Source of the DNA: Desulfosediminicola ganghwensis
GTDB taxonomy: Bacteria > Desulfobacterota > Desulfobulbia > Desulfobulbales > Desulfocapsaceae
DNA length: 64,000 nucleotides
Assembly: GCF_005116675.2 (NCBI RefSeq)
Contig: NZ_CP050699.1
Span: 1 to 64,000 of the forward strand
Direction: 5' to 3'
The notes under the pieces were generated by a model. That model was not told the origin of the DNA, did no database searches, and saw nothing but the letters and a program-made list of their open reading frames with translations. Positions within the stretch are counted from its first letter, which is position 1, and the number at the start of each line of letters is the position of its first letter. Below are positions 1 through 64,000 of the stretch, one piece after another. Both the position numbers and the translations under genes were made by a program.

Positions 1-1326
1 TCAGAGATTCTTCACCTTACCGTTCAACAATTCCAGCTGGGCGTTGACAGAAGCATCACGGGCGGTCATCGTGGTGACCTTTTTGATGGAATGCAGTACC
101 GTTGAGTGATCCCTGTTAAACGCTCTGCCGATTTCCGCAAGGGAGTCATCTGTATACTTCCGGCAAAGGAACATAGCGACCTGCCGTGGAAACGTCAGAC
201 TTTTTTTACGGGATTTGGATTTCATATCCCCAAGGCTCACCTTGAACTGGCTGGCAATCAGGTCACTGATCATGGCAATGGTCAACACTTTGTCGCCACC
301 AACCACCTCCGCTACAACCTGGCGTATCATGTCCATGTCAACCTGGCCACCCATCAACCGTGACTTGGCCCGAATGGCAACAATCGCCGATTCGACCTTA
401 CGAACATCACCACGGATATGCTGGGCAAGGTAGTCAACACCATCTTCATCGATGCCGAGCTGATGCAAAGTCGCCTTTTTTTCAACAATACGAAAACGGG
501 TAGCCGCATCCGGTTCCTTGATACTGGTCACCAGACCTGAAGACATCCGCGAACGAAAATCGTTATCGATCCCGACCAATTCCCGAGGAGTCTGGTTAGA
601 GGTCATCACAACCCGTTTGCCAGACTTGATCAGGCAGTCAAGTACCTCATTCAGCTCTTCCTGGGTTTTCTTTTTGCCTGTCAGGGAGTGGACATCCTCA
701 ACCAGCAACATGTCGCACTGATCATGATATTTCTGTTTAAAGGAATCCATGGTTTTGGTCTGGATATTCCTGACCATCTCAGCGGCAAACTGCTGAGCAG
801 TGACATAATGCAACCTGGTCATCGGTGACTCTTTAAAAACGCGGTGAGCAATGGCATGGGTCAGGTGACTCTTACCAAGCCCGGTTGTACTATTAATGTA
901 CAGGCAGGAACCAAAAGAATCATCATGCATGGAAATCGCCTTACACGCTGACTCTGCCAGGATGTTAGACTCCCCCACCATGAATTCATTAAAAGTGTAC
1001 CTCGGGTGCAGGGCCCGGATTGAGGAATTGTTTTGTGGTACCGTCGGTAGTCTCAACTGCGCCTTCGGTGCAGCGGACTCACTCTTGGCCGCACGATCAT
1101 CCTCACAGAGCACAACTCGTCTCTGAACAGAACCGGACTCCTTTACAGTGGCCTCAATGACTGAAAGAAATTTCTGGGCAACATAGGCGCTGAAGTACCT
1201 GTCAGGGCTTAACAGGTAAATAGAATCATCGCGCACCTCAAGACATTTCAACGGTTCAATCCAGAGATTATAGACTGAGCTGGAAAGAGTGTCTTTAAGT
1301 ATATCCTGTGTTTTATCCCAAAGCAT
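1..1326 (-). CDS. dnaA: Divergent chromosomal replication initiator DnaA
   Basis: AAA+ initiator of replication, 441 residues, cytoplasmic. Domain I is visible at residues 1-75 (WDKTQDILKDTL...W), a short linker follows, the AAA+ core spans about 105-320, and the C-terminal DNA-binding domain carries the family signature DHSTVLHSIKK. The core is unusual: the P-loop reads STTGLGKS where most DnaA proteins have a glycine first and GKT, and Walker B reads LLVEDV where most have LIDD. The arginine-finger segment (FRSRM) and the sensor-II segment (GDVRKVE) are present. The gene is complete at the window edge. Many Desulfobulbales relatives carry two dnaA copies, so this may be the secondary one (inference). 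The family call is firm; which copy it is remains open. Confidence 0.93.
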   Translation of the reverse strand: MLWDKTQDILKDTLSSSVYNLWIEPLKCLEVRDDSIYLLSPDRYFSAYVAQKFLSVIEATVKESGSVQRRVVLCEDDRAAKSESAAPKAQLRLPTVPQNNSSIRALHPRYTFNEFMVGESNILAESACKAISMHDDSFGSCLYINSTTGLGKSHLTHAIAHRVFKESPMTRLHYVTAQQFAAEMVRNIQTKTMDSFKQKYHDQCDMLLVEDVHSLTGKKKTQEELNEVLDCLIKSGKRVVMTSNQTPRELVGIDNDFRSRMSSGLVTSIKEPDAATRFRIVEKKATLHQLGIDEDGVDYLAQHIRGDVRKVESAIVAIRAKSRLMGGQVDMDMIRQVVAEVVGGDKVLTIAMISDLIASQFKVSLGDMKSKSRKKSLTFPRQVAMFLCRKYTDDSLAEIGRAFNRDHSTVLHSIKKVTTMTARDASVNAQLELLNGKVKNL

Positions 1327-1927
1327 AAACTACCCTACAATTCCCCAAAAAGAGCGATTTAGAATCGTTTCAATTAAATTCCAAAATTGACAATCACTAT
1401 TATAAGACCTCCAATGCCATTAAAACCGGCCTGGAGCACCTACAGCTAAAACAAATTTGAGTACTTCAAAGATTTACCCGGGAAGACCCTCCCGGAAAAC
1501 TGTTCGTGGGAAATGAATACCCAAAAACATCACATCCAGTCAAAGACTATTTTTCGATATTTTCCTGATAGCCTATACGGTTATTATCCGTAGTCGCAAA
1601 GACTGTCTTCGCGTGGGTTTCATCGAAATCACGCCCCTTTCCACCGACAAAACCGTCATTTTTGTCGGTTCCTTCTTAACAACGATATATAAAGGCTTTA
1701 GAGCGACCCGTGCAAAGTTATCAACAATTTAATCATAATGTTTAACTTCATTTTTCTGCACATATCTCATTTTTATTAAAAATTTCTCAATTTACTATCT
1801 ATTCTCAACGGAGATTTCAGTAAAACAACCGCTTATACAACTATTAGCCATGCTATTTTTTTTTTAACTTTTATTTTTTTTTCTCATACTCATCCCTAAC
1901 CATAACTACACCCTTTCAATAAACTTT
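1327..1927. other. AT-rich gap beside dnaA; weak oriC candidate
   Basis: About 600 bases without a gene between dnaA and comF, both on the minus strand. The right half (about 1690-1920) is very AT-rich with T runs near 1856-1882, as a DNA-unwinding element would be. Only one near-consensus DnaA box is seen (TTATCAACA, 1718-1726, one mismatch) and no cluster of boxes. Near the dnaA start there is a CGATT/AATCG mini-palindrome (1355-1367). A TATAAT on the minus strand (1399-1404) could be the dnaA -10, but no good -35 accompanies it. The origin assignment is tentative. Confidence 0.25.
1643..1669. repeat. Perfect 10-bp inverted repeat upstream of dnaA
   Basis: ACCGACAAAA (1643-1652) and TTTTGTCGGT (1660-1669) are separated by 7 bases. 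The A/T tracts lie inside the stem, so it could act as a two-way terminator of comF transcripts or as an operator site in the dnaA upstream region. Its function is not determined. Confidence 0.5.
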
Positions 1928-2674
1928 TTAGCGATTGACAATAACCCGCGCAAGAGTAACCACATAAATTTCAGTTGCTCCACCTTTTGACAAGGCATGA
2001 CAACACGCCATTACAGTGGTACCGGTGGTGAACACGTCATCCACCAGGCAGATAGTTTTTCCCCTGAGCGATGCTTTATCATGTACCACAAACGCCCCTC
2101 GCAAATTTCGCCGCCGTTCAATACCGGTCAACCCCGTCTGAGGAATAGTCACCTTACCTCGCTTTAATGAAGAGCAATCCACCAATCCCGGCTTGAAAAT
2201 TGCCTTCGCTATATAGGCAGACTGATTCAAACCTCGCTCTTTCAACCTACAGGGATGTAGCGGTACCGGCAGCACCAGATCCACATTTTTCAACTCCTGA
2301 TGCATTGTTGTTGAAAGAGCTTCACTGACAATACTTTGTAGAGCCGGCATCACGGAGGTGTCAGCTCGATACTTGAGATTATGCAATAAATCAGATACAG
2401 GAGAATCATACTGGACAAGGGAAAAACATCTTTTCCATGGAGGGGGTACTTTTAAACAACTGCCACAGATTTGCTCCTCCAATAACGCTCCGGCAATGGG
2501 CCTTCCGCAACAATGACATGTCTGCCTGTCCAGTATTTGCATTTTATTCAAACAAATTCGACAGATACCTGGCCGATCAGCCTGACTGATAAACTCACCA
2601 CACACCCGACAGCGGTCCGGCACAATGAGTTGCAGTACTGTTCTGACAAAATTAATAAATATTAACGATTTCAT
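1928..2674 (-). CDS. ComF family phosphoribosyltransferase-like protein
   Basis: ComF-like protein of about 248 residues. An N-terminal zinc ribbon is seen as CRVCGE...CRICLNK and a second CHCCGR...CGSC pair. The C-terminal type I phosphoribosyltransferase fold carries the PRPP-loop motif CLVDDVFTTGTT and the family motif VLPVPLH...RGLNQS. In transformable bacteria ComFC takes part in DNA uptake and processing of single-stranded DNA; in others the role is unclear. An in-frame upstream ATG at 2722 exists, but the ATG at 2674 has a GGAGA just ahead of it and gives the usual short lead before the first CxxC, so I chose it. It stands alone, and no other competence genes are nearby. Confidence 0.85.
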   Translation of the reverse strand: MKSLIFINFVRTVLQLIVPDRCRVCGEFISQADRPGICRICLNKMQILDRQTCHCCGRPIAGALLEEQICGSCLKVPPPWKRCFSLVQYDSPVSDLLHNLKYRADTSVMPALQSIVSEALSTTMHQELKNVDLVLPVPLHPCRLKERGLNQSAYIAKAIFKPGLVDCSSLKRGKVTIPQTGLTGIERRRNLRGAFVVHDKASLRGKTICLVDDVFTTGTTVMACCHALSKGGATEIYVVTLARVIVNR

Positions 2675-2791
2675 TATCTCCAGCTTGATCAGGTAATTAT
2701 CACCCCACTCATTATCAACCATTCAGCAATAAAGCCGCTACTCTCATATGATGGTTAAATCATCTTTTTCTTCCTTATCCTTTTGTGACCT

Positions 2792-2819
2792 TTGCATTTT
2801 TCAACAAACATGGCATAAT
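2792..2819 (+). promoter_or_regulatory. Putative sigma-70 promoter of bamA
   Basis: TTGCAT (2792-2797), a 16-base spacer, then CATAAT (2814-2819). It lies about 145 bases before the bamA start. Between them is a short CGGGG/CCCCG hairpin (2925-2939). This is a motif match only. Confidence 0.4.
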
Positions 2820-2965
2820 GGTCGCAATTTTCAGCGGCTCGACTTCACCGCTCGATTAACTGTTTTTACACGTGATATCAATAGTTAACACGGCACAATA
2901 AACACCGCAATACGGCTTTTGGCCCGGGGTGTATCCCCGCGACATTTTCAAGGAAAGGGATTTTT

Positions 2966-5704
2966 ATGAATTTTTACAGAACACTACCGGTTTCAAACAG
3001 AGAAACCCGTACCTCTGTATACTTGGCTGTATATATGTTCGCAATCTTGGCCATGATGTTCAGTAGCACCGCTTCTGCAGCTGATAACAACACCGCCTTT
3101 TTGCCGCTGAAAATCAATACAGGCAAAAACCCTGGAGCTTTGACCAGCCAGGCCGATACAGCTTTGAGCCGTGCTCTTGCCGAGCACAACCTCACGCCGC
3201 TTTCCAGGTCCCAGGCCCAGAGTGTTGCCAACTACCAGGGGAGTTGGCCACCGCCTGCTGAAACCCTGCAGACTATTGCCGCCAAGAGCGACACCGATAA
3301 CGTGGCTGCAGGCAGTCTCACCCAGATCGGCCAGCAGATCAGTATCGACATAAAAGTTTTTGACGCTCTTTCCCCATCGACCCCAAAATATTTCTTCCAG
3401 ACCGTCAACAGCCCTGCAGAAATCCAACGGGCTCTGAATACTGTTATTCTTGATATCCTGGCCTACACCGGCAGGGAATACCGAATTGCCTCCATCGCCC
3501 CTGAAGGCAACACCCGGGTCGATTCCGGCGCGATACTCCGTAAAATCAAAAGCCGGGCAGGTGGAGCATATAATCAAACGATCCTCCGTGAAGACCTGCG
3601 AGCCATATATTCAATGGGCTATTTCAACGACGTCCAGATCCGCGTCTCTGACAGTGACAACGGCAAAGATGTTGTCTTCAGGGTTGTTGAAAAACCTGTC
3701 ATTGCCTCCGTCACCTTTTCAGGCTTGAAAGACCTCTCAGAAGAAGATGTTCGCGGTGCCGCGAATGTTCGCGAACATTTCATCCTAAACCCCACTGCGG
3801 TCAATGAGGGTGTTGAGGCAATCAAAGAGCTCTACAAGTCGAAAGGGTACTATAATACTCAGGTCAGTGTTGAGACCACGTTCCCCAGCGATGCCGGAGC
3901 AGTAGTTCGCTATACCGTAGATGAAGGAAAGAAAATCTACATCAAAGAGATCTCTATCGAAGGCAACACCGCGTTCACTGACAAAGTGCTGCTCAAGCAG
4001 ATAGAGGCTAAGGAAAAGGGATTTTTCAGCTGGCTGACAGCGTCCGGCCTGCTCGACATGGAGGTTATTCGCCAGGACTCAGGCCGTATAGCTGCTTTTT
4101 ATCATGATAACGGCTACCTTGAGGCTAAAATTGGCGACCCGCAGATCAGACAGGAAAAAGAGTGGATCTACGTCACATTCAAAGTTGAAGAAGGCGACCG
4201 CTTCAAGGTAGGCAGTATTGACGTGAGCGGAGATCTCATCACCGATAAAGAGACCCTGCTGAAATTCATCACCCTGGGTAAGCAGACGTACATCAGCCGC
4301 AGCGTTATCCGTGAGGATGTAATGGCCATCACCGATTATTACTCCGAACAGGGATACGCTTTCGCCAACGTCCGGCCGGATATCCAGGAAGGTGCTATGC
4401 TGGAGCATCTCGACGTAAATTTTGTGATCGATAAGGCCGATCTGGTCTATATCAATCGTATCACCATAAGTGGCAATGACCGTACCCGGGACAATGTTAT
4501 CCGCCGCGAACTGCGTATCGCCGAGGGAGGTGTCTTTAATTCCAAGGCGTTGCGCCAGTCAAGCCAGTCCCTGCAGCGGCTCCAGTATTTTGATGAGGTC
4601 AATATTACGCCCGAGCCCACCATTGACCCGACCCGAATGAACATTAACATTGAAGTGAAAGAACGCAGCACCGGCTCCTTCAGCATCGGTGCCGGTTACA
4701 GTTCGGTTGATAGTATCATCGTTATGGGCTCTATCTCTGAAAACAACTTTCTGGGACGCGGTGACACCCTGCAATTTTCTGCCAACCTCGGTGGATCAAG
4801 TACAGCCTATAATCTCAGTTATACTGATCCACGCCTGAATGACTCCCAGCTCTCCTGGGGTATTGATCTGTTTGACACCGAGCGCGAGTATGATGACTAT
4901 ACCAGGGAGTCTACCGGTGGTGGTATTCGTGTCGGTTATCCGATCTGGGAAAGATGGCGGGTGTACGGCAATTACAGTTATACAGATACCCAACTGAGTG
5001 ATTATGAAACCGAAGAGTTTATTGACGATCCGGATAATCCTGGTGTGGAGATAGAAAATCCTGATTATAACTTCAGGATTGCCGAGTCTGCCAAAGTGCC
5101 TGTTACCAGTGCTCTGAAGGTAACCTTCTCCCGTGACACCAGAAACAAACTGTTCGGTGCCACCAAAGGCTCCAGACATTCGCTCAGTGCCAAGTATGCA
5201 GGTGGACCTTTAAGTGGTGATTCTCAGTTTACCAAGTTAGAAGCATCGACTGAGTGGTACTTTCCGTTTATCATGAGCACCACCTTTCATGTTAAAGGTG
5301 CTGCCGGCCAGGCTTTTGAACATGAAGATGATAAATTTCCAATCTTCGAGCGCTTTTTTCTTGGCGGCATCAGGACCATGCGCGGTTTCGAATATGCCAA
5401 AATCAGCCCCACGGATGACAATGGCAACCGGCTGGGTGGCGATAAGATGTGGTACACTAATCTCGAGTTTATCTTCCCCATCATTGAAGAACAGGGTATC
5501 CAGGGCCTGACCTTCTTCGATGCCGGTAATGTTCTTGATGACTCTGAAGACTGGAATGTCGATAATGTCCGTACTTCAGTGGGTCTTGGTCTGCGCTGGC
5601 TGTCACCGCTTGGCCCGATCAGTTTTGTTTACGGTGTGAATCTTGATCCTGAAGAAGATGAGGACAGCTCAGTCTTCGATTTCAGTATCGGAGGCACCTT
5701 CTAA
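2966..5704 (+). CDS. bamA: Outer membrane protein assembly factor BamA with extra N-terminal domain
   Basis: Central subunit of the beta-barrel assembly machine, which folds and inserts outer-membrane proteins; 912 residues. The signal peptide ends near residue 38 (STASA). Residues 45-165 form an additional TolB/CsgG-like alpha/beta domain not found in E. coli BamA. Five POTRA repeats follow (about 171-243, 244-320, 322-409, 411-489, 492-566), each opening with an ISI-x-GN-like strand. The C-terminal 16-strand barrel (567-912) contains the TMRGF motif of the Omp85 family and ends in phenylalanine, the usual beta-signal. AAGGAAAGG precedes the ATG. An 11-bp terminator follows the stop, so it is probably transcribed alone from the promoter near 2800. 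Confidence 0.95.
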   Translation: MNFYRTLPVSNRETRTSVYLAVYMFAILAMMFSSTASAADNNTAFLPLKINTGKNPGALTSQADTALSRALAEHNLTPLSRSQAQSVANYQGSWPPPAETLQTIAAKSDTDNVAAGSLTQIGQQISIDIKVFDALSPSTPKYFFQTVNSPAEIQRALNTVILDILAYTGREYRIASIAPEGNTRVDSGAILRKIKSRAGGAYNQTILREDLRAIYSMGYFNDVQIRVSDSDNGKDVVFRVVEKPVIASVTFSGLKDLSEEDVRGAANVREHFILNPTAVNEGVEAIKELYKSKGYYNTQVSVETTFPSDAGAVVRYTVDEGKKIYIKEISIEGNTAFTDKVLLKQIEAKEKGFFSWLTASGLLDMEVIRQDSGRIAAFYHDNGYLEAKIGDPQIRQEKEWIYVTFKVEEGDRFKVGSIDVSGDLITDKETLLKFITLGKQTYISRSVIREDVMAITDYYSEQGYAFANVRPDIQEGAMLEHLDVNFVIDKADLVYINRITISGNDRTRDNVIRRELRIAEGGVFNSKALRQSSQSLQRLQYFDEVNITPEPTIDPTRMNINIEVKERSTGSFSIGAGYSSVDSIIVMGSISENNFLGRGDTLQFSANLGGSSTAYNLSYTDPRLNDSQLSWGIDLFDTEREYDDYTRESTGGGIRVGYPIWERWRVYGNYSYTDTQLSDYETEEFIDDPDNPGVEIENPDYNFRIAESAKVPVTSALKVTFSRDTRNKLFGATKGSRHSLSAKYAGGPLSGDSQFTKLEASTEWYFPFIMSTTFHVKGAAGQAFEHEDDKFPIFERFFLGGIRTMRGFEYAKISPTDDNGNRLGGDKMWYTNLEFIFPIIEEQGIQGLTFFDAGNVLDDSEDWNVDNVRTSVGLGLRWLSPLGPISFVYGVNLDPEEDEDSSVFDFSIGGTF

Positions 5705-5748
5705 TAATAATCGTATTTGCGCCAATGTGTGGCATACAGGACATACAA

Positions 5749-5784
5749 TGCCGGTTGCAGATACTGCAACCGGCACTTTTTTTT
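5749..5784 (+). terminator. Strong intrinsic terminator between bamA and mfd
   Basis: Perfect 11-bp stem (TGCCGGTTGCA 5749-5759; TGCAACCGGCA 5765-5775), a 5-base loop, then C and eight T residues ending at 5784. It is a textbook rho-independent terminator for bamA. It ends only five bases before the mfd start codon. Confidence 0.92.
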
Positions 5785-5789
5785 CTATC

Positions 5790-8700
5790 ATGGACAAGCA
5801 ACTCCTCAAACAGTTCGACACCGATAAAATTGTCCGCGTTTCCGGACTCCGAGGCAGCAGTTCCGCCTGGTTATGCAGTCAGCTCGTCACCCAGGCAAAC
5901 TGTTGTTGCATTCTTCCCGACGAACATCAGGTCTCAGTTTTTGAACAGGATCTCAGGCTTTTCACCACTGCCCAGGTGCTGGTCTACCCAGGGTACGAGA
6001 TTCCTCCCTATACCCAGCTGAGTCCGGACCAGCACACCACCGCTGCCAGACTGGCGACCCTGTACCAACTGCATGAGCGAAAAGACCAGCAGATAGTCGT
6101 CACTTCGATAGAGGCCCTGATGCGAAGGGTACTGCCGGTTTCCGCCCTTACCGATTCTGCTGAACTTGTCATGTCCGGTGAAGACTGTGACCAGGATGAA
6201 TTACGCACTACCCTGATTCGCCTGGGCTACGAACAGGTAGCACTGGTTCAGAACGTCGGTGATTTTGCTGTTCGGGGCGGCATTATCGACCTCTATCCAC
6301 CACCGTTTATCAGCGAGGGCGGAGAGCTCCACGATGGTCCCCTGCGGTTGGATTTCTTTGGTGACACCATAGAATCCCTTAGATTTTTCGACCCGACCAG
6401 CCAGCGCTCCAGTGGAGAACTTCAGGAAGCGGTGCTGCTGCCTGTGCATGATGTGATTGCCAACCGCCCCGAAATCTCCAACAGACAGCTGGGGCGGGCC
6501 TTCAAACAGTACGCCGAAAAGAATGGCTGGGAGGAAGACGAGGCATATAGAATGGCTGACAGGGTTTCCACCGGCAGGCGTTTTGCCGGTATGGAATTTT
6601 TTCTGCCCCTCTACTACCAGGATCCTCCGCCGGCCTCGGTTTTTGATTTCCTGCCCAAAGATATGCTGATGGTTCTGGTCGACCCGGAAGCCGTCAACCA
6701 GAATCTTGAACTGGTCTCTGAGCGGATCCAAAACAACTTTTTAGAGGCAAAAGAGACAGCCAAACCCGCTCTGCCCCCCGACTCAATCTTTTTATCTCCC
6801 GAGGCTGTAACCGACCAACTGGCCAATCATCGCCAACTCCTGATGAGTGATTTCTCCAGGGACGGTGTACCGGAAATTTCACTTGCCACCGCCAGCCACC
6901 AGCTCTTAAAGCAGCAGGTTTCTCTGGAACGTACCCAACGCGGACTTGTCGCTCCACTGAGCGAGCAGATCACTCACTGGCAACAGGAGAATGAGCGTGT
7001 ACTATTGTGTTGTCGCTCACCCCGCCATACCAAAAATCTTGCCGAGCTCCTGTCTAAACACCAGCACAATGTCTCCATCGTTGAACCTCCATTAACCATC
7101 GAAAACCTGTTCAGCGGAAAAGCGGAAGACGAATTGCTGCTCTGCAATCATGAACTTTCCCAGGGTTTTTCACTTCGTCAGGAGAAAATCCACGTTCTCT
7201 CGGAGAGTGAACTGTTTGGCCAGATGCGCCTCGGCAAAAAGAAAAAGGGTCGCCATAAACAGGGTGAACCTATCCGTTTTGCCGAACTCAGAGATGGCGA
7301 CATCGTGGTGCACAGAGACCACGGACTTGGGCACTACCAGGGACTGCAGACTATCGATATCAACGGTGTCACCAACGATTTCATGCTGATTGAATATCGT
7401 GATGGCGACAAGCTGTACCTGCCGGTTGACAGACTCAACCTGATCAGCCGGTACGAAGGGCTATCCGACAAGCAACCGAAAATCGACAAACTTGGCAGTC
7501 AGAACTGGAAAATCACCACTTCCAAAGTCAAGGAAGAGGTGTGGAAGGTGGCCCATGAACTGCTTGATATCTATGCCAAGCGTGAGATGCAGGAAGGCCG
7601 CCGTTTCTCAGCGCCCGGCGGGTTATTCTCGGAACTTGAGGAATCCTTTCCTTTTGATGAGACTCCCGGCCAGGATCAGGCCATTACCGATGTAATCAAT
7701 GACCTCACCTCTGATCAACCCATGGATCGCCTTGTTTGCGGCGATGTTGGCTACGGTAAGACTGAGGTTGCTATCCGGGCCGCATTCAAGGTCATGGAAG
7801 ACTCGATGCAGGTTGCGGTACTGGTGCCCACCACGGTACTGGCCGAGCAGCATGCCAAGACCTTCAGGGAACGGCTCTCCGGTTTTCCGGTTACCGTGGA
7901 GTGTATCAACCGGTTCCGCACCCCCGCCCAGCAGCGTACCACGCTGAAACGTCTCAAGGCCGGGGAGATCGATGTGCTGATCGGCACCCATCGCCTGCTC
8001 TCAAAAGATATCCAGTTCAATAATCTCGGTTTGCTCATCGTTGATGAAGAGCACCGCTTCGGGGTCAGCCATAAAGAAAAAATCAAAAAGTTGCGAGCCG
8101 AGGTTGATATCCTCACCCTCACCGCTACCCCGATTCCACGCACTCTGCAGATGTCACTGCTCGGTATCCGTGATCTCTCTGTTATCTCCAGCCCTCCCGA
8201 ACACCGCCGACCGGTCAAAACCTTCATAGCCCGCCACGACACTCTGGTTATCAAGGAAGCCGTAAGCCGGGAACTGCGCAGAAACGGTCAGGTGTTTTTT
8301 ATCCACAACAGGGTCAAATCCATCCACAAGACCGCCGCCGAGATCCAGAAACTGGTGCCGGAAGCACGGGTAGCCGTGGCCCATGGCCAGATGGCCGGCA
8401 AGGAACTTGAAGATATCATGGTGGCCTTCGTCAACCGCGACATAGATGTGCTGGTCTGTACCACCATCGTCGAGTCCGGCCTCGATATTCCCACCGCCAA
8501 CACGATTATCATCAACCGGGCGGACATGCTTGGCCTGGCAGAAATATATCAGCTGCGGGGCCGGGTTGGCCGTTCGTCAACCCAGAGCTTCGCCTACCTG
8601 CTGGTCCCATCCATCGACAGCCTGAGTAAAGACAGCCGGGATCGGCTGCGGGCACTCATGGACTGTAACGAGCTGGGTGGTGGCTTCAAGCTGGCCATGA

Positions 8701-9338
8701 GCGATCTGCAGATCAGGGGTGGGGGAAACATCCTTGGCGTGTCTCAATCCGGCCATATCGCAGCCATCGGGTACGATCTTTACCTCGACCTGCTGCAAAA
8801 GACGGTGGCTGATCTCAAGGCCCGCGCCCTGGCCGGTGAAGAAGACATCTTCAAAGAAGAGCTCGACCCTGAAATCAACTTGCAGATCTCGGCCTATATT
8901 CCAGAAAAATATATGCTCGACATCAGTCAGCGCTACGTTACCTATCGTCGAATAGCCGCCCTCGCCAATACCACTGAAGAACAGTACCTCGACCTTCGGG
9001 ACGAACTCGAGGACCGCTACGGACCACTGCCCGAAGAAACCCGCAACCTGTTTAAATTAGTGGCACTCAAAAGATCATTGATCAAGCTGCAGATCAATAA
9101 GCTTGAAAAAGGTCGGGACACCCTGGTGTTCTCATTTCTTGACACCACCCCGATCAAGCCCGAACAGCTGCTGGCCTATATCGATCAGCACAGTAAAAAC
9201 CGTAAGGGTCCCCAGGTTAAGCTCACCCCGGATGGGCGGCTTGTCGTCTCTTGTGCCATGCCTACCCCCGAAACCGTTTTCAGCGTGGCTGAAAAAATTC
9301 TTTCCGACCTGGAGACTATGATTGATGTCCAGCAGTAA
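5790..9338 (+). CDS. mfd: Transcription-repair coupling factor Mfd
   Basis: Superfamily 2 DNA translocase that removes stalled RNA polymerase at lesions and recruits UvrA; about 1182 residues. An N-terminal UvrB-like module is followed by the RNA polymerase-interacting (CarD/Tudor) domain near residue 500 (GDIVVHRDHGLGHY). Next come the translocase with P-loop GDVGYGKTE near 650, the DEEH box near 750, the TATPIPRT motif, and the C-terminal TRCF domain. Reading frame extends upstream into bamA, but the ATG at 5790 matches the usual N-terminus. No Shine-Dalgarno is visible because a terminator T-run lies directly ahead; an ATG at 5748 preceded by AGGA would instead translate through the terminator. 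It overlaps the next gene. Confidence 0.95.
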   Translation: MDKQLLKQFDTDKIVRVSGLRGSSSAWLCSQLVTQANCCCILPDEHQVSVFEQDLRLFTTAQVLVYPGYEIPPYTQLSPDQHTTAARLATLYQLHERKDQQIVVTSIEALMRRVLPVSALTDSAELVMSGEDCDQDELRTTLIRLGYEQVALVQNVGDFAVRGGIIDLYPPPFISEGGELHDGPLRLDFFGDTIESLRFFDPTSQRSSGELQEAVLLPVHDVIANRPEISNRQLGRAFKQYAEKNGWEEDEAYRMADRVSTGRRFAGMEFFLPLYYQDPPPASVFDFLPKDMLMVLVDPEAVNQNLELVSERIQNNFLEAKETAKPALPPDSIFLSPEAVTDQLANHRQLLMSDFSRDGVPEISLATASHQLLKQQVSLERTQRGLVAPLSEQITHWQQENERVLLCCRSPRHTKNLAELLSKHQHNVSIVEPPLTIENLFSGKAEDELLLCNHELSQGFSLRQEKIHVLSESELFGQMRLGKKKKGRHKQGEPIRFAELRDGDIVVHRDHGLGHYQGLQTIDINGVTNDFMLIEYRDGDKLYLPVDRLNLISRYEGLSDKQPKIDKLGSQNWKITTSKVKEEVWKVAHELLDIYAKREMQEGRRFSAPGGLFSELEESFPFDETPGQDQAITDVINDLTSDQPMDRLVCGDVGYGKTEVAIRAAFKVMEDSMQVAVLVPTTVLAEQHAKTFRERLSGFPVTVECINRFRTPAQQRTTLKRLKAGEIDVLIGTHRLLSKDIQFNNLGLLIVDEEHRFGVSHKEKIKKLRAEVDILTLTATPIPRTLQMSLLGIRDLSVISSPPEHRRPVKTFIARHDTLVIKEAVSRELRRNGQVFFIHNRVKSIHKTAAEIQKLVPEARVAVAHGQMAGKELEDIMVAFVNRDIDVLVCTTIVESGLDIPTANTIIINRADMLGLAEIYQLRGRVGRSSTQSFAYLLVPSIDSLSKDSRDRLRALMDCNELGGGFKLAMSDLQIRGGGNILGVSQSGHIAAIGYDLYLDLLQKTVADLKARALAGEEDIFKEELDPEINLQISAYIPEKYMLDISQRYVTYRRIAALANTTEEQYLDLRDELEDRYGPLPEETRNLFKLVALKRSLIKLQINKLEKGRDTLVFSFLDTTPIKPEQLLAYIDQHSKNRKGPQVKLTPDGRLVVSCAMPTPETVFSVAEKILSDLETMIDVQQ

Positions 9339-10044
9339 TTATGCCCCTATCAAACCGTCTTTCACCTGGCCCGAGATCGATACCATCCTGCTCGATATGG
9401 ACGGTACGCTTCTCGACAGCTATTTCGATGACTATTTCTGGGAAGAATACGTGCCGGTTGCATTCGCCGCCCATCACAACCTGAACCCAGAACAAGCCAG
9501 GCAAGCCCTTCTTGAGAGGTACCGGAGTGTGGAAAAAACCCTGCAATGGTCAAATGTTGATTACTGGTCTGAACAACTTGAGCTTGATATCCCCGGCCTG
9601 AAATGTACAATAGATCACTTGATCCAGGTTCATCCCCATGTAATTAATTTTCTCGACTTTCTTCAAGGGGAACAAAAAGATATCTGTTTAGTCACCGCTG
9701 CCCACGAAAAGACCATTGAGATTAAACTGGGCAAAGCGGCAATCGGCACATACTTCGACCGTATCATTCCTATCGAGGAAATCGGCGAAGCTAAAGAGCA
9801 GCCACCGTTCTGGGCAGAACTGGAGCGGGTGTTGGGGTTTGATAAAGACCGCACCCTCATGGTGGACGACAACAGCAATGTGCTGCGCGCCGCTAAAAGC
9901 CACGGTGTAAAACATCTCGTTCATATTGCCAAACCAAGCTCGAAGAAGCCGGTTCGGTATTCAGAGGAATTTCCATCCATTGAATTTTTTAAAGAACTCT
10001 TGTCAGGCCACTATGAAAACCGTAATCCCGCAGCTCATCCCTAG
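9325..10044 (+). CDS. yrfG: HAD hydrolase, GMP/IMP nucleotidase (YrfG type)
   Basis: Haloacid dehalogenase superfamily phosphatase of 239 residues, closely patterned on E. coli YrfG, which removes phosphate from purine 5'-nucleotides. Motif I is LLDMDGTLLD with the nucleophilic and acid/base aspartates. The cap contains the family strings YFW and DYWSEQL, and motif IV appears as MVDDN. It starts inside the last 14 bases of mfd, with GGAG at 9311-9314 as ribosome site; a TTG one codon earlier is less likely. Its 3' end overlaps the next gene by about 32 bases, so the three genes form one transcription unit. The exact substrate is inferred from the E. coli homologue. Confidence 0.87.
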   Translation: MSSSNYAPIKPSFTWPEIDTILLDMDGTLLDSYFDDYFWEEYVPVAFAAHHNLNPEQARQALLERYRSVEKTLQWSNVDYWSEQLELDIPGLKCTIDHLIQVHPHVINFLDFLQGEQKDICLVTAAHEKTIEIKLGKAAIGTYFDRIIPIEEIGEAKEQPPFWAELERVLGFDKDRTLMVDDNSNVLRAAKSHGVKHLVHIAKPSSKKPVRYSEEFPSIEFFKELLSGHYENRNPAAHP

Positions 10045-11203
10045 CCGCCCACGTTCAACTGTAAGTATTGGACTTTTTCTCATTGCCACCCTGATCTGTT
10101 GTGCAACAGCCACATCTTTTGCCCAGGGAAAAATCACCATCGCTGCCAATGGCGGAGGTAACGGCCCGCTCGCTGATACCCTGCCGGCCATTACCATCTC
10201 AGGCCTGGCAGATATTGATTTTATCGAGCTTAACCTTGCTGTTACCAGTGATGACGAGTTAATCATCTTCCCCCGGAACGACCTCGGCAATCTCACCAAT
10301 GTTGATCAACTCTTCCCTGACCGTGCAAATGATGATGGCTCGTACCAGACCACGGATTTCACCCTTCAGGAAATACGCCAGCTCCGCAGATCCATTGATA
10401 CCGGTTCTGATTCCGTCAACCCCGCCGCACCGGTACCACCGTCACTAGGCATTGCCAGCCTGGAAGAGACCCTCGCTCTTTTACGAACCATTGAACACCA
10501 GCAACAGCGTAGAATCGGGATCGCCCCCAAACTGAATGCAGTCAGTCAGTATACGAAGGACGGCAAGGATGTGAGTCGCCTGCTTGTCGCTATGCTGGTG
10601 ACTTTTGGCTACGACCAGGATCAACCTGTCATGCTGCAGAGCAATAACGGCGATGAACTCCAGAGAATCAAGGAAGAATTATTGCCTATGTATGGGTTGG
10701 CAGTACCCCTCATACAACGAATCGATACAGCAGACGATGACACTCAGTCGGCGATATCTTCAGTGAAGAAACCGGACAACAGCTGGATTTTCACTCGACT
10801 TGGCCTACGCATGGTCAGCTCATACGCTGACGGTCTCCTCCTGCCAGGCAGTTATATTCACAAAGGGCTTCCCTCACCACTCCCTCCGGGATTCATAGAT
10901 GACGCCAAAACTCTGGGCCTCGACCTGTTTGTAACAGATACCGTCTCCGGCTCCGATCAGCTCCCTGATTTTGCAGCCAGCTACGATGAACTGCTTGACT
11001 ATTACTATCGGGAGTTGGGGGTCAACGGGGTTCTCACCACTGTTCCCGAAAAAGCGGTGGCCTACTTTCAGCACCAGGCCCAAAAAGAAGCTGAGAAACT
11101 GCAGCAGCAAGCTGAAAACCAGGTACTTCCTCTGTCAGTCTATCTGCAACGCCAGGCTGCTGCGCAGGAAAAGAGCGCACAGCCCGAATCTGCGAACCTT
11201 TAG
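10013..11203 (+). CDS. Secreted GlpQ-like glycerophosphodiesterase homologue, catalytic residues lost
   Basis: Exported protein of 396 residues with a signal peptide ending near residue 38 (ATSFAQG). The body follows periplasmic GlpQ: a first strand, an acidic strand, then a segment FPDRANDDGSY...DFTLQEIR that parallels GlpQ's FPDR...DFTLDEIK. The catalytic positions differ. The HRG of the first strand is replaced by NGG/ANG, the E-x-D pair reads ELN (the Asp is lost, the Glu kept), and the HDH motif reads FPRND. It is therefore likely a non-enzymatic lipid- or glycerophosphodiester-binding relative, or it has a new activity. The C-terminus (about 355-396) is glutamine- and alanine-rich, probably helical. 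It starts within yrfG. The fold call is fairly sure; the function is unknown. Confidence 0.7.
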   Translation: MKTVIPQLIPSRPRSTVSIGLFLIATLICCATATSFAQGKITIAANGGGNGPLADTLPAITISGLADIDFIELNLAVTSDDELIIFPRNDLGNLTNVDQLFPDRANDDGSYQTTDFTLQEIRQLRRSIDTGSDSVNPAAPVPPSLGIASLEETLALLRTIEHQQQRRIGIAPKLNAVSQYTKDGKDVSRLLVAMLVTFGYDQDQPVMLQSNNGDELQRIKEELLPMYGLAVPLIQRIDTADDDTQSAISSVKKPDNSWIFTRLGLRMVSSYADGLLLPGSYIHKGLPSPLPPGFIDDAKTLGLDLFVTDTVSGSDQLPDFAASYDELLDYYYRELGVNGVLTTVPEKAVAYFQHQAQKEAEKLQQQAENQVLPLSVYLQRQAAAQEKSAQPESANL

Positions 11204-11533
11204 CCTGGATCTGGGAGTGAGAACATTGGGTCCTGAATGAAAACGAAACAACAGTTTTTTTGACACAATGTTCCCGCCCCCAAGTAGCCTTACAGAAAAT
11301 ACTCCGGACCACAGCCTAAGTGCTGCAACTCAGGTCACTATTTTCTTATTGCAGCAAGAGTCCATTTTCATTTATCGCCAGCGATATTGAATGATGCTTC
11401 CCCCGCCTGAACTGGTAACACATTCACTTAAACTCCTACAGACCGAAAATTTCCGGGTGAGCAATTGCTCCATTCGCCCGTATCTCCCGCCCCTGCACCT
11501 GCGCCATGCCGCCATCACCAAACCTCGACATTT

Positions 11534-11841
11534 TCACCCCTTTAGTTGACCACTACTGATCTTCGTAGTATAAAGACGAGCTTTACCAAAGAGAGTAGTC
11601 GGAGATATTTCTCCACCCAAACCGACTGTAGCAAAGCCACTTGTATCATTACATTTATGAGCAGTTTTTCCTTGCAGTCCATCTAACCCGAATTTCTCAT
11701 GAGTATTGTGCTCAATATTACAATCATACCAACCAGATGATGAATACAGGAAACAGGATAAGATTTGTCACTTCCAGCAAATCCCAGCCCAGCTCCTTGA
11801 AGATAATCCCATGAGAAACCAAGGCTAATCGCCTGCGTCAT
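11534..11841 (-). pseudogene. Possible frameshifted small gene remnant
   Basis: On the minus strand an ATG at 11841 opens about 40 codons beginning [18 protein letters not shown]. After one frame change, about 70 open codons follow (including GLDGLQGKTAHKCND and GGEISPTTLFGKARL), ending in TGA at 11534-11536. The stretch is more AT-rich than the flanking genes. The glycine/aromatic pattern could be a beta-rich surface protein, but I recognise no family. Chance open frames of this size are common, so this is only a suggestion. Confidence 0.22.
11546..11574 (+). promoter_or_regulatory. Putative sigma-70 promoter of the mmd genes
   Basis: TTGACC (11546-11551), 17-base spacer, TATAAA (11569-11574). 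The spacer contains an ACTAC/GTAGT inverted repeat that could be an operator. It points toward mmdA about 320 bases downstream. Confidence 0.5.
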
Positions 11842-11900
11842 TTTTCCGGCGCCACTTCACAGGTACAACCCGATCTGTACAGCTGTATTCAGGAGAACCC

Positions 11901-13451
11901 ATGACCACGAGAGACCACCTCGATAAACTCCATGCCCTGCGAGCTGAAGCCCGTATGGGAGGAGGACAGGCACGTATTGATAAACAACACGCCCTCGGTC
12001 GCATGACCGCACGTGAGCGTATTGACCTGCTTCTTGACCAGGGCTCTTTTGAAGAGTTCGACATGTTTAAGACCCACCGTTGCCACGATTTCGGCATGGA
12101 GAAAAAGACTTTCCCCGGCGACGGTGTAGTGACCGGGTACGGTACGGTCAACGGACGCCTGGTGTATGTCTACGCCCAGGATTTCACTGTCCTCGGCGGT
12201 TCTTTGTCTGAGACCATGGCTGAAAAAATATGTAAAGTCATGGAATTGGCCATGAAAAACGGGGCTCCGGTCATCGGTCTTAACGACTCTGGCGGTGCAC
12301 GCATACAAGAAGGTATCGAGAGCCTTGCCGGGTATTCCGATATCTTCCTGAAAAACGTTATGGCCTCTGGCGTAATTCCCCAGATATCAGCCATTTTCGG
12401 CCCCTGCGCCGGCGGTGCGGTCTACTCGCCCGCGCTCACAGACTTTATCGTCATGGTGCAGAAGAACTCCTACATGTTCCTCACCGGGCCTACTGTGGTA
12501 AAGGCTGTTACCCATGAGGATGTCACCGTCGAACAGCTTGGCGGTGCGGAAATGCACTCCAGTCAGTCCGGTGTTGCCGACTATGCAGCAGAAAGCGGCA
12601 TGGACGCCATCGACTATGTCAAGACCCTGCTCAGCTATCTGCCCCAGAATAACATGGAGGCCCCTGCCACCATCGAGTGTACCGACCCTGTCGAGCGTCG
12701 CTCGGAGCTGCTCAATGAGATTGTCCCAACCAGGCCGAGCGCTGCTTATGACATGAAGAACGTCATCAATGAGATCGTCGACAATGGCGATTTTTTTGAG
12801 ATCAAAGAGAATTTTGCCCCCAACCTGATCACCGGCTTTGCCCGCTTAGACGGCATGAGCGTCGGCATCGTCGCCAACCAGCCCTACAGCCTCTCAGGCG
12901 TGCTGGACATCAACGCCTCCGTAAAAGGCGCCCGCTTCGTACGCTTCTGCGACTGTTTCAACATCCCGGTTATCACCCTGGTTGATGTACCCGGCTTCCT
13001 GCCCGGAACTGTGCAGGAGTATGGTGGCATCATCCGCAACGGCGCCAAGATGCTTTACGCCTATGCCGAAGCCACCGTGCCGAAAATCACTGTCGTTACC
13101 AGAAAAGCTTACGGCGGTGCCTACTGCGTTATGTCTTCCAAACACCTGCGGGGTGATATCAACTACGCCTGGCCTACCTCCGAGATCGCTGTAATGGGTG
13201 CTAAAGGCGCTGCTGGCGTGCTTTACGCCAGACAGGCAAAGGGTACCGAAGACCCAGCCGCCTTTCTCGCTACCAAGGAGCAGGAGTATCAGGATGCCGT
13301 AGCCAACCCGTATGTCGCTGCTCGTCGGGGTTATGTGGACGATATTATTGAACCTGCCAACACCAGATTCCGTATCATCCGTGCCCTGCACATGAGCAAA
13401 AACAAGCAGGATGTAAACCCGATGAAAAAGCATGGCAATATGCCCCTGTAA
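11901..13451 (+). CDS. mmdA: Methylmalonyl-CoA carboxyltransferase / decarboxylase alpha subunit
   Basis: Carboxyltransferase of 516 residues (crotonase-like fold, two halves). It moves CO2 between methylmalonyl- or propionyl-CoA and biotin. It resembles the 12S subunit of propionibacterial transcarboxylase through the whole length: [10 protein letters not shown], an oxyanion-type glycine pair in [15 protein letters not shown], the second-half oxyanion region RKAYGGAY, and the C-terminal KKHGN. AGGAG precedes the ATG. In Desulfobulbus-like bacteria this enzyme links pyruvate/oxaloacetate to propionate via methylmalonyl-CoA. No membrane (sodium-pump beta) subunit or 5S pyruvate subunit is in the window, so transcarboxylase, decarboxylase or carboxylase cannot be told apart. 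A small subunit and a biotin carrier follow. Confidence 0.9.
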
Positions 13452-13481
13452 AGGAGAGTTGTCTTTTCCCTGTACCACCGT

Positions 13482-13572
13482 ATAAAAACCAATTGCTGCC
13501 CTAAGGTGACCGACCAAAATGCGACAGCAATGGGTTTTTATCCAGCTCTGGTCAATTCCCGTGAACTGACCA
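13482..13572 (+). repeat. Two hairpins in the mmdA - small-subunit gap
   Basis: The first has 17-base arms with one mismatch: ATAAAAACCAATTGCTG (13482-13498) and CAGCAATGGGTTTTTAT (13525-13541). The second has 10-base arms with one mismatch: TGGTCAATTC (13549-13558) and GAACTGACCA (13563-13572). They fill most of the 190-base gap and could set the ratio of carboxyltransferase to the downstream subunits by 3'-end protection or partial termination (inference). Confidence 0.5.
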
Positions 13573-13642
13573 AAGCTGAGGGGAAAATGTACTTTCTTGA
13601 AATTTTTAGATATTGAGATCAACACCCAGGGCAGGAACAGAT

Positions 13643-13846
13643 ATGAACGACTCTGAAAAGCAGCAACTCATGGCGGAAGGAGAGATCCTGCTGGCCATAG
13701 CCACAGCTGTCCACCTCGAAACCAATTTCCCGGAAGGCAGGCAAAACCTCACCATCAAGGATGACCAACAGTCACCATGGGGCTTCACCGGTAAGCTGCA
13801 GCGAATAACCAGCAGAAAAAATATTCAGATCCGGAGCAGAAAGTGA
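13643..13846 (+). CDS. Small accessory subunit of the mmd complex (OadG/epsilon-like)
   Basis: A 67-residue soluble protein between the carboxyltransferase and biotin-carrier genes. The first half is helical (AEGEILLAIATAVHLE), and the second half contains SPWGFTGKLQRITSRK. Short proteins with a conserved SxW-x-x-GR/K-like motif recur in this position in acyl-CoA carboxylase and decarboxylase operons. No transmembrane helix is present, so it is not a classical OadG. AGGAACAG precedes the ATG. Its stop overlaps the next start (GTGA), which implies translational coupling and fixed stoichiometry. The role is inferred from position and motif. Confidence 0.6.
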   Translation: MNDSEKQQLMAEGEILLAIATAVHLETNFPEGRQNLTIKDDQQSPWGFTGKLQRITSRKNIQIRSRK

Positions 13847-14304
13847 AACAGTATAAACTCGCCATTAATGGCAATCCGTATACCGTAAAGATTCTCGAAC
13901 TTGCCAAAGATGTTGTTACCGCAGAGGTCAATGGCATCCGGCACACCGTCGCTATAGATGAGATAGAAAACCTGGCACTGTTTGGTACCGGACAACAGCC
14001 ACCGCAATCTCAACCTGTGCCGGCAGCACCAAGCCGCAAAGCCGGGGAACAGAAATCCACAGCAGCGCACACCGCACCATCACTGTTTGGCTCAGACAAT
14101 GTGATTGCCCCCATTCCCGGCCAGATTATCGCCATCAACGTGGCCAGGGGACAAGAGATCTGCAAAGGCGAGCCGGTTCTCGTTCTGGAGGCCATGAAGA
14201 TGGAAAATATCATCACTGCCAAGCGTGACGGCGTCATCGCGGAAATTTGTGTTAGCGCAGGTGAAGCAGTGACCCAGGACCAGGTGCTGATAACCATGGC
14301 ATAA
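13843..14304 (+). CDS. mmdC: Biotin carboxyl carrier protein of the methylmalonyl-CoA carboxyltransferase
   Basis: 153 residues, with a GTG start overlapping the previous stop. An N-terminal beta region (MKQYKLAINGNPYTVKI) and a proline/alanine-rich flexible linker (about 48-75) lead to the C-terminal biotinyl domain. That domain has the invariant biotinylation motif EAMKMEN, in which the lysine between the methionines carries biotin. It matches the 1.3S subunit of transcarboxylase and MmdC-type carriers. It delivers carboxybiotin to MmdA. The partner that charges or discharges the biotin at the other site is not encoded here. Confidence 0.9.
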   Translation: MKQYKLAINGNPYTVKILELAKDVVTAEVNGIRHTVAIDEIENLALFGTGQQPPQSQPVPAAPSRKAGEQKSTAAHTAPSLFGSDNVIAPIPGQIIAINVARGQEICKGEPVLVLEAMKMENIITAKRDGVIAEICVSAGEAVTQDQVLITMA

Positions 14305-14505
14305 CCTTGCCAGGCCAGGCCTCCACTACCCGCTCCAATGCATAACCTGCTGCAGCCTGTTGAAGTCATCACACCCTTCCACAGGCTGCACCTCTCAACG
14401 GTGCACCTCTTTTTTTCCTTGCCTCTTATCTCCTAACTCATAAGATATAAGAGAATCAGCAGCAAACCACCAATCCCAGGTTTTGACCACAGTCGTGGAG
14501 ACAAC

Positions 14506-14772
14506 ATGGCAACACCACCAGTCAGGCTCTTTGCACTCAGCACCTGTATCCACTGCAAGGCTCTCAAGAAACTGTTAACCAGAAACAACATTACCTTTGA
14601 GTGGACTGATGTCGACCTGCTCCCCAAAGAGGAGCGCGATCATTTTTTTGCCCAGATTGCCGAGCACAATCCGAAAAAAAGTTTCCCCATCGTCATGATA
14701 GGCAACAAAGCAATTATCGGAGATCAAAGAAAGCTTATACTCAAGGAGCTTGGACTCGTCGATGAACAGTGA
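14506..14772 (+). CDS. Glutaredoxin-like thiol-disulfide protein
   Basis: 88 residues with a glutaredoxin/NrdH fold. The redox motif CIHC sits near residue 15, the cis-proline segment is FPIVMI, and GxQ/K follows (IIGDQRKLI). The next gene encodes a ferredoxin:thioredoxin reductase catalytic subunit and starts inside its last codons. This suggests that this protein is the disulfide substrate reduced by ferredoxin through that enzyme, in place of a standard thioredoxin (inference). The ATG at 14506 is chosen because it opens just before the first beta strand. Confidence 0.85.
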   Translation: MATPPVRLFALSTCIHCKALKKLLTRNNITFEWTDVDLLPKEERDHFFAQIAEHNPKKSFPIVMIGNKAIIGDQRKLILKELGLVDEQ

Positions 14773-15088
14773 AACGCTTTACCGAATACTCAAAAAAACG
14801 AATGAGCCCAAAGGGTACTTTTTCAACCGGGACCGTAAGATAACCATGGAACTGCTCGAAGGGCTGCTCACTAATAAAGCACGATATGGCTACATGTGCT
14901 GCCCATGCCGTATGGCCCAAGAGGATGTTGAAAAGGACCGTGATATTATCTGCCCCTGTGATTACCGGGAAGACGATGTACAAGAATTCGGCAGTTGTTA
15001 TTGTGGACTCTATGTTTCCCGCAACTGGAATGATGGTGTAATTGAACACACAACAGTTCCCGAGCGGCGTCCTGCGGAGAAATGCTGA
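14762..15088 (+). CDS. ftrC: Ferredoxin:thioredoxin reductase catalytic (beta) subunit
   Basis: 108 residues. It has the full family signature: CCPCR, then CPC, then CYCGLY, which together bind a [4Fe-4S] cluster next to the active-site disulfide. The enzyme passes single electrons from ferredoxin to a dithiol protein. No alpha (variable) subunit is nearby, as is usual outside oxygenic phototrophs. The ATG at 14762 overlaps the glutaredoxin-like gene by 11 bases, with AAGGAG at 14743-14748; a TTG four codons earlier is possible. This is probably a two-gene ferredoxin-driven redox relay. Confidence 0.9.
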   Translation: MNSETLYRILKKTNEPKGYFFNRDRKITMELLEGLLTNKARYGYMCCPCRMAQEDVEKDRDIICPCDYREDDVQEFGSCYCGLYVSRNWNDGVIEHTTVPERRPAEKC

Positions 15089-15246
15089 CCTGAAGATTTC
15101 ACCTTCCCGCTCGCTCCAACCTGACAAGCTTCTGTCATCCCTCTCTTTTTCTATTGCAGCCCGATCATGATCTGTGCTAGTACTCAGCCCTTCCCCAACA
15201 ATTTCTATTGTCGCATCAGCAATTTCTAATTTCCGGAGCGCAGGCC

Positions 15247-16137
15247 ATGCCCCATAGCCGTTCATTTTCCATCCCTACTCTGGCCCTGCTGCTCGCCATG
15301 GTTCTCTGGGCAAGCTCATTTATCGCCCTGAAAATAGCCTTCCGGGAATATGACCCGATGATCGTTATTTTCGGCCGTATGCTGATTGCCAGTCTCTGCT
15401 TTTTATGTATCGGCAAAAGACTGGCCAAGTCCCTCGATTACCAGAAAGGTGATTACAAACCGATACTCTTCATGGCCTTCTGTGAACCATGCCTCTACTT
15501 CATATTTGAAGCCAAGGCCATTGAAAATACAACTGCCTCCCAGGCTGGCCTGATCACAGCCATGCTGCCGGTACTGGTTATGGCCTCGGCTTCCGTACTG
15601 CTCAAGGAGTTGGTCAGTAAAAAAGCATGGACCGGGGCCTTGCTGGCTGTGGCGGGGGTCTGCTGGCTAACCGCTGAATCGTCGCCCAGCGCCGATGCCC
15701 CTAATCCCGTACTCGGCAACTTCTATGAGTTTCTGGCAATGGTCTGTGCCGCCGGCTACACCATCTCTTTAAAAAAACTGACCAGCCGGTACTCTCCCTT
15801 TTTCCTTACTGCCATGCAGGCAATGGTCGGCTGCGTCTTTTACCTGCCACTCATCTTTTTACCGAGTACGGAGTTGCCAGAACGGTTTGTCTTCCTGCCC
15901 GCCATGGCAATCGTCTACCTGGGCGCAATTATCACCCTTGGTGCTTACGGGCTCTACAATTTCTCACTGAAACATGTACCGGCCAGCAGAGCTGCAGTCT
16001 TCGTCAATCTGATCCCGGTTTTTTCAGTACTCCTTGGCTGGATGGTACTAGGTGAAACCCTTTCGCCAAGACAACTTGTCGCCGCAGTGCTGGTGATGGT
16101 CGGGGTTTTTCTCAGTCAGCATGAGAGCAGGGAATAG
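15247..16137 (+). CDS. EamA/DMT family transporter
   Basis: About 296 residues, inner membrane, ten predicted helices in two EamA repeats. The first repeat opens with LALLLAMVLWASSFIALKIAF, shown here only as a segment, and the second near residue 145 with FLAMVCAAGYTISLKKL. It is a drug/metabolite exporter of unknown substrate. The ATG at 15247 is preceded by GGAG eight bases upstream, which rules out an ATG-less upstream extension in the same frame. It lies 160 bases after ftrC and is probably independent. No regulatory signal was recognised. Confidence 0.85.
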   Translation: MPHSRSFSIPTLALLLAMVLWASSFIALKIAFREYDPMIVIFGRMLIASLCFLCIGKRLAKSLDYQKGDYKPILFMAFCEPCLYFIFEAKAIENTTASQAGLITAMLPVLVMASASVLLKELVSKKAWTGALLAVAGVCWLTAESSPSADAPNPVLGNFYEFLAMVCAAGYTISLKKLTSRYSPFFLTAMQAMVGCVFYLPLIFLPSTELPERFVFLPAMAIVYLGAIITLGAYGLYNFSLKHVPASRAAVFVNLIPVFSVLLGWMVLGETLSPRQLVAAVLVMVGVFLSQHESRE

Positions 16138-16253
16138 CTGAGAGTTACCCTGACGGGCAGGGCAGCAGCAAGTGTAGAAACCATGCAGGATCGGCAAGCT
16201 GTATCTACTTCATATTTGCTCTCTCCAGGGAAGGGGAATCGGCAAACACAAGG

Positions 16254-16628
16254 TCAGTTCGCTTGTTTTTTACTGCCCCGATACCCCTTGTTTGAGTCCT
16301 GAAGTTCGTTGAAGCGCTCTTCAGACATAAATGACTTGAATGCAGGCATAATTATCTGGTCATGCCTACCCTCCCGGGCCAGCTCCTCGGCCTGATCCAT
16401 GGCCTCACGTATCTCGCGATTGGCCTTTTTAGCCTGATATTTATCGTCATACCTGACATATGGCCGCTCTATAGAGTCTGGATTGGCCCCGTTCATCAAC
16501 TGCCCGATATATGTTCTGGCATTCATCTGGTTCCTGGTGACCTTCTCCTGCCAGCCAGCAATTGCCGGAGAACTGCTGAAAATCAGCGCAGTAACCAGGA
16601 CAAAAACTGTCAGGGCTATGTTTCTCAT
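16254..16628 (-). CDS. Secreted small protein of unknown function
   Basis: About 124 residues. A clear signal peptide (MRNIALTVFVLVTALIF...PAIAG) is cleaved near residue 25. The mature part is charged and helical (QAKKANREIREAMDQAEELAREGR) and ends in a basic glycine/lysine tail. I recognise no family. The third in-frame start, at 16628, has AAGGTG six bases ahead. It lies 13 bases downstream of the cNMP/PilZ sensor gene on the same strand, so both are likely one transcript, and it could be an envelope output or partner of that sensor. Confidence 0.7.
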   Translation of the reverse strand: MRNIALTVFVLVTALIFSSSPAIAGWQEKVTRNQMNARTYIGQLMNGANPDSIERPYVRYDDKYQAKKANREIREAMDQAEELAREGRHDQIIMPAFKSFMSEERFNELQDSNKGYRGSKKQAN

Positions 16629-16641
16629 TTCCATCACCTTG

Positions 16642-17628
16642 CTACTTCTTTTCTATAAATATCAACAGCTTGTCGAAGTCCTGCTCAGAGAGCATCGACT
16701 TGAAGCGAACATGCAGCATAAAATCATTGTAGTGCAGATCACTGACCCGAACAACCAGGCCAGGCAGATGCAGAATTCCCGCTCTAGTACCAGTGCTGCC
16801 CTGAAAGGCCAGATCCAGCTCGCACCCCAGGAGCATACGGGCATGGTCAGGTTGGGAACTGTGGATATCAAAGCTGACTCCGCCCAATGATATATCGACC
16901 AGAGAGCCAACGCCGTAACCATCGCCTTTCTGCAATTCATCAGTAATCAACGTGATCTTGACCCTGCCCTCCACTTTCTGTCTCTCATGGGAGCGTTTCT
17001 CAAATGAATTCTTCTTTAGTAACTCCAAAGCTCTTGAGTTTTTCTGACAGTACTCTGCAATCTTCGCATAGAGACCCGGGTACTGATCTTCCCACCCCTC
17101 GGTATCACTTTTATTCAATACGTAGAGTTGTACGTCGCTCTGCGAGCCTACTGAAAAGGTTGGCGTGCTTAAAGAGAAGAAGGTCTCATCTCCAAGAATA
17201 TCTCCACGTGAGAGTTGACCAAGCAAAATACGCTGACTTCCTCTGGTGTGAAAGAGCGTTACCCGACCGCTGTCGATAAAAAGTAATCTCGTCTCCGGCT
17301 TTTCCTGCCGTATTAAAAACTTACCCTTCGGAACTGTTATCTTCCTCATGGAATGGAACAGGCAGTTTTTCTCTTCGAGGGTGAGTTGGTTGTAGAGCGT
17401 AGCCCAGATAGTCAGATGATCCTGGTCCAGCTTCCGGCTCATCTGCTCTTCGATAATTTCTGCCGAACGAACAATGGAACCCAGTTCCATCGGAAAGCGT
17501 AGCATCAGCTCTTCCCTGACGCTTCGGGCTCTGGCAAATTGTCCTTCCTGTGCCAGCGTTCTTACGCTTTCCACAAGTGACTCAGGCGTCTGTAAACCAA
17601 TACTGCCTTTTTTCCTTAGCTCGGTCAT
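16642..17628 (-). CDS. Double sensor: cyclic-nucleotide-binding domain plus PilZ domain
   Basis: 328 residues, cytoplasmic. Residues 1-75 are helical. Residues 80-195 form a Crp-like cNMP-binding beta roll (KGKFLIRQEKPE...FIDSGRVTLF...GQLSRGDILGDE). Residues 215-328 form a PilZ domain with the c-di-GMP motifs RSHER (RxxxR) and DISLGG (D/NxSxxG). No DNA-binding helix-turn-helix is present, so it is not a transcription factor of the Crp type. It could integrate two nucleotide signals to control surface behaviour. The canonical arginine/serine of cAMP-binding pockets is not obvious, so the first ligand is uncertain. Confidence 0.87.
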   Translation of the reverse strand: MTELRKKGSIGLQTPESLVESVRTLAQEGQFARARSVREELMLRFPMELGSIVRSAEIIEEQMSRKLDQDHLTIWATLYNQLTLEEKNCLFHSMRKITVPKGKFLIRQEKPETRLLFIDSGRVTLFHTRGSQRILLGQLSRGDILGDETFFSLSTPTFSVGSQSDVQLYVLNKSDTEGWEDQYPGLYAKIAEYCQKNSRALELLKKNSFEKRSHERQKVEGRVKITLITDELQKGDGYGVGSLVDISLGGVSFDIHSSQPDHARMLLGCELDLAFQGSTGTRAGILHLPGLVVRVSDLHYNDFMLHVRFKSMLSEQDFDKLLIFIEKK

Positions 17629-17814
17629 CGTCTCACCCGTTTTGTTTATAACTTCAGTATTAATTGTTTCTACTACAAGTTAAAACCGGACTCCCGCTTA
17701 AAATCAAAGTACCAGGAAATTGACAATGAGACTCGTATTAAAATTTAATTACCTATTAATTACAGTTTCTTCAACCCACCAGGCAGACACCGGAAGATGA
17801 CAGTTGTGACTGTA

Positions 17815-18453
17815 TCAGATACCCAGGCAGTTCTCATTTTTATAAAAAAATGATGTGCACCATCCCCGGGTACTCAGGGCCCCCAGCCCCCAAAAGTCCA
17901 AGCGCTTAAACCCTGTCTCAGCCATTATCTGATAACCGGACTGATAGTGCTCTCTATCGCTGTTATCGACAATGACCACCCCTCTATCACGCAGGGCACC
18001 AAGCCCGTTTTCCATACAGGCAACCCGTCTTCTGCCATCTAACACCAGGATATCAAAGCTGTCCCTGTAGCATAAAATTTCCTCCTGGTAATCACTGTCA
18101 CCCCCTTTATAACGCCTCAGCAGATAGGTAACATTGTCTGGTATCAGTCGCCGATACCTGGCATACCACTCTTTGTCATGCTCACAACTCACCACCCTTT
18201 TCACCCGTTTACTCCACCAGAGCGTCGAATTACCGCTTCCATATTCAAAGATCTCCATCTCCGACTCTAACCTGGGTGCAAGAAACTCAATTGCAGGATA
18301 GGTGAGCCACGGTATCGGCTCGCCCCTGCAGTCGACCACCTCTCCACCTTCCATTGAACGGAGCCAGCCAGTGGATTCCAGGTAGCCCGGCTCCCTGGCA
18401 AAATGCAACACCGTTTCGGCCACAGCGCTCTCCTCACTATTCTTGGCACTCAA
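17815..18453 (-). CDS. SAM-dependent methyltransferase-like protein
   Basis: 212 residues with a class I Rossmann methyltransferase pattern. Motif I is IFEYGSGNSTLWW, a second acidic strand is VVSCEHDKEW, and a later strand is FDILVLDG with VVIVDN. Such proteins occur beside polysaccharide and lipid genes. The start is a TTG whose last two bases share the TGA stop of the preceding gene (TTGA), with AGAGGAG upstream, so it is translationally coupled to the large ACP-ligase-acyltransferase fusion. A role in modifying the product of that enzyme is inferred; the substrate is unknown. Confidence 0.75.
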   Translation of the reverse strand: MSAKNSEESAVAETVLHFAREPGYLESTGWLRSMEGGEVVDCRGEPIPWLTYPAIEFLAPRLESEMEIFEYGSGNSTLWWSKRVKRVVSCEHDKEWYARYRRLIPDNVTYLLRRYKGGDSDYQEEILCYRDSFDILVLDGRRRVACMENGLGALRDRGVVIVDNSDREHYQSGYQIMAETGFKRLDFWGLGALSTRGWCTSFFYKNENCLGI

Positions 18454-21341
18454 ATCTTCCGCTCCTCTACTGGTTTTTTTCCACCCTCGCTTTTCACCTG
18501 CCGCAGAGATCTGTACTCACCCGAAAGATCGGGTTCCCCAAGCCGGGTCAGAATTTTATGGCGGGTCATGTTCTTCAGTTCTATCGCCCCCTGCCAACCC
18601 TTTTGCTCCGTTGTACAACTGCTGCAAATAGTGATCCGGATAATGCCACGCCTTGGAAACCAGGAACCTCCCCGCAATATATTTCGGGTACCACTAATGA
18701 CTATGGGAATAATCGGCAGCCGTTCTTCACTGGCCAGCACGAAAGCACCAAGCTGAAAAGGCAACAAACCCGGCATTCGCTGCAAGGTTCCCTCGGCAAA
18801 AAACAGCGGCCTGCTCCCTTTATGAATTGCCTCACCAATCGCCCGGGCATCCGCCACCCCCTTTTCCGCATCAAAACGCTCGACCAGATGCACCTCCAAC
18901 TTCTTTAAAGCCGGACTCAGAAACCAATTCCTGCCAAGTTCCGCCTTGCCTACAAAATTGCACGGCTGAGGCAGTATACCGGTCAAGACAATTGAATCGA
19001 TATAGCTGGTGTGGTTACTGACCAGAATGAATCTCCCACCGTCAGGCCAATTTTCACCACCGACCAGGTTAGCCTTTATTCCTGTAATTTTAAGCATAAA
19101 CCGCACCGCAGAGGACGCCACCTTCCAGGCGGGTCTGCCCGCCGGCACGACCATAATCGCACACCACACCGCCGCTCCAACCAGACACAGACTCAACCAG
19201 CAGTAACAGGCAAAGGCTGTGGCGACCATTCTTCTGCTGAGGCGCCGCATTGTCGGCACTACTCCAGCCAGGGCCATACGCAATAATTGTAACCAGACCG
19301 CAGCCTTTTTCTGCCCGACATGACCACTCTCATAGAGCATGCGACACGCTGCCCTGCGTATCTTGCCACTTGAGGTTTTTAATACCGTCCCCGGACCTGC
19401 TATAACAATTTCATCCGGCGGCAATCCAAGCAGATCCATGGTGGCGGAAACGATATCTTTTTTCATTCTCAGCAATTCACCATCTTCTTTAAGGCGCGAT
19501 TCAGTCAACACCACCAGCCGATCCGGACTGTCGCTGCTGTCCCGGGTGGCAAACACCGCAGTGCAGCCTTTACGGATCCCGTCAATTTCACCGATAACTT
19601 CCTCGAGTTCGTGGGGATAAATATTTCTACCAGCGCGAATAATGATATCTTTCTGCCTGCTGGTGAGATAAATCTCCCCTCGCACCATATAAGCTAGGTC
19701 CCCTGTTTCCAGCCATTCCCCGCAAAAGAGTTTTCTATTCTGCTCCGCATTTCGATAATAGCCACCGGTTGAAGACGGCCCCTTGAACTGCAGGCGTCCC
19801 TCCTGCCGCTCCGGCAATTCCCTGTCGTCACTATCCACAACCCGCAACTGATGGCCAGGCAATGGTCTGCCGCAGCAGACGAACTCCAGAGCATCACCGG
19901 TCTCATCTGCAACCGTTTCCGCCATCCCGATTGAAGTGAAACAGTTCCGGTCCACCCTGTCGATCCGCATCCCCGTTCCGGGTTCAGGAAAGGCAAGACC
20001 GACAGTGGATTCAGCCAGGCCATACACCGGCGCCATAGCATTGGCCGAAAATCCGTATGGTGCAAATCTATTGACAAACTTTCTCAGCGTCGCCGGCAGC
20101 ACAGGCTCAGCCCCATTAAAAGCCAGCCGCCAGCTTGAGAGATCAAGCCCCGCCAGATCTTCGTTGGCAATGCGGGTGGCGCAGATCTCAAAACCAAAGT
20201 TGGGGGAAGCCGAGAGCGTTCCTCCATATTTTTCTATTGTACGTAACCACCGAACAGGCCGGGCCAGAAAAGCCAGAGGTGACATAACCACCAGCCGGCA
20301 ACCATGGCACATCGAGCCGAACCAGGCGCCGATCAACCCCATATCATGGTACAGAGGCAGCCAACTGACGAACCTGTCGCTGGTGGTGACCCTGCAGACC
20401 TTGCCCATGGCAGCTATATTGGCCAGCAGATTGCCATGCGTCAGCACAACCCCCTTCGGGTCACCTGTAGAGCCGGACGTATACTGGATAAAGGCGATAT
20501 CTTCTCTCTGCGGCTCCCAGAATATCCCGGAAGAACCACTCGCCAGTTCACCGGCAACAACGATTTTTGCCAGTTCAGGAACCTGGCTTTTCAACAGTCT
20601 GCCCACCGCCCTCACTTCCGGCACGGTGATGAGTATCCTGGCTCCTGCATTGGCAAGAATCCGACGGTGACGACGTACATGCTCCTCTATCTGGGTAGGC
20701 CGGGCCGGCGGATAAAGCGGCACCGGTATACCACCAGCAAGCATCACGCCCATAAAACAATAAAAATACTCGGCACTGGTTGGCAGCATTATAGCCACAG
20801 TGTCACCCCGCTCCAGCCCCGACCCATGCAATCCGGCGGCAACGCGCATGGCCTCTTGCCACAAGCGGAGGTAACTGATGTGAAACTCCCGGTCATCTTC
20901 AAGCAGGGTGATATGTTCAATTTCAGGCTGCGTCCGGGCATAGCTGTAAAGCACCTCCGGCAGGCTTGCGGCTGCTGAAAAGTTGAGCATATGCCGTTTA
21001 TCCGAAGCTCTACTTTCCACCCCGGCTGAGACTTGGGCAATTTCACTTGCCATGGCCGAGACTGCAGAATCAGGGCGACTGTCTGCCATGCTTCGCAGAG
21101 AGCGTAAGAGGTCCCTGGGCGTTTGTGCCGAGGCCAGTACTTTTTCCGGGAAATGAATCGAAAATTCTCTTTCAAGCCGTGTCAGCAGTTCCATTCTGGC
21201 CAGACTGTCCAGCCCGAGTTCACGGTCCAGTTCGGAATCGAGAGTAATTTTCAACTCTGAGGTCCCGGCCGGATGAATTTCCCCTACCAAGGCGGTAACT
21301 ATTCCGAGCAATGTGGACTGTATGGAATCGGTATCATTCAT
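18450..21341 (-). CDS. ACP - fatty acyl-AMP ligase - PlsC acyltransferase fusion
   Basis: About 963 residues in three enzymatic modules. Residues 1-90 are an acyl carrier domain with the phosphopantetheine serine in GLDSLARM (Ser about 46). Residues 120-690 are a fatty-acyl-AMP-ligase-type adenylation domain (YTSGSTGDPKG, LPLYHDMGL, YGLAEST, TGDLAYM, GRNIYPHELEE). Hydrophobic segments near 705-740 follow. Residues 755-930 are a PlsC-type acyltransferase with NHTSYID (HX4D) and FAEGT. One chain could therefore activate a fatty acid, load it on its own carrier and transfer it to a lipid acceptor at the membrane. The ATG at 21341 starts the carrier domain; a GTG at 21401 is less likely. Confidence 0.88.
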   Translation of the reverse strand: MNDTDSIQSTLLGIVTALVGEIHPAGTSELKITLDSELDRELGLDSLARMELLTRLEREFSIHFPEKVLASAQTPRDLLRSLRSMADSRPDSAVSAMASEIAQVSAGVESRASDKRHMLNFSAAASLPEVLYSYARTQPEIEHITLLEDDREFHISYLRLWQEAMRVAAGLHGSGLERGDTVAIMLPTSAEYFYCFMGVMLAGGIPVPLYPPARPTQIEEHVRRHRRILANAGARILITVPEVRAVGRLLKSQVPELAKIVVAGELASGSSGIFWEPQREDIAFIQYTSGSTGDPKGVVLTHGNLLANIAAMGKVCRVTTSDRFVSWLPLYHDMGLIGAWFGSMCHGCRLVVMSPLAFLARPVRWLRTIEKYGGTLSASPNFGFEICATRIANEDLAGLDLSSWRLAFNGAEPVLPATLRKFVNRFAPYGFSANAMAPVYGLAESTVGLAFPEPGTGMRIDRVDRNCFTSIGMAETVADETGDALEFVCCGRPLPGHQLRVVDSDDRELPERQEGRLQFKGPSSTGGYYRNAEQNRKLFCGEWLETGDLAYMVRGEIYLTSRQKDIIIRAGRNIYPHELEEVIGEIDGIRKGCTAVFATRDSSDSPDRLVVLTESRLKEDGELLRMKKDIVSATMDLLGLPPDEIVIAGPGTVLKTSSGKIRRAACRMLYESGHVGQKKAAVWLQLLRMALAGVVPTMRRLSRRMVATAFACYCWLSLCLVGAAVWCAIMVVPAGRPAWKVASSAVRFMLKITGIKANLVGGENWPDGGRFILVSNHTSYIDSIVLTGILPQPCNFVGKAELGRNWFLSPALKKLEVHLVERFDAEKGVADARAIGEAIHKGSRPLFFAEGTLQRMPGLLPFQLGAFVLASEERLPIIPIVISGTRNILRGGSWFPRRGIIRITICSSCTTEQKGWQGAIELKNMTRHKILTRLGEPDLSGEYRSLRQVKSEGGKKPVEERKI

Positions 21342-21443
21342 GATGAATTTTAGCACATCCCATAATCTGCAGGCAAACAGATGCTCCGCAACTTCGCGCA
21401 CCTTTCCCTGAGAAAATTCTTGGTAAAACAGTCTATTATACGA

Positions 21444-22688
21444 TTACTTCGCGGGCACTTTTTTCAACAACCAGCCACCGATAAGAAAGAGCAGCAGAAT
21501 ACTCAGCACGCCCCATCTGGTTTCACCTGTCAGACGCCCCACCACGCCCATGAGCAACGGACCGGTGATAGCCGCAAATTTGCCGAATACATTATAAAAG
21601 CCAAAATATTCAGCACTTTTTTCGGCAGGGATAAGTTTTGCATAATAACTGCGGCTCAGCGCCTGAATCCCTCCCATGGATGAGGCGACCAGAAAGGCGA
21701 TCAACCAGAACAAGGTACTCTTCACCGTGATATTTTCCACAGATGGCAGGGAAAAGCCAATGAGGGTGGCCAGGCTGAAAAGACCGATACCCGCCAGCAA
21801 CATCGTTTTTGTGGTGAAGCGATTCGCCAGTTTACCGAAAATAAGGGCACAGGGAAATGCAACTATCTGGATGAAGAGCAGAACTGCAATCAGCATCACC
21901 ACCCCGAAACCCAGGTCCCTGCCATAGGCCGTGGACATGGAGATAATGGTACCCACCCCATCGATGTAAAAGAAATAGGCCGCCAGAAAGAGAAACACCT
22001 GCCGGTGCTGCCGAACATGATGCAACGTCTGCCAGAGCCTGGTGAATGCGTCACGTACAGGTTTTGCGGATGGTTCTATGCCATGTGTCTGCTGCACATT
22101 TTTCAACATCGGCAAAGAAAATAGGAGCCACCAAAGCGCCACCACCACAAAACCGGTCTTCACGTGCAGCGTCGGCAACCCATCTGCCATACCACCGTAA
22201 AGAATCAGACCGGTCACCACCAAAAATGGAACCACGCTGCCGATATATCCCCAACCATACCCTTTGGCCGAGACGACATCCATTCGCTCCCGGGTCGTAA
22301 CATCTGTTATAAATGCATCGTAAAAGATGTTGGCCCCGGCCCAGCCTACTCTGGCGACCACAAAAATCGCCAGGCAAAGTAACCATTGTCCGGCCTGGGG
22401 AATGGTCAAGGCCAGGGTGGAGCATATACCGACCAGCAGGAATCCTGTAAAATAGAGCTTTTTACGGCGGTGGTAATCGGCCAGTGCCCCAAGCATCGGC
22501 GCCAGGATTGCCAGAATCAGCGATGCCGTCGAATTGGCGAACCCCCAGTTCGCGGTGGAGATGGCTGCAGGTAGATCCTGTGCGGCATAGTCCTTAAAAA
22601 AAATAGGCATAATCGCCGTCACCATAACCAGCACAAAGGCAGAGTTGCCGACATCGTACTGAACCCAGCTTCGCTCTGTTCTGGTCAT
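21444..22688 (-). CDS. UMF1-type MFS transporter
   Basis: About 414 residues with 12 membrane helices, inner membrane. The N-terminal RSWVQYDVGNSAF matches the UMF1/Atg22-like family signature W-x-x-YDxANSAF. The loop DYHRRKK follows helix 3, and NIFYDAFITDVT is also typical. The substrate is unknown. The frame stays open about 100 codons further upstream, but the ATG at 22688 begins just before the family signature. It is followed after about 100 bases by the fusion gene on the same strand. Confidence 0.85.
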   Translation of the reverse strand: MTRTERSWVQYDVGNSAFVLVMVTAIMPIFFKDYAAQDLPAAISTANWGFANSTASLILAILAPMLGALADYHRRKKLYFTGFLLVGICSTLALTIPQAGQWLLCLAIFVVARVGWAGANIFYDAFITDVTTRERMDVVSAKGYGWGYIGSVVPFLVVTGLILYGGMADGLPTLHVKTGFVVVALWWLLFSLPMLKNVQQTHGIEPSAKPVRDAFTRLWQTLHHVRQHRQVFLFLAAYFFYIDGVGTIISMSTAYGRDLGFGVVMLIAVLLFIQIVAFPCALIFGKLANRFTTKTMLLAGIGLFSLATLIGFSLPSVENITVKSTLFWLIAFLVASSMGGIQALSRSYYAKLIPAEKSAEYFGFYNVFGKFAAITGPLLMGVVGRLTGETRWGVLSILLLFLIGGWLLKKVPAK

Positions 22689-23081
22689 TGTCGTTGTGCT
22701 CTTCACCTGCGTCAGGCTCCTTTTTTTTGAGAAACGCTCACACATCCTGCCGTCGTGGTGCTGCATGCCCGATATATCGTCTATATCCAACCAGTAACTA
22801 TTCAATATTGCCAGGAACTTTATCACAGCTAAATGATTCAGGCAATTTTCCTTGATGCGTGTGGTGGAAACCTCTACCTGACAAACGTCCACCTCCTGGA
22901 ATAATAGTGTGCAACACTGACCCAATATAATCAAACACGCCAAGCTGCTCCGAAGCGTTAATTCTTGCATCGCGAGGTCGACAATTTCCTTTATGCTCCA
23001 TATACTCTGCAACGAGTGGGGGCATCATCGGGTGGATTGCATGATGTTCCGCGTTGTTCCTCCAGCTCTTCGGAGTAGATC
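22689..23081. other. Divergent intergenic region
   Basis: About 390 bases between the UMF1 gene (minus) and the aminotransferase gene (plus). It must hold both promoters, but I see no convincing -35/-10 pair, hairpin or small gene in it. Confidence 0.4.
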
Positions 23082-24380
23082 ATGAATGCACAACTGGATA
23101 GATATATCCATGAGGTTCACCTCAACCTCAACGTCCGCGGTCTCGGTATTTCCCCCACCCTGGCCATCAATGAACTGAGCAGGAGCCTGGTAGAAAATGG
23201 CAGGAGTGTCTTTAAACTTGGCCTCGGCCAATCACCGTTTCCTGTGCCGGAGCCGGTGGTCCAGGCCCTGCGTGATAACGCTCACCAGAAAGATTATCTG
23301 TCAGTACATGGGCTTGAACAACTTCGCAAGGCCATCGCCACCTACTTCAACAATCGTCATGGGCTGCACGCAGACTGGCGGAGTATCCTGATTGCTCCAG
23401 GTTCCAAAGAGCTGATGTTCCTGCTGCAACTTGCCTATTATGGCGATCTGATTATTCCGATCCCGAGCTGGGTGAGCTATGCGCCCCAGGCGCACATCGT
23501 TGGCCGGCCCGTTCGTTGGATTAAGACCAGCAGGGAAAATGGCTGGCTTATCACCCCTGAAGATCTTGAAAGGATCTGCTGCAGCGATCCGACCAAACCT
23601 CGCGTCGTGGTACTCAACTATCCAAACAACCCCACCGGCAGGACATACTCAGAACAGATGTTGCAAGAGCTGGCGGCGATCGCCAGAAAATACCACGTAA
23701 TCCTGCTGTCAGATGAGATCTATGGCGAGCTGAATTTTTCCGGAAACTACTCTTCCGTTGCCAGATATTATCCGGAAGGGACCATCATCAGCAGCGGCCT
23801 CTCCAAGTGGTGCGGCGCCGGCGGCTGGCGACTTGGCCTGTTTACGTTCCCCGATGAACTGGACTGGCTCAGGCAGGGAATGGCTGCTGTCGCCAGCGAG
23901 ACCTACACCTCCACCAGCGCCCCCATCCAATACGCAGCTGTGCATGCTTTTGACGGGGGAAAATGGCTGGAATCGTATCTTAAAAACAGTCGCAGAATTC
24001 TTGCCGCTCTGGCAGAATATAGCCGGCAAAGACTCGAAAAGGCAGGAGTCCTGGTGGAGAAAGCACAAGGCGGCTTTTATCTCTTCCCGGATTTCTCCCA
24101 GACTAATCTGCTTGACAGGAGATCGTTCAATTCCTCCGAGGAATTCTGCAACAGTCTGCTGCAGGAAACCGGTGTTGCCATTCTGCCAGGCTCCGCCTTT
24201 GGCCTGAACGGCGATAATATCCTGGCCAGACTTGCCTTTGTTGATTTTGACGGTGCCCGGACACTCCAGGCACTCGCCGACCTCACCGACGAAGCAGAAC
24301 TGGATGAAGCCTTTCTTCTTACCCATTGCGAACGGGTCACCACCGGAGTAGAGAGAATATGCGATTGGCTGCACTCCTGA
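23082..24380 (+). CDS. PLP-dependent class I/II aminotransferase
   Basis: 432 residues, fold type I. Substrate-binding strings are KLGLGQSPFPVP and NYPNNPTG, the cofactor aspartate lies in LLSDEIYGEL, and the Schiff-base lysine is in SGLSKWCGAGGWRLG. It is longer than AspC by an N-terminal helix of about 35 residues and a C-terminal extension ending CDWLHS. An amino-acid:2-oxoacid aminotransferase role is likely; the substrate cannot be assigned. GGAG lies about ten bases before the ATG. It stands alone on this strand ahead of a Nudix gene. Confidence 0.88.
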   Translation: MNAQLDRYIHEVHLNLNVRGLGISPTLAINELSRSLVENGRSVFKLGLGQSPFPVPEPVVQALRDNAHQKDYLSVHGLEQLRKAIATYFNNRHGLHADWRSILIAPGSKELMFLLQLAYYGDLIIPIPSWVSYAPQAHIVGRPVRWIKTSRENGWLITPEDLERICCSDPTKPRVVVLNYPNNPTGRTYSEQMLQELAAIARKYHVILLSDEIYGELNFSGNYSSVARYYPEGTIISSGLSKWCGAGGWRLGLFTFPDELDWLRQGMAAVASETYTSTSAPIQYAAVHAFDGGKWLESYLKNSRRILAALAEYSRQRLEKAGVLVEKAQGGFYLFPDFSQTNLLDRRSFNSSEEFCNSLLQETGVAILPGSAFGLNGDNILARLAFVDFDGARTLQALADLTDEAELDEAFLLTHCERVTTGVERICDWLHS

Positions 24381-24497
24381 ACCAAAGTACTACCCTGCCA
24401 CGCTGTTGCGCTGATCTTTCAACCAAAATTTGTTACAATTCCCACAGATAAAAACACGCCTTCTCTATTCACCACCGCTGTCTCAGGAATTTACAGC

Positions 24498-25043
24498 ATG
24501 AACTTCTGTTCCCATTGCGGCCACAAGGTTATCCAGAGCGTCCCGAACGGCGATGACCGCTCTCGTTTCGTCTGCCCCAACTGCGGGACGATCCATTACC
24601 AGAACCCAAAACTGGTGGTGGGCTGCATTCCCGAGTGGCAGGGGAATATCCTGCTCTGTAAAAGAAATATTGAACCCCGGCTGGGGTTCTGGACACTACC
24701 GGCCGGGTACCTGGAAAATGGGGAAAGCGCCAGAGAAGGTGCTATCCGTGAAACCTACGAGGAAACCTGCGCCAGGGTCAATGACCTGAAGGCCTACTTT
24801 CTTGCTGACCTGATCCCGATCAATCAGCTCTACCTGATGTTTCGCTGCAGCCTGGTGCGCCCTGCTTTCAGAGCAACAGCCGAAAGCATAGAAGTGCGGT
24901 TATTCAGCGAGGAGGAAATCCCCTGGAACCAGATTGCCTTTCCTGTCATCCACACAGTACTCAAAAGCTATCTGGATGATCGCGCGCAGAGTTCATTTCC
25001 CTTTCGCAATCAACGCCTGACCCAGATAATGCATTCAGATTGA
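24498..25043 (+). CDS. Nudix hydrolase with zinc ribbon
   Basis: 181 residues. The N-terminal zinc ribbon is CSHCG...CPNCG, followed by the string YQNPKLVVGCIPEW, typical of a short NudC-related subfamily. The Nudix box is GYLENGESAREGAIRETYEETCA; the final glycine of the classical box is replaced by cysteine, as is usual in this subfamily (EEACA/EETCA). Probable substrate is a nucleotide diphosphate such as ADP-ribose or NADH, not determined. It is convergent with, and abuts, the NRDE gene (no gap). Confidence 0.85.
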   Translation: MNFCSHCGHKVIQSVPNGDDRSRFVCPNCGTIHYQNPKLVVGCIPEWQGNILLCKRNIEPRLGFWTLPAGYLENGESAREGAIRETYEETCARVNDLKAYFLADLIPINQLYLMFRCSLVRPAFRATAESIEVRLFSEEEIPWNQIAFPVIHTVLKSYLDDRAQSSFPFRNQRLTQIMHSD

Positions 25044-25826
25044 TCATTTTGGTTTGACAACAACAGAATGACTCACTTCACCAACGTTGCTCCAGCCATC
25101 GGCTGAATGTTCAAAGCTCTTTTCGGTGAAAAAGATGTCATCGTTATAATCAATCAAGAGTACAGAGGAAGAGCGGGTGCCATAATTGCCACTATGGATA
25201 AAAAGTGAGCCAAGCAGTCGCTCCCAATCAAGTCCCACTCCGGTATCCGGCAACTGCTCATCCGGGGGGTGCACGTTGTTTGTCAGAGCAACAAAGAATT
25301 GCTCCCTGTCGGGCAGCGCAGTTGCGGCCAGGAGATTCTTCAACAAACGTTTGCCGAGAGTCACTTTAGGCCATGCCGTATCAAGCAGATGGTTGGAAAG
25401 CCCGTAGAGACCCGGACCAAGTCGCCTGCTTTTCATGGTTACATTGGAAAAGTAGCAAAGTTCCTTGCTATCTCCCAAAAGCAGGTTGAACGGATTATAG
25501 AGTGAAGACGTTTCAGCAAACCCGGCCAGAAATAATGAAGGACTTTGCCCGGAGCGAAGGTAATCGAGCACTATCTCTCCGCGGGACGGCGCCGCCGCCA
25601 GTTGACATGTGGGATCACGGTAATTGGTAATGGCCCCGACGCGGCCATCGCCGCCTGTCACCAGCCAGCTTCCACCTGCTTTCAGGTCCCGGCCACCAAG
25701 AATGTTCTCACCTGGGAAGTTATAGCCAAGAGGGGCCGTTGGACGATCGAGGAACTCATCCCGGTTGGCGGCAAAAATCAACTTGAATCCCGGATGATAT
25801 TTATAGGCGAAGAGAATAAGGCACAT
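25044..25826 (-). CDS. NRDE family protein (TANGO2 homologue)
   Basis: 260 residues. It starts MCLILFAY and carries the family-naming motif NRDEFLDRPT at residues 21-30, then GGRDLKAGGSWL. Eukaryotic TANGO2 and bacterial relatives have been linked to heme trafficking; a conserved Cys2 suggests an Ntn-hydrolase-like N-terminus. Full family length. AAGGA lies upstream of the ATG. It converges with the zinc-ribbon Nudix gene. Confidence 0.87.
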   Translation of the reverse strand: MCLILFAYKYHPGFKLIFAANRDEFLDRPTAPLGYNFPGENILGGRDLKAGGSWLVTGGDGRVGAITNYRDPTCQLAAAPSRGEIVLDYLRSGQSPSLFLAGFAETSSLYNPFNLLLGDSKELCYFSNVTMKSRRLGPGLYGLSNHLLDTAWPKVTLGKRLLKNLLAATALPDREQFFVALTNNVHPPDEQLPDTGVGLDWERLLGSLFIHSGNYGTRSSSVLLIDYNDDIFFTEKSFEHSADGWSNVGEVSHSVVVKPK

Positions 25827-26155
25827 GATTTACTCATCCTTCCGGATGCCGGAAACGGCCATTCAGCCCGGTTTCAGCTTCCCGACCGGCAGCTGACACA
25901 TGGATACCGAAGCCCCTGTGATATGTTGCATTTTTCAGCACAGCGGTTACTGTACAATTGGTACCGTAAGCATCCAGGGCGCATTTTTCATGAACATTGT
26001 GCCAAAGTAAAGAAGGTATCGGCTTAGATGAGCGGTTCAGGCAATTATTGGTGATTGTTTAATTTTCACAACACTCGCAATGTTCTCTGAAACTGCCGTG
26101 AAAAGAATCCTCCGGGCTATGTTTTCATGATAACCATCAGGACAGGCTTGACACT
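25827..26155. other. Divergent intergenic region
   Basis: About 330 bases between the NRDE gene (minus) and a Nudix gene (plus). TACAAT occurs near 25950 but without a -35 at good distance. I see no hairpin or gene. Confidence 0.35.
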
Positions 26156-26665
26156 ATGTCATCAACACCAGCTGCAGCAGTCGCGATAATACGGGTTAGC
26201 GAGCCCATAGACAGCTTTCTCCTGCTGCGCCGCACCACGAATCCGCACGACCCATGGTCTGGCCATTTCTCATTCCCCGGGGGGCGCTGCGAGCCCGAAG
26301 ACCGGCACCTGCTCGCAACCTGTATACGTGAGACCCATGAAGAGACCGGGATTTGCCTCTCTAAGGAGCTTGTCCAGGCAGAACTGACAGCAGCGTATGC
26401 CGGCAGCCGCACCGACTCAAGAATCCTGGTGCAACCATACCTTTTTCAGCTGCAGACCCGCCCGAAGCTCAAGCTTGATCCCCGGGAAATCCAGAGTTAC
26501 CGCTGGCTCGATGCCACCATGTTTCAAAACAGGGCACTCCATGTAAAAGCCGAGGTACTCCCTGATCATTATTTTCCCGCCTTACCACTGGATGACTACT
26601 ATCTCTGGGGCTTTACCTACAGGCTGATCAGCGAGGTGTTGGCCGCGGAAGAGATTTACAATTAG
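26156..26665 (+). CDS. CoA-pyrophosphatase-type Nudix hydrolase
   Basis: 169 residues. The Nudix box with the upstream CoA-type signature reads PHDPWSGHFSFPGGRCEPED then IRETHEETGI. The extra PWSGH-x-x-FPGG segment is typical of NudL/PCD1-like enzymes that split coenzyme A or its acyl forms to phosphopantetheine and 3',5'-ADP. The motif and length agree with the family. Substrate by family only. It is probably monocistronic; the next gene is on the other strand. Confidence 0.82.
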   Translation: MSSTPAAAVAIIRVSEPIDSFLLLRRTTNPHDPWSGHFSFPGGRCEPEDRHLLATCIRETHEETGICLSKELVQAELTAAYAGSRTDSRILVQPYLFQLQTRPKLKLDPREIQSYRWLDATMFQNRALHVKAEVLPDHYFPALPLDDYYLWGFTYRLISEVLAAEEIYN

Positions 26666-26747
26666 TCAGGTGGTGACAGTACAAATCACAAAAACACCCG
26701 ACCACAGTCTATTTCGCAAACCATCCTGTTTCAAAAAACACGCTGAG

Positions 26748-27461
26748 CTATTCGCTGCCAACAGTCTCTTTTAAGAAACTTCGCAGAAAAGTAATGTGCT
26801 GGAGCATATACCGGCTGGCACTGCCGCCGTCATTGCATTTGATGGCATCTAAAATCTTAAAATGCTGCTGGTCGATAATTTCGAGATTATTGTTCTTTTC
26901 ATAGAGCATCACGTGCAACTTGTTAATGCCATGGAACATATAGTCATAAAAGCGGCGGGTCAGATCGACGTGAACAGAGTTGTGCGTGGCATAGGCGATC
27001 CCCATATGAAATTTCATATCCGCCTCTTTTGCCATCTCCCGATCCTGATGCATCTCGTTCATCTCGCAAAAAGCAGCTTCCAGAAGAGCGATGTCCATCT
27101 CGTTGGCCCGCTCCGCAGCCAACGCCACCCCCTGGCACTCCAGGCCAATGCGCACCTCCATGAGTTCATCCAGCGAAGACTGGTTAGGTGACATGGTATA
27201 GGCCAGCGGATTATTCAGGTCCCTCGCTCTGGGAAGTTTGACGAAGGTCCCGTGCCCGGCCCTATGTGCCACATACCCCATATCCACAAGTCTGCCGATT
27301 GCCTTTCGCACCGAAGACCGGCTCACCAGCATAACCTCGGCAAGTTCTCTCTCCGAGGGCAATTTATCCCCAATCTTCAATTCTCCCCGGTAAATCGATT
27401 CCCGAAGTTGTTCAAAAACCAGGTCTGATATCTGCTGTTTTTTTACTGGTGAAAAGCCCAT
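26748..27461 (-). CDS. GntR/FadR family transcriptional regulator
   Basis: 237 residues. The N-terminal winged helix has the GntR pattern (GDKLPSERELAEVMLVSRSSVRKAI). The C-terminal FCD ligand domain (about 80-232) has the metal-binding acid/histidine set (DMKFHMGIA, DQQHFKIL, MLQHITF). FCD regulators commonly sense hydroxy-acids, sugar acids or acyl compounds. It is divergent from the DUF2867 gene at 27800, which is a possible target. The LarA/MFS genes lie about 4 kb away, so a lactate-type ligand is conceivable but not shown. Confidence 0.87.
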   Translation of the reverse strand: MGFSPVKKQQISDLVFEQLRESIYRGELKIGDKLPSERELAEVMLVSRSSVRKAIGRLVDMGYVAHRAGHGTFVKLPRARDLNNPLAYTMSPNQSSLDELMEVRIGLECQGVALAAERANEMDIALLEAAFCEMNEMHQDREMAKEADMKFHMGIAYATHNSVHVDLTRRFYDYMFHGINKLHVMLYEKNNNLEIIDQQHFKILDAIKCNDGGSASRYMLQHITFLRSFLKETVGSE

Positions 27462-27799
27462 GAAATTCTATATAAAACCGGCACCCGTAACCTGTCTCGA
27501 ACGTGCTGCGGATTCCGCAAGACAAACCAGGCCAAAGATGACATAAGTAATAAATTTGAGTTGTTACCTTCCGAAATGGGTCAAGGGGAAATTGTTGCAG
27601 TTCTGCCCATGCCTGCGGTTTTGCCAACGTATCAACAATACCTGAATCTCTGAGAATTACAAGCTCACCGCCAGCGGCAATCACTCTTAGTCACAGCTAT
27701 TTGCTACAATCAGCTAATCTGCTTACAATCATATAAGTATGCATTTTTCCACGGCGCTCAGCTGAATGCAGTCAACCATCGATAGGAGCGAAGTCAGTA
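27462..27799. other. Divergent intergenic region
   Basis: About 340 bases between the GntR gene (minus) and the DUF2867 gene (plus). It holds the promoter at 27701-27729. No GntR-type dyad (TGGT-N3-ACCA) was found by eye. Confidence 0.4.
27701..27729 (+). promoter_or_regulatory. Putative sigma-70 promoter of the DUF2867 gene
   Basis: TTGCTA (27701-27706), exactly 17 bases, TACAAT (27724-27729). It lies about 70 bases ahead of the start at 27800. Confidence 0.5.
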
Positions 27800-29278
27800 A
27801 TGGCCAATTCCCCCGCGAGACATAACATACTCATCACCGGCGCCACCGGCTATATCGGTCGCCGTTTGATGCGAAGATTGATTCGTCTACCCAACCTCAA
27901 CGTTCGTGTCCTGGTGAGAAACAGATATAAGCTCCAGGCGCTGGTGCTGGATAAAATTGAAATCGCAGAAGGGGACACCTTAAAACCAGAGAGTCTGGTA
28001 CGTGCACTTGAAAATATAGACACTGCCTTTTACCTCATCCATTCCATGGGTTCCGACTCTGACTACCAGCAATTGGATCGCGAGAGTGCCGAGAATTTCA
28101 GATCAGCCTGTGTCGCGGCCGGTGTCCGCCGAATCGTCTACCTCGGCGGTCTGGGAGTCAGTGAAACTGCCAGCAAACACCTTCTCAGCCGCATCGAAAC
28201 AGGCGAAATTCTTTCAAAGGAGCCTGAAAAAATACAGACTATCTGGTTCAGGGCCGGAGTTATCATCGGCTCCGGGAGTGCCAGCTTTGAAATAATCCGT
28301 AACCTTGTTCAGAAACTTCCGGCAATGATCACCCCCAAATGGGTGAAAACCTATACCCAACCGGTTGGTATAGATGATGTCATCGAGTATCTGACCGCTT
28401 CCATCAATCTTCAAGTCCACGAAAACCTTGTCATTGACATTGGTACCGAGACCTTGAGTTTTAAAGAGATGATGCACCAGGCCGCAGAAGTGATGGGATT
28501 GAAGCGTGCTATGATCCCGGTGCCCGTGCTCAGCCCAAGACTCTCCTCCTACTGGCTTATTCTTTTTACTCCCGTACCCCTGAAGATCGCCGCAGAATTG
28601 GTTGAAGGGCTCAAAAGCGAGACGGTAGTGCAAAACGATAACGCCGGCAGGTACTTCCCAGAGATAACTCCGGCCAGCTATAAGCAGACTGTTCGCCAGG
28701 CAATAGACGAACTTGAGAAGAACCAGGTGGTGAGTCGCTGGTGCGACAGCAGCGGCAATGAAGCCTGTGACATCAAGGACTTTGATATCGCACCCGGCGC
28801 CATCCTCCGCGATATCCGCGAAGTACCTCTGGAAGGTACGCCCGCCGATCTGGTCTTCGAAAGCGCCTGCTCACTTGGCGGGGAACATGGCTGGTACCGT
28901 TACACCATACTCTGGAAAATGCGCGGCCTGATGGATAAACTCTCAGGCGGCTACGGGTTGAACCGCGGCAGAAGGATCAGCGGTGAGGTACGTATTGGTG
29001 ACGCCATTGATTTCTGGCAGGTCGCAGACGTAAAGCACAACAAGCGGCTGTTGCTTTACGCCCAGATGAAAGTACCGGGAAAAGCCTGGCTTGAGTTTGA
29101 CATTCAGCCCAACATGCTGATCCAGACGGCTCACTTTCTGCCACGAGGTGTTTGGGGTCGGTTGTATTGGTACGCGGTCCTGCCCCTGCACTATTTCGTT
29201 TTCAGCGACCTCTCCAGAAAACTGGTACTCCGTGCCCGCCAGGAGCATAAGCAACGAACCGCCCAACCCTCGTCATAA
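27800..29278 (+). CDS. SDR-type NAD(P)-binding protein with DUF2867 domain
   Basis: 492 residues. Residues 1-300 form an atypical short-chain dehydrogenase/NmrA-like Rossmann domain with ITGATGYIGRRL at 12-23 and YLIHSMGS. Residues 325-480 form a DUF2867 domain rich in tryptophan and tyrosine (GGEHGWYRYTILW...GGYGLNRGRR). This two-domain layout is a widely conserved protein of uncertain function, often predicted as a nucleoside-diphosphate-sugar epimerase-like or membrane-linked oxidoreductase. GGAGC lies 14 bases before the ATG. It converges with the MBL hydrolase seven bases later. Confidence 0.85.
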   Translation: MANSPARHNILITGATGYIGRRLMRRLIRLPNLNVRVLVRNRYKLQALVLDKIEIAEGDTLKPESLVRALENIDTAFYLIHSMGSDSDYQQLDRESAENFRSACVAAGVRRIVYLGGLGVSETASKHLLSRIETGEILSKEPEKIQTIWFRAGVIIGSGSASFEIIRNLVQKLPAMITPKWVKTYTQPVGIDDVIEYLTASINLQVHENLVIDIGTETLSFKEMMHQAAEVMGLKRAMIPVPVLSPRLSSYWLILFTPVPLKIAAELVEGLKSETVVQNDNAGRYFPEITPASYKQTVRQAIDELEKNQVVSRWCDSSGNEACDIKDFDIAPGAILRDIREVPLEGTPADLVFESACSLGGEHGWYRYTILWKMRGLMDKLSGGYGLNRGRRISGEVRIGDAIDFWQVADVKHNKRLLLYAQMKVPGKAWLEFDIQPNMLIQTAHFLPRGVWGRLYWYAVLPLHYFVFSDLSRKLVLRARQEHKQRTAQPSS

Positions 29279-29285
29279 CAGCTCA

Positions 29286-30215
29286 TCAGCTCTTTTGCCG
29301 TGCAAACCAGATAGCCAGTCCCTGCGCATTCAGTACCAGATCGTCCCGTAAAAATGTGGCCAGGTCGATATCTCTTTCCACCCCGTCGAGATAGGTGGCA
29401 TAGGCGGACTGCAGCAGCTCAGTGAGGCCTTCGATTATCAGGCTCGAATCGCCCCCCTTATCCCGGGCCAGCGCGGCATGATCCACGACCAGTTTTTTCA
29501 AGCACTCCACCGATTGAGCATCTGCGGCAACAGGGCCAAAGTGGGTCAGATAAAGGGTTTCCGGCTTCATTTCCATAACCCGCTCGATGGAGGCAACCAT
29601 CGCCTCCGCCTCAAAAGCCGACGGACTGGTGGTACAGATCAGAAATGGCCTTTTCCCTTCAAGCTGGAGTTGCGGATAGGCCAGACCGAAAGCATCGCCG
29701 GTGAATACTCCGCCACTCTTCTCATCCCAGACGCAGAAATGATGACGCGCATGGCCGGGAGTATCAATGAAGAGCAGCTGGCGACCATTGAAATCAAGCT
29801 GAAACCCATCACCTGCCTCAATGATTCGCTCTTTGGCAATAGGTCTGACCTCGCCATACAGGCTATCAAACTTTTTCTGCCCGTAAACTTCAACAGCTGC
29901 CTCCATGAGTTTTTCCGGATTCACCATGTGACGGGCTCCTTTCGGATGTACCACCAGTCGTGCCCGGGGAAACATCTCCATGAGCTTTCCCGCGCCACCT
30001 GCGTGATCCAGATGAATATGGGTAACAATCACATACAGAACATCCGTTGCCGTGAGACCTCTATCAGCTAAAGCTGCCAACAGACGATCAGCTGAGCGGG
30101 TCGTCCCCACATCGATGAAGGCCGCCTTGCCATTTTCCACTACCATGTGGCTGGCGGCAAAGCCTTCTCGCAAATAACCTGTGTCGACGGTGTAAACACC
30201 TGTACTCTCTTTCAT
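29286..30215 (-). CDS. MBL-fold metallo-hydrolase
   Basis: 309 residues. The metal motif is THIHLDHAGG, with further ligands in GHARHH and TGDAFG. An alpha-helical C-terminal part (about 235-309) follows. It resembles glyoxalase-II-like single-domain hydrolases acting on thioesters or lactones; the substrate is not known. It precedes, by 51 bases in gene order, the MFS transporter on the same strand, so the two may share a transcript. Confidence 0.85.
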   Translation of the reverse strand: MKESTGVYTVDTGYLREGFAASHMVVENGKAAFIDVGTTRSADRLLAALADRGLTATDVLYVIVTHIHLDHAGGAGKLMEMFPRARLVVHPKGARHMVNPEKLMEAAVEVYGQKKFDSLYGEVRPIAKERIIEAGDGFQLDFNGRQLLFIDTPGHARHHFCVWDEKSGGVFTGDAFGLAYPQLQLEGKRPFLICTTSPSAFEAEAMVASIERVMEMKPETLYLTHFGPVAADAQSVECLKKLVVDHAALARDKGGDSSLIIEGLTELLQSAYATYLDGVERDIDLATFLRDDLVLNAQGLAIWFARQKS

Positions 30216-30266
30216 AAGCTCAATATTCCCTGCACTGATACATGAAGGATGTCAGATTTTTTCTGG

Positions 30267-31595
30267 TCAATTGCATATATTTTTATCATCTTCACCAGAC
30301 TTGTTGAAAGCGATGTTACGGCAATTGGTCTCCTGCACCCAAAAGGACGAAAGTAAACCAATCACAAGAAAAGCCAGCATCATCAGCAAGCCGCTGCGAT
30401 AATCAATGTTACTGTACATCCGAACACCATTGTCGATAGTGCCGTCCCAGGTCCGATCAGCAAGCCAGCCGAACAACGGCTGGATCACCGTTGCCCCCAC
30501 AAAACAGCCCGCATTGGAAATGCTTACCGCTATTCCTGAAAACTCGGGGTGTATAACCTCCTTTGCACTTGCAAAGGTAATTACGAAAGAAGCCCCGGCA
30601 AACCCCAGGCAGCCAAAGAGCATCATGCCCGCCAAACCCGGCGTCCAATTCGCATATATCAGCACTATCCAGCAGAAGATGTAGGCTATGAGCCCGCCGA
30701 TCAGCACCGATTTTCTCTTGCCGATCCGGTCTGAAAACCAACCGAAAAATAATGCTCCCAAAGCAAATGCGACCAGCATGGTAGTCATGTAGTTTGCGGC
30801 CTCCGGGCGACTGAGACCATGCACATCCCGAAGATACGGCACTCCCCAAAGCCCCATAAAGGCGTAGATGGAACCCGTTACGCCAAGCTGCACCCAGAAA
30901 CATGGCCAGATTCTGCCAACACTCAGCACCTGTATCAGGTTCTGCCACCAACTCCGGGTATCGACCTGCCCTGTTGCGGAGGGAACTACAGGATTGGGTG
31001 AGACAAAGCCCATATCCTCCGGCTTATTGCGCACAATAAGAAAACCGATCACAGACAGTATCAGGGAGAAAATACCGATACCAATAAAAATGGTTCGCCA
31101 TTCCAGAAATGTAAGCGCCATGGAAAGCGGGCCTGCTGCCGTTACTGAACCGAGATTACCTATAAGCAGAGTCACTCCGCTCATCAGCCCGAAAACCCTG
31201 GCAGGAAACCAGACAGCGTTATTTTTCATAATACTTACAAATACAACCGATACCCCTAATCCAACCAGAAACCGGCCGACACAGGCCATCTCGAACGAAC
31301 CGGCCAGGGCAAACACAATGGATCCTAACCCGGCGGCAAGGTTGCCACCAACAATAGACGTTCTCGTTCCCAGCGTATCGGCAAGCACCCCGGAAGGGAG
31401 TTGCATAACGGCATAGACCATGAAATATATGGCGGACAGGCTACCAAGCCGGGCACCCGTCGCCTGAAAATCAGCCATCAGGTACTCAGAGACCACGGCC
31501 GGTGCCATGCGATGAAAATAGACCAGAATATAGGTAAGTATCAGAACCAGGAAAATAGACCAGCGGGCAGTCTCAAACTTCATGTCACGAGCCAT
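30267..31595 (-). CDS. MFS transporter
   Basis: 442 residues, 12 membrane helices, inner membrane. The signature loop after helix 2 reads GVLADTLGTRTS and the mid loop GWFSDRIGKRKS, both standard MFS motif A forms. The ATG at 31595 has AAGGAG nine bases ahead. It is divergent from the canonical larA gene, with 365 bases between, which suggests import or export of a hydroxy-acid such as lactate (inference). The MBL hydrolase follows downstream. Confidence 0.85.
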   Translation of the reverse strand: MARDMKFETARWSIFLVLILTYILVYFHRMAPAVVSEYLMADFQATGARLGSLSAIYFMVYAVMQLPSGVLADTLGTRTSIVGGNLAAGLGSIVFALAGSFEMACVGRFLVGLGVSVVFVSIMKNNAVWFPARVFGLMSGVTLLIGNLGSVTAAGPLSMALTFLEWRTIFIGIGIFSLILSVIGFLIVRNKPEDMGFVSPNPVVPSATGQVDTRSWWQNLIQVLSVGRIWPCFWVQLGVTGSIYAFMGLWGVPYLRDVHGLSRPEAANYMTTMLVAFALGALFFGWFSDRIGKRKSVLIGGLIAYIFCWIVLIYANWTPGLAGMMLFGCLGFAGASFVITFASAKEVIHPEFSGIAVSISNAGCFVGATVIQPLFGWLADRTWDGTIDNGVRMYSNIDYRSGLLMMLAFLVIGLLSSFWVQETNCRNIAFNKSGEDDKNICN

Positions 31596-31960
31596 GACGC
31601 TCTACTCCTTGCAAGGCGACTATAGAAAGGAAACAGGCAGAATGGTGGATATTGCCTGGGCGCACGCGACCGGTGCACCTCTGATCGGGACATATGCGAA
31701 CCTGTCCGGACAGTCGGAAAAACAGCGAACAAAATTTTATAAACTATTCCAAAACTTGACGCAAACCTATTCCCCATGGAGCATGGAAATTGTTTATCTC
31801 AGCCACCGTCCATGCCAAACGGCTTAAAACTACACCTGTTAGCGGAACCTTCAACCGGTCATAAGTCTACTCCCACTTCACTTCGCCGGCCCTTTTCAGC
31901 TATCCTGTAAAGAGAGATCTATTGTGTGCATCCCCTTCATTTTTTGCTGAGAGGTACTAT
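31596..31960. other. Divergent MFS/larA intergenic region with 12-bp palindrome
   Basis: About 365 bases. It includes the perfect palindrome CTGTCCGGACAG (31702-31713), a candidate operator shared by the two divergent genes. No strong promoter match was found. Confidence 0.4.
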
Positions 31961-33232
31961 ATGAAAGTAGAATTCCCCTGTGATAACGACCAAATCGCCC
32001 TCGAACTCCCTGAAACTGTAGAGATTATTCAAACAAGCGAATTCCTGACTGAAAATTATCCTGAACATGCTGTTGCCAGTGCCCTCGAAAGCCCCATTGG
32101 CACACCGGCTTTAAGTGAGTTAGCCAGAACCCGCTCCAGCGCCTGTATTGTTATCTCCGATATTACCCGGCCGGTCCCTAACAAGATCATATTGCCGCCC
32201 ATCCTGAAAACCCTTGAAGAGAGCGGTATTGAACGGCAGAACACCACCATTCTCATCGCCACCGGCATGCATAGACCGAATCTTGGCGATGAACTGGAAT
32301 CGATGATAGGGGCGGACATTATGAACAGCTACCATGTCGTCAACCACTATTGTCAGAAGCAGGATGAACTCAAGGAGATAACCAGGATCGACGATGCACC
32401 GATTGAAATCAACACCCACTACCTGGACGCCGACCTGAAAATCCTCACCGGACTGATCGAACCCCATTTCTATGCCGGATTCTCCGGGAGCCGCAAGTCA
32501 ATCCTGCCTGGTATTGCCAGCTTCGACACCATGAAATTTATGCATTCCTATAAAGTCATCAGCCAGCTCGAAGGGGCCAACTGCAGGCTCGACAACAACC
32601 TGTTCCACCAGTACGCCATGGAAGTAACACAAAAAGCCGGTGTGGATTTCATAGTCAATGTGGTGATCAACAAGATGCGGGAGCTGTGCGGGGTTTTTGC
32701 AGGGCATTTTGAACAGGCACACCTTGCCGGCTGCGAGATGGTCAAGGATCACGCAGTGGTGGAGCTGGACCAGAAAGTTGACCTCGTTATCACCTCGGCC
32801 GGGGGCTATCCACTCGACTCCACCTACTACCAGGTGAGCAAATGTTTGATCAGCGCCATGGATATCCTCAACAAAGGCGGTACAATCGTGGTCTTCTGCG
32901 GCTGCAGGGAAGGACTCGGCAGTGAGGAGTTCTGCACTATCATGCGCAGCAATCCAACCCCTGAGGATTTCAGAAAGCATCACAGTCAACCTGATAATTT
33001 TGTTATAGACCAGTGGTGCGCTCAGAATATCTACCAGGCTCTTGACCATGCCGGTCAGGTCTATATCTACTCGCCTGGCTTAAGCGATGAAGATGTAGCC
33101 AGATTCAGCGGGAAAAAGCTGGCAGATGCCGCAGAATGTCAAGCCGTGGTGAAAGAGCTGTTGACAACCCACAAGCGGGTTGTCGCCATTCCTGAAGGGC
33201 CTTACGTGGTCGGCAAAGTGGTTGGGAGTTAG
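31961..33232 (+). CDS. larA: LarA family nickel-dependent racemase (canonical active site)
   Basis: 423 residues. LarA enzymes interconvert D- and L-2-hydroxy acids using a nickel-pincer nucleotide bound to a lysine. The key residues are visible: TGMHRP near residue 105, VNHY histidine, EPHFYAGF histidine, SRKSILPGI lysine (cofactor attachment), and the MHS histidine (nickel ligand). GAGAGG precedes the ATG. No larB/C/E cofactor-synthesis genes are in the window, so they must be elsewhere. The neighbouring divergent MFS transporter suggests use of an external hydroxy-acid, perhaps lactate; LarA homologues act on several hydroxy-acids, so the substrate is open. Confidence 0.88.
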   Translation: MKVEFPCDNDQIALELPETVEIIQTSEFLTENYPEHAVASALESPIGTPALSELARTRSSACIVISDITRPVPNKIILPPILKTLEESGIERQNTTILIATGMHRPNLGDELESMIGADIMNSYHVVNHYCQKQDELKEITRIDDAPIEINTHYLDADLKILTGLIEPHFYAGFSGSRKSILPGIASFDTMKFMHSYKVISQLEGANCRLDNNLFHQYAMEVTQKAGVDFIVNVVINKMRELCGVFAGHFEQAHLAGCEMVKDHAVVELDQKVDLVITSAGGYPLDSTYYQVSKCLISAMDILNKGGTIVVFCGCREGLGSEEFCTIMRSNPTPEDFRKHHSQPDNFVIDQWCAQNIYQALDHAGQVYIYSPGLSDEDVARFSGKKLADAAECQAVVKELLTTHKRVVAIPEGPYVVGKVVGS

Positions 33233-33235
33233 ATG

Positions 33236-33275
33236 ACAGGTGTGAGGAGTTGGACGGCGGACGGTGAGTGTAGCT
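33236..33275. repeat. G-rich intergenic repeat between converging genes
   Basis: A 40-base stretch built of GTGAGGAGT, GTTGGACG and GGACGG-like units lies between larA and yheT. Similar units recur near 63155-63260 at another converging pair. It may be a dispersed intergenic repeat family. Confidence 0.4.
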
Positions 33276-33285
33276 TTGATAATGG

Positions 33286-34260
33286 CTATATGTCATTATC
33301 CTCTAAGAATTTAGCCGCCCGTGCCTCAGACCAGTAGACTTCGCCCGGTTGCATAAAGCCGACATGACCGCCATATGAAGGAATCTCCAGATGGAGACAG
33401 GTCGAAGCTTCAGCTTCTTTAACCGGGTAACAGGAATCGGCCAGAAAAGGATCGTCTTTTGCCTGCACCAGGAGCGTTGGCACCTTGATCGAAAGCAAGA
33501 ACTGCAGGGAGGCACACTTGGTATAATAGTCCCTGGCATCTTTAAACCCGTGGATCGGTGCCGTGTACTTATCATCAAAGGGCAAAAAGGTTCGCATCCC
33601 GGCAAGTCCTTGGGTATCCAGGATATCGGGAAACATCTGCGCCTTTATCCTCACCTTCTCCCGCAAGCCCTTCATAAAATACTCCATATACAGACGGTTC
33701 TCTAATCGATCCAGCCGCCTGGAGGCATTGGCCAGGTCACACGGCACGGAAAAAGTAACTGCCGCCACGACCTCTGTCGGCACCTTAGCCGGATCTTCGC
33801 CAAGATATTTCAAGGTCTGGTTACCGCCCATACTGAAGCCGATCAGTGCAGCTTTTTTATAGCCGCCGGTTTGCAATGTATGGCAGAGCACGGTATGCAG
33901 GTCATCCGTAACCCCGGAATGGTAGAACCTGGGCAAGAGATTAGGTTCCCCTGAGCAGCCCCGGAAATTGAGGCAGACCACATCCCAGCCCTGCGAGTTG
34001 AGATGCCTGGCCATCCCCAGCGGATATTTTTTTCTGGAGTTACCCTCAAGGCCATGACTGACGACAACAACCCGCTCTGCGTATCCCTGGCCAGCCAGAT
34101 GCCAGTCTATATCCAGAAAATCACCATCAGGAGTGTCGATGCGCTGCCTGCGGCAACCATCTGCCTGCATCTTTCTTAACAGGGTCGGATACAGAGTCTG
34201 CACGTGGCCATAGATAAAGGGAAACGGCGGCTGATATGAAGGTACAGTTCCAATCGGCAT
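33286..34260 (-). CDS. yheT: YheT-like alpha/beta hydrolase
   Basis: 324 residues, full family length. The N-terminal string YGHVQTLYPTL and the oxyanion region SHGLEGNSRKKY are typical of YheT/ABHD1-3 hydrolases. The nucleophile elbow is GFSMGGN, the acid lies in QAKDDPF, and the catalytic histidine in YGGHVGF. Eukaryotic relatives are lipid hydrolases; the bacterial role is not established. It is probably the second gene of a unit with the DMT transporter, whose stop is five bases upstream. Confidence 0.87.
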   Translation of the reverse strand: MPIGTVPSYQPPFPFIYGHVQTLYPTLLRKMQADGCRRQRIDTPDGDFLDIDWHLAGQGYAERVVVVSHGLEGNSRKKYPLGMARHLNSQGWDVVCLNFRGCSGEPNLLPRFYHSGVTDDLHTVLCHTLQTGGYKKAALIGFSMGGNQTLKYLGEDPAKVPTEVVAAVTFSVPCDLANASRRLDRLENRLYMEYFMKGLREKVRIKAQMFPDILDTQGLAGMRTFLPFDDKYTAPIHGFKDARDYYTKCASLQFLLSIKVPTLLVQAKDDPFLADSCYPVKEAEASTCLHLEIPSYGGHVGFMQPGEVYWSEARAAKFLEDNDI

Positions 34261-34265
34261 AATAG

Positions 34266-35147
34266 TTATTCCCCTGGGCTGACTTTAAAGGTCGTCATGG
34301 CAATTCCGGTAAAAATCAGGGCAATTCCCTGAATATGATAGATGTATATTTTCTCACCTAAAAACAGCACCGCCAGGATGGCACTGAACACCGGCATCAG
34401 GTGAATAAACGGCCCCGCCTTGTTGGCACCGACATCACGTACCGCCCGGTTCCAGAAAATATAGGCCAGGATCGAGGCAAAGAGTGCCACATAGACAATA
34501 GTGGCTACAGAACCGGGAGTCACGCTCATCACCTTGCCGCTGGCCATCTCATAGAGATAGAGCGGCAGCAGCACAACCAGGCCTACCATTACGATTCCCG
34601 ACTGGTAGGCAAGCGGGTGCAGCCCTTGGGGATACCGTTTCAGGTTTGCCGAATAGAGTGCCCAGATCACTGCTGCCACCAGCATATACAAATCGCCCCG
34701 GTTAAAACTCACCTGCAGCAGATGGGCCAGCTCGCCATGGGCTATGATCAACACCACGCCGGTAAGCGATACAAGCACACCGAAGCACTGGCGCACACTC
34801 ATTACCTCCTTATATAGTACCCAGGAGCAGACCGCGATCAAGACCGGAATGGAGGAATTAACCAGAACCGCGTTGATCGCGGTGGTGGTCTGCATGGCCA
34901 GATAGACCATGGTATTGAACCCCCCCACACCCAAAATCCCCTGCAGGATAATAAAACGCGAATGCGTGCGGGCAAGTTCCCGTTGCCGCCAGAGATGGAC
35001 TACAGCAAATGAGAGCAGAATCAAAAGAGCGGTCATCCAGCGCCAGAATGCGAGGGTAAACGGCGGAATTTCCGTGTGCATTCCCCGGCTGATGACGAAA
35101 TTACCAGACCAGAACAGCGTCGTTAACACCAACAACACGTATGACAT
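34266..35147 (-). CDS. EamA/DMT family transporter
   Basis: 293 residues, ten helices, two EamA repeats. The first begins YVLLVLTTLFWSGNFVISRG and the second includes LYMLVAAVIWALYSANLKR. Substrate unknown. It is a different sequence from the DMT protein at 15247. CAGG precedes the ATG at 35147. It is followed directly by yheT. Confidence 0.85.
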   Translation of the reverse strand: MSYVLLVLTTLFWSGNFVISRGMHTEIPPFTLAFWRWMTALLILLSFAVVHLWRQRELARTHSRFIILQGILGVGGFNTMVYLAMQTTTAINAVLVNSSIPVLIAVCSWVLYKEVMSVRQCFGVLVSLTGVVLIIAHGELAHLLQVSFNRGDLYMLVAAVIWALYSANLKRYPQGLHPLAYQSGIVMVGLVVLLPLYLYEMASGKVMSVTPGSVATIVYVALFASILAYIFWNRAVRDVGANKAGPFIHLMPVFSAILAVLFLGEKIYIYHIQGIALIFTGIAMTTFKVSPGE

Positions 35148-35249
35148 AACAACCTGCTAATATAATGAGAAGAAATGGCTTCTGCCAGCGAAAGGGAGAA
35201 TTGATCAGAGGTATCTCGGAAATTGCTATTTTGTTCAGGCCAAAGACTT

Positions 35250-35305
35250 GAGAGAAAATTAAGCGGAGCGATATGAACAGATATTGCAAGCAGTAATTTT
35301 CTCTC
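35250..35305. repeat. 12-bp perfect inverted repeat
   Basis: GAGAGAAAATTA (35250-35261) and TAATTTTCTCTC (35294-35305) with a 32-base loop, in the gap between osmC-like and DMT genes (both minus). It may be an operator pair or a weak terminator of the osmC-like transcript. Confidence 0.4.
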
Positions 35306-35346
35306 TATAGCGCCGAGCTGGGCCCAAAGAGCATTTCCAACCGGTT

Positions 35347-35739
35347 TTAGACCACAGTGATATCAAACTCCGGCGGATTCAGTATATGCTGCTTGACCAC
35401 ACACTGGTCCATGGCCCGTAAAATCGCAGAATGGTATTTCTCGGGAAAACCCTCCGGCAGGGTCAACTCCAGATTCATTTTAGGGTACCGTTTTTGTTCC
35501 TTATCCCATTCATACTTCATATTCACCTTCATGCCGGTGGTATCTATCTCGCGGGCACGACAGAACTTTAAGGCAAAATATCCAGCGCAGGTGGCAATCG
35601 AGCTGGCAAACAGCACAAAAGGAGAAGGCGCACTCCCGTCACCACCCGATTTTTCTGGCTGATCGGTTTCGATGACAAAATCACCGATTTTAGCTTCAAC
35701 TTTCAGATTACCGGGAAAACATACCTCGATCTCACTCAT
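35347..35739 (-). CDS. OsmC family peroxiredoxin-like protein
   Basis: 130 residues, the short YhfA-like group of OsmC proteins, which reduce organic hydroperoxides with paired cysteines. The first cysteine is in ASSIATCAGYFALKFC; the second is probably the Cys in DQCVVKQHI. It acts in the cytoplasm as a dimer. The upstream frame stays open, but the ATG at 35739 has a perfect AAGGAG eight bases ahead. It is probably monocistronic. Confidence 0.85.
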   Translation of the reverse strand: MSEIEVCFPGNLKVEAKIGDFVIETDQPEKSGGDGSAPSPFVLFASSIATCAGYFALKFCRAREIDTTGMKVNMKYEWDKEQKRYPKMNLELTLPEGFPEKYHSAILRAMDQCVVKQHILNPPEFDITVV

Positions 35740-35993
35740 TATCGCGACTCCTTGATTCTTCTTTACAGTCGGCTGCAGCGGCATAGGACACGATGCCACC
35801 TCAGCGATTAGATACGTAGCACAAAATGGTTGAGCAAACTATTGAAACTACCACTTTCATCCACGTATTTCACGAATAGAGATAGTCTGTTTATGGAATT
35901 TTGGAGGTTAACCGGGTTTTTCATCGGCTTTGGTCTACAGCGACTGCAACAAATGCTTTCCGGGTTTCGGCTCAACGCGCAGCAGAAGACTGG

Positions 35994-37184
35994 TTAACGC
36001 ACCGCATATCTCCTGGCAATTTCGCATAACATCCTGATAGCGGTGGGGATGGCTTCATCGTTGAAATCGAATTGAGGGTGATGCAGGGAAGGAAGGGGAT
36101 CTCCCTTTGGTTGCAGACCGAGCCAGAAAAAAGCTCCCGCCACTTCGCCCAGATAAAACGAGAAATCCTCTGCCCCCATGGAGGGAGGATAATTACGGAT
36201 TATTTTTCTGCCCGGCAAAAAGGATGAAGCAATCTCAGCCACATAAACTGCCTCTCCGGGGTCGTTTTCCAAGAGCGGATATCCTCCATAAAACTCGATA
36301 TCAGCCGAAGCTCCATGGGCGGCGGCGGTCTGCTCCACCAGCTCCTTCAACCTTCTCTCCAGTAGCTTGCGGTTCTTGTTGGAAAGCGCCCGCAGGGTTC
36401 CCTCGAGTACCACCTTTTCCGGTATCACATTCGGTGCGGTTGATCCGGTAAACTTGGGGATGGTTATCAGCGCAGGTTCCAGAGGACTTACATTCCTGGT
36501 TATAATCGACTGTACCGCGCAGATGATCTGGCTGCCGATCACCACCGGATCAATACCACGGTGCGGGGAAGCTGCATGACAGCCACGCCCATTGATAGTG
36601 ATGGTGAAATATTTACTAGCTGCCATCATGGCCCCGGGGTTTAGGCCAACACTCCCCAACGGGAGAGCGGTTGTGCCATGCAGACCGTAAACCACGTCAA
36701 CTTTTGGATCTTCCAGGCAGCCCTCGTCAATCATAACCCTGGCACCACCCTTATTCTCCTCTGCCGGCTGGAAGATGAATTTAACAGGGCCGGCCAAGTC
36801 GTCTACACACTCGGCCAGAACCATCGCGGCCCCAAGCAGGCAGGCTGTATGACCATCATGTCCGCAGGCATGCATCAAACCGTCTTTTACCGAGGCATGG
36901 TCGATGCTGCTCTCCTCCTGCATCCTGAGGCAGTCCATATCGGCCCGAAGCCCGACACAGGGCCCGCTTTTGTCGCGCCCCAGAGTTGCCACGATCCCGG
37001 TACCGGCCACATCGGTGCGTACTTCCATGCCACCTATAGCACCAAGCCTGGTGGCAATGCGGGCTGCGGTTTCATGTTCTTCGAATGCGGGCTCAGGGTG
37101 CTTATGCAGCTCTCTTCTGAACTCCCGGATTGCTGGAGTAATATCTTCTATCAAACGTCTGACATCTGTCATTGATCTTCTCAT
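35994..37184 (-). CDS. M20 family amidohydrolase
   Basis: 396 residues, zinc metallopeptidase fold of the M20D group (hippurate, N-acetyl amino acid or auxin-conjugate hydrolases). The metal and catalytic set is visible: GLRADMDCLRM, HACGHDGH, QPAEENKGGA, and the late GAEDFSFYLG with a histidine in SLHHPQF. A lid domain lies about 190-300. Start is uncertain between ATG codons at 37184 and 37172; neither has a strong ribosome site. It is 28 bases downstream of the VWA gene on the same strand. Confidence 0.88.
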   Translation of the reverse strand: MRRSMTDVRRLIEDITPAIREFRRELHKHPEPAFEEHETAARIATRLGAIGGMEVRTDVAGTGIVATLGRDKSGPCVGLRADMDCLRMQEESSIDHASVKDGLMHACGHDGHTACLLGAAMVLAECVDDLAGPVKFIFQPAEENKGGARVMIDEGCLEDPKVDVVYGLHGTTALPLGSVGLNPGAMMAASKYFTITINGRGCHAASPHRGIDPVVIGSQIICAVQSIITRNVSPLEPALITIPKFTGSTAPNVIPEKVVLEGTLRALSNKNRKLLERRLKELVEQTAAAHGASADIEFYGGYPLLENDPGEAVYVAEIASSFLPGRKIIRNYPPSMGAEDFSFYLGEVAGAFFWLGLQPKGDPLPSLHHPQFDFNDEAIPTAIRMLCEIARRYAVR

Positions 37185-37212
37185 AAGTAGTCTGATTTTT
37201 TTGGCAAATTGT

Positions 37213-38403
37213 CTACGGTTGCATCAACTCTTTCACGCCCTGCTCCAGCCCTTCCAGCGAAAGCTCATACATGGGGAAAATATTTTTAATCACCTTGATT
37301 GTGTGCGTATACGGCCAGTGACTTTCAGGGATCGGGTTGAACCAGATCGCGTGGTTGAAGAGCTCGGTCATATATTTCAGCCCTTCCACACTGGGTTTAC
37401 CGCTGCGCTCAAAGGCATAGATAGAACCATCCTGGGACATAAGCTCATAAGGCGCCATGGAGGCGTCGCCAACTACAATCAGGCGGGTATCAGGGTCCAG
37501 CGAAACCATACTGTCGATGGAAACCGGCTCTTTTCTCCGAGCGGGGTCCTTCCAGAGGCAGTCGTAGATAGTGTTATGAAAATAATACGTCTTCAGTTCC
37601 TTGAACTGAGCCCGCGCGTAGGAGAAAAGCGTCTGTACAATCTCAACATGGGGCTCCATGGACCAGCCACCATTATCAATGGCCAGAATAATTTTTAACC
37701 GATCAACCACTCTTCGGTCAAAGATCATCTCGATCTCTCCGCCATTTTTTACCGTTCTATAGATGGTTTCCTCTACGTTGAGCCGGTCCTTCGCTCCCTG
37801 GGGAACCAGATGCCGCAAACGCTTCAGCGCTTCACCGATCGTGTGCCTGGTGAGTGGACCATCAGTTGCGTAATCACGGTACCTGCGTTCGCCGGCCACC
37901 TTGACAGCCGACTTATTGCCCGATGTGCCACCCACCCGTAAACCTCCAGGGTGATAGCCCGAGTGACCGACCGGCGAGGTGCCGCCGGTGCCGATCCATT
38001 TCGAGCCACCATCGTGCCGCCCTTCCTGATCACGCAGTCGCTCCTTGAAATATTCAAGCAGTTCATCCTGGCTCATACTACTCAGCTTTTTCTCATCGAG
38101 CCCGAGTGATTGAGCCAATTCCTTCGGATTTTGCAGCCACTCCTGCAACAAACCCGAAGCCAGCAACTCAAACTCATCCTCTTCCGGCGTTTTCAGTTCA
38201 ACCCCTGAAAAGGTGTAGGCAAAAACCCGGTCATAGAGATCAAAATACTTTTCGCTTTTCACCAAAATGGTGCGGGCGGCTGTATAAAAGTCTTCCACCG
38301 AATTCACCAGGCCACTGTGCATGGCGCGATGAAACAGCAGAAAGGCGGTGGGGCTGACTGGGATGCCAACCTCCCGCAAGGTATAGAAGAATTGGATAAA
38401 CAC
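37213..38403 (-). CDS. VWA domain protein of the CoxE/MoxR-associated type
   Basis: 396 residues. The N-terminal half is helical (LREVGIPVSPTAF), with a glycine-rich linker near 140-170. The C-terminal von Willebrand A fold begins at DRLKIILAIDNGG. The metal-ion site DxSxS is degenerate (DNGGWS), so ion-dependent adhesion of the usual kind is doubtful. A GTG start has GGGAGA ahead. The AAA+ MoxR gene lies directly upstream on the same strand; such pairs work together as chaperones that mature or insert cofactors in large enzymes. The client here is not identified. Confidence 0.85.
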   Translation of the reverse strand: MFIQFFYTLREVGIPVSPTAFLLFHRAMHSGLVNSVEDFYTAARTILVKSEKYFDLYDRVFAYTFSGVELKTPEEDEFELLASGLLQEWLQNPKELAQSLGLDEKKLSSMSQDELLEYFKERLRDQEGRHDGGSKWIGTGGTSPVGHSGYHPGGLRVGGTSGNKSAVKVAGERRYRDYATDGPLTRHTIGEALKRLRHLVPQGAKDRLNVEETIYRTVKNGGEIEMIFDRRVVDRLKIILAIDNGGWSMEPHVEIVQTLFSYARAQFKELKTYYFHNTIYDCLWKDPARRKEPVSIDSMVSLDPDTRLIVVGDASMAPYELMSQDGSIYAFERSGKPSVEGLKYMTELFNHAIWFNPIPESHWPYTHTIKVIKNIFPMYELSLEGLEQGVKELMQP

Positions 38404-38437
38404 CGTGTTCTCCCTTACTGTTCTTGACCGTACAAAC

Positions 38438-39283
38438 TTAACGGAAAAATCGCTTCTTCATCACCATGTTGGCCGAGCGCTCATAGTCACCGCTCTTTTT
38501 AAAAAGCACTCCCAGATAGGGAATCTCCTTGGTCAACCTATCGCCCTGGGCAAAATCAGGGTCAGCCTGCAAGGCTCGAATCCAGTTGATCAACTCCCTG
38601 GTGGCAGGCTTTTTCTCTACCCCGTCGATTTCACGCAGATCATAAAAGGTCTGAATGGCATTATCGGCCAGCTTCCTGTTCAAATCCGGGAAATGGGCGC
38701 GAAGAATTTTCCTCATCATTTTCGGTTCCGGGAAAGCGATATGATGAAAATTACAACGCCCGAGAAAAGGGTCGGAAAGATCCTTTTTGGCATTTGAAGT
38801 GATGATGACCACAGGCCGGTGTCGTGCCTGGACCACCTCATCCGTCTCCATGATATCAAACTGCATCTGGTCGAGCACATCGAGCATATCATCCTGAAAC
38901 TCCGTCTCAGCCTTGTCGACTTCATCAATCAGCAGTACACAGCGAGAGTCAACCGTGAAAGCCTGCCCGATCTTGCCCATCTTTATATAGTCTGAGATGT
39001 TACTGACATTACGGCTGGAGTCACCGAAGCGGCTGTCATTGAGTCGAGTCAGGGTATCATATTGATACAGCGCCTCGATCAGTTTCATGCTCGATTTGAC
39101 ATTCAAAATAATCAATTCCATCTCAAGGGATGCCGCAATTGCATGAGCCAACATGGTCTTGCCGGTACCCGGTTCGCCTTTCAACAATAACGGCATCTCC
39201 AGGGCCATTGAAATATTAACAATCTTTGCAAGCTCTTCATCCAGGACATAATTGGCGGCACCACTGAAACGATTCACATTCAT
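38438..39283 (-). CDS. MoxR family AAA+ ATPase
   Basis: 281 residues. The P-loop is GEPGTGKTML near residue 38, the Walker B is CVLLIDEVDKAE, and sensor 1 is VVIITSNAKKDLSD. MoxR proteins pair with VWA partners to remodel or activate substrate proteins. The start at 39283 has AAGAGG upstream. It overlaps nothing and is 34 bases before the VWA gene, forming a two-gene unit probably followed by the M20 peptidase. Confidence 0.88.
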   Translation of the reverse strand: MNVNRFSGAANYVLDEELAKIVNISMALEMPLLLKGEPGTGKTMLAHAIAASLEMELIILNVKSSMKLIEALYQYDTLTRLNDSRFGDSSRNVSNISDYIKMGKIGQAFTVDSRCVLLIDEVDKAETEFQDDMLDVLDQMQFDIMETDEVVQARHRPVVIITSNAKKDLSDPFLGRCNFHHIAFPEPKMMRKILRAHFPDLNRKLADNAIQTFYDLREIDGVEKKPATRELINWIRALQADPDFAQGDRLTKEIPYLGVLFKKSGDYERSANMVMKKRFFR

Positions 39284-39589
39284 TGTTTGCCTCTTAAAAT
39301 AATTCCGGGGATTTTCTTCTATTGCTGTCTCCGCTTTCCTCACCTGCCCAACTCATCAACATTGCACCAATTTGTCAACTACTATTTTACGTAAACGGAA
39401 GCCGCCTACCCCGAAAAACGTTCTCTTTTCAATTTCCTCCAGAATAGTGGCTTAATCTCCGTACAACGCTGCGTATTGCAACCTCAGCATGAGAAAACTT
39501 CAACTCAGCAATACAAACATTCACCCAGGGGAGCCCGAAACAAATGTCTGACATGTTACAACCCTATTTATTTCTCCCTGTGTTATACA

Positions 39590-40005
39590 ATTTTAAGATA
39601 CGAGCACTGGGTAACCGGGTCAGATTCAGTGAATTGCTGGCGAGCTTTTTATGACGGTTTTTTCCCTCTATCAACGTAATGCTCCACACGCCCATGGACA
39701 AGGTTATGGATATGAGACCTCTCTCAGATGAAAGCAAGGAGGCATTCACTACGCGCTCCGGAGATTACTCAATTTTTCTGGATATCATGGAAAACTAGAA
39801 AAGAGGCCAGGATCAGTTTCTCACCTCCCTGTTTCAGGCAATCGGAATCGATCAGGAGATCGTGCCGGACCTCTACACCAATGCCGTGCACTACGCAGAT
39901 GAGCTAACCAACCGCTCAACTATACATTTCTCATTCCATATCAGGAAATCACAGGCTCTACCCTCACGACAACTCACGAAGTACAACTGCATTTCAGATA
40001 CTTAA
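39590..40005 (+). pseudogene. Decayed C-terminus of an EAL-HDOD (YuxH-type) signalling protein
   Basis: From about 39595 the sequence reads like HDOD-domain coding (RALGNRVRFSELLA), then loses frame. From 39679 it reads MLHTPMDKVMDMRPLSDESK and continues through an in-frame TAG at 39796-39798 to QAIGIDQEIVPDLYTNAVHYADEL near 39915, given here as shorter pieces QAIGIDQEIVPDLY and NAVHYADEL. This matches the end of c-di-GMP phosphodiesterase-like EAL-HDOD proteins, where a tyrosine codon would stand at the TAG. Only the last third remains and the EAL domain is absent. The frame runs to TAA at 40003-40005. The family assignment is from memory of the conserved C-terminal pattern. Confidence 0.6.
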
Positions 40006-40101
40006 AAAGCCGAACACCTTTACATAACCCTCCTTCGATGACCACGACTTTTGTGCCAAAAGATTTACCTGGAAAAAACAGCACCCCTTTACCCCTGACT
40101 C

Positions 40102-40130
40102 TTGATTTATCCATTACAGCATGCTATTGT
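40102..40130 (+). promoter_or_regulatory. Putative promoter of tRNA-Pro
   Basis: TTGATT (40102-40107), 17 bases, TATTGT (40125-40130), about 45 bases before the tRNA. Confidence 0.45.
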
Positions 40131-40174
40131 CGTTTGTCTCTGTGACCGGGGCTTATCGGTTGCAGAGACCCGGT

Positions 40175-40251
40175 CGGGACGTGGCTCAGTCTGGTAGAGC
40201 ACAGCGTTCGGGACGCTGGGGTCGGAGGTTCGAATCCTCTCGTCCCGACCA
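40175..40251 (+). tRNA. tRNA-Pro, anticodon CGG
   Basis: A full cloverleaf is present. The acceptor stem is CGGGACG/CGTCCCG, the D-arm GCTC/GAGC, and the anticodon stem CAGCG/CGCTG with loop TTCGGGA (anticodon CGG). The T-arm is GGAGG/CCTCT with loop TTCGAAT, followed by discriminator A and encoded CCA. It reads CCG proline codons. It is a single-gene unit with its own promoter and a strong terminator. Confidence 0.96.
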
Positions 40252-40267
40252 TGTTATCGCACATTTC

Positions 40268-40301
40268 AGCCCGTTGAGTTTTTCTCAACGGGCTTTTTTT
40301 T
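40268..40301 (+). terminator. Terminator of tRNA-Pro
   Basis: 11-bp perfect stem AGCCCGTTGAG (40268-40278) / CTCAACGGGCT (40284-40294), a 5-base T loop and eight T residues. A near copy of this stem occurs at 50404-50435. Confidence 0.92.
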
Positions 40302-40590
40302 ATTTGCTTATACTCTCTCTGAAACTCAGCAGGAACTGATCGGGCGTGAGGTGCCAGGCGCAACAGTTAAAATACCTGATGTCCACACGAACAGATTTGC
40401 AAACAATTGGCAGAGACCTCCATCGCCGAAAGCGGTACTTATTCATAATAAGTGAGTAGACAAGCCTGAATACACTTGCATCCAGATATCGATTTGCCTA
40501 GGATGATAACAATCAATAGCATTCCAAAATCATAGACCCTGGCCAGTCCCCGACCGGATCGCCGAACTCCACATCAGCTATGGAAAAAAC
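40302..40590. other. Gap after tRNA-Pro
   Basis: About 290 bases. A short CTTATT/AATAAG dyad near 40440 is present. No copy of the tRNA 3' end (attachment-site duplicate), integrase fragment or small gene was found here. Confidence 0.35.
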
Positions 40591-41028
40591 ATGAAAATAT
40601 ACCCACTCATAGGATTTGATGATATTCAATTTGGTTATACCAGGACTCAAGTACAAGACATTTTGGGCGATCCATCATTTTCTGAAATTATAGAATTTCC
40701 TGATGGAGGTTCTACCGATAGCTGGATTTACGAGGATTCAGGAATAGAGCTTAACTTTGATTCTGAAGAAAAGTTCAGATTAACAAGAATAACCTTTTCG
40801 TCAGAAAATGCTCAATTCGAGGGTGTCTGCGTCATAGGCAAAAGCGAAAAAGAATTATTGCAGAAGTTCCCTCAATTATTCTTGGACGAGTCTGCTGATG
40901 AATTCGGAAAGAGCTATGAGTATCCCGAGAAAGAGGCATCATTCTGGTTTGTGGATGGGAAAGTGGCAAATTTCACCTTATTTGTTCCATTTGATGATTC
41001 CGGTAAAAATATAATTTGGCCCAAATGA
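40591..41028 (+). CDS. Hypothetical protein, AT-rich orphan
   Basis: 145 residues, acidic, without signal peptide or membrane helix. Composition is clearly more AT-rich than the neighbours (many AAA, GAA, TTT, ATA codons), and it lies 340 bases after a tRNA gene, which suggests recent transfer. The pattern (IGFDDIQFGYTRTQVQDILG... SWIYEDSGIELNF) resembles a family of small cytoplasmic proteins found next to toxins and in islands, but I cannot name a function and no partner toxin is seen here. GGAAAAAAC precedes the ATG. A 12-bp hairpin follows the stop. Confidence 0.7.
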   Translation: MKIYPLIGFDDIQFGYTRTQVQDILGDPSFSEIIEFPDGGSTDSWIYEDSGIELNFDSEEKFRLTRITFSSENAQFEGVCVIGKSEKELLQKFPQLFLDESADEFGKSYEYPEKEASFWFVDGKVANFTLFVPFDDSGKNIIWPK

Positions 41029-41435
41029 AATCAAGGCCCAGCTTATCTTCCGGTCAACACTGACCGGAAGATTTCCCGAACTGAGCTTCAATCAAGCTTT
41101 TATTGATTCCTTCTGGTGAAGAACCCGTATCTATCCTGCCCGGGACGATAGCCTCCCCACGTACTTACTCCCTAAAATTTAGCGCGAGGATGTGAGTACA
41201 AACCCTATTCCATTGTTCAGTATCCACCGACCGCCTTTCTATCAGACTGAGGCAGTAACGTTCCGTGAAAATTTCAAGCAATTACTGGTTCTCCTCTATT
41301 AACCATTGCCTACTGCATGCTGAAAAGCTAAGTTAAGCGCCGAAAGCATAAGCAACTGCAAATCGTTGCTGTAAATAAGATTGCATTCCGCTGCTTTTTT
41401 TCAGCAAGCAAATCAGGTATGAATCAGAGGATTGA
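41029..41435. other. Gap with hairpin after the orphan gene
   Basis: The hairpin ATCTTCCGGTCA (41045-41056) / TGACCGGAAGAT (41061-41072) has a 12-bp perfect stem and ACAC loop directly after the stop, followed by only three T residues. It is a likely transcript end for the orphan gene. The remaining 360 bases show nothing I can name. Confidence 0.5.
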
Positions 41436-42131
41436 ATGAACTTTCCGTCAATTTCGCTCAAACATGTGCTGGTATCCTTCGGCTGTCTCTTTGTTGCTGC
41501 CGTTATCTTTGTCTCTATTCTTGGCGAAAACAATAATGGCGTCAACGCCACCAGAATATTTCTTACCGCAGTAAAGGATCGAGATCATAACGAGATGCAA
41601 CGCTCCTACTCCAAAACTGCGAAGAGTTTTACCAGTCAAGAGGAATCCACCCGCTATCATTTTATGGTCGAACTTGCCATGCTGGACCACTTCGAATTGC
41701 TCGACGCTGATGATTACCGGATGGATATTGATGCCGAATCACTGTGGTTCCCTTTTATCAGCGACCGCCATCTGCAGATGAATGTGCGATTTACTCCGAT
41801 GGATGGAGGAAGTCTCTTGCACAGCAGCAATCAACTCCCGTATATCGAACGGGCAGTTACTGCAATCCGTGAGGATGGCCGCTGGAAGATCGAAGGCTTT
41901 AACCTGAAGGATTCTGATCTGAAGCGCTACTACCAGGAAACTGTTGCCAAGGTTGAATACCACAAGTTTATCGCCATGGCCAATGATGTAATTACTCTCA
42001 ATACCCAGGCAATCGACATGAAACAGATGAGCGGACTTGATCGCAAAGTCTTTATACACAGTCTGGAAAATGCAATTGCAAGTACCAGGGCAAGCGCTGG
42101 AACTGCAGCCACTATGGCTGCGGAACAGTAA
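41436..42131 (+). CDS. Membrane-anchored protein of unknown function
   Basis: 231 residues. One N-terminal membrane helix (about 9-30, HVLVSFGCLFVAAVIFVSIL) serves as an uncleaved anchor. The outer part contains an NTF2/DUF4878-like region (IFLTAVKDRDHNEMQRSYSK ... REDGRWKIEGFNL), typical of small periplasmic proteins with a cone-shaped fold. The C-terminus is alanine/threonine-rich. GAGGATTGA precedes the ATG. A strong hairpin after the stop separates it from the LacI gene. No function can be given. Confidence 0.7.
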   Translation: MNFPSISLKHVLVSFGCLFVAAVIFVSILGENNNGVNATRIFLTAVKDRDHNEMQRSYSKTAKSFTSQEESTRYHFMVELAMLDHFELLDADDYRMDIDAESLWFPFISDRHLQMNVRFTPMDGGSLLHSSNQLPYIERAVTAIREDGRWKIEGFNLKDSDLKRYYQETVAKVEYHKFIAMANDVITLNTQAIDMKQMSGLDRKVFIHSLENAIASTRASAGTAATMAAEQ

Positions 42132-42156
42132 CTGCTACCTTTATTGGTAATTCCAG

Positions 42157-42195
42157 CCACAGTATGACAGAAAAGGTTTTTCAGCCATACTGTGG
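42157..42195 (+). terminator. Hairpin terminator-like element before lacI-type gene
   Basis: CCACAGTATG (42157-42166) and CATACTGTGG (42186-42195) form a 10-bp perfect outer stem. An inner GAAAA/TTTTC extends it. No T-run follows, so it may end transcription only partly. Confidence 0.5.
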
Positions 42196-42267
42196 TCGGT
42201 CCCGGTCGGGAAGAACAGCAGGCCCAACCAAGGCCTATGTCAAGTAACTTCACTAAATCTGAAACAT

Positions 42268-43278
42268 ATGGACGTAACCATTGTCGATATCTCCAGGCTG
42301 GCAGGAGTGAGCCTGGCCACGGTGTCACGGGTGATTAACACCCCTGAAAAAGTCTCCCCTGGCACACGGCAAAAAGTGTTGAAGATAATGGAGGAGCATA
42401 ATTACATCTATAATTCTCTGGCGGGAGGGCTGGCAAACAAGAATACCCGTACTTTGGGGATCATAATTCCGACCATTACCAATCCGGTCTTTGCTTTGGC
42501 AACAAACGGCTTCCAAAAAGCCGCTGTGAGCAAAGGATACTCGGTATTACTCGGCAGCACTGAATATTCAGCAGCCCAGGAATACCATTTAATACAACTT
42601 TTCATTGGAAAACAAGTTGATGGCATAGTTTTCACTGGAAGACCAATGCATAGTCAATCCATCGAGTACCTGAGACAGAGAAACATCCCCCTCATCATTA
42701 CCTGGGAAAAAATTACAGACGAAGAGATATCTTATGTGACTTTCGATAATGCCCTTGCTGCCAGAAAAGCTGTTGACCACCTTATCGCTTTGGGACATCG
42801 GCGTATTGCATTTATTTCCGGAAAATTTGAGGCAAGTGGCAGGTCAGAAAGACGCTGGAAGGGTTATAAGGAAAGTCTGCAGCAGGCCCATATTGCCTAT
42901 GATGATGATCTGGTTGTACTGACAGAATTTACCGTAATGGCCGGAAAAACTGCCGCGACCCAGCTCCTTCAGCTCGATATGCCACCAACTGCCATTTTCT
43001 GCACCACCGACCTGCTGGCCTATGGTGCCATGGCCTCGGTCCAGGATAAGGGCAAAAAAGTCGGTCCGGAGGTCAGCATAATCGGATTTGACGACCTCGA
43101 AATGTCAGGTGTGATGAACCCACCGTTGAGCTCCATCAGGATACCGGCCTTACAGATGGGGGAGATTGCCGCCAAGACACTGATCGACAATATCTCCGAT
43201 AAAACCAAAAGTGCTGTAAAACACATCCTGGATTCAAAGCTGATTGTCAGAAAATCAGTCGCACCTCCATGCGGATAA
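42268..43278 (+). CDS. LacI family transcriptional regulator
   Basis: 336 residues. The N-terminal helix-turn-helix and hinge (TIVDISRLAGVSLATVSRVIN, shown in part) are classical, and residues 60-336 form the periplasmic-binding-protein-like sensor (GIIIPTITNPVF, YVTFDNALAARKA, ALGHRRIAFISG, IIGFDD). A perfect 18-bp palindrome with a central CG, the type bound by this family, lies 3.5 kb downstream between the LarA-like gene and the TRAP genes, so that operon is a probable target (inference). Ligand unknown. It is convergent with the sigma-54 activator. Confidence 0.9.
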   Translation: MDVTIVDISRLAGVSLATVSRVINTPEKVSPGTRQKVLKIMEEHNYIYNSLAGGLANKNTRTLGIIIPTITNPVFALATNGFQKAAVSKGYSVLLGSTEYSAAQEYHLIQLFIGKQVDGIVFTGRPMHSQSIEYLRQRNIPLIITWEKITDEEISYVTFDNALAARKAVDHLIALGHRRIAFISGKFEASGRSERRWKGYKESLQQAHIAYDDDLVVLTEFTVMAGKTAATQLLQLDMPPTAIFCTTDLLAYGAMASVQDKGKKVGPEVSIIGFDDLEMSGVMNPPLSSIRIPALQMGEIAAKTLIDNISDKTKSAVKHILDSKLIVRKSVAPPCG

Positions 43279-43334
43279 TCTGCAAAAAAGAAGGCCCGAT
43301 CCCTCAAAAGGAACAGCCTTAAGATGCAGAACGG

Positions 43335-44885
43335 TCAATCAACTACCGCATACCTGTAATATTCAGGATTTATCCCTAGTTTCTTGAGGCGGTATACCAG
43401 CGTCGACCGAGGCATATCGAGCAGGTTCGCAGCACCTTTTTTGCCACCGACCATGCCCTTCGTAACTTTCAGCACTCTGATTATATTTTCCTTTTCCGCC
43501 TGATCTCTGGTTACCAGTTGCGTCGACCGGGCAGGTGCACTGGTACTCATCAGAAACATTCGCTCGATATCGTGGGCACTGACACGCTTGCCGGGCTGGA
43601 GGATGATGAGGCGCTTGACCATATTCTTCAGCTCCCTGATATTGCCCGGCCAGGAGTACCCGCTGAGCAGGGCGAAAACCTCGTCAGTAAAAACCGGTGG
43701 AGCCTTATGCATTCGCTCAGCTTCACTGGCGGTAATACTTTTCAACAGAATCGGTATGTCTTCAGCTCTTTCGCGTAACGCAGGCACTTTAATGGTCAAG
43801 GTATCAAGGCGGTAAAACAGATCTTGTCGGAACTCGCCATCCTGCACACACTGAAAGAGATCCTTATTGGTTGCCGCTACGATCCTGGCATCCACCGGTG
43901 TTGAAGAACTCTCCCCTACCCTTTCGAATCTTTTTTCCTGTAGAACCTGCAGTAACTTTGCCTGCAAGCCCAGAGGCAACTCCCCAATCTCATCCAGAAA
44001 TATTGTGCCCTTGTCTGCAAGTTCAAAGCGACCCAACCTCTGTTTGTCCGCTCCGGTGAACGAGCCTTTGACATGACCAAACAACTCGCTTTCAAATAGT
44101 GAAGTAGTCAGTCCGGGACAATTGGTTTTAACGAGAAGATGATTTTTTCGATGACTTTTTTCATGGATGAGACGTGCCAGGAAATCCTTACCGGTACCAG
44201 TCTCACCTGTAAGTAAGATCGTTTCATCAGTATTTGCAACTTGTTCTATTGTCTCAACAACCTCTTTCATTCGCTGGGAACCGTAGTAAAAGCCGTCGAC
44301 CTGATAATCGTGGCTGTGAGTCAACAGATATTCCTTTTCTTTCTGCAGATGCTGATTGGTCTGCCTAAGCGCCGTATAAGCCAGCATATTGTCCACCGCA
44401 ATGGCAATCTGCCTGGACAAGGCATCAAGTAACTCGGTCAATTCCGTAAACGCAGGTGGCTTCTCCATATAGCTGAAATGGAGTGTGCCGAGAATTTTTT
44501 CCCTGACAATTAACGGATAAGCAAGAGTAGTCCTGAGGCCCGCCTCTACCAGGTAACGGATTGAGCTGATATCTGAATATTGGGTCAAGTCGTCAAAAAT
44601 TGCCGGTTGACCGGACGAGATAACAATTCGTGCTATCGCGCTCTGGTCGAGCGATCGCGCTCGATCATTAACATGACCACCGGGTTGAACTCCCACCGCA
44701 CTGGCAAAATATTCAATGGCCTTTTTGTCATGATCGTAGACATTAATGGACAGACGGTCGTAGCTGAAATGTTTATGCAACTCTTTGGAGAGGGATTTAA
44801 ATAGCCCTTCCCGACTCTTGCGGGCAGCAATGGAGTTGTTGATTTCAAGGATCAGCTTATAGCGGGTCTCTGCATTCCATTTCAT
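43335..44885 (-). CDS. Sigma-54-dependent activator with GAF sensor
   Basis: 516 residues. Residues 10-170 form a GAF domain. The AAA+ core has GETGTGKD (Walker A), GSFTGA (the sigma-54 contact loop; usual form GAFTGA), and [17 protein letters not shown]. The C-terminal Fis-type helix-turn-helix reads [21 protein letters not shown]. The organisation is that of FhlA/NorR-like activators with a small-molecule or redox sensor. AAGGA lies before the ATG at 44885; the upstream open frame is not used. It is divergent from the LarA-like gene, whose upstream region has a sigma-54-like promoter. Confidence 0.9.
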
Positions 44886-45279
44886 ACTGGCTTCCTTTGT
44901 AGTTAGGCTGCTCGAGTTTGATGGTTCCGGCGCTATTGTTTTGTGAAAAGCCGACAGATAATCCGCCCTTGGTGAGATACCTATCTCAAGGACCAACCTC
45001 CTCCACCGACAAGCATTGCGCATTTGCAGCCAGATTTCCGGCTGCACAGCTTCAACGGCCACTATGCAGCTCCCCCTCACCGGATTGAGTCATTGAGGAG
45101 ATCAAGAACATTAGCAAACACTTTAACAGCTGTGCTGATATACCCCAAATCGCCCTCTGCTCAATCACGCCTGACGCAGCTAGGACCGAAGATGTTTCCG
45201 GTTGTATGTTTCACCTGAATTTTCAAAGCATGAAGCCAAATCATGCACCTTAATGTTTAAGATCTTTACTCGATTGTGA

Positions 45280-45326
45280 CCAATTTTCAAGTCCAATATT
45301 CACCTCGAAGACCAATATTAAACTCG
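45280..45326 (+). repeat. CCAATATT repeats, candidate activator binding sites
   Basis: Three units start at 45280 (CCAATTTTCAAG), 45293 (CCAATATTCACCTCG) and 45312 (CCAATATTAAACTCG); the last two agree at 13 of 15 positions. They lie 75-120 bases ahead of the sigma-54-like promoter, the usual distance for an enhancer-type binding site. Confidence 0.45.
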
Positions 45327-45400
45327 GTTTCATACTCTTCAACCTACCGCGATATTCTTTTTACCGTGTAATAACAGGTCACTCACGGCATTCTCCAATG

Positions 45401-45415
45401 TGGCATAGGATTTGT
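45401..45415 (+). promoter_or_regulatory. Sigma-54-like promoter of the LarA-like gene
   Basis: TGGCATA, four bases, TTGT. The -24 GG and the -12 TTG fit the TGGCAC-N5-TTGC consensus with correct spacing; the final C is T. It lies about 35 bases before the start codon and next to a sigma-54 activator gene. Confidence 0.45.
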
Positions 45416-45448
45416 AATGTATATTTGAATATTTACCCAAGGATACGA

Positions 45449-46708
45449 ATGGACATTGAACTCAAATACGGCACCGGGAAAATTGAATTACACGTACCAG
45501 AGATGGTAGAAGTGACGATTCTGGAACCACAGGCAAGAACTCCTGTAGCCTCAGTTCAGGAGGCGTTGCAGAATGCTCTGGCCGCAATTCAACCGTGCCA
45601 TCCCTCTTTTATGCAACACCGCAATAAAGAGTTCAGTGCCGCAATTGCAATCCCTGACGAGACCCGGGCATTACCAACGTCGGAAATACTTGCCGGCCTG
45701 TATGACTGGCTTCTCAGCTCTATTCCTTATTTACAGCCTGGGCGGATTACCATCGTTATAGGCGGTGGCCTGCAGTCGCAAGACGCGCAGACCGATATAA
45801 GCAAACTCGTTCCGGCTCATATCATCAGCAATTGTAAAATCATTCGCCATAATGCAAGCAAGAGCCAGGTCGCCGACTATGGGCGCACCTCAAACGGCAC
45901 TCCTGTCTATCTCAACCAGGCGTTTGCATCCGGAGATTATAAAATCGTTGTGGGTCAAATAGAACCACATCAGATTGCCGGCTTTACCGATAGTATGTCA
46001 GGCATGGTCATCGGATGCAGCAATGCGGCCACCATTGAGCATAATCACAGCCTGATGTTCGACGATAACGCCCGGGTTGGTCTCCTACACGGCAATCCTG
46101 TGCGTGAAGATCTGGATGAAGCGGGACGCTTGATCGATGTTGATTTCGCAGTCGATGTTGTTCTGGCCCCCAACAAAGAAGTCGTTGAAATATTGGCGGG
46201 ACCACCAGCAGACAATCTGGCCAAAGGGGCGAAAATCGCGGCGGATCTATATGGCGTCACTCTTGATGAGAAATTCGATATTGTTGTTGCAGGTTGCGGC
46301 GGGTACCCGAATGACATCAGTCTTTACACTGCACAAAAGGGCTTGCATCTCGCCTCCCAGGCAGTCAAGCCCGGTGGACATATCTTTCTGGTAACAGCGT
46401 TACCCCAAGGAGACGGCAAGGATATCTATTTTGATTACGTCTCTCAGTTCACAACTCCCGAAGAGGTATTGGCCGATTTCCGCAAGCAGGAATTCAATAT
46501 GGAAGCGCCCAAGGCCTATCTCTTTGGAAGGACCTTTTGCGAATTTGATGTGGCAGTTTACTCAAATCTCGACAAGGGAATCCTGAAAAAATGCCACCTG
46601 CGGGCCGCCAATCCATCGCAGGTTATCGCAGAGTGGCTTGAAAGCTATACGGACACCAAAAAAATTGGCGTAATCACCGACGCCGGGACAACCTATTTTC
46701 GCACCTAA
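45449..46708 (+). CDS. LarA-like protein lacking the cofactor-binding lysine
   Basis: 419 residues, LarA (DUF2088) fold. Compared with the canonical LarA at 31961, the catalytic histidines seem present (IIRHN, GQIEPHQIAGF) and so does the nickel-ligand histidine (NHS). The segment that should read SRKSILPG reads SMSGMVIG: the lysine that carries the nickel-pincer nucleotide is gone. It may hold the cofactor non-covalently, use another metal site, or catalyse another reaction. AAGGATACGA precedes the ATG. It is followed by a small membrane protein and a TRAP transporter, so its substrate is probably the imported acid. The family call is sure; activity is unknown. Confidence 0.85.
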   Translation: MDIELKYGTGKIELHVPEMVEVTILEPQARTPVASVQEALQNALAAIQPCHPSFMQHRNKEFSAAIAIPDETRALPTSEILAGLYDWLLSSIPYLQPGRITIVIGGGLQSQDAQTDISKLVPAHIISNCKIIRHNASKSQVADYGRTSNGTPVYLNQAFASGDYKIVVGQIEPHQIAGFTDSMSGMVIGCSNAATIEHNHSLMFDDNARVGLLHGNPVREDLDEAGRLIDVDFAVDVVLAPNKEVVEILAGPPADNLAKGAKIAADLYGVTLDEKFDIVVAGCGGYPNDISLYTAQKGLHLASQAVKPGGHIFLVTALPQGDGKDIYFDYVSQFTTPEEVLADFRKQEFNMEAPKAYLFGRTFCEFDVAVYSNLDKGILKKCHLRAANPSQVIAEWLESYTDTKKIGVITDAGTTYFRT

Positions 46709-46750
46709 AAGCTAGGTCCCGATGGGTTATTGGTAGATGATTGGCGTTGA

Positions 46751-46768
46751 AATGTAAACGTTTACATT
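46751..46768. promoter_or_regulatory. Perfect 18-bp LacI-type operator
   Basis: AATGTAAACGTTTACATT is a complete palindrome with central CG, the form recognised by LacI/GalR proteins. It lies 43 bases after the LarA-like stop and 120 bases before the small membrane protein. The LacI gene at 42268 is the obvious candidate binder. Confidence 0.7.
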
Positions 46769-46887
46769 GAGGTCGACCGAGGTCGTGTAACCGGCATTAA
46801 GAGCGTGACGTTGTACCCCTTGCGCTCATACTCGGCTCGTAAGTTATAAATTTCTGGGGCGTATTTCTAAAATGAATATGTGGAAAA

Positions 46888-47136
46888 ATGACAAGCGAAA
46901 AAGACAAAGCTGAACAATCCAACGTTGGGAAAGTAGGTGTCATTCTATTTGCTATCTCTTTCGGCTTGTACGTACTGAACGTGCTGGTCGGAAAAGCATC
47001 AGTTGTTTACGGATGGGAGATTTTCCACCTGGGCAATGTGGGTGAATTCCTGCTGCTGTTCACGGCATCCATAGCATTTATCGTTGCCGCGTTACATTCT
47101 GAAGCGGTTTTGAAAAACCGAAAACTAAAAGGGTAG
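46888..47136 (+). CDS. Small two-helix membrane protein of the TRAP locus
   Basis: 82 residues. Two hydrophobic helices (about 15-35, VGVILFAISFGLYVLNVLVG, and 50-70, VGEFLLLFTASIAFIVAAL) are separated by a short loop, with charged ends (MTSEKDKAEQS, KNRKLKG). It ends nine bases before dctP, so it belongs to the same unit. It is too small to be a DctQ subunit, which is encoded separately. It could be an accessory to the transporter. I recognise no family. Confidence 0.75.
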   Translation: MTSEKDKAEQSNVGKVGVILFAISFGLYVLNVLVGKASVVYGWEIFHLGNVGEFLLLFTASIAFIVAALHSEAVLKNRKLKG

Positions 47137-47145
47137 GAGGATATT

Positions 47146-48300
47146 ATGAGTGAGAAAAAGCTAACCGATGGTCCAAAGTCAGTAGAACGCCGCCGTTTCA
47201 TGGAAATTACTGCTAAAGCTGGTTTTACCGCCGCAGTTGTTGCCATGGGAGCAGGTGTACTCGGTTCCAAAGAGGCCTCTGCTCAGGTTGTCAATGAGGA
47301 GAAAGAGCGCCAGAAGACGGCAAAGTACACCATGAATGTGGCCACAGCCTATAGACTCGGCGCGTCACGGACATACCCGATTATGCAGCTCGACTTCAAG
47401 GAAAACATCCAGAATGCCACCAACGGTCAGGTCTACGTGAAACTGGCTCCGGGCGGGCAGCTGGGTGCAGGCAGCGCGCTGGTCCAGAAGGTTCAGGCGG
47501 GCACCATCCAGGCCGCGCAACACTCCATTGCCAACTTCGCTCCTTTTGCCCCGGCAGCGGACGTTATCAACATCCCTTACTGGTGTGGCGAGAACCAGAA
47601 GTTTATAAATCTCGTTACCTCTGATGCCTGGAAACAGGAATTGGATCCTAAAATTGAAGCAAAGGGGTTCAAGGCACTCTGGTATGTATGTATCGATCCA
47701 CGCACCGTTGCCGTTCGCCAGGGCATCGACGGCCCGATCAGAACCCCGGACCAGCTGCGCGGTATCAAATTTCGGGTACCAGGTTCCAAAATCCTGCAGC
47801 AGTTCTATCAACTTATTGGCGCCAACCCCACCCCGGTCGCCTGGGGAGAAACCTCGTCTGCCATCAAGCAGGGTGTAGCAGATGCCCTCGACCCATCTGT
47901 TGAGGCATTGCTGGTATTCGGTTTTAAGGAAATCCTTTCAAGCGTTACCTTCAACGCTGCAGTACCTGATTCCCAGGTCTTTTCCTGTAACCTGAAATGG
48001 CTGAGGAGCCTGCCAATCGATGTTCAGGAAGGTATCGAATTCGCCTCAGAGATTACCAGCAGGCAGAACCTGGCCAAGGTGCCCGCGGCACGTAACTATG
48101 CCATGGCCGAGATGGCCAAAGCCGGTGTCGACTTCTATGTACCCACCGAGGATGAGATTGAGCAATGGGTTGCCAAGGCTGGTGCCCAGTTGCCTGCCTG
48201 GGATGCAATCAAGAAGGAACTGGTCGGCTCACTGGCCAATTTCGATAAATTGCAGGAAGCAGCGAATTCCTATAACAACTTCTACGTTCACGACATTTAA
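47146..48300 (+). CDS. dctP: TRAP transporter solute-binding protein DctP, Tat-exported
   Basis: 384 residues, periplasmic receptor. The N-terminus has a twin-arginine signal (ERRRFMEITAKAGF) and a hydrophobic stretch ending near ASA at residue 47, so it is exported folded. The DctP fold follows, including the conserved region around RGIKFRVPGSKI, in which an arginine usually binds the substrate carboxylate, and VAWGETSSAIKQGVADALD. AGGAGG precedes the ATG. A carboxylic acid ligand is expected; the identity is not known. It forms a set with DctQ and DctM. Confidence 0.92.
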   Translation: MSEKKLTDGPKSVERRRFMEITAKAGFTAAVVAMGAGVLGSKEASAQVVNEEKERQKTAKYTMNVATAYRLGASRTYPIMQLDFKENIQNATNGQVYVKLAPGGQLGAGSALVQKVQAGTIQAAQHSIANFAPFAPAADVINIPYWCGENQKFINLVTSDAWKQELDPKIEAKGFKALWYVCIDPRTVAVRQGIDGPIRTPDQLRGIKFRVPGSKILQQFYQLIGANPTPVAWGETSSAIKQGVADALDPSVEALLVFGFKEILSSVTFNAAVPDSQVFSCNLKWLRSLPIDVQEGIEFASEITSRQNLAKVPAARNYAMAEMAKAGVDFYVPTEDEIEQWVAKAGAQLPAWDAIKKELVGSLANFDKLQEAANSYNNFYVHDI

Positions 48301-48318
48301 AAACACGTAACATCTCGG

Positions 48319-48349
48319 AGTGACAGGTAGAAGCATTCTACCTGTCACT
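48319..48349 (+). repeat. 14-bp perfect hairpin between dctP and dctQ
   Basis: AGTGACAGGTAGAA (48319-48332), loop GCA, TTCTACCTGTCACT (48336-48349). With no T-run, it probably protects the dctP 3' end or partly stops transcription, giving more receptor than membrane subunits, a common need in TRAP systems. Confidence 0.65.
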
Positions 48350-48377
48350 TCACCGATTAGCGAATTGAGGCTGGTGT

Positions 48378-48899
48378 ATGCAATTTAATAAAATTATTAG
48401 AGAAATTGACAAGAATGGTGAGCGTTACCTACTTTTGCCTTTCTACACTTTAATTGTGCTCACGATTTCCATAGAAGTGCTCAGGCGTTCTCTACTCTCC
48501 TATTCATCAATATGGGCGGAAGAAGTTGCCAGATACGCCTTTATCTATGTGGCCTGGATTGGTGCCTCGTCTGCGATTAAGGAACGGGCTCACATCCGCA
48601 TTGATGTGCTCCTTCCCCTGTTCTCCCAGCGGATTCGCGGTTTCATCTTTCTCTTTGGCGATATTATCACCCTGATTTTGGCGATCCTCGCTATTTACTG
48701 GTCTATGGAACCTGTGCTTACCTCCATTCATTTTGACTCCGTCACCCACGGCTTACGGATCAGTCAAGCCTGGTTTCTGGCATCGGTTCCTCTTGGATTT
48801 TCCATGATGGTTGTCCGCCTTCTGCAATCGATGAAGCGGGATATTAGTGATTTGAAGGCTGGAAGACCAGTATTCGAAGGAAACAAACTTTTTGATTAG
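48378..48899 (+). CDS. dctQ: TRAP transporter small permease DctQ
   Basis: 173 residues, four membrane helices. The DctQ-type string YSSIWAEEVARYAFIYVAWIGASSAIKERAHIRIDVL is recognised by WAEEVARYAF and HIRIDVL. It links the receptor to the large permease in the inner membrane. GAGG precedes the ATG, and the gene is 11 bases before dctM. Confidence 0.9.
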   Translation: MQFNKIIREIDKNGERYLLLPFYTLIVLTISIEVLRRSLLSYSSIWAEEVARYAFIYVAWIGASSAIKERAHIRIDVLLPLFSQRIRGFIFLFGDIITLILAILAIYWSMEPVLTSIHFDSVTHGLRISQAWFLASVPLGFSMMVVRLLQSMKRDISDLKAGRPVFEGNKLFD

Positions 48900-48910
48900 G
48901 GGTAGAGGAA

Positions 48911-50221
48911 ATGTATTATGAACACTTGATGCAGGCACCTGTAATATCACTGGGATGGGAATTCTACCTACCCGTCATCGGAATGCTGATCATGATCCTG
49001 ATGGCGGTTCGGATCTGGGTCGTAATCGGGCTCGGTTCACTGGTGATGCTGCTGACCACCGGAGTTCTGCCCCCCACCTTGATGGGAGAGGCATTATTTG
49101 AGGGCATAGACTCATTCGCCCTCATTGCCGTGCCATTATTTATCCTGACAGGAGATGTCCTGGTTCGAACAGGGTTGTCAAACAAACTCCTGAATGTCGC
49201 TGAAGCGACCATGGGCTGGCAGAAGGCAGGCCTGGGCACATCCACCGTTTTAGGCTGTGGTTTCTTTGCCTGTATCTCCGGCTCTGATGCCGCCGATGCC
49301 GCAGCAATCAGCCGGATCACCATCCACAGGCTGGTAGAGAAAGGATACCCGAGGGGTTACGCCTGTGCACTGGTGGCAGCCGGCGCCTGTACCGGAATTT
49401 TGATTCCACCTTCCATCGCCTATATCATTATCGGTCTGGTACTTGGAATATCCGCCTCGACCCTGTTTCTTGCCGCAGCCGTACCGGGAGTGATGATACT
49501 GACCTCAGTGATGATTACCAACACGATCGTCAACAAATTTAAGCTCTACGAAAATTCGAATATCGGCTTCAGCTTCAAACACTGGCTGGCGGCAATTTAT
49601 GATGGTCGTTATGCGCTTCTTATTCCGTTTATAATCCTGGGTGGAATCTATTCCGGCATTTTCACCCCCACCGAATCGGCTGCCATAGCAGTAATGACAA
49701 CCATCTCTATCGGTTTCTTGCAGGGTACTCTGAAGATCGCTGATTTTCCTGAAATGCTTGAGACATCGGCCAAGGTGAATGGTGTTATCATCCCGATCAT
49801 CGCCATGTCCCATCCTCTGGCTCAGGTGCTGGCTTCTCTACAGGTACCACAGGCATTCGTCTTCTTCATGACCTCACTCACAACCAGTAAAGTACTGATC
49901 ATCCTTATCATGCTCTTTATTCTTATGGTTGCCGGCTGTGTTATGGAGACAACACCCAATATTGTTATCCTCTCGCCGCTGCTGCTCCCACTCGCATTGG
50001 AGATCGGTATGCACGAGATCCATTTCTGCATTTTTATGATTACTGCGTTGGGTATCGGTTTTATCACTCCCCCACTTGGGCTTAACCTCTTTGTGGTGTC
50101 GGGTGTTACCGGGACCTCGGTGCTGGAGATATCGCGATATGCCCTTGCTTTTGTGGCGATGATGTTGGTTGTGGTTTTGATCATTGCCTTTGTACCACCT
50201 ATTACCATGTGGTTAATCTGA
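48911..50221 (+). CDS. dctM: TRAP transporter large permease DctM
   Basis: 436 residues, about 12 helices. Typical DctM strings are GIDSFALIAVPLFILTGDVL, FFACISGSDAADAAAISRI, ILIPPSIAYIIIGLV and FTPTESAAIAV, given as parts. It moves the acid with sodium ions. Last gene of the unit; a terminator lies about 185 bases later. Confidence 0.92.
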   Translation: MYYEHLMQAPVISLGWEFYLPVIGMLIMILMAVRIWVVIGLGSLVMLLTTGVLPPTLMGEALFEGIDSFALIAVPLFILTGDVLVRTGLSNKLLNVAEATMGWQKAGLGTSTVLGCGFFACISGSDAADAAAISRITIHRLVEKGYPRGYACALVAAGACTGILIPPSIAYIIIGLVLGISASTLFLAAAVPGVMILTSVMITNTIVNKFKLYENSNIGFSFKHWLAAIYDGRYALLIPFIILGGIYSGIFTPTESAAIAVMTTISIGFLQGTLKIADFPEMLETSAKVNGVIIPIIAMSHPLAQVLASLQVPQAFVFFMTSLTTSKVLIILIMLFILMVAGCVMETTPNIVILSPLLLPLALEIGMHEIHFCIFMITALGIGFITPPLGLNLFVVSGVTGTSVLEISRYALAFVAMMLVVVLIIAFVPPITMWLI

Positions 50222-50403
50222 CCGGGAGTTATATAAGTGATAATCTGTAACCTTCTTCAGGCAGGGGCCGGATGACGGCAGGAAGAAGTATATAGAACGC
50301 TATACTTTTAAAATCAGAGAATTTTCCTTCCATTGACCAGAAATTTGTGGAAGGGGACAGGGTTCGGAATCTATTCGCCCCCTGAACAGTTTTCGAATAC
50401 CTG

Positions 50404-50435
50404 AGCCCGTTGGACCCTCCTCAACGGGCTTTTTT
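50404..50435 (+). terminator. Terminator after the TRAP operon
   Basis: AGCCCGTTG (50404-50412) / CAACGGGCT (50422-50430) with a 9-base loop and six T residues. The stem sequence is almost the same as in the tRNA-Pro terminator at 40268. Confidence 0.8.
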
Positions 50436-50499
50436 ATTACAGTAGCATTGCAATCCAACCAGGAACTGGCAGGCACTTTATGGCTGGCCGTGTCCGTTA

Positions 50500-52368
50500 C
50501 TACTTACCTGGTATTTCCCTCGGATCTGTCATGTTCTCCGGTCTTAGCAAGTCATCCAGCTCTTGCTGCGAAAGCAGTTCTTTCTCCAGCAATAATTCAT
50601 AAACGCTGGCACCAGTCTTTAACGCCTCTTTGGCAATTGCCGCAGACTGTTCATAACCGATAACAGGCACCATTGCCGTGATCAGGCCAATACTGTTTTC
50701 CACATATCCGCGACAGACATCCCGATTAGCTTCAATCCCGGAAATACAACGGGCGGCCAGAGTCACGCAGCCGTTTTTCAACACCATCATGCCGTGGAGC
50801 AGGTCGTAGGCAATTACCGGCTCCGCCATGCAGAGTTCAAGCTCACTCGCCTCCGCCGCCATGGAAACCACCATATCGTAGCCCATAACCTGATAACAGA
50901 TCTGGTTCACCAACTCCGGGATAACCGGGTTGACCTTGCCTGGCATAATGGATGAACCTGGCTGCATGGCCGGCAGATTGATCTCATTCAAGCCGCAACG
51001 CGGACCGGATGACATCCAGCGAAGGTCATTGCATATCTTGGAGATCTGCACCGCAGCCAGCTTGAGATTGGCAGACATCTGCACAAAAATAGAGGCATTT
51101 TGTGTGCCTTCCACCAGGTTTTTCGCCCTTCTGAGCTCAAAACCACTCACTTCTGCCAGCTTCTCAGTCACCAGGTTCGCGTAACCTGGAGGCGAGTTGA
51201 TCCCTGTGCCGATTGCGGTTGCCCCCATATTGATATCAAGCAGAGCATAGGCCGCGCGCTCAATGGACTTGATCGCCCCCTCGATCATCACCGCATAGGC
51301 ACTGAACTCCTGTCCCAGCGTCATCGGCACCGCATCCTGATTTTCGGTACGCCCCATCTTCAATACATCGCTGAACTCCTTCCCCTTTTCATCCAGAGCA
51401 TTTTTCAGATCTTCCATGGCTCTGATCAGACTTCGATTCGAGAGCAATACCGCAAGCTTGATAGCCGTCGGGTAGGCATCGTTGGTGGACTGGGAACAGT
51501 TGACATGATCATTGGGGTGCAGGTAACGATATTCACCTTTCCGCTTGCCCAGCAACTCCAGGCCACGGTTGGCAATCACCTCGTTGGCATTCATATTGGT
51601 CGAAGTACCGGCACCGCCCTGGAACATATCCACCGTAAAAAATTCGTGCAGCTTACCGGCTATAATCTCCTCGCATGCATCGCAGATCGCCCCCGCCTTT
51701 TTCTCATCAAGCATACCCAGTTCATGGTTGGCCATTGCTGCCGCTTTTTTAACCATGGCCAACCCTTCAATCAAATGATCGAAATTTTTAACCAACACGC
51801 CGGAAATAGCAAAATTCTCCATTGCCCGCTGGGTCTGCACTCCATAATAGGCGTGATCACTAATCTCACGCTGCCCCAGGGAGTCACTCTCAAGCCTGAA
51901 ACCGCTCATCTCGGCAATCTCGTGCTGGTTCTCATACAGGCGGGTTGAAAGTACCTTGAGCCTCCTGTTGATTCCCACTGCCACGCGCTCAACAATGCGA
52001 AAATAGATCTCTGGTTTCGACTTTTTATACTCATCCAGCTGTTTGCGGTTGATACGCCACACCACCGCACCTTCTCTGGTATACGCGCCGTTGCTGTGGG
52101 CATCATCTTCTAAAAATGCGCCTTCACTTATCAGGGATCCGGGTACCATCGTCGCTATATGCCGTGAAGCACCATGTAGCCCGCGAACCAGTTCAACCCT
52201 GCCCTCGAGCAGGATTCCAGCCCACTGCCTTGGTGTCGATTCCTGAAAGAGCCACTCATTGGCCACATACTCCCTCCGCTCTCCCTTTTCAAAAAAGAAC
52301 CGGATTTCTTCCTTGTTCAAGCCTGTAGCCTTCTTCACCTGTTGAAAAATCGCCTGCTCAATCTGCAT
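50500..52368 (-). CDS. aspA: Aspartate ammonia-lyase fused to a cyclic-nucleotide-binding domain
   Basis: 622 residues. Residues 1-150 form a Crp-like cNMP-binding domain (GILLEGRVELVRG, MVPGSLISEGAFL, VWRINRKQLDEY). Residues 155-622 form an aspartase of the fumarase/aspartase superfamily: STNMNANEVIANR, the HVNCSQSTND loop and the catalytic-serine loop PGSSIMPGKVNPVIPE. The reaction is L-aspartate to fumarate and ammonia, feeding fumarate respiration or C4 metabolism. E. coli AspA has no such domain, so allosteric control by a nucleotide or other ligand is likely (inference). The start at 52368 keeps AGGAG six bases ahead. The DcuA/B gene precedes it by 38 bases. Confidence 0.92.
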   Translation of the reverse strand: MQIEQAIFQQVKKATGLNKEEIRFFFEKGERREYVANEWLFQESTPRQWAGILLEGRVELVRGLHGASRHIATMVPGSLISEGAFLEDDAHSNGAYTREGAVVWRINRKQLDEYKKSKPEIYFRIVERVAVGINRRLKVLSTRLYENQHEIAEMSGFRLESDSLGQREISDHAYYGVQTQRAMENFAISGVLVKNFDHLIEGLAMVKKAAAMANHELGMLDEKKAGAICDACEEIIAGKLHEFFTVDMFQGGAGTSTNMNANEVIANRGLELLGKRKGEYRYLHPNDHVNCSQSTNDAYPTAIKLAVLLSNRSLIRAMEDLKNALDEKGKEFSDVLKMGRTENQDAVPMTLGQEFSAYAVMIEGAIKSIERAAYALLDINMGATAIGTGINSPPGYANLVTEKLAEVSGFELRRAKNLVEGTQNASIFVQMSANLKLAAVQISKICNDLRWMSSGPRCGLNEINLPAMQPGSSIMPGKVNPVIPELVNQICYQVMGYDMVVSMAAEASELELCMAEPVIAYDLLHGMMVLKNGCVTLAARCISGIEANRDVCRGYVENSIGLITAMVPVIGYEQSAAIAKEALKTGASVYELLLEKELLSQQELDDLLRPENMTDPREIPGK

Positions 52369-52406
52369 GTACATCTCCTATTAATAAGAGTTCCATTTCA
52401 TAATAA

Positions 52407-53714
52407 TTACAGAACAACACCACCGATCAGAAAGCCCAGAGCGACTGCGACTGTAATGGTCACTACACCTGGAATTAGAAAAGGGTGATCAAATACATAT
52501 TTTCCGATTCTGGTTGACCCTGTATCGTCAAACTCAACTGCCGCCAGGAGAGTCGGATAGGTCGGCAACACAAAAAGCGCGCTCACTGCGGCAAAGGCCG
52601 CTATAGCTGCGACAGGGCTGACTCCCAGAGCCAGTGCCGCCGGCATCAGGGCTCTGGTTGTAGCTGCCTGCGAATAGAGCAGCATGGCGGCAAAAAAGAG
52701 CACAACGGCCAGCAGCCAGGGTTTTGCTTCTAATAGATTTCCGGCAAAGATATTTATCTCATCGAGATGGGCTGCCACGAAAGTTGTGCCCAGCCAGGCC
52801 ACACCAAGTACACAGATACAGGCGCTCATTCCCGACTTAAAGGTGGCGGCATTGAGGATGTTTTTTGCCTCGATCTTACAAAGTAACGTGATCAGCGTCG
52901 CCGCTGAGAGCATAAAGGTGATAATGGCGTGATCACGAGCCAGGATAGGCTCCTTGATCAACCCCACCATGGGACTGATTGCCGTGGCATAGAAGACTAC
53001 ACCGATAATCGCCACACAAAAGATCAACACCGACCTTTTTGCTTCTTTGGTTATTTCGCGCCCCTTGTCACTGGCCGATTCGTCAGACACCAGCCCCTTG
53101 GCAAGTCTATCCTGATATACCGGGTCATCTGCCAGTTCTTTACCAAGAAAATTTGTTACCAATGCCCCGACCATTACCGCAATAAAGCTGCTGGGAATAG
53201 CGATGCTCAACAATTGCAGATAATCTACCCCGACCCCTTCAAGCTCAGCTGCAAAAAATACCACGGCGGCGGAAATAGGTGAGGCCGTTATAGCAATCTG
53301 TGAGGCCACAGTCGCGATGGCCAGCGGCCTGGAAGGTCTGATTCCCTCCCTCTTGGCTACCTCAGCTATAACAGGAAGGGTTGAAAAAGCGGTATGCCCG
53401 GTTCCTGCAAACATGGTCATTACGTACGTTACAACTGGTGCCAGAAAGGTGATGTATTTGGGGTTTGCCTTCAATACTTTTTCAGCCAGCCAAACCAGAT
53501 AATCGAGTCCGCCTGCTTCCTGCATTGCTGCGATTGCTGCGATCACTCCCATGATTATCAGAATAACATCCATGGGAATGGCACCAGGTTCAATACCGAA
53601 AACCACCGCCAGAGTCAGCACACCAAAACCACCGGCAAAGCCAATACCGATACTGCCAATCCGTGCCCCCAACCAGATAAAAAACAGCACAACAAGCAAT
53701 TCAATAATCCACAT
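52407..53714 (-). CDS. dcuA: Anaerobic C4-dicarboxylate transporter (DcuA/DcuB)
   Basis: 435 residues, about ten helices. Family strings include GARIGSIGIGFAGGFGVL, MQEAGGLDYLVWLAEKVL, FAGTGHTAFSTLPVIAEVA and SPISAAVVFFAAELEG. Dcu carriers exchange aspartate or fumarate for succinate under anaerobic conditions. It sits upstream of, and in the same unit as, the aspartase fusion, as in E. coli (aspA-dcuA). Whether it is DcuA or DcuB cannot be decided by eye. GGGG precedes the ATG. Confidence 0.9.
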   Translation of the reverse strand: MWIIELLVVLFFIWLGARIGSIGIGFAGGFGVLTLAVVFGIEPGAIPMDVILIIMGVIAAIAAMQEAGGLDYLVWLAEKVLKANPKYITFLAPVVTYVMTMFAGTGHTAFSTLPVIAEVAKREGIRPSRPLAIATVASQIAITASPISAAVVFFAAELEGVGVDYLQLLSIAIPSSFIAVMVGALVTNFLGKELADDPVYQDRLAKGLVSDESASDKGREITKEAKRSVLIFCVAIIGVVFYATAISPMVGLIKEPILARDHAIITFMLSAATLITLLCKIEAKNILNAATFKSGMSACICVLGVAWLGTTFVAAHLDEINIFAGNLLEAKPWLLAVVLFFAAMLLYSQAATTRALMPAALALGVSPVAAIAAFAAVSALFVLPTYPTLLAAVEFDDTGSTRIGKYVFDHPFLIPGVVTITVAVALGFLIGGVVL

Positions 53715-53782
53715 AATATCCCCACAAAATCTCTTGAGTATTTGGTAAATTAACTTGGATAACTTTTGTTACTCACACCCGT

Positions 53783-54310
53783 TTACTGCTCTTGCGCCGG
53801 CAGCACATAACTGCCGCTCATCTCCCGGGCATACCCGCCGATAGTGGTAATGTTGTCCATAGACTGGAAAATAAGTGACGACCAGACAAACTCGATAGTA
53901 CCGGTTATTCCTTTCGCTTTTTCGCTACCGCCTATAATCTCTCCTGTGACCCTGTTGCCCTCTTCTAATGGCTCGGTATCCAGCAGAAGATAAATTTCAA
54001 AACCATCCAGGCTCCGCCAGACACAGCGAACATCACCACCTGTTTCACTATCGGCCAGACCTATACACTTTCCCCAGAAATCAGTTGAGCCGATCACTGG
54101 CTCCTTTAAATTGACATGACCTGCCAGCTGCACCAAAGAGGCCGTTCTCTCCTCTCCGAGAACCATATTGGTTGCTCTACCGTTCGCTACCCAGGTACCG
54201 GTTATAATGCCTGATTCCTCTCCATGGACCTGACTCGGTCCGCCGCATAATACTGCCATATGAAGGCCGACAAGTAGTACGACCACTGCTATTCGACGCA
54301 TATCTCCCAT
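53783..54310 (-). CDS. Exported protein of unknown function
   Basis: About 175 residues. A signal peptide (MRRIAVVVLLVGLHMAVLCG) is cleaved near residue 33 (QVHGEE). The mature part is beta-rich and compact (GTWVANGRATNMVLG... GKCIGLADSE... FEIYLLLDTEPL), suggesting a lipocalin- or streptavidin-like barrel, but I cannot place it in a family. The ATG at 54310 has AGGAG nine bases ahead; a longer frame reaching into the upstream hairpin is not used. It lies upstream of, and on the same strand as, dcuA, 68 bases away. Confidence 0.65.
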   Translation of the reverse strand: MGDMRRIAVVVLLVGLHMAVLCGGPSQVHGEESGIITGTWVANGRATNMVLGEERTASLVQLAGHVNLKEPVIGSTDFWGKCIGLADSETGGDVRCVWRSLDGFEIYLLLDTEPLEEGNRVTGEIIGGSEKAKGITGTIEFVWSSLIFQSMDNITTIGGYAREMSGSYVLPAQEQ

Positions 54311-54418
54311 AAGCTTCGCTCCTGAATCTGTTCCCGTTGCTGGGATGAATTTGGTTACTGTAATAGACAAAAACATCTCTCTGCTGGAATCGTTCGAAAG
54401 CGCACAACTTTCCAAGCG

Positions 54419-54456
54419 AACAGCTGCTGGTGGTGTAATCACCACCAGCAGCTGTT
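54419..54456. repeat. 17-bp perfect hairpin with TAAT loop
   Basis: AACAGCTGCTGGTGGTG (54419-54435), TAAT, CACCACCAGCAGCTGTT (54440-54456). It is GC-rich and lies about 110 bases before the start of the exported-protein gene, in its likely leader or promoter region. There is no T-run on either strand, so it is more likely a leader structure or a protein site than a terminator. Confidence 0.7.
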
Positions 54457-54653
54457 ATCCGACGAGATGTGAAGTTACTGTTTCTTAAAACCTGAACTCA
54501 CACTACACAGACACAACATGGTAAAAGGCAATACAATTTATTATGTATTACGCTCCAGCTTTTAGTCAATTTTTTTAGAAAAATTATGAGGATAAAGCCA
54601 CAATGCAGGACTTGAAGAGAGGCGACAGGGAAGTCGCATATGGGAAGGGGATA

Positions 54654-54681
54654 CCTGACTCACACGGCAAAGTGAATCAGG
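54654..54681 (-). terminator. Hairpin after lipA
   Basis: CCTGACTCAC (54654-54663) / GTGAATCAGG (54672-54681), ten pairs with one mismatch, 24 bases after the lipA stop on its strand. No T-run. It probably marks the transcript end of the gcv-lip operon. Confidence 0.45.
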
Positions 54682-54704
54682 CAGTCTGGCAATACAGGAT
54701 ATTT

Positions 54705-55607
54705 TTAGCAGGCTTTGAACCTGCGCCGCACTTTGCGGTAGAGCTTTTCGGCCTGGTAGGAACTGCGTACAAAAGGTCCGGCAGCAACACCTGAGAAACC
54801 GCGTTCAAGTGCCCGTTCTCCGAGTCGGTCAAACTCTTCGGGTTCAACAAACCGTTCCACCGGCAAATGATTTTTTGAAGGTTGCAGATACTGCCCCAGT
54901 GTGAGGATATCACAACCAGCTTCAAGCAGATCATCAAAGGTTTTCATGAGTTGATCAGGGGTTTCGCCAAGCCCCACCATGATGCCCGATTTGGTCACCA
55001 TCCGGGGGTCCTGTCGCTTCACCTCAGCAATCAGTTCGAGAGAACGCTGGTAAATCGCCTCCGGCCGCACCCGGGGGTACAGCTCGGATACAGTCTCCAT
55101 ATTGTGGTTCAGCACATCAGGCCTGGAGTCGGTAATGGTCTTCAAGGCCTGCCAATTCCCCTGCAGATCTGGTATCAGCACCTCGATAAGCGTCTTTTCC
55201 CTGCGAATGCGCACCGCGCTGATGGTCTCTGCAAAAAGAGTCGCACCACCATCTTCCAGATCATCTCTGGTTACAGAGGTAATCACTGCATATCGGAGCT
55301 GAAGAATGTCAACGGCCTCCGCCACCCGGCCTGGCTCATCAGGGTCCGGCAGGGTAAGTGGCTTATGTTCAACAGCGCAGAAATGGCAGTTCCTGGTACA
55401 TCTCTCCCCCAAAATCATAAAAGTAGCAGTGCCTTCCGAGTAACACTCGTATTGATTCGGGCATTGTGCTTCCTGGCAGACGGTGTGCAGATGGTTATTC
55501 TTGAGAAGATTGCGCATCTTCTCATATTCCGGACCAGTGGGCAGACTTCTGCGCAGCCAGCGTGGCTTGCCCCTGGTGATCCCGCCCTTGTTATTACATC
55601 CTGCCAT
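54705..55607 (-). CDS. lipA: Lipoyl synthase LipA
   Basis: 300 residues, radical SAM enzyme. It inserts two sulfur atoms into octanoyl groups bound to carrier proteins such as GcvH. The auxiliary cluster motif is CQEAQCPNQYEC and the SAM cluster motif is CTRNCHFC, plus the late RSSY serine ligand. It overlaps the lipB gene by 14 bases. Last gene of the glycine cleavage operon, where it serves GcvH. Confidence 0.95.
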   Translation of the reverse strand: MAGCNNKGGITRGKPRWLRRSLPTGPEYEKMRNLLKNNHLHTVCQEAQCPNQYECYSEGTATFMILGERCTRNCHFCAVEHKPLTLPDPDEPGRVAEAVDILQLRYAVITSVTRDDLEDGGATLFAETISAVRIRREKTLIEVLIPDLQGNWQALKTITDSRPDVLNHNMETVSELYPRVRPEAIYQRSLELIAEVKRQDPRMVTKSGIMVGLGETPDQLMKTFDDLLEAGCDILTLGQYLQPSKNHLPVERFVEPEEFDRLGERALERGFSGVAAGPFVRSSYQAEKLYRKVRRRFKAC

Positions 55608-56343
55608 TACATTTTTCCTCTGTTGAACTCGTTCTGCTTTCTTCTGCCGTCTTCGACAAAGGAAGCTGATCCGGGCGTATTTCTGTAAATGTATGTGGGA
55701 AAATTCGCTCTAACTGTTGGGGAAGGCTCTGAGTCAGCCGGTCAATAGTCACCTCGCCGCCAACCTCATGGGCAAGAGAAGTCATGCTGACGCCGGTCAG
55801 GCCGCAGGGATTGATCCAACCGAATGGCTCAAGCGATGGATTGACGTTCAAGGCCAGCCCATGGAAGCTGACACCATGCCGGATGGCGATACCGATACTG
55901 CCCATCTTCTTATTACCAACCCACACCCCATGATTGCGCTCGTCGCGGCGGGCAGTCACTCCCACCCCGGCAGCAAGATGAATCATCAACTCTTCGAGCT
56001 TTTCAACATACTCTGTTACTGTCAGGCCGGCCTGTTTCAGGTGGATAATCGGATAGATCACCAACTGCCCTGGCCCGTGATAGGTAATCACACCGCCACG
56101 CTCAATCGGTATCACCGGGATGTTTTTCTCGGCAAGGAACTGATCTGAAACCATCAGGAACTCCCTACCGCCACGTCGGCCGAGGGTGTAGACGGGTGGG
56201 TGCTCCACCACTAAAAAGATATCGCCGCAGCCAGCCTCTTTGTCATTGGGCTTTAGGTTGCGGCGATATTCTACCAGACTGGTTTGCAGCTTATAGACAG
56301 CCTGGTACTCCATGAGTCCCAGGCTGCAGAATGAGCCGTTCAT
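55594..56343 (-). CDS. lipB: Octanoyl-[ACP]:protein octanoyltransferase LipB
   Basis: 250 residues. It transfers octanoyl from ACP to the lysine of lipoyl domains. The family set is seen as EHPPVYTLGRRG, TYHGPGQLVIYPI, KMGSIGI (lysine) and INPCGLTGVSMTSL (catalytic cysteine). The C-terminus is extended (TAEESRTSSTEEKCNGRM) past the usual end. TAGGAG precedes the ATG at 56343, chosen over one nine codons earlier. It sits between gcvPB and lipA. Confidence 0.93.
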   Translation of the reverse strand: MNGSFCSLGLMEYQAVYKLQTSLVEYRRNLKPNDKEAGCGDIFLVVEHPPVYTLGRRGGREFLMVSDQFLAEKNIPVIPIERGGVITYHGPGQLVIYPIIHLKQAGLTVTEYVEKLEELMIHLAAGVGVTARRDERNHGVWVGNKKMGSIGIAIRHGVSFHGLALNVNPSLEPFGWINPCGLTGVSMTSLAHEVGGEVTIDRLTQSLPQQLERIFPHTFTEIRPDQLPLSKTAEESRTSSTEEKCNGRM

Positions 56344-56354
56344 AACACTCCTAC

Positions 56355-57824
56355 CTACCCGCAAAGACACGGCTTACGCGCCGCCAGTGTCTCATCCAGA
56401 CGCTTCAGCTTGGTGCGGGTTGGTGCCTCGTGGAGTAGATCCGGGTTGGTTTTGGCCTCCTCCAGAATATGCAGGATCGATTCGATAAACTGATCGATAT
56501 CTTCCTTACATTCAGTCTCCGTAGGCTCAATCATGATCGCACCCGGCACCACCAACGGGAAATAGACCGTCGGCGGATGAAAACCATAATCAATCAGGCG
56601 CTTAGCAATATCAAGCGTGGTGATCTTCAATTCCTGCTGTCTACTGTCGGAGAAGACACACTCGTGCATGCACGGCTTATCGTAGGGCAGATGCAGGTAT
56701 GGCTTGAGCTTCTCCTTGATATAGTTGGCGTTGAGTACTGCCAGCTGGCTGGCCTTCTTCAGGTTCTCGCCACCCATGCTGAGGATGTAACTATATGCCC
56801 TGACCAACACGCCGTAGTTGCCGTGGTAACCGTGAACCCGGCCGATTGAATCAGGGTTGTCCCAATCAAGACGATAGCTGTTACCATCTTTTACCACATG
56901 GGGTATCGGCAGAAATTTTTTCAGCTCTTCGACCACACACACCGGGCCGGCGCCCGGCCCGCCACCGCCATGCGGGGTGGAGAAGGTCTTGTGCAGGTTG
57001 AGATGGATAACATCAACCCCACATTTTTTCACATCCACCACACCCATAACCGCATTCATATTGGCACCGTCACCATAGACCAGACCGCCCTTGGCATGAA
57101 CGATCTCGGCAACTTCCCGGATATTGGTCTCAAAAAGCCCAAGGGTGTTGGGATTGGTGACCATGATGCCCGCAGTCTCCTCATCCATCAGCTCTTTTAC
57201 CGTATCGATATCCAGTACTCCGTCAGCGCTGGATTTCACCGGCACCGGCTTATAGCCACAGAGCGCGGCAGAGGCCGGATTGGTGCCGTGAGCTGTATCT
57301 GGAATAAGGATCTTGGTACGTTTTGAACCTCTTGACTTATGATAGGCGTCGAATATCAGCATACCGGTCAGCTCACCCTGGGCTCCGGCTGAAGGCTGAA
57401 GGCTGGCAGCATCAAGGCCGGTGATATTGACCAGGTACTGCTGCAGATCATACATGATCTTCAGGGTTCCCTGCACATATCGATCATCCAGCATCGGGTG
57501 CGCTGCGGCAATGGCAGGGTTGGCCGCCTGCTTCTCGTTGATCTTCGGGTTGTACTTCATGGTGCACGACCCCAGGGGGTACATGCCACTGTCAACTCCG
57601 AAGTTCCACTGGGAGAGGCGGGTATAGTGGCGAACCACATCGACCTCGCTCAGATCGGGGAAATCGGGACCAGCGCCAACCAGGGCACTATCGAGCTCTG
57701 CTGCAGGCACATCGCAGGCCGGAATCGACATACCCTTGCGGCCTTTCTTACCCTTCTCCCAGAGCAGCGGTTCCTTAAAAATCAGACCAGTAGTACCGGG
57801 ACCATTTACGGGTTCGTGTTTCAT
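56355..57824 (-). CDS. gcvPB: Glycine dehydrogenase (decarboxylating) subunit 2, GcvPB
   Basis: 489 residues, PLP-binding half of the split P-protein. The Schiff-base lysine is in HLNLHKTFSTPHGGGGPG, and the glycine-binding region includes YPLGSCTMKYNPK. With GcvPA it decarboxylates glycine and passes the aminomethyl group to GcvH. It overlaps gcvPA by 4 bases. The C-terminal end carries cysteines (KPCLCG). Confidence 0.95.
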   Translation of the reverse strand: MKHEPVNGPGTTGLIFKEPLLWEKGKKGRKGMSIPACDVPAAELDSALVGAGPDFPDLSEVDVVRHYTRLSQWNFGVDSGMYPLGSCTMKYNPKINEKQAANPAIAAAHPMLDDRYVQGTLKIMYDLQQYLVNITGLDAASLQPSAGAQGELTGMLIFDAYHKSRGSKRTKILIPDTAHGTNPASAALCGYKPVPVKSSADGVLDIDTVKELMDEETAGIMVTNPNTLGLFETNIREVAEIVHAKGGLVYGDGANMNAVMGVVDVKKCGVDVIHLNLHKTFSTPHGGGGPGAGPVCVVEELKKFLPIPHVVKDGNSYRLDWDNPDSIGRVHGYHGNYGVLVRAYSYILSMGGENLKKASQLAVLNANYIKEKLKPYLHLPYDKPCMHECVFSDSRQQELKITTLDIAKRLIDYGFHPPTVYFPLVVPGAIMIEPTETECKEDIDQFIESILHILEEAKTNPDLLHEAPTRTKLKRLDETLAARKPCLCG

Positions 57825-59155
57825 CGCGACACCTCCTGAATGACAGCATCGATATCTTCCCTGGTCACCGTCTCGGTGGCACAGAAGAGATAGCAGCCCT
57901 TGTATTGCGGATAATATTTACCGACATTGATGCCAGCGACAAAACCCCTTTCAAACAATTTTTCGTAGACTGGCTCAAAATCGAACGAAAAGCGAACCAG
58001 AAACTCATTGAAGGTCGGGGAGTCAAAGACAATCTCTGCTCCTGCTTTCTTCAACTCCGCTTTCAGGTACTCGGCCTTACTGTGATTGAGCCGGGCAAGC
58101 TCACGCAGACCGGTGCCGCCGAGGGTGGCCATGAACATACCCGCCATCATGGCACAGACTCCCTGGTTGGAGCAGATGTTGGAGGTGGCCTTCTCCCGTC
58201 TGATGTGCTGTTCACGGGTAGCAAGGGTTAAAACGAAACCGCGTTTGCCGTCACGGTCAACAGTCTCGCCAACGAGACGTCCCGGCATATTGCGGGTGAG
58301 TTTCTCGCGGCAGGCGAACATGCCAAGCCCGGGGCCTCCGAAAGAGCGATTCAGCCCCATGGACTGCCCTTCACCGCAAACAATATCGGCACCACATTCA
58401 CCAGGATTTTTGATCAGGCCGAATGCCAGTGCCTCGGTAAAGGAAGCGATATAGATTGCATCAATTGCGTGAATTTTCTCGCCTGCTCCAGACAGATCTT
58501 CGATCACCCCAAGAAAGTTGGGTGACTGAATGGCGACTGCGGCAAGATCATCCACACCCTCCAGAAGACTCAGGTCGGTGCGACCGTCGTCACCAATCGG
58601 CAACTCGACAATCTCGAACTCCGTGGCCTGCAGGTAGGTCCTCACCACCTGGCGATGATGGGGGTGAATACCTTTGGAAACAGCGACCTTCTTCTTTTTC
58701 TTCTTGATCCTCAACCCCATCAGCAGTGCTTCAGCAAGCGATGCAGCCCCATCATAGATCGAGGCATTTGCCACATCCATGCCAAGCAGACGAGCAGTCA
58801 GGGTCTGATATTCATAAATACCCTGCAAGGTTCCCTGAGCCATCTCAGGCTGGTACGGGGTGTAGGCGGTGAGGAACTCGGACCGGCTGGCCAGAGCCCT
58901 GATCATTTCCGGAATATAATGATGATAGCTGCCTGCCCCGACCAGCACCTTATGCTGGGGGGTAACTTCCAGCATATTACCGATTTCGGTCATGTGAGCA
59001 TCGAGTTGCCACTCGGTCATAGCTTGAGGCAAGGCTATCTCATCATCTCTTCGGCAATCGGGAGGGATTGTGCAGAACAGATCATCCAGCGTCTCTTTAC
59101 CAACGGCTGTCAGCATTTCGGAAATTTCTTCCTCGGTATGGGGCAGGTATCTCAT
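57821..59155 (-). CDS. gcvPA: Glycine dehydrogenase (decarboxylating) subunit 1, GcvPA
   Basis: 444 residues, the non-PLP half of the P-protein. It has the N-terminal YLPHTEEEISEML, the FLTAYTPYQPEMAQGTLQ segment and GLNRSFGGPGLGMFACREK. The normal length for this subunit is about 445. It follows gcvH by three bases and overlaps gcvPB by 4. Split P-proteins are common in anaerobic bacteria. Confidence 0.95.
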   Translation of the reverse strand: MRYLPHTEEEISEMLTAVGKETLDDLFCTIPPDCRRDDEIALPQAMTEWQLDAHMTEIGNMLEVTPQHKVLVGAGSYHHYIPEMIRALASRSEFLTAYTPYQPEMAQGTLQGIYEYQTLTARLLGMDVANASIYDGAASLAEALLMGLRIKKKKKKVAVSKGIHPHHRQVVRTYLQATEFEIVELPIGDDGRTDLSLLEGVDDLAAVAIQSPNFLGVIEDLSGAGEKIHAIDAIYIASFTEALAFGLIKNPGECGADIVCGEGQSMGLNRSFGGPGLGMFACREKLTRNMPGRLVGETVDRDGKRGFVLTLATREQHIRREKATSNICSNQGVCAMMAGMFMATLGGTGLRELARLNHSKAEYLKAELKKAGAEIVFDSPTFNEFLVRFSFDFEPVYEKLFERGFVAGINVGKYYPQYKGCYLFCATETVTREDIDAVIQEVSR

Positions 59156-59158
59156 GGC

Positions 59159-59554
59159 TTATCCCTTGAGTGAATCCAGGTACTTTTCAGCGGTCATAAG
59201 CGCATCATAGTCGCCGCTGTCCGCAGGCTTTATTTCTACGATCCAGTTGGCATAGGGGTCTTCGTTGATCAACTCCGGAGAATCTTCGAGGGCCTCGTTG
59301 ATGGCAACGACCTCACCGCCTAATGGCAGATAGAGTTCGGAGACCGCCTTAACAGACTCAAGCGATCCGAATTCATCACCTTTTTCCAAGCTGTCACCGA
59401 CCTCAGGAAACTCCACAAAAACGATGTCCCCCAGCTGATCCTGGGCATAATCGCTGACACCTATCTTAATGGTGTCACCGGTCACCTGTGCCCACTCGTG
59501 ATCTTCCGAATATCGGACATCGGCAGGCAGATTCAACTCACTTAATTCTTTCAT
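59159..59554 (-). CDS. gcvH: Glycine cleavage system H protein
   Basis: 131 residues. The lipoylation lysine is in FGSLESVKAVSELY, and the standard opening YSEDHEWAQV is present. It shuttles the aminomethyl and reduced lipoyl group between P, T and L proteins. LipB and LipA in the same operon supply its cofactor. The start has AGGAGG a few bases upstream. Confidence 0.96.
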   Translation of the reverse strand: MKELSELNLPADVRYSEDHEWAQVTGDTIKIGVSDYAQDQLGDIVFVEFPEVGDSLEKGDEFGSLESVKAVSELYLPLGGEVVAINEALEDSPELINEDPYANWIVEIKPADSGDYDALMTAEKYLDSLKG

Positions 59555-59581
59555 TGGCCATCCTCCTTGAATTCTTTTTGC

Positions 59582-60862
59582 TTAAAGCATCTCTTTCATC
59601 GGTCTGCGCGCGGTTCTGTCGGGACGCACGTCAGAGACAATCTCAACTTTGATTTTCTTTCTTTTACCATCAGTTAAAATAACCTCCGTACCAACCGGGA
59701 GATTCTCACTGATCTGCACAAAGCCACAGCTCAGTCCCTTGGGACTGAAATCTGCCGGTTTGCCGCTTTCTTCACTGCTGACGATGGAATAAATTCTGCC
59801 GTCTACCCGGCCTATGGCCATATCAGTGGCGCAGGTAAGAATCCGGCCGAGATGGTTCCCTTCAAGATCGGTGACAAAGGTCGTGTCGGCCACCACAATT
59901 TTCCGTGGATCGTAGCCGGCAAATGGCAGGGTGTGCAGGTAATTGGCGGTATCGGCAAGCGCATCACTGCCGATAAAGGATTTGGTAAAACCACTACCGT
60001 CGTCATTATAGGCTACGGCAAAGGGCCAGGGATTTGCCTTAAAAGGCCACGGCCCTATATCCTGATGGGAAAGCGGCAGAACAGCACCGGCTCTGAGCGA
60101 ATCACGTGCAGCCAGACCGCAGGGCAGTACCCCAAACTCCTGACCGGCCTCAGCCACAGCCCGCCAGACTTTTACGAAATCATCGATACTGAGGAAAAGT
60201 TCAAAGCCGAACTCACCGGTATAACCGGTTCTGGAGAGCATTATGCTGGTGCCATCCACCAGGATTACCGGCTGTTCGGAAGAAATATCGTCAAAGCCAC
60301 CTTTGAAAGAGAAATAGACCAGTTTGTCAAAAACGGTTTCGGGGTCGGCCAGTAGCTTCTTCATCACTTTGGCAGCGAGTGGCCCCTGGATGTCCATCTT
60401 GCCGACACGATCAGTGCGGTCTGTCACCACCGCGCCATATTCGCCGTTATTTTCTACGAGTCTGGTTGCAATCCCGGCTCCCATACCGGCGTTGACCACC
60501 ACCATATAAGCGGTTTCGCCGGTCTGGTAGACAATGGCATCATCAAGGGTGGTACCATCCTGGTTGAGAAAAATTCCATAAACGCAACGGCCGGTACTGA
60601 GTGGATTTTTTTTCAGGCCGACACAATGATCGAGATCCTTGCTGAAGCAGAATTGCAGAAGAGCTCTCGCGTTTTCACCCGTTACGGTTACCACGGCCAT
60701 GTGACTGGTATCGAATATACCGGCACCGGTAATAACTGCGAGGTGCTCGGCTTTTACCCCGGCCCGATACCAGAGGGGCATCTCATATTGACCAAAAGGT
60801 GCTATATTTGCACCATGCTCCACATGCCAGGAATGCAAAGCGGTACGTTTCAATTCGTCCAT
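59582..60862 (-). CDS. gcvT: Glycine cleavage system T protein (aminomethyltransferase)
   Basis: 426 residues, about 60 more than the E. coli enzyme. The fold is that of T protein, with FDTSHMAVVTVTG, the catalytic-aspartate region LDDAIVYQ, SRTGYTGEFGFEL and AARDSLRAGAVLPL. It transfers the methylene group to tetrahydrofolate, releasing ammonia. The extra length is mostly in the C-terminal barrel (about 330-426), including RKKIKVEIVSD. It lies 62 bases after the Lrp-type regulator on the same strand. Confidence 0.92.
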   Translation of the reverse strand: MDELKRTALHSWHVEHGANIAPFGQYEMPLWYRAGVKAEHLAVITGAGIFDTSHMAVVTVTGENARALLQFCFSKDLDHCVGLKKNPLSTGRCVYGIFLNQDGTTLDDAIVYQTGETAYMVVVNAGMGAGIATRLVENNGEYGAVVTDRTDRVGKMDIQGPLAAKVMKKLLADPETVFDKLVYFSFKGGFDDISSEQPVILVDGTSIMLSRTGYTGEFGFELFLSIDDFVKVWRAVAEAGQEFGVLPCGLAARDSLRAGAVLPLSHQDIGPWPFKANPWPFAVAYNDDGSGFTKSFIGSDALADTANYLHTLPFAGYDPRKIVVADTTFVTDLEGNHLGRILTCATDMAIGRVDGRIYSIVSSEESGKPADFSPKGLSCGFVQISENLPVGTEVILTDGKRKKIKVEIVSDVRPDRTARRPMKEML

Positions 60863-60924
60863 GTAGATCCTCGGATAGTTGGCCCCGGTCCGGCAGCGCT
60901 CACAATCGAGGTGCTAACTGACCG

Positions 60925-61368
60925 TTACAAGGGCATGGGCAGTTTCAGATTAAAACTTTTATAAACCACAAAGCTTTCTACTGAGCGTACGTTTTCTATA
61001 GTGGAGACTTCCTCGGTATAAAACCTGAGCATGGTGAAATCCTTGGTCAGCAGTACGGTTACGATGAGATCGTAGCGCCCTGTCACAACACAGACCGAGG
61101 TGACACCCTTCAGCTTGCTGAACTCTTCGCCTTTTTTGACCAGATCCATGTCCTTGACCTTAACTCCGACCATAACTACCCCGAGATCGGGTATAGCTTC
61201 AGGGTCGACCAGGCCGGCGATATCCAGCACACCTTCGTCTGTGAGTTTACGGACACGGGTACGAACAGTCCCCTCCGATACACCAAGTAAATCGGCAATC
61301 TTCTTGAATGGCACCCTCCCATCCTTCAAGTGACGTATAATTGCCAAATTGATTTCATCGATGATCAT
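60925..61368 (-). CDS. Lrp/AsnC family regulator of the gcv operon
   Basis: 148 residues. The N-terminal winged helix (DEINLAIIRHLKDGRVPFKKIADLLGVSEG, in part) is followed by a RAM ligand domain with the YDLIVTVL strand. Lrp proteins sense amino acids, often leucine or glycine. The gene is first of the gcv-lip operon, so autoregulation and glycine response are probable. GGGGAGG precedes the ATG at 61368. A consensus -35 with 17-base spacing lies just upstream. Confidence 0.9.
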   Translation of the reverse strand: MIIDEINLAIIRHLKDGRVPFKKIADLLGVSEGTVRTRVRKLTDEGVLDIAGLVDPEAIPDLGVVMVGVKVKDMDLVKKGEEFSKLKGVTSVCVVTGRYDLIVTVLLTKDFTMLRFYTEEVSTIENVRSVESFVVYKSFNLKLPMPL

Positions 61369-61403
61369 CACATTCCTCCCCACTTCTCTCTATTCTCTTT
61401 AAA

Positions 61404-61432
61404 AGATTACGTCAAACTAAAGATACTGTCAA
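61404..61432 (-). promoter_or_regulatory. Promoter of the Lrp-gcv-lip operon
   Basis: On the minus strand: exact TTGACA (61427-61432), 17 bases, TAATCT (61404-61409). The -10 is weak, as for a regulated promoter. It lies 36 bases before the start at 61368. Confidence 0.5.
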
Positions 61433-61843
61433 CTTAAAGCGTTAAATTTCACGCATATCGTATTTTCAAAGCATTTTTCTGACATGTTCAACGCGTTTAC
61501 CTGAATTTCAGCTGTATCTTCCTATAACTACAGCACGAACTGTGCAGAGAACCTGAATATGGGTAGAGCTATCCTGTGCAAATGAAGAAAACCAGGCGTT
61601 GGTTTTCTGCCTGTGCAACCTGCAACTGGTGGGAAGTGGAGGCGAAGCAGATTTGCCGGAACGCGCCCTTAAAACTCAGGCATGGGAAGAAACAATCTGA
61701 CCGTAAAAACCGGATTGGGCTAATAATATACTCTATTTTCGGGAAATAGTTTAATATCATTTTGCTTTCACTATTGCACTCTACAGCCCATCCTCCGGTC
61801 GACCCAGACATATAAATCCATGTGGGAGTCAGGTTTTTAAATC

Positions 61844-61880
61844 TTGACAAGCTGCCAACCACTGAACATGATTTCATGTT
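61844..61880 (+). promoter_or_regulatory. Promoter and overlapping palindrome of the alcohol dehydrogenase gene
   Basis: TTGACA (61844-61849), 17 bases, CATGAT (61867-61872). The palindrome AACATGA-TT-TCATGTT (61865-61880) covers the -10 element, so a repressor bound there would block transcription. Leader about 90 bases. Confidence 0.5.
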
Positions 61881-61969
61881 GAATCAGTAATATATCTATT
61901 TCTGGTACGTTACAGTTGCCCGTCTGCTCACTAACAGCGCCACCAGCCCTCTAACCTCAAGGAGTGAAT

Positions 61970-63148
61970 ATGGATTTCAATTATTATATCCCCACCAGGA
62001 TTCTTTTTGGCCCAGGCAAGCTCAATGAACTCGCAAACGAGCAACTGCCAGGAAAAAAGGCACTGGTCGTAATTTCCGGCGGCACTTCCATGAAGGCCAA
62101 TGGGTATCTCGACAGAGTGGTCAGCCTGCTCGGCACGCAACAGGTTGAAGCTGTCGTTTTCGATAGAATTCTGCCCAATCCAATAAAACAGCACGTCATG
62201 GAGGGAGCGGCGATCGCCCGCGAAAAAGGTTGTGACTTTGTCATTGGTCTTGGCGGCGGCAGCAGCATCGACAGCGCCAAGTCCATTGCCGTAATGGCCA
62301 AAAACCCTGGCGACTACTGGGATTATATTGGTGGTGGCACCGGTAAAGGCCAACCTGTTGAAGGTGGTGTGCTGCCTATCGTCGCCATCACCACCACCGC
62401 AGGCACCGGCACCGAAGCCGATCCCTGGACCGTAATCACCCACGAGGAGCGCAACGAAAAGATTGGCTTCGGCACCCCCGAAACTTTTCCGGTACTCTCC
62501 GTGGTCGATCCTGAGTTGATGCTGACAGTCCCGCCCGAGCTTACAGCCTACCAGGGCTTTGACGCCTTTTTCCACGCAGCTGAAGGGGTTATCGCCAACA
62601 TTGCCACACCGGTGAGCGATATTTACGCGCTGAAATCAATTGAACTGCTGAACACTTCACTCCCGGCTGCAGTGGCAAATGGTCAGGACCTGGAAGCGAG
62701 AACCAACGTCGCCCTGGCCAATACCCTCTCGGGTTTCGTGGAATCCACCTCTTCCTGCACCTCAGAGCACTCTCTGGAACACGCTTTAAGTGCCTACTAC
62801 CCCAAACTGCCACATGGAGCCGGACTCATCATGCTGAGCCAGGCCTATTTCACCTTCTTTGCCGATAAGGCACCAGAGAGGCTGACCCTGATGGCTCAAG
62901 CCATGGGTAAAGATGTGAACAGTGTTGAGCCTGAGCGTCAGCCACTGCTGTTTATAGAGGCCCTGGCAGAGCTGCAGAAGAAATGCGGAGTGGACAACCT
63001 GAAGATGTCTGACTACGGAATCAGCGAGGAAGATATCCCCAAGTTAGCGCAAAACGCTTTCGATACCATGGGATTTCTGTTCACTCTTGATAGATATGAA
63101 ATGACGCTGGATGACGCCATATCCATAATCAGGAAGGCGTATAAGTAA
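61970..63148 (+). CDS. Iron-containing alcohol dehydrogenase
   Basis: 392 residues, group III metal-dependent dehydrogenase. The nucleotide loop is GLGGGSSIDSAKSIAV, with TTTAGTGTEA. Metal ligands expected are the Asp in GFDAFFHAAEG with its His, and EHSLEHALSAYYPKLPHG. Such enzymes interconvert short-chain alcohols, diols or aldehydes with NAD(H). The ATG at 61970 has AAGGAG five bases ahead. It is alone on its strand with its own promoter. Substrate not assigned. Confidence 0.9.
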   Translation: MDFNYYIPTRILFGPGKLNELANEQLPGKKALVVISGGTSMKANGYLDRVVSLLGTQQVEAVVFDRILPNPIKQHVMEGAAIAREKGCDFVIGLGGGSSIDSAKSIAVMAKNPGDYWDYIGGGTGKGQPVEGGVLPIVAITTTAGTGTEADPWTVITHEERNEKIGFGTPETFPVLSVVDPELMLTVPPELTAYQGFDAFFHAAEGVIANIATPVSDIYALKSIELLNTSLPAAVANGQDLEARTNVALANTLSGFVESTSSCTSEHSLEHALSAYYPKLPHGAGLIMLSQAYFTFFADKAPERLTLMAQAMGKDVNSVEPERQPLLFIEALAELQKKCGVDNLKMSDYGISEEDIPKLAQNAFDTMGFLFTLDRYEMTLDDAISIIRKAYK

Positions 63149-63154
63149 TCCGTG

Positions 63155-63215
63155 GGACGTTGGAAGTACACGTTATCTGTTACTTGAGGTGACTACACAA
63201 TTACTTCCAACGTCC
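63155..63215. repeat. 14-bp perfect inverted repeat between converging genes
   Basis: GGACGTTGGAAGTA (63155-63168) and TACTTCCAACGTCC (63202-63215), 33-base loop. The GTTGGACG/GTGAGGAGT-type units around it also occur at 33236-33275. It may work as a two-way terminator and may belong to a dispersed repeat family. Confidence 0.55.
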
Positions 63216-63242
63216 AACTTCATGCCTCCAACGCCTTCCACC

Positions 63243-63872
63243 TCACTCCTCACCGTATCCCTCCGATTCTGACAGCGTCTTATACCCACCCCACACCCGG
63301 GTTGCCGTGGTCAAGAAACAGAGTACGGCAAAACACCAGGCCATGGTCGGAAATGCGGCCGGGAACAGACAGATCGCCACAAAAAAGAGGATTGTCTCAG
63401 TACCCTCGGCGAGACCTCCCAGATAGTAAAAACCTTTATGGGGGTAGGTAATATTTACCAGTCCCCTACGCTCAGCCATGATGGCGTAGGCCAGAAAGCT
63501 CGCCCCCGTTCCGACAAAAGAAAAGATCAGTACGGCTGCCGGCAGGCCATTGACCGCGGGATCGGCCAGGCCAAAGCCGACGACTACCCCGGAATAGAAG
63601 ATAAAATCGAGCACAATATCAAGGAATCCGCCCGCGTCGGTGGTGACCTTGATACGAGCCAGTGCCCCGTCCAACCCATCTGCGATTCTATTGATCAGGA
63701 TTAAAGCAAGTGCTGTCAGATACCAGCCCATTGCCAGGGCCGGGATGGCCAGCATACCAACCAGAAAGCCAGCCAGGGTTACCTGATCTGCAGAGACACC
63801 TCGTTTATTGAGCCACTTTGCTCCGCACTCCAGTCCGCCCTTAAGCCAACCAGTAGTCCAGCGATCAAGCAT
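63243..63872 (-). CDS. CDP-alcohol phosphatidyltransferase
   Basis: 209 residues, inner membrane, about six helices. The catalytic motif is DGALARIKVTTDAGGFLDIVLD, which fits DGxxAR-x8-Gx3Dx3D (the motif is split here by residue: DG, AR, G, D, D). It couples a CDP-linked lipid or alcohol to a second alcohol in phospholipid synthesis. The long loop with YPHKGFYYLGGLAEGTET separates it from PgsA, so the product may not be phosphatidylglycerol phosphate. It starts eight bases inside the preceding ABC ATPase gene. Confidence 0.88.
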   Translation of the reverse strand: MLDRWTTGWLKGGLECGAKWLNKRGVSADQVTLAGFLVGMLAIPALAMGWYLTALALILINRIADGLDGALARIKVTTDAGGFLDIVLDFIFYSGVVVGFGLADPAVNGLPAAVLIFSFVGTGASFLAYAIMAERRGLVNITYPHKGFYYLGGLAEGTETILFFVAICLFPAAFPTMAWCFAVLCFLTTATRVWGGYKTLSESEGYGEE

Positions 63873-64000
63873 TCATATCTCCTGCCAGTTGTGGATTTTG
63901 GCGTAATTCAATCACCGCACCACCACAACTATCCTCAAAATCATGAGTCACCAGAAGGGCCGGGATAGCCAGAAAAGCAATCTGCTCGTGCACAAACTCC
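63865..64000 (-). CDS. ABC transporter ATP-binding protein, C-terminal end (cut by window)
   Basis: The last 45 codons are visible. They include IPALLVTHDFEDSCGGAVIEL, given as LLVTHDFED, which matches the H-loop region of ABC ATPases of the import type (PVLLVTHD). The stop overlaps the CDP-alcohol phosphatidyltransferase start. The remainder lies beyond base 64000. The call rests on a short segment. Confidence 0.55.
   Translation of the reverse strand, partial: EFVHEQIAFLAIPALLVTHDFEDSCGGAVIELRQNPQLAGDMNA

Follow-up and report, generated by a model that had tools for sequence, protein, structure and literature searches.

A LarAH5-family LarA homologue without its cofactor lysine and one catalytic histidine, probably disabled, in a probable stripped DHPS/sulfolactate operon of Desulfosediminicola ganghwensis

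The locus and its genes

The window analysed here, the first 64,000 nucleotides of contig NZ_CP050699.1 of Desulfosediminicola ganghwensis, carries a larA homologue located between a divergent gene for a sigma54-dependent activator and a group of genes coding for a small membrane protein and a TRAP transporter (Table 1). The open reading frame is real and its product is a LarA homologue of 419 residues that matches Pfam Lar_N (3.8e-36, 124.6 bits with a gathering score of 23.3) and LarA_C (3.4e-12, 47 bits with a gathering score of 25), in agreement with the original prediction, which had placed such a gene at 45449-46708. That prediction had also coupled larA to the transporter in one unit. 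An organic-acid TRAP system is indeed its neighbour; that both belong to the same unit is doubtful, given the gap of 179 bases (46709-46887) between larA and the small-protein gene and the perfect palindrome lying in it. The palindrome looks like a LacI-type operator of the TRAP genes, and no second exact copy of its 14-base core exists in the 5.65 Mb genome. Together with the LacI-family gene at 42268-43278, it suggests that the TRAP genes may be under their own control, separately from larA. The genes ahead of the Leisingera TRAP system compared in Table 1 code for a LacI-family protein and a small hypothetical protein, and those behind it are histidinol-dehydrogenase-like, SDR and comDE genes, a setting that can be read as an hps (DHPS) locus. 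Beyond the TRAP genes, positions 50500-52374 of the reverse strand code for an aspartase/fumarase-like protein whose N-terminal part, from sequence only, resembles a cyclic-nucleotide-binding domain.

Table 1. Features of the larA locus (window positions; L060, L040 and L063 are relatives' loci)
Feature	Position	Strand	Remarks
LacI-family regulator	42268..43278	+	candidate owner of the palindrome at 46752-46767
Divergent sigma54-dependent activator	43335..45080	-	GSFTGA, compared with GAFTGA in eight compared orthologues
Decayed sigma54 promoter TGGCATAGGATTTGTA	45401..45416	+	48 nt before the larA start codon; -12 GC now GT
LarAH5-family larA	45449..46708	+	K184S, H108Q (own Q109), F176I, Q294T, G352E, H354P; D70, R73, H174, H200, K297, K355 kept
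Codon CAG, Gln109	45773..45775	+	LarA has catalytic H108 here (alignment)
Codon TCA, Ser184	45998..46000	+	LarA has NPN-tethering lysine K184 here (alignment)
Perfect 16-base palindrome ATGTAAACGTTTACAT	46752..46767		in the 179-base gap after larA; putative LacI-type operator of the TRAP genes
Small membrane protein	46888..47136	+	orthologous to the small protein that precedes TRAP in sulfolactate operons; 46-51% to L060, L040, L063
TRAP substrate-binding protein DctP	47146..48300	+	77.6% to L060
TRAP small permease DctQ	48378..48899	+	71.7% to L060
TRAP large permease DctM	48911..50221	+	82% to L060; 62% to Leisingera TRAP

Family, fold and active-site residues

At the family level, the window LarA scores 520 bits over its full length with NCBIfam NF052595 (LarAH5, named malate racemase), for which the curated cut-off is 462 bits. 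An AlphaFold2 model built with 21 other LarA sequences reaches a mean pLDDT of 88 and superposes on known LarA and Mar2 structures with Z scores of 47.5 (2yjg), 46.6 (5huq) and 45.2 (7s91), predicting with confidence that the protein adopts the LarA fold. The closest solved structure by sequence is Mar2 (6d6z, 7s91), which shares the fold (Z about 45) and 32% identity with the window LarA and differs from it in being a LarAH6 member with K181 and the full catalytic set.

The alignment locates a serine at the position of lysine K184, which tethers the nickel-pincer nucleotide (NPN) in LarA, and no substitute lysine is found at the attachment place. The catalytic H108 has also disappeared, since the GGGLHPP motif of LarA has become GGGLQSQ. 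Further changes affect F176I, Q294T (LarA Q295) and H354P (at the position of LarA W358), and in the pocket and loop G181D, G182S and H354P are replacements by unlike residues. By contrast with these losses, the histidines of EPH (H174) and NHS (H200) are retained, as well as D70, R73 and K297 (D72, R75 and K298 in LarA numbering). The H/Q-K pair at the W358-T359 positions, typical of malate racemases (PMC11770544), corresponds to P354-K355, so that its histidine is lost and its lysine is kept. In comparison with LarAH5/Mar1 (NF052595; PMC7583248), the window LarA thus has in common D72, R75, H174, H200, K298 and the pocket lysine at the T359 position, whereas it lacks K184, H108, Q295, F176 and the pocket histidine that intact members keep, and its locus is devoid of their catabolic neighbour genes. 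The missing cofactor lysine and the two retained histidines stand as originally predicted; the histidine set given there was incomplete, as the loss of H108, no less important than that of the lysine, had been overlooked. As grounds for its own refutation the prediction had named another attachment lysine, which the alignment does not offer, or membership of a known subgroup with a non-lysine mechanism. The protein does fall in a known subgroup, LarAH5, whose intact members keep the lysine.

The extent of these changes was evaluated over family-invariant columns defined on 21 intact LarAH5 relatives, each of which was left out in turn. The window LarA is changed in 16 of 69 columns, while the leave-one-out losses amount to 0-3 of about 70 columns in most relatives, 6 in G419 and 20 in G347, the most remote one; on these alignments, the loss of invariant residues exceeds chance. 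The concentration of lost residues in the active site is not significant (6/15 versus 10/54, p 0.10). K184 is retained in all 45 intact LarAH5 copies compared (the 21 relatives and 24 second-family loci), and so is H108 in all 44 copies that span it. Outside these intact sets, a sister copy at 3959725-3960972 of this genome keeps K184 but shows Q in place of H108 and C in place of Y294; in the fragment L048, H108 is replaced by K and R75 by H. Neither a lysine-less LarAH5 clade nor an orthologue with the changes of the window LarA was found among 258 genomes of the class or in a GTDB scan. Sequencing error is an unlikely source of the changes because they affect many separate codons and the genome consists of a single 5.65 Mb contig.

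The open reading frame of the window larA contains no stop and no frameshift, which counts against decay. A raised dN/dS, considered as possible proof of decay, was not found on the window larA branch under a codon model with saturated synonymous sites (branch length about 19), a result that is consequently uninformative. The root-to-tip distance of the window LarA is 1.04 versus 1.02 for the intact copy of the same genome.

Promoter decay and the missing operon block

The upstream regions of 14 other LarAH5 genes were scanned for sigma54 sites, scored out of 16 against the consensus. A TGG-N10-GC site scoring 13-15 is present in 13 of them, mostly 44-57 nt before larA; the sites of L047 and L044 lie farther upstream (80 and 123 nt), and L038 displays weak sites alone (11 of 16). 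The corresponding site of the window larA has lost its -12 GC. The sister copy devoid of H108 keeps its sigma54 promoter.

The architecture of the operon in the relatives is illustrated by L060, a locus of a Desulfobulbaceae MAG, in which a divergent sigma54 activator and larA are followed by genes for a SAF protein of 94 residues, a UxaA-type protein of 386 residues, TctC, TctA, TctB, an aldehyde:ferredoxin oxidoreductase, a 3-hydroxyisobutyrate-type dehydrogenase, a small membrane protein, DctP, DctQ and DctM. The SAF and UxaA-type genes read as suyAB, coding for sulfolactate sulfo-lyase, and the Tct genes as a TTT transporter. L041 shares this layout, except that its tblastn list shows no aldehyde oxidoreductase, and other relatives retain large parts of this operon. 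The window locus has nothing between larA and the small-protein gene: suyAB, the TTT transporter, the aldehyde oxidoreductase and the dehydrogenase are missing, and suyAB is present in two copies elsewhere in the genome. The simplest account is the loss of a block between larA and the small gene, and we infer a deletion event, of which no convincing scar, in the form of a match to the lost genes, was found in 46709-46887. Divergence along the locus is uneven. The dctP identity to L060 is 77.6% for the window and 73.6% for L041, whereas the LarA identity is 58.3% and 64.5%, respectively, indicating that the window larA has diverged while its TRAP genes have not. The window activator is likewise more diverged and carries the GSFTGA motif.

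Linkage of LarAH5 to suyAB

Sulfolactate and DHPS are widespread organosulfonates, and sulfolactate is an analogue of malate in which a sulfonate replaces one carboxylate. In the route described for Desulfovibrio DF1, the COG2084 protein DhpA and SlaB carry out the oxidation of DHPS, for which an aldehyde:ferredoxin oxidoreductase is another candidate, and SuyAB cleaves sulfolactate (PMC6278857). The intact relatives of the window LarA carry a similar set, with suyAB, a COG2084-type dehydrogenase and often an aldehyde:ferredoxin oxidoreductase; only the activator, larA, the small protein and the TRAP genes remain of it at the window locus. The 386-residue SuyB-like protein shares 72.6% identity with a protein of Cupriavidus pinatubonensis encoded beside genes annotated hpsN and hpsO, which is the known setting of SuyAB. 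Because of this identity and of the DF1-like gene set, the operon of the relatives reads as one for DHPS/sulfolactate degradation.

Of 258 genomes from the class, 11 have LarAH5 (G066 as a fragment), and all 11 are included in the 13 genomes with SuyB, a co-occurrence with a hypergeometric p of about 1e-17 when shared ancestry is ignored. Neither protein is present in the remaining three genomes of the genus. A second family of 288 genomes yielded 24 LarAH5 loci with new flanks, and suyB (69-83% identity) is found within 6.2 kb in 21 of these, in several gene orders; two of the three exceptions are contigs of about 4 kb. No suyB was detected near the nine LarA loci scoring below the LarAH5 cut-off. 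The linkage extends over several Desulfobacterota families (e.g. L060:2905-11961, L055, L148-L170), and three genomes (G419, G347 and G303) have LarAH5 without a close SuyB (best 35-39%). The link between LarAH5 and suyAB is therefore strong, not universal.

The described organisms interconvert the sulfolactate enantiomers by means of two dehydrogenases, SlcC and ComC (PMC12421959, PMC9594981), whereas the intact relatives add a LarA-type NPN enzyme. By analogy, a LarA beside suyAB would be a natural one-enzyme replacement for the SlcC/ComC pair. In G150, from contig C23, SuyB is found without LarAH5 and a ComC-type dehydrogenase (PF02615) lies about 4 kb away, suggesting that the LarA and ComC racemisation routes can replace one another. 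G062, G064 and G069 have both LarAH5 and a ComC-like dehydrogenase near the cluster, and sulfolactate racemisation may have two routes in these genomes. On plasmids, the search for LarAH5 returned only relatives of about 30% identity.

A complete DHPS/sulfolactate gene set in the same genome

A complete DHPS/sulfolactate set, flanked by larE and larB, is located at 3.95-3.98 Mb of the D. ganghwensis genome. The set itself spans 3.953-3.976 Mb. Its first part comprises larE, an activator, an intact LarAH5 (3971875-3973125), suyAB, an aldehyde oxidoreductase, a dehydrogenase and a different TRAP system, and these are followed by the H108Q LarAH5, a second suyAB, larB and a LacI-type regulator. 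The genome thus has three LarAH5 copies, two of them without H108. Since larB, larE and also larC (at 4.96 Mb) all score over the cut-off, NPN can be made, and since the set at 3.95-3.98 Mb is complete, the window larA is not needed for the pathway. The two suyAB pairs are nearly identical (1150 of 1158 suyB bases match), in contrast to the LarAs adjoining them, which share only 58% identity.

Interpretation

The reading favoured here, to which we assign a probability of roughly two in three, is that the window larA codes for a catalytically disabled LarAH5 left in a stripped DHPS/sulfolactate operon. Intact LarAH5 enzymes would most likely carry out an NPN-based interconversion of the 3-sulfolactate enantiomers, and the racemised sulfolactate would be handed to the (R)-specific SuyAB to yield pyruvate and sulfite. 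The accepted LarA mechanism requires two acid/base histidines together with NPN (PMC12611868, PMC11770544); of the two histidines H174 alone remains in the window copy, and with both H108 and K184 gone it should not racemise by that route. Lacking the tethering lysine and one acid/base histidine, it could not run the two-sided, proton-coupled hydride transfer. The loss of the genes from suyAB to the dehydrogenase between larA and the small-protein gene, and of the -12 GC of the sigma54 promoter, would belong to the same reduction, and the retained TRAP importer probably supplies the complete set at 3.95-3.98 Mb. The window copy would in this way illustrate how an enzyme of this kind may lose its activity and leave its transporter in place.

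Several observations would also fit a non-catalytic role under maintenance, namely the intact open reading frame, the confident fold, the flat dN/dS, the unremarkable root distance and the p of 0.10 for the active-site residues. A maintained pseudoenzyme could use the LarA fold, for instance, as a sulfolactate sensor, a partner of the intact LarAH5 or a carrier of NPN; the conservation of D70, R73, H174, H200, K297 and K355 agrees with it, as does the existence of a second copy that has lost H108 and kept both K184 and its promoter. Nevertheless, we regard this role as unlikely, because the same changes recur in no orthologue of the class genomes or the GTDB scan, the promoter is damaged and the partner genes are gone, and pocket and loop residues have been exchanged for unlike ones. 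Its more specific form, in which LarAH5 enzymes feed SuyAB as nickel-pincer sulfolactate racemases in sulfite-producing anaerobes, two of the three copies in this genome have become proteins without H108, and the window copy, devoid of the cofactor lysine as well, senses sulfolactate or modulates the active racemase, seems to us a long shot. The same low standing is given to the proposal of the original prediction that this is an active LarA-fold enzyme with an untethered NPN, or one performing a new reaction on an imported acid. The nickel ligand H200 is kept together with H174, R73 and D70, the LarA of T. thermosaccharolyticum is reported to bind NPN non-covalently and to shed it when purified (PMC11796402), and LarA-like enzymes with one catalytic histidine do exist. 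However, in the latter, LarA_Sp and LarA_Bw (9q3k, 9q3j; PMC12611868), it is H174 that is changed, to Asn, and both H108 and the lysine are kept, whereas the window LarA keeps H174 and has lost both others. The loss of pocket residues, the absence of a conserved clade with its change, the altered promoter and the missing catabolic genes also go against an active enzyme and leave the disabled LarAH5 as the preferred reading.

A separate question concerns the substrate of the family. Mar1 of D. hafniense, the characterised LarAH5, racemises malate in vitro with a KM >50 mM, its authors doubt that malate is the native substrate and suggest another (PMC7583248), and D. hafniense is listed among the species with suyB (PMC6278857). 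That LarAH5 is nonetheless a true malate racemase, its link to suyAB reflecting, for example, malate handling in sulfonate-respiring cells, is in keeping with the in vitro activity and with the NCBIfam name; we hold it improbable in view of the very high KM, the co-occurrence within the class and the close proximity to suyAB, which holds in different families and gene arrangements. Because of that linkage across families, LarAH5 is more likely, as far as gene context and sequence can tell, to racemise 3-sulfolactate with the nickel-pincer cofactor than to be a malate racemase, and the intact relatives of the window LarA are probably unrecognised sulfolactate racemases. The family name may then be wrong as to the native substrate. 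If correct, this assignment would give a natural substrate to a LarA subgroup whose characterised member has a very poor KM for malate, and would define a nickel-pincer route for sulfolactate/DHPS in anaerobes that turn sulfonates into sulfite and sulfide. A literature search of mostly open-access coverage, which leaves room for a prior mention, returned nothing tying LarA, malate racemase, DUF2088 or nickel to sulfolactate or DHPS. At a further locus, L165 (G717), several LarA matches (64-75% to the G417 LarA) lie next to two suyB genes, and LarAH5 appears to have been locally multiplied or split there.
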